Source: Candidatus Schekmanbacteria bacterium RIFCSPLOWO2_02_FULL_38_14 (lineage in GTDB: Bacteria > Schekmanbacteria > GWA2-38-11). From it: DNA of 12,071 nt. The stretch covers positions 30,080 to 42,150 of the forward strand of contig MGDH01000024.1 of the NCBI GenBank assembly GCA_001790855.1. Direction: 5' to 3'. Positions 1 to 12,071 of this stretch are shown here, piece by piece. Below the pieces are notes generated by a model. The model worked only from the letters and a program-made list of their open reading frames with translations, made no database searches and had not been told where the DNA came from. The position numbers and the translations under genes were made by a program. The stretch's first letter is position 1. Each line of letters opens with the position of its first letter.

Positions 1-814
1 TGGATTTAAAACTTATATCTGTCGTAACATAGCCACTTATAGGCATTAAATGGCCAAAACTCAGATAATTCCAAGTGAAATAAGGTAATGTTATTAAAAT
101 TGCCACAATATTTGTATAAGCCACTTGGTAAAAAAACAATTTGGAGTTTGACAAAGAGTTATCACTTATAAACAATTTGAGAATCATTAAAAAACAAAAA
201 GAAATTATTAAAAAAATTGCATCAAGGCGGGCAAGCATCAGAATCCCAAATAACATTCCTAAAAAAAGACTCTTTTCCCTCCCTTCTTCGAATAATCTAA
301 ATGTTAAAATTAAATAAATGGTTAAGGTTGTAAAAAATATCTGTATTCCTGATTCAAGCCCATTTAGCATTAACCTAGAATATAAAGGATAAATAAAAAT
401 GATAATTGCAAATAATCCAGCTCGCCACTCTAACCAATTCGAAATTATTCTATAAATTAAAAACAAACAAAATAAATAAATAATGGACTGAATAACCACA
501 ATGATTTTTAAATAGCTCATTAAATTGTAGAGACTGAATTTAAAAATCGGAATAAGCATTAAAAGCCAGAGAGGATGAAACCCATTAGTTTTATTTAATG
601 TATCAATAGAACAGTTCCCTGTATTGGCAATATTTTGAGCTACCTTAAAATAATAAAACGAATCATCTTCAAAATAGATTTTAGGATCTATATTCCCGTT
701 AGCAAGTAAATCAAGATTATTAATTATAGATGCGCATATTATACCAATGAAAAAAAGTATGCCCAAACAAATAAGGCATTTAATCATTTTAGTAAAGCTA
801 TTCTCTATCTGCAT
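1..814 (-). CDS. GT-C-type membrane glycosyltransferase (family 39-like), C-terminus cut by window edge
   Basis: An uninterrupted minus-strand frame runs from the only in-frame ATG (814) to the window edge, giving 271 residues; an in-frame TAG lies upstream of the ATG. The protein is very hydrophobic with a first membrane helix at about residues 12-32. After it comes an acidic pair in a loop (FEDDSFYYF, residues 48-56), then TNGFHPLW (76-83), GLESG (152-156), ARLD (195-198) and MPISGY (257-262). This order of motifs is typical of polytopic GT-C enzymes that use polyprenyl-phosphate sugars and put the catalytic acidic residues in the first external loop. Substrate and acceptor cannot be read from the sequence. 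The gene is more AT-rich than the rest of the window, as envelope-polysaccharide genes often are. The family-level call is fairly sure; the exact family is not. Confidence 0.8.
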   Translation of the reverse strand, partial: MQIENSFTKMIKCLICLGILFFIGIICASIINNLDLLANGNIDPKIYFEDDSFYYFKVAQNIANTGNCSIDTLNKTNGFHPLWLLMLIPIFKFSLYNLMSYLKIIVVIQSIIYLFCLFLIYRIISNWLEWRAGLFAIIIFIYPLYSRLMLNGLESGIQIFFTTLTIYLILTFRLFEEGREKSLFLGMLFGILMLARLDAIFLIISFCFLMILKLFISDNSLSNSKLFFYQVAYTNIVAILITLPYFTWNYLSFGHLMPISGYVTTDISFKS

Positions 815-878
815 AACTCTTTTCTCATTAAAGGTGAAAAAATAAAGCTAAAAGTTAAATTTAATATAATACAGTTTT

Positions 879-908
879 GTTTTAGAGGAGTTTTAAACTC
901 TTTGTCAA
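879..908 (-). promoter_or_regulatory. Possible sigma-70-type promoter with internal palindrome for the glycosyltransferase
   Basis: On the minus strand TTGACA (908-903) is followed after 18 bp by TAAAAC (884-879), a four-of-six match to the -10 consensus. A 13-bp palindrome, GAGTTT-T-AAACTC (888-900), lies in the spacer, where an operator could sit. The -10 match is weak and AT-rich DNA produces such hits by chance. Confidence 0.3.
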
Positions 909-1080
909 GAAATCTCAAAAATTTCAAGTAATCAATAAATTCCACATTGGTTAGAAATGACTCTGGTCATCTTTAAAATAGAGAAATCGTAGCCTTCTAT
1001 CCCCCTTTTCATACTAATTTATGACCGATTATAACCTTAAAAAATGTTTAGCTTTCTAGTAGAAAAACCAATTAAAATCT

Positions 1081-1109
1081 TTGACATTTTCCCTTTTCCG
1101 ATTTATTTT
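1081..1109 (+). promoter_or_regulatory. Candidate sigma-70-type promoter of the sensor kinase operon
   Basis: A perfect -35 hexamer TTGACA (1081-1086) is followed after exactly 17 bp by TATTTT (1104-1109), a four-of-six -10 match. The predicted transcript would start about 65 bp before the kinase ATG. No -24/-12 element is visible here, so the regulator pair is probably expressed constitutively or by another factor rather than by sigma-54. Confidence 0.5.
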
Positions 1110-1180
1110 ATTAATATATTTTTTATTCTTGGCTTGTTTGGTTAGGTAGGGTTTGCATTTGATAGGTGAAGGATAGGAAA

Positions 1181-2800
1181 ATGTTCTGCACTCATTTCTT
1201 AAGGCTTCTGAGCTTTAAGCTCTTTGCTCTGTTAATGCTCCTTCTCATTATTCTTTTTTCCTTCTACATGTATATCAACCTAAAACTCCATACCTCCCAC
1301 CTCATGGCAAATGTTATTGCAAGCGCCAACAGAACCAGCGATTTGATAAAAAAATCTACAAGATACAGTATGTTGAAAAATCAAAAAGAGGATGTTGACC
1401 AGATAATTACAACCCTCGGTAATCTTCAGGGCGTTGACGGGATAAGGATATACAACAAGAAGGGGCTGATAATGTTCTCAGGCCGCAAAGAAGAAACAGG
1501 AGAAGCAGTGGATATGAAGGCTGAAGCGTGTTATGTGTGCCATAGCGAAAAGATTCCGAAAAAAACACTTCCTTCAATAAATCGTACAAGAATATTCTAT
1601 TCTCAAAAGGGTTACCGGGTTCTTGGATTAATTAACCCGATTGACAATGAGCCTGACTGTTCAAATGCATCGTGCCATGCGCATCCGGCATCAATTAAAG
1701 TCTTGGGGGTTCTTGATGTTAAGATGTCTCTTGCTCAGGTGGACAGGAATATAAGAGAAAGTGAAAACAAAATGATTTTCTTTGCTGTCCTTTTTATTCT
1801 TACAGTAGGTATTGTATCAGGTGTTTTTATCTGGTTTATGGTTCATAATCCTGTAAAGAAGCTTACTATTGGAACCCAGGAGATTTCAAAGGGGAATCTT
1901 GATTACCAGATTGATGTTAAATCAAAGGATGAAATAGGGCAACTTGCAAAGTCCTTCGCCTATATGATGCAGGAGCTTAAAAAAGCCTATGAAGAGATTA
2001 CTAACTGGTCAAAAACTCTTGAAAAAAGGGTTAAAGAAAAGAGTGAAGAACTTGAGAGAACGCAGGCTCATATTGTGCGGGTTGAGAAGATGGCTTCCCT
2101 TGGCAAACTCTCTGCCACTGTAGCCCATGAGATAAATAATCCTCTTGGCGGAATTTTAACCTATACAAAACTTTTGATTAAAAAACTGGAAAAACTCAAT
2201 ATTCAGGGGTATGATGAATCCATAATAAAATTTTTGAAAATAATTGAAAACGAATCCAAGCGCTGCGGGAGAATCGTCAAAGACCTCCTTGTTTTTGCCA
2301 AGTCCTCGTCAGTAAATTTTCAGCAGGAAAATTTAAAAAATGTTGTTGAAAAAAGCCTTCTTCTTGTTAATCATCACTTGGAAATTAAAAATGTAAAAGT
2401 TGAAAAAATCATGCCAGATGCTGATTTAACCATTGTCTGTGACACAAACCAGATTCAGCAGGCTTTGATTGCTTTATTTATTAATTCTGTTGAAGCCATG
2501 CCAAATGGAGGAACACTCAGAATTGAACTTATTCCAGAAACAGGAAAGAATTTAATCCAGATTAAAATTTCTGACACTGGTGTTGGAATCAAGGAAGATA
2601 TTATTCCGAATATTTTCGAGCCTTTCTTTACAACAAAAAAAGATGGCTCAGGTTTAGGACTGGGTCTTTCAGTAGGTTATGGTATAATCAAAAAGCATGA
2701 GGGAGATATTGCGGTTGACTCTAAAATTAATGAGGGAACAACCTTTACTATAATACTTCCGACAGATTTACCTAAGGGAGAACAAAAGGTTGTTGAATAA
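1181..2800 (+). CDS. Membrane sensor histidine kinase with a periplasmic di-heme c-type domain
   Basis: 539 residues from the ATG at 1181, chosen over an in-frame GTG at 1166 because GAAGGA (1168-1173) sits 7 bp before the ATG. Helix 1 spans about residues 10-32. The periplasmic sensor (about 35-195) carries CYVCH (C117, C120, H121) and CSNASCH (C160, C165, H166), which are CXXCH and CX4CH heme c attachment motifs. Helix 2 (about 198-221) leads to HAMP (about 222-275), a coiled coil, and the H-box LSATVAHEINNPL with phospho-acceptor H316. The ATPase domain has N box (N435), G1 (DTGVGI, D465), F box (FEPFFTTK) and G2 (GSGLGLGLS). The kinase probably senses redox state or a heme ligand such as O2 or NO and phosphorylates the regulator encoded next. 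The architecture is certain; the ligand is inferred. Confidence 0.93.
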   Translation: MFCTHFLRLLSFKLFALLMLLLIILFSFYMYINLKLHTSHLMANVIASANRTSDLIKKSTRYSMLKNQKEDVDQIITTLGNLQGVDGIRIYNKKGLIMFSGRKEETGEAVDMKAEACYVCHSEKIPKKTLPSINRTRIFYSQKGYRVLGLINPIDNEPDCSNASCHAHPASIKVLGVLDVKMSLAQVDRNIRESENKMIFFAVLFILTVGIVSGVFIWFMVHNPVKKLTIGTQEISKGNLDYQIDVKSKDEIGQLAKSFAYMMQELKKAYEEITNWSKTLEKRVKEKSEELERTQAHIVRVEKMASLGKLSATVAHEINNPLGGILTYTKLLIKKLEKLNIQGYDESIIKFLKIIENESKRCGRIVKDLLVFAKSSSVNFQQENLKNVVEKSLLLVNHHLEIKNVKVEKIMPDADLTIVCDTNQIQQALIALFINSVEAMPNGGTLRIELIPETGKNLIQIKISDTGVGIKEDIIPNIFEPFFTTKKDGSGLGLGLSVGYGIIKKHEGDIAVDSKINEGTTFTIILPTDLPKGEQKVVE

Positions 2801-2820
2801 GTAGCATAAAATTGGTGGAT

Positions 2821-2961
2821 ATATGAAATATTAAATTCTAAATTCAAAATCCTAAATTCTAAATAATTTCTAAATCCAAATGTTCAAAACTGTTTTGAAT
2901 TTAGGTCATTAGAGTTTTGGATTTGTTTAGAATTTAGAAATTAGGATTTAGGATTTCATAT
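2821..2961. repeat. AT-rich imperfect palindromic repeat between kinase and regulator
   Basis: The ends ATATGAAAT (2821-2829) and ATTTCATAT (2953-2961) are perfect inverted copies, and the interior continues as an imperfect palindrome built from AATTCTAAAT/ATTTAGAATT words. The core TTCAAAACTGTTT (2883-2895) recurs exactly at 9951-9963, which marks both as members of one dispersed family. It fills nearly the whole gap between the two genes of the two-component system and could fold into a long hairpin in their mRNA. There is no GC-rich stem with a T-tract, so I do not call it a terminator. Confidence 0.7.
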
Positions 2962-2983
2962 TTATAAGAAAGAGGTAAACGTG

Positions 2984-4333
2984 ATGAAAAAAAATATTGG
3001 AATTTTAATTGTTGATGATGAGCTCTCTGTGAGAGATTCGCTGTACAACTGGTTTAAAGAGGATGGCTACAGGGTTGATACAGCAGAGAATGGTATTGAG
3101 GCATTAAAAAAACTGCAGGAAAAAGAATGGGACATAATCCTTCTTGATATCAAAATGCCCGGCATGGACGGCATTGAGCTTCAGGGGAGAATAAATGAAA
3201 TAGACAAGAGCATTACAATTATTATTATGACCGCCTATGCCTCTGTTGAAACAGCCATCCAGTCTCTCAAGGCAGGAGCCTTTGACTATGTAACAAAACC
3301 GATTGACCCGGATGATCTCAGTCACCTTATCAAAAATGCAATAAAGCAGAGAGAACTCATAGTAGAAAATATCCAGCTTCGAAACAAAATCGAAGAGCTC
3401 TCGCATCTGGATGAAATAATTGGTGACAGTTCCCAGATGAAAAAGGTATTTGAGCTTGTTGAAATGGTAGCAAAAACTGATGCTACTGTAATGATCCGCG
3501 GCGAAAGCGGAACCGGAAAGGAACTGATTGCCAGAGCAATCCACAGCAACAGCTCAAGGCGCTATTTTCCCATTATCCCGATAAATTGCGCATCATTCCC
3601 TGAAACCCTGCTTGAAAGCGAGCTTTTCGGTCATGAAAAAGGGGCATTCACCGGAGCGCAGTACAGGAGAAAAGGGAAACTTGAGCTTGCCCACGGAGGG
3701 ACTATTTTCCTTGATGAAATCGGGAACATCAGTATGAAAACCCAGGTAGACCTTCTAAGGGTTATTGAGGCAAAACAGTTCACAAGGCTTGGAGGAAACG
3801 AGATAATAAACGTTGATTTCAGAATAGTTACTGCTACAAACAAAGACCTTGAACAGGCAATAAAAGATGGTTCTTTCCGTGAAGACCTCTATTACAGGCT
3901 TAATGTCTTCTCCATCTTACTTCCGCCATTGAGGGAAAGGCTGTCTGACATTCCGCTTCTTGTTCAGCACTTTATCAAAAAATTCTCTGCCTCAATGAAT
4001 AAAAATATCGAAGGGATTTCTCAGGAAGCAGTTGATATGCTTTTAAGGTATAACTGGCCGGGCAATGTGCGGGAGCTTGAAAATGCCATAGAGAGAGCAA
4101 TAGTTCTCAGCAAAGGTCCGCTGATAAACTCCGCACACCTGCCGTTTCAGCTATCAAAGGATGGAAATAGCGCAGGAAGCGATTCCCTGGAAGATATTGA
4201 AAAAGTTCATATCTTCAAAGTTCTTAACAAGGCTGAATGGAACATAACCCATGCCGCAGAGATATTAAAAATCGATAGGGTTACTCTCTATAACAAAATA
4301 AAAAAATATGATTTGAGCAGAGATAACTCTTAG
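2984..4333 (+). CDS. Sigma-54-dependent response regulator (NtrC/AtoC family)
   Basis: 449 residues from ATG 2984, preceded by AGAGGT at a 7-bp gap; a GTG at 2981 is the alternative. The receiver domain (1-120) has the acidic pocket in VDDE, phospho-acceptor D55 in LLDIKMPGMDG, T83 and K105 (VTKP). The AAA+ domain has Walker A GESGTGKE (about 173-180), the sigma-54 contact loop GAFTGA (220-225), Walker B TIFLDEIG (about 240-247) and the WPGNVREL motif. A Fis-type helix-turn-helix (about 404-444, ending HAAEILKIDRVTLYNKIKKY) binds DNA. All residues needed for phosphorylation, ATP hydrolysis and sigma-54 activation are present. It is the evident partner of the heme kinase upstream. The only strong -24/-12 promoter I found in the window is at 8954-8969, so that operon is the likely target. 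Confidence 0.95.
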   Translation: MKKNIGILIVDDELSVRDSLYNWFKEDGYRVDTAENGIEALKKLQEKEWDIILLDIKMPGMDGIELQGRINEIDKSITIIIMTAYASVETAIQSLKAGAFDYVTKPIDPDDLSHLIKNAIKQRELIVENIQLRNKIEELSHLDEIIGDSSQMKKVFELVEMVAKTDATVMIRGESGTGKELIARAIHSNSSRRYFPIIPINCASFPETLLESELFGHEKGAFTGAQYRRKGKLELAHGGTIFLDEIGNISMKTQVDLLRVIEAKQFTRLGGNEIINVDFRIVTATNKDLEQAIKDGSFREDLYYRLNVFSILLPPLRERLSDIPLLVQHFIKKFSASMNKNIEGISQEAVDMLLRYNWPGNVRELENAIERAIVLSKGPLINSAHLPFQLSKDGNSAGSDSLEDIEKVHIFKVLNKAEWNITHAAEILKIDRVTLYNKIKKYDLSRDNS

Positions 4334-4349
4334 GAACAAAAGTAGAAAA

Positions 4350-4889
4350 ATGCCCTTTATCCATATAGTTCCATTTCAGCTTCTTTTATCTATAGATTTC
4401 GAACCGCTTAAAGAAATTATTTTAAAAACCTTTAATATCCAGCCCACAATATCAAACCAGAAAATAGATATTTCTGATACCTATGACATTAAAAGAAACC
4501 AGTATCATTCTTCAAAAATCTTAATTAAACTCAATGAGGCAAAATCTGAAGGCGCTGTAAAAATTCTTGGCATAACTGAGCTTGACCTCTTTATCCCAAT
4601 TCTCACATTTGTATTCGGAGAAGCACAACTCAACGGGACTGCTTCTGTCATTTCTCTTTTCAGGCTTAAGAATCAGTTTTATGGTTTGCCTGAAGATAAT
4701 AAATTACTCTCTGAAAGAATGGGAAAAGAAGCAATCCACGAGCTGGGACATAACTTTGGGCTTTTTCACTGCGACAATTACAGGTGTGTGATGAAATCCT
4801 CAACCTACGTTGAAGATGTTGATATAAAATCGATTGACCTCTGCCATTTATGCAAGGAGCTTCTTCTGAAGTCTTTAAAAAACTTATAA
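4350..4889 (+). CDS. amzA: Archaemetzincin-like zinc metalloprotease (peptidase family M54)
   Basis: 179 residues, the usual size for the family. The catalytic motif HELGHNFGLFHC places zinc ligands at H130, H134 and H140 with the general base E131. The family's second, structural zinc site is complete: C141, C146, C165 and C168 (CHLC). M148 (CVM) is the Met-turn residue. There is no signal peptide, so the protein should be cytoplasmic. It starts 16 bp after the regulator's stop and very likely shares its transcript; the ribosome-binding site is weak (AGGA too far upstream), so translation may depend on coupling. Physiological substrates of bacterial archaemetzincins are not established. The family call is very secure; a link to the two-component system rests only on position. 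Confidence 0.92.
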   Translation: MPFIHIVPFQLLLSIDFEPLKEIILKTFNIQPTISNQKIDISDTYDIKRNQYHSSKILIKLNEAKSEGAVKILGITELDLFIPILTFVFGEAQLNGTASVISLFRLKNQFYGLPEDNKLLSERMGKEAIHELGHNFGLFHCDNYRCVMKSSTYVEDVDIKSIDLCHLCKELLLKSLKNL

Positions 4890-4905
4890 TTACTCAGTTC
4901 TAATA

Positions 4906-4950
4906 AGGTTAGAACCTATTTTTGTGTAACCTTGAAACAGGCTCTAACCT
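4906..4950. terminator. Inverted repeat between convergent genes, possible weak bidirectional terminator
   Basis: AGGTTAGAACC (4906-4916) and GGCTCTAACCT (4940-4950) pair at 10 of 11 positions across a 23-nt loop. It lies between the converging protease and GcvH-like genes, where a shared terminator is expected. Neither side has a T-tract, and the loop is long, so the terminator reading is tentative. Confidence 0.3.
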
Positions 4951-4995
4951 CATCCAGCCAGAGGGGGATATAAGGATTTGAAATCTGTGGAATCA

Positions 4996-5874
4996 TTAAC
5001 AATGCAGCTTTGTGAATGTGGTTAAAAATATATCAAAGAATCTTTTATGACCAATAACTTCCATTAACCCTTCTGTAGTTTTTTCTCTCTCCAATATAGA
5101 CCTTCCATGTATCCTTATCTGCTTTAGAAGTTCCCTGATAACAAGCTGTTCTAATATAAAAGAATGTTTTTTAAATCTAATAATAGCATCTTCGCTTGAA
5201 AATAGGGATTCTGCCTCTTTCTCAAAATCCAGTGGCTTAAGCCTTAAAAGCCAGCCCCTGCCATAGGGGTCAGCAATCGGTAGTTCCGGATTCTCAAAAA
5301 CCTCCTGATTCAAGGAGATGATATATCCGCTTAGCGGAGAGACAACTGGAACTGTCCCGAATTCTCCGGCTATCCAGCAGCACGGGTGTTCTTGGAGAAT
5401 CAGGGTTGATTCAGGTGGAAGGATGATATGTTTTATTTTTGTTATAAATTTACAAAGAAAATCATCAATCCCTATTTTCACATGTCCATTATTTTGTTTA
5501 ACCCATGTATGGCCCTCATAATAAAGAAAATCTTTCTCAATTTTAAAATCAAAAAGACCCTTTAAAAATCTTTCTGCTAGAGTTTTTTCTATCCCGAATT
5601 CATCCAAGTTATTAACAGGAGAGCGTAGCTTTACAGTCTTAATTCTATCCTCATGATTCTTGATTGCATCTCCTATGGTCTGAAAGTTCCTCTCTCCTAA
5701 AAAAGATTCATTAAATGAGCAGAAATCGCAATTATATTCCTGGTCGCAGAGTTTATATGCTACAAGCCCTGCAGTCATCCAGACACATTTTAATTCACCC
5801 TCTGGAATGAGTCTGCTTGTGGAATGATTTTTTGTTTCCTCTTTTTCGTAATTTGTATTTTTCATAACTTCCAT
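4996..5874 (-). CDS. GcvH-like protein with N-terminal cysteine motif, no lipoyl lysine
   Basis: 292 residues, more than twice the size of glycine-cleavage H protein (about 130). An N-terminal segment has four cysteines spaced C30-X12-C43-X5-C49-X2-C52 in the context WMTAGLVAYKLCD, suitable for a metal or Fe-S site. Residues about 115-210 match the H-protein fold (GHTWVKQNNGHVKIGIDDF, then SPLSGYI, then the NPELPIADPYGRGWLLRLKP region). The position of the lipoyl lysine, six before the residue preceding SP, is F172, and no lysine occurs between 151 and 211, so lipoylation is excluded at the usual site. A helical C-terminal extension resembles that of the GcvH-like protein at 8091-8825. It is the last gene of the HybAB-like block, 134 bp after it. 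ATG 5874 is used; ATG 5865 has a better upstream purine run. Confidence 0.8.
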   Translation of the reverse strand: MEVMKNTNYEKEETKNHSTSRLIPEGELKCVWMTAGLVAYKLCDQEYNCDFCSFNESFLGERNFQTIGDAIKNHEDRIKTVKLRSPVNNLDEFGIEKTLAERFLKGLFDFKIEKDFLYYEGHTWVKQNNGHVKIGIDDFLCKFITKIKHIILPPESTLILQEHPCCWIAGEFGTVPVVSPLSGYIISLNQEVFENPELPIADPYGRGWLLRLKPLDFEKEAESLFSSEDAIIRFKKHSFILEQLVIRELLKQIRIHGRSILEREKTTEGLMEVIGHKRFFDIFLTTFTKLHC

Positions 5875-5893
5875 CCAGAAATTTCATTTTCTC

Positions 5894-5999
5894 GTCATTG
5901 CGAGCGTAGCGAAGCAATCTCAAATCCCCCTATATCCCCCTTTTCTAAAGGGGGAGAAAAGGGAGATCGCTTTGGCTGGCTTCGTCAACCTCGCCTGAC
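5894..5999. repeat. Dispersed CATTGCGAG-type repeat with an internal CCCCCTTT/AAAGGGGG hairpin
   Basis: The 28-bp word at 5894-5921 (GTCATTGCGAGC...GAAGCAATCTC) recurs with two mismatches at 10015-10042. Inside the element, CCCCCTTT-TCT-AAAGGGGG (5936-5954) is a perfect 8-bp stem. The right arm (GAGATCGCTT...) is a degenerate inverse of the left. It occupies almost the whole gap between the HybB-like gene and the second GcvH-like gene and would fold in their mRNA; no T-tract follows on the minus strand. Confidence 0.75.
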
Positions 6000-6008
6000 T
6001 CATTTTGA

Positions 6009-7238
6009 TCACACCTTTCTATCTGAATCAATCCTATCATAGGAAGATTCTATTGCTAAAGCTGCTTCTCCGGGTAAAGCCTCATAGCTATATTCCCTCT
6101 CCTTCTCAACTGCCTCCTTCTCTTTTGCTGCTTCAAAGATTGGCAGATATTTTACTGCCACACCAAAGACAATAAAACCTATGCCAACAATAAAGGCTGT
6201 TACAGCCATTTCCATCCATGTCGGGAAATACTCAACTCCTGAAGATGCTGCCATACCAGTAATACTGACATTTAACCTGTTCATAACAAAGCCAATTACA
6301 ACCATTAAGGCAGATATGAAAAGACCTTTTTTATTGACCCTTACCTGCGGAATTGTGAGCAGGATAAAGGGTATAACAACACCAACTAAAATCTCTGCTA
6401 TAAAGAGAGGTCCTTCAATTCCTGAATTAAATACCAGACCAATTGCGTCTCTGTGGAAAAGGTCCAGCATTCTAAGCGCAAAATAAGCCCCTAATATAAC
6501 CACAATCACCCTGCTAAGCCCTTCCAAAAGGTCAATTTCAAGCTCTTTTTTGAAAAATCGGTAGCTTAAGAATGACTCAAAGATAACCATTGCCAGTCCT
6601 GCCCCGATTGCAGAGACAAAGAAAAAGAGCGGCAGAAGCGGAGAATACCAGAGCCCGTTCAATTTCTCAGGAACAATAAGAAACAAAGTCCCGAGAGATG
6701 ACTGGTGCAGAGTTGAAAGGAGGAACCCTGCAAGAACCAGAGGTATTGAAATTGACTTCAGTATTTTCAGCGGCTTCTCCATGTTGAATTTCTCTAAAAT
6801 AACCGGGATAAATTCCAGCGCAAGAACAGCAGAATAGAGCATAACGCACCAGGCGACCTCAAACATTACCGAGTGCGGATTCCACATGACAATCGGATGC
6901 CAGATTCTGTATGGCCTTCCCAAGTCATAAAGCAGGGCTGTTGATACAAGGATGTACCCCAAAAATGCAGTGAGTATGGTTGACCTTATTATAGGTTTAT
7001 ATTTTTTGATATTAAAAATATAAACTGCTGCTGTGATGGTAAATCCTCCTGCTGCAAGCCCTACACCGCAAAGGACATCAAATCCTATCCAAAGACCCCA
7101 TGGAAAGCTATCGCTTAAGGCGGTTGATGCCCCAAGACCTTTTATGAACCTATAACCTGTTGCATAGACCCCAAGAACCATAATGACAGCCAAAACAACT
7201 CTCCAGAAAGTTATTTTAGGCAATTCTATCTTCCTCAT
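6009..7238 (-). CDS. hybB-like: HybB/NrfD-type integral membrane subunit (quinone-interacting)
   Basis: 409 residues from ATG 7238, which follows AGGAGGT by 8 bp; an in-frame TTG at 7247 is rejected. About ten membrane helices are visible (roughly 12-29, 49-75, 85-105, 122-145, 163-185, 204-226, 243-262, 277-297, 305-326, 347-370). Sequence blocks such as FPWGLWIGFDVLCGVGLAAGG, LLYDLGRPYRIWHP and MWNPHSVMFEVAWC are characteristic of HybB, the membrane subunit of group 1 hydrogenase-2, rather than short NrfD. The family moves electrons between an Fe-S subunit and the quinone pool without heme. The gene lies 22 bp after the HybA-like gene, its expected partner. A charged cytoplasmic-looking tail of about 40 residues follows the last helix. 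The enzyme that feeds or drains this subunit is not in the window. Confidence 0.92.
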   Translation of the reverse strand: MRKIELPKITFWRVVLAVIMVLGVYATGYRFIKGLGASTALSDSFPWGLWIGFDVLCGVGLAAGGFTITAAVYIFNIKKYKPIIRSTILTAFLGYILVSTALLYDLGRPYRIWHPIVMWNPHSVMFEVAWCVMLYSAVLALEFIPVILEKFNMEKPLKILKSISIPLVLAGFLLSTLHQSSLGTLFLIVPEKLNGLWYSPLLPLFFFVSAIGAGLAMVIFESFLSYRFFKKELEIDLLEGLSRVIVVILGAYFALRMLDLFHRDAIGLVFNSGIEGPLFIAEILVGVVIPFILLTIPQVRVNKKGLFISALMVVIGFVMNRLNVSITGMAASSGVEYFPTWMEMAVTAFIVGIGFIVFGVAVKYLPIFEAAKEKEAVEKEREYSYEALPGEAALAIESSYDRIDSDRKV

Positions 7239-7260
7239 TGTAACCAACCTCCTTCCTCTG

Positions 7261-8025
7261 TTAATTCCCTTTATTCTTTTCCTTCAGCCTCTTTTCCCTC
7301 TCCAAAGCCTCTTGAACTCTCACCTCGTTCCTCCTGTTTGTTATCCACCATATTCCACCCATAACAACCCCGCCCATAATCACTATATCCGGAATCATTG
7401 ATAACACATTCCATGTTAACATTGGCATAGGATGCTTTGCCAAATCTGTCCTGAAACCCAGACTGCTGAAGGGAGCACTTGCAAGAAAGATAACTGAAGT
7501 TCCTCCTACTTCCTCTTCTCCATATATATGGTTCACATATTTTTTGGGCTCTCCTCTGATTCTTGATTTAGCTTCGTTAAGAAGATAATCTCTTTCACCA
7601 AACTCTGTTGCACCTGTAGGGCATGCATCAGTACACGCTGTCTGCTCGCCACGTGCAACTTTTTCTGCGCAGAAAATGCATTTTCTTATTCTCGGCAAAG
7701 GGTTTTCCCACTCATATTTTGGTATGCTGAAGGGACACGCCACCATGCAGTATCTGCATCCAATGCACTTCTCCTCATCATATACAACAGGTCCTGCCTC
7801 TGTTTTATGCAAGGCTCCAACAGGGCATACTGACGCACAGGAGGGATTGCTGCAGTGCATACAGAGCTTTCTCACAAATATACCATTAACCTCCTTAATT
7901 GTTGTATATGTCTTTGAGGAAAGCCTGTATTCATCTCCCTGAGGAAGTTTATTTATCTTCTTACAGGCTTCAACACACGCCATACATCCTATACACAGAG
8001 TTGTATCTACCAACATTGCCTTCAT
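7261..8025 (-). CDS. hybA-like: HybA-like ferredoxin subunit with four [4Fe-4S] motifs and a C-terminal membrane anchor
   Basis: 254 residues from ATG 8025, with AGGAGG 8 bp upstream; a GTG at 8034 overlaps that site and is rejected. Four cysteine groups follow the HybA order: CIGCMACVEAC, CMHCSNPSCASVC, CIGCRYCMVAC, and CIFC with CTDAC. A hydrophobic segment near residues 208-230 (VLSMIPDIVIMGGVVMGGIWW) should anchor the C-terminus, followed by a highly charged tail. Unlike E. coli HybA, which has an N-terminal Tat signal, this protein begins directly at the first cluster (MKAMLVDTTLCIGC), so there is no visible export signal and a cytoplasm-facing subunit is likely. It passes electrons between an unknown partner and the HybB-like subunit encoded next. 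Confidence 0.93.
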   Translation of the reverse strand: MKAMLVDTTLCIGCMACVEACKKINKLPQGDEYRLSSKTYTTIKEVNGIFVRKLCMHCSNPSCASVCPVGALHKTEAGPVVYDEEKCIGCRYCMVACPFSIPKYEWENPLPRIRKCIFCAEKVARGEQTACTDACPTGATEFGERDYLLNEAKSRIRGEPKKYVNHIYGEEEVGGTSVIFLASAPFSSLGFRTDLAKHPMPMLTWNVLSMIPDIVIMGGVVMGGIWWITNRRNEVRVQEALEREKRLKEKNKGN

Positions 8026-8058
8026 TTTCTTCACCTCCTTCTAACCTTACCGCAACCT

Positions 8059-8086
8059 GTCATTCCGCTCTTGACACGGAATCCAG
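8059..8086. repeat. Short GTCATTCC-type dispersed repeat inside the operon
   Basis: TTCCG (8063-8067) and CGGAA (8077-8081) form a small dyad in the word GTCATTCCG...ACGGAATCCAG, a very common interspersed repeat in environmental bacterial genomes. It lies in the 65-bp gap between the first GcvH-like gene and the HybA-like gene. The recognition rests on familiarity with the word, since no second copy is in this window. Confidence 0.45.
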
Positions 8087-8090
8087 TAAA

Positions 8091-8825
8091 CTATCTTCCT
8101 CTCTTTCTTAAAAAGTTCTTCTCGAAAAATTCCCACTGCTCATCGCCAAGAAATTCAAGAAGTCCGTCAACAATCTCACCACCGTCCTGAATGGTCGCAT
8201 ATCCGGGAACCATCTGTAAGCCTTTCCCAAGCATGACCTCCTTAAACCTTACGATTTCTTCCTTGAGCCACAGAGCAGCGTCTTTAGCTACTTTAAGGGC
8301 TTTGATATTCTCGCTTAAATTATTTGGCTTAATTGCGCATACCCAGCCATCAATATAAGGATCCCTTTTTATAACCCTTGGTGTTTCAAGTAACATATGA
8401 TTTACACTGCCGATGACACCATCTACCGGAGAGTAAAAATTTGCCTTTCTATTTCCCTGCTTAATTGTAAATATCCTTCCCCCCTGTTTAACCTCTTTCC
8501 CGATAGGAGGAAGTTCAATTTCATCAAATCTTCCAATGCTTCTCTGGGCAAAATCGTCCATCCCAACCTTTACATATCCTGACAAAAGGAGATTTGCCCA
8601 TGTGTGCCCTTTGTGGAAAAAGATTCCCATTGGAATGCGGTAATCAGACTCTCTAAAGCTCCTGACAGGTTTTCGCTCTGCTTTCCTTGCCTCTCCGGCT
8701 GCTTGAGTTTCTGTTCTGGAACGAAAAACAGCAACCCTTCCCTCTCTCCTTGCCTCAACTGTCTGCACAGCCAAGTCAATCAGTATAAAACAGATAATGG
8801 TTGTTACTACGAGTATTACTACCAT
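8091..8825 (-). CDS. Membrane-anchored GcvH-like protein lacking the canonical lipoyl lysine
   Basis: 244 residues from ATG 8825, which follows AAAGGAGGGG; the longer frame back to 8942 is read through a palindromic repeat and starts at the predicted transcription start, so it is rejected. A single N-terminal helix (about 2-21) is followed by EARREGR, which predicts the bulk of the protein in the cytoplasm. After a charged linker, residues about 68-168 match the glycine-cleavage H fold (HKGHTWANLLLSGYVKVGMDDF, YSPVDGVIGSVN, DPYIDGWVCAIKP). The usual lipoyl position, six residues before Y131, is N125; the nearest lysines are K122 and K127. A C-terminal extension ends in LLEFLGDEQWEFFEKNF, similar to that of the protein at 4996-5874. 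It is the first gene after the sigma-54 promoter and heads the HybAB-like operon. Confidence 0.85.
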   Translation of the reverse strand: MVVILVVTTIICFILIDLAVQTVEARREGRVAVFRSRTETQAAGEARKAERKPVRSFRESDYRIPMGIFFHKGHTWANLLLSGYVKVGMDDFAQRSIGRFDEIELPPIGKEVKQGGRIFTIKQGNRKANFYSPVDGVIGSVNHMLLETPRVIKRDPYIDGWVCAIKPNNLSENIKALKVAKDAALWLKEEIVRFKEVMLGKGLQMVPGYATIQDGGEIVDGLLEFLGDEQWEFFEKNFLRKRGR

Positions 8826-8880
8826 TTTAATCCCCTCCTTTCTTTTTGCGTTAAAGTTTTCAACTGAACCCTCCTTTTCA

Positions 8881-8934
8881 GGCAGGTCAGGAGACCTGCC
8901 TCTATCCGGGTAGAGTTGGGTCTCCTGACCCAAC
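8881..8934. repeat. Double hairpin repeat in the operon leader
   Basis: Two 8-bp stems with complementary loops lie back to back: GGCAGGTC-AGGA-GACCTGCC (8881-8900) and GTTGGGTC-TCCT-GACCCAAC (8915-8934). A third dyad, CTCTA/TAGAG, joins them, so the whole is also a larger near-palindrome. It falls within the first 65 nt of the transcript predicted from the sigma-54 promoter. A related GGCAGG/CCTGCC word occurs at 9375-9391, which suggests an inserted repeat family rather than a purpose-built regulator. Confidence 0.65.
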
Positions 8935-8953
8935 CTTCCCAACTATCCTAAAC

Positions 8954-8969
8954 TGCAAATAGCGTGCCA
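8954..8969 (-). promoter_or_regulatory. Sigma-54 (-24/-12) promoter of the GcvH-like/HybAB-like operon
   Basis: On the minus strand the sequence reads TGGCACG-CTAT-TTGCA (8969 to 8954), matching the sigma-54 consensus at every conserved position with the exact GG-N10-GC spacing. The transcription start should lie near 8943, about 118 nt before the first ATG. A sigma-54 promoter needs an AAA+ activator, and one is encoded at 2984-4333. Confidence 0.88.
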
Positions 8970-9070
8970 GAACTAAAAAATATGAATGGATTTAAAGGTA
9001 TGAGATTAATTTGCTTGGATATTCAGGGGCTTAGAGAGAAAAATAAAATCAGGCTCAAAAAAGAAATTAG

Positions 9071-9098
9071 TTTTTCAACAATATGAATTGTTGAAAAA
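9071..9098. promoter_or_regulatory. Perfect 12-bp dyad, candidate activator binding site
   Basis: TTTTTCAACAAT (9071-9082) and ATTGTTGAAAAA (9087-9098) are perfect inverted copies around a 4-bp spacer. The centre is about 141 bp upstream of the predicted start at 8943, within the usual range for an NtrC-type enhancer. The arms share the TTCAACA/TGTTGAA word with the dyads at 9167-9205 but in the opposite orientation. The same word occurs in the ends of the repeat at 9989-10129, so a repeat remnant is the alternative. Confidence 0.45.
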
Positions 9099-9166
9099 AT
9101 TTACATGAAAATTTTCAAAAAATTAAAAACCAATGGAATCATCTTGTTTTTTAAAAAGATTTTCCC

Positions 9167-9205
9167 TGTTGAATTCCTCAACAGAAGCTGTTGTGATTCT
9201 CAACA
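9167..9205. promoter_or_regulatory. Two tandem 17-bp dyads 22 bp apart, candidate enhancer
   Basis: TGTTGAATTCCTCAACA (9167-9183) and TGTTGTGATTCTCAACA (9189-9205) share the pattern TGTTG-N7-CAACA. Their centres, 9175 and 9197, are 22 bp apart, two helical turns, so both dyads face the same side of the DNA. They lie about 232 and 254 bp upstream of the predicted sigma-54 start. Read leftward, the first dyad is followed by a broken T-rich run, so a weak terminator for the gene at 9469-9897 is the competing explanation. Confidence 0.5.
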
Positions 9206-9468
9206 AAACGCTGGCATAAATGAAGTCAGAGTAATACACTTATACGACGATATGGTATCAAAAGCAGAAATCCTTCTTTTTGCTATTTACCATTCAATAT
9301 TCTCGGTTAGCCTGTAAAGACCAGTTTCTACATTTTGCAGGGACAGGATTTATCACTGTCCATCCAAATTTCTGGGCAGGCGAGACCTGCCTACCGCAGG
9401 CAGGAGCCTGTCCTACTATTCACTGACCACTATTCACTAACTAACAATTAATCTGGGGTTAAGAACTT
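9206..9468. other. Intergenic stretch with degenerate repeats, no gene
   Basis: I see no coding frame with a ribosome-binding site here. The right part (9375-9438) is made of short repeats: GGCAGG-N5-CCTGCC (9375-9391), then CAGGAGCCTG (9401-9410), then a direct repeat ACTATTCACT at 9415-9424 and 9429-9438. These look like remnants of interspersed elements. No clear terminator for the gene ending at 9469 is visible. Confidence 0.55.
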
Positions 9469-9897
9469 TTAGTAGCTTTTCCTGCCCGAAAGTTTTTCTA
9501 CCTTTATTCTGAATGTCATGGATTTGTCAGGGGTTTTTGCAGATTTTTCAACCTGAGCCTCAAGAACCTCCTGGGGCACTTTATATTTTTCAGCAGCAAG
9601 TTTCATGCCAATTAATATTCCTTCGCGGTCTTTTACCTGCTCAATCCTCCCCTCTGCAAAAACAGAAGACCATCCATCATCAGTTGCTTTAAAGACAGTG
9701 AAGGCTGCATTGGGGTTTTTCTTCATGCACTCAAATTTCCTTCCCTGTGGAAGCAAGCCAAGCCATATATCCTTCCCGTTAAAGCAATACCAGCAGACAA
9801 CCCCGTAGGGTCTATCGCTATCCACAAGCATGAGAGTCCCTTCATATAGTTCGTTTAAAAGGGTTTCTATCTCCTTTTCTGTCATCTGTTTTGCCAT
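9469..9897 (-). CDS. Pyridoxamine 5'-phosphate oxidase family (FMN-binding split barrel) protein
   Basis: 142 residues, the typical size for single-domain members. The pattern LMLVDSDRPYGVVCWYCFNGKDIWLGLLPQGRKFECMKKNPNAAFTVF matches the first half of the split barrel, in which a strand pair is followed by the GRK motif and the NP-x-AAF strand; a second strand set (WSSVFAEGRIEQVKD) and a C-terminal RIKVEKLSGRK strand complete it. Such proteins bind FMN, F420 or heme as dimers, and the sequence does not settle which. There is no signal peptide, so it should be cytoplasmic. GGAG lies 9 bp before the ATG. It is followed by 640 bp without a gene before the HybAB-like block, so it is probably its own transcription unit. 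True PdxH function is unlikely because PdxH is longer. Confidence 0.85.
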   Translation of the reverse strand: MAKQMTEKEIETLLNELYEGTLMLVDSDRPYGVVCWYCFNGKDIWLGLLPQGRKFECMKKNPNAAFTVFKATDDGWSSVFAEGRIEQVKDREGILIGMKLAAEKYKVPQEVLEAQVEKSAKTPDKSMTFRIKVEKLSGRKSY

Positions 9898-9988
9898 CTC
9901 TTAATTCTCCGTATTAAATTTCAAATCACAAAATCCAAATCCCAAACAAATTCAAAACTGTTTAGAACATTTGAATTTTGTATTTTGG

Positions 9989-10129
9989 CAGACTGTTGAA
10001 AAGCTCGGTTTACTGTCATTGCGAGCAAAGCGAAGCAATCTCAGTTTTATGTAAATCAATTGGCTAGAGATTGCCACATCGCTGTCGCTCCTCGCAATGA
10101 CGCTCGTTATCCCCTTTTTCAACAGCCTC
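9989..10129. mobile_element. MITE-like 141-bp element with terminal inverted repeats and TTGG flanks
   Basis: The ends AGACTGTTGAAAA (9990-10002) and its inverse ending at 10128 (AGGCTGTTGAAAA) differ at one of 13 positions. The four bases TTGG stand directly on both sides (9985-9988 and 10130-10133), as a target-site duplication would. No coding sequence lies inside, so the element would need a transposase encoded elsewhere. The interior is the palindrome listed at 10015-10101. It is inserted in another repeat, between the flavodoxin and oxidase-like genes. Confidence 0.6.
10015..10101. repeat. CATTGCGAG palindrome, full-length copy
   Basis: The left arm GTCATTGCGAGCAAAGCGAAGC (begins 10015) and the right arm ending in CTCCTCGCAATGAC (ends 10101) form a long imperfect stem of about 28-35 bp around an AT-rich loop. 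It is the more intact relative of the element at 5894-5999. A hairpin of this kind could fold in transcripts of either strand, but there is no T-tract that would make it an intrinsic terminator. Confidence 0.75.
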
Positions 10130-10158
10130 TTGGAATTTGTTATTTGAGTTTTATTATT

Positions 10159-11088
10159 TTAACTCACCAGTCTCTGCCCTGCCTTGTATGCCATCTCAAG
10201 CCCCTCTTTATCCTTTGCAATCTCTCCCTTTTCATGGCAACCCCAACCATAAATTGCCTCTTTAACATCAATCCCGTACCACATTAATAAATCGCCGTGG
10301 TTTTCAATTGTTCTCTCAAAAGCAGGGTATGGCGCACCCCATGTTACAACAAGAGCTGCCCTTTTCTTTTCCTCATCCTCCCACTTCCATGGCATCCTTC
10401 CCATTTCTACTCCGTAAAAGCGGTCAAAAAAATTGCAAAGCGCTGCATTCTCTCTTCCTGTGTATATGGGAAAGCCAATTACATAAATATCAGCATCAAT
10501 AAATTTCTTGTAAAGGCCATTTGTCAAATCATCTTTTATTACGCAGAAATTCGGAAGCTTCTTTTCCTGCCTGCAGGCTTCACAACCTGTGCAAAATTCA
10601 ATATTCATTCTCGCAATATCAAATTTCTCTACATTAGCGCCTTTATCCCTCGCTCCTCGTAAAATCTCGCTTAACAGAACATCAGTATTCCCCTTCTCTC
10701 TTGGGCTTGACTGGATTCCTATTACTTTTAGCTCTTCAGTTTTTTTCTTTAGATTTTCTTCCTGTTTTGAACAGCTCCAGCTTCCAACTTTTGGGGAACC
10801 CCCATATCCAAGATTCCTTCTGCTTGCAAATCCTTCCTTTAGCAATCCCTTTTCAGCAAGGTTTCCAAAAATCCTCCATCTGTTATTTTCAAATGGCCAA
10901 AGCTTCATAGCTTCCATTATCAAATCTTCAGATACAATGTTTTTCCCTTTTGATGCTGCCACAATCTGGCATATTTCCCTGACACGCTTATCCCACAAGT
11001 TTCTTGTGATTGTGGGCCAAGTTTCAAGCAAATTAGATAAAAATTTTTCTGCTTTAGGAGTGAAAAGAATACCTTTTTCTTTTTCCAT
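10159..11088 (-). CDS. Fusion of a PCP-reductase-like helical domain and an iron-sulfur flavodoxin-fold NAD(P)H:FMN reductase
   Basis: 309 residues. The N-terminal part (about 5-65: FTPKAEKFLSNL...RVREICQIVAASKGKNIVSEDLIMEAM) resembles the small helical domain at the C-terminus of light-independent protochlorophyllide reductase subunit B, often found attached to redox proteins in anaerobes. A charged linker leads to a flavodoxin-like domain from about 120, with the FMN phosphate loop SSPREKGNTD (127-136) and FPIYTG (about 196-201). Cysteines C166, C169, C172 and C182 (CTGCEAC plus one) match the cluster motif of iron-sulfur flavoproteins. It should be a cytoplasmic electron-transfer or flavin reductase; donor and acceptor are unknown. 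AAGGTGA precedes the ATG, whose A is shared with the stop of the CoA-transferase gene, so the two are co-transcribed and probably translationally coupled. Confidence 0.85.
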   Translation of the reverse strand: MEKEKGILFTPKAEKFLSNLLETWPTITRNLWDKRVREICQIVAASKGKNIVSEDLIMEAMKLWPFENNRWRIFGNLAEKGLLKEGFASRRNLGYGGSPKVGSWSCSKQEENLKKKTEELKVIGIQSSPREKGNTDVLLSEILRGARDKGANVEKFDIARMNIEFCTGCEACRQEKKLPNFCVIKDDLTNGLYKKFIDADIYVIGFPIYTGRENAALCNFFDRFYGVEMGRMPWKWEDEEKKRAALVVTWGAPYPAFERTIENHGDLLMWYGIDVKEAIYGWGCHEKGEIAKDKEGLEMAYKAGQRLVS

Positions 11089-12071
11089 TATATCACCTTT
11101 GATTTCTTAAGTTTTTTTATCTTATCCTCAGGATATTTTAAAATGCCCGACAGAATCTCCTCATTATGCTGTCCAAGGGTTGGCGGCGGAGCAAATGTCT
11201 CTTTCGGTGTATCATAAATTTTTATTGGATTCCCCAAAAGTTTTACCTTGCCGCATACAGGGTGGTCAACTGTAATTATCATCTCCCTTGCCTTAATCTG
11301 CGGTTCCTCAAGAGCCTCAGCAATATTGTTAACAGGCGCACCGGGAATTCCTATCTCATAAAATTTTTTAACCAGTTCCCTGCCGCTTTTCTTCAGAAAT
11401 GCAGCCTCCAAAATCGGCTCAAGCTCTTTTCTGTTCTCTGCCCTTTTCCTGTTGATTTCAAACCTCGCATCCTTTGCTATCCCAGGAATTCCGAGCAGAT
11501 CGCACAGTTTCAGCCAGAAATCCTCGCCAAGAATCGCAACAACAATCTTTATATCACTTGTCTGGTACATCCTGTAAGGAACAATGTTTGGATGTCCTGT
11601 CCCCTCAGGTTTTTTATCCCTCCTGCCCTCTAAAAGATAGGGTGCTGAGTGATAAGTTAGAAGCGCGAGCTGTGTATCAAAAAGACCTATGTCAATTTTC
11701 TTCCCCTTCCCCTCTTTTTCTCTTGCATAGAGTGCGCCAAGAATTCCAACAGCGCCAAAAAACGAGCCTCCTAAATCACCCATTGGAACACCCATCTTCA
11801 CTATTGGTCCTTCAGGCTCTCCTGTAAGGTCTATCTCGCCGCTTATTGCCTGCATTGTCAGGTCGTAGCCCGGAACATTCCTGTAAGGACCATTCTCGCC
11901 AAAGGCGGTTATTGCGCAGTAAATTATTTTTGGGTTTATCTGCTTCAGTTTCTCATATCCAATGCCAAGCTTGTCAGCAACTCCGTAGCGGAAGTTCTCA
12001 AGGACAATATCAGAGGTTTTTACCAGTTCATAAAAGATCTCCTTGCCCTCCTTTTTCTTAAGGTCAACAAC
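11088..12071 (-). CDS. Family III CoA-transferase (CaiB/BaiF), N-terminus outside window
   Basis: The frame is open from the right edge to the TAA at 11090-11088, giving 327 visible residues; the family is usually about 400 residues, so roughly the first 70 are missing. Readable family blocks in order are VVDLKKKEGKEIFYELVKTS, ENFRYGVADKLGIGYEKL, NPKIIYCAITAFGENGPY, PGYDLTMQAISG, LTGEPEGP, and the C-terminal FAPPPTLGQHNEEIL. The catalytic aspartate that forms the acyl anhydride is the D in VPMGDLGGS (codon at 11777-11775). Such enzymes move CoA between organic acids; in anaerobes they activate substrates such as benzylsuccinate, carnitine, bile acids or oxalate. Which acid is used here cannot be told. 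An internal ATG at 11855 is not the start. Its stop overlaps the start of the flavodoxin fusion gene. Confidence 0.93.
   Translation of the reverse strand, partial: VVDLKKKEGKEIFYELVKTSDIVLENFRYGVADKLGIGYEKLKQINPKIIYCAITAFGENGPYRNVPGYDLTMQAISGEIDLTGEPEGPIVKMGVPMGDLGGSFFGAVGILGALYAREKEGKGKKIDIGLFDTQLALLTYHSAPYLLEGRRDKKPEGTGHPNIVPYRMYQTSDIKIVVAILGEDFWLKLCDLLGIPGIAKDARFEINRKRAENRKELEPILEAAFLKKSGRELVKKFYEIGIPGAPVNNIAEALEEPQIKAREMIITVDHPVCGKVKLLGNPIKIYDTPKETFAPPPTLGQHNEEILSGILKYPEDKIKKLKKSKVI

Follow-up and report, generated by a model that had tools for sequence, protein, structure and literature searches.

Which regulator controls the four-gene operon at this locus, and to what signal would it respond? 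The window, that is the whole stretch of 12,071 nucleotides analysed here, carries two convergent sets of genes. The plus strand encodes a sensor kinase (1166..2800), an NtrC-family response regulator (2981..4333) and an archaemetzincin-family (M54) zinc metalloprotease (4350..4889). The operon (8825-4996) on the minus strand encodes, in order, a GcvH-like protein (GcvH-like 1, 8091..8825), a HybA/HmcB-like 4Fe-4S ferredoxin (7261..8022), a HybB/HmcC-like NrfD-family membrane protein (6009..7247) and a second GcvH-like protein (GcvH-like 2, 4996..5874). The preliminary description proposed that the heme sensor controls this electron-transfer module, making the locus redox-responsive. Comparison between genomes supported the regulatory link, by way of the promoter, synteny and upstream dyads; the redox part stands as a hypothesis.

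The promoter was re-read on the minus strand at 8954..8969 as TGGCACG-N4-TTGCA with the exact spacing claimed for it (8969-8954, TGGCACGctatTTGCA). The -24 element TGGCACG and the -12 element TTGCA match the sigma-54 consensus exactly, the GG of the -24 and the GC of the -12 being placed as in the TGGCACG-N4-TTGCW frame; promoters of this class stay silent until an activator acts on them. The distance to the ATG of the first operon gene (8823-8825), previously given as about 129 bp, was measured as 128 bp, and a ribosome site judged good (AAAGGAGGGG) lies just before this ATG. The start region of the gene is kept in L018, from Candidatus Schekmanbacteria GWA2_38_11, the closest named relative. 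The exact promoter pattern occurs twice in the 2.68-Mb genome and not at all in the reversed control, with ∼0.3 matches expected by arithmetic (12 fixed bases, even composition), and none of 300 Markov shuffles of the 643-bp upstream region equalled the promoter score. These genome counts and shuffles, together with the conservation described below, rule out a chance match. A relaxed sigma-54 pattern gave 67 sites genome-wide versus 5 in the control, so a real sigma-54 regulon is present; RpoN is encoded (PF04552 at C9:9831-10304). A scan of the minus strand from 8826 to 9468 yielded no sigma-70-like site, and no convincing sigma-54 site that would indicate autoregulation was seen before the kinase gene, either in the window or in G002. 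A second sigma-54-like match (TGGCATGaaacTTGCT, 9595-9610, minus strand) falls within the upstream PNPOx-like ORF.

The leader of the operon contains a hairpin (GGCAGGTCTCCTGACCTGCC, 8881-8900), and the G001 leader carries a sequence resembling it. We rejected this hairpin as a specific RNA switch because it is a dispersed repeat, present at 11 places in the genome, and an Rfam scan of the window gave no match. An inverted-repeat element like a small mobile repeat (ctgttgaaaaag ... cttttcaacag) lies between genes at 9985-10130.

The protein encoded beside the heme kinase is a complete sigma-54 activator, as had been stated, with a receiver domain, an AAA+ domain with GAFTGA and a Fis-type HTH, and its gene ends 4.6 kb from the promoter. 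It scored below the NCBIfam equivalog cut-offs for AtoC (484 of 714) and ZraR (433 of 760). PF00158 has 17 matches genome-wide, however, and about a dozen full-length activators are encoded besides that at 2981-4333, so that the promoter by itself cannot name its regulator. In most genomes, the best regulator match adjoins the operon. The regulators encoded beside operons group in a single clade (support 98/92) that excludes ten paralogs from the same genome as the window, and they share the HTH motif IDR[VTS]TLY.KI.KY or a close version of it, which the paralogs shown do not have.

To assess conservation, GcvH-like 1 was used as query against 98 genomes, and the regulator and the kinase as queries against 15 of these. 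The gene set is found together in G002, G023, G060 (twice), G040, G017, G027 and G004, and more loosely in G038, while in G009 and G001 it is divided among contigs. Adjacency could not be read in G001, G089, G034 and G009, whose regulator either maps to a different contig or could not be recovered. A search with the sensor domain (alignment A2) matched 36 of 386 genomes, and the close new matches (G312, G174, G308, G107 and G243) also carry the operon; G003, from the same order, has neither the operon nor an orthologue of the regulator. Multiheme cytochromes are frequent neighbours of these loci. At one locus (L166 9853-12857), kinase and regulator orthologues adjoin 17- to 19-heme cytochromes, and both the operon and the dyads are absent from the 20 kb read. 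The operon is found in many little-studied, distant bacteria. The joint occurrence of kinase-regulator pair, operon and promoter, which had been put forward as a check, came out in favour of the link, in genomes that are distant.

A recognisable sigma-54 site precedes the operon in most of the other genomes that have it. The sites are good in G001 (TGGCATGGTATTTGCA), G002, G023, G034, G089, G060 (two loci), G009, G017 and G308, and lower-scoring in G027, G038 and G040; those of G038, G312 and G174 are weak by matrix (p about 0.1 for the latter two), the matrix being a rough one modelled on the published consensus; the exact-pattern counts are independent of this matrix. G312 and G174 both have AGGCAAG-N4-TTGCC at an equal distance from the dyads. 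An apparent absence of the promoter in G027 and G017 was an artefact of start codons placed too far upstream, and a rescan gave TGGCAGACATGTTGCA and TGGCATGGCATTTGCT, respectively.

Regulator binding had been suggested for 9071-9205, and it is there that the conserved dyads were found. Dyad 2 (9167..9183; TGTTGAGGAATTCAACA, minus-strand reading) is a perfect TGTTGA-N5-TCAACA and is identical in G001 at an equal distance from the promoter. Dyad 1 (9189..9205; TGTTGAGAATCACAACA) has one mismatch to this motif and lies 22 bp from dyad 2. A third element (9071..9105) combines a dyad with two mismatches (TGTAAATTTTTTCAACA, 9089-9105) and an overlapping 12-bp inverted repeat (TTTTTCAACAAT/ATTGTTGAAAAA, 9071-9098), and stands at -136 relative to the promoter in the window, G001 and G002. 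The motif was defined from the window and G001 only, with 12 other upstream regions held out. In these, 18 dyads with no more than two mismatches were seen against an expectation of 0.36, a count that 500 shuffle sets never reached; five control dyads gave 0. Two other exact copies of the motif in the genome were not taken as further regulator targets since both are within coding sequence (SecA-like and Nuo-like ORFs by reading), and by eye none of the remaining genomic dyads with at most one mismatch was close (a few hundred bp or less) to any listed sigma-54 site.

Relative to the promoter, the dyads are at -236/-214/-136 in the window and G001, -237/-215/-136 in G002, -248/-227/-148 in G060 and -236/-214 in G038. 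In a uniform test, a pair spaced 19-23 bp, about two helical turns, was present at 13 of 16 loci including the window (chance ≤0.002 each) and at none of six control regions; only single dyads were found in G060c, G009 and G038. This geometry bears on whether the dyads are activator sites at all, as they might instead have arisen by chance or terminate transcription of the gene before them; the 9164-9186 dyad does score as a terminator-like hairpin too. The dyads, however, keep their distance to the sigma-54 site in genomes where the upstream genes differ, sit about two helical turns apart and are missing at control loci; moreover, terminator-like matches in the region are no more frequent than chance. 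We therefore regard the terminator or chance-repeat reading as very improbable, and treat the dyads as putative activator sites.

A natural control is provided by four genomes (G107, G243, G346 and G055) in which a like heme kinase and GcvH/HybAB genes are accompanied by a short response regulator that has no sigma-54 domain. All four encode rpoN, yet in the upstream regions tested no dyad came within two mismatches of the motif, and no convincing sigma-54 site stood where one might be expected. Because the sites are absent from these four genomes, a small set, the dyads and promoter appear to track the type of regulator, not the operon alone. No M54 gene was seen in the four non-sigma-54-type loci.

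This distribution also weighs on the identity of the activator. The promoter could be functional and yet be driven by one of the dozen or so other complete activators, leaving the neighbouring pair with a different target, and such a pair is not always found beside the operon: G217 has an orthologue of the regulator, with the same HTH, but no dyads and no operon were seen in the 20 kb read there. The dyads and promoter nevertheless follow the clade of the neighbouring regulator and vanish where a non-sigma-54 protein replaces it, and a different activator thus seems unlikely. The conserved promoter, the synteny, the dyad geometry and the tracking with regulator type together make a good case for the regulatory link, and the neighbouring kinase-regulator pair is very likely linked to the operon. 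The best overall explanation, which we hold with high confidence on these comparative grounds, is that the adjacent regulator activates the sigma-54 promoter of the operon via the dyads. The heme-bearing kinase would phosphorylate the response regulator, which would then bind the TGTTGA-N5-TCAACA dyads ∼215-235 bp upstream, with a further predicted regulator site ∼136 bp upstream, and would remodel sigma-54 RNA polymerase by DNA looping, so that the operon (8825-4996) would be transcribed from the promoter at 8969-8954.

The nature of the signal is less constrained. The kinase has a periplasmic domain with CxxCH and CxxxxCH motifs, followed by HAMP, HisKA and HATPase domains, and the two heme motifs are invariant among the nine rows of alignment A2. 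The closest solved domain is that of GSU0935 (structure 3b42), matched by the sensor profile with E = 1e-4, and PF21563 is matched weakly by all nine members (22.8 bits for the window protein versus a cut-off of 27). Geobacter c-heme sensor domains are known from GSU0935 and GSU0582 and from the two-heme GSU0599 (PMC8396549, PMC3831638). A 2026 preprint (PMC12889525) reports a c-heme Cache domain, part of a signalling protein, that binds NO and forms no stable oxy-complex, and a stand-alone one with redox-like behaviour. The candidate signals are NO, some other heme ligand and the redox state, and 'redox-responsive' is hypothesis only. That the regulatory link is correct but the kinase responds to NO or a different heme ligand, and not to redox state, is a serious possibility that we rate below even: the signalling-fused domain sets a precedent and the nearest solved relative of the sensor is a c-heme domain, but the precedent is one protein of another subfamily and the window sensor has two heme motifs, as does GSU0599 of G. 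sulfurreducens (type CX2-4CH; PMC8396549). In addition, the target operon and the frequently neighbouring multiheme cytochromes are electron-transfer proteins.

What the operon would supply is partly visible in its proteins, for which the names 'GcvH' and 'HybAB' had been used. These names hold as statements of similarity and not beyond it: the lipoyl-lysine is absent, the scores of the other two proteins come nearer to HmcB and HmcC, and no equivalog cut-off is passed. GcvH-like 1 has an N-terminal membrane helix and an H-protein domain (PF01597, 77.9 bits), and its family profile aligns to the H protein 1onl. GcvH-like 2 scores 68.7 bits with PF01597 and has no apparent membrane helix. Alignment of the H-protein-like domains with a genuine H protein is free of gaps around the lipoyl site, where the residue is Asn in GcvH-like 1 and Phe in GcvH-like 2; in relatives it is N, S, G, D, E, T or others, with no Lys where it can be read. 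A Cys-rich motif near the N terminus of GcvH-like 2 (CVWMTAGLVAYKLCDQEYNCDFC, 5719-5787), also present in L018, is possibly a metal or cluster site.

The ferredoxin (254 bits with the HmcB model, cut-off 420) has a C-terminal hydrophobic stretch, and the NrfD-family protein scores 97.3 bits with PF03916 and 340 bits with the HmcC model (cut-off 550); neither member of the pair reaches a curated cut-off for HmcB/HmcC or HybA/HybB. The ferredoxins of the window, G002, G023, G027, G312, G174, G308, G107 and G243 are without a TAT signal, and those of G001, G089, G060, G055, G040, G038 and G346 have one, so the side of the membrane on which the ferredoxin lies may vary between subtypes. The G001 ferredoxin (L071 2403-3308) has the signal and that of the window does not, despite closely related first genes and promoters. 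The downstream operon genes look to have been swapped between subtypes.

The M54 protease scores 84.7 bits with PF07998 and 166 bits with NF033823 (cut-off 145), and has the full motif HExxHxxGxxHC-x4-C-x-M-x17-CxxC (HELGHNFGLFHC...CHLC) with its active-site portion intact. In most sigma-54-type loci its gene is placed next to, or between, the kinase and regulator genes; the zinc motif is intact in 12 of 13 relatives. The protease as a near-constant partner of the kinase and regulator, and GcvH-like proteins without the lipoyl-lysine, are new points. We searched the literature on GcvH with HybA/NrfD, archaemetzincin with kinases, BccR/CbcBA and GSU0598, and found no description of such a module. 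It is conceivable, and a reading we put only slightly short of even, that two-heme kinase, sigma-54 regulator and archaemetzincin form an undescribed three-part module, dedicated to a membrane electron-transfer complex that uses lipoyl-lysine-free H-protein folds as structural or binding subunits. If so, the protease would act in signalling or in maturation of the complex. A concrete candidate regulator, motif and target are now proposed for an electron-transfer operon with no description in the literature searched. The dyad motif can be used for regulon finding in the genomes of cultured relatives, and the conserved protease and lipoyl-free H-protein domains are unexplained parts directly amenable to bench work.

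Each part of the locus resembles a known system and departs from it. The operon proteins share the H-protein domain with GcvH (Pfam and PDB profile), but they lack the lipoyl-lysine and have an extra C-terminal region, copy 1 has a membrane helix, and neither copy is with GcvP or GcvT, a true GcvH being encoded elsewhere in the genome (C36). HmcB/HmcC of Hmc and HybA/HybB of hydrogenase-2 are likewise pairs of a ferredoxin and an NrfD-family membrane protein, but here there is no adjoining hydrogenase or HmcA, the ferredoxin is without TAT, and GcvH-like proteins flank the pair. The sensor is like the GSU0935/GSU0582-type c-heme domains of Geobacter, by the GSU0935 profile match and weakly by PF21563; unlike them, it is joined to a kinase whose partner is an NtrC-type regulator, and is linked to this operon. 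A comparable case in Geobacter is BccR, a regulator encoded next to CbcBA. With the NtrC, AtoC and ZraR systems, the locus has in common the receiver, the AAA+ domain with GAFTGA and the Fis HTH, a -24/-12 promoter and paired dyads at looping distance, whereas the c-heme sensor, the M54 protease in the regulatory operon and a dyad of its own set it apart.
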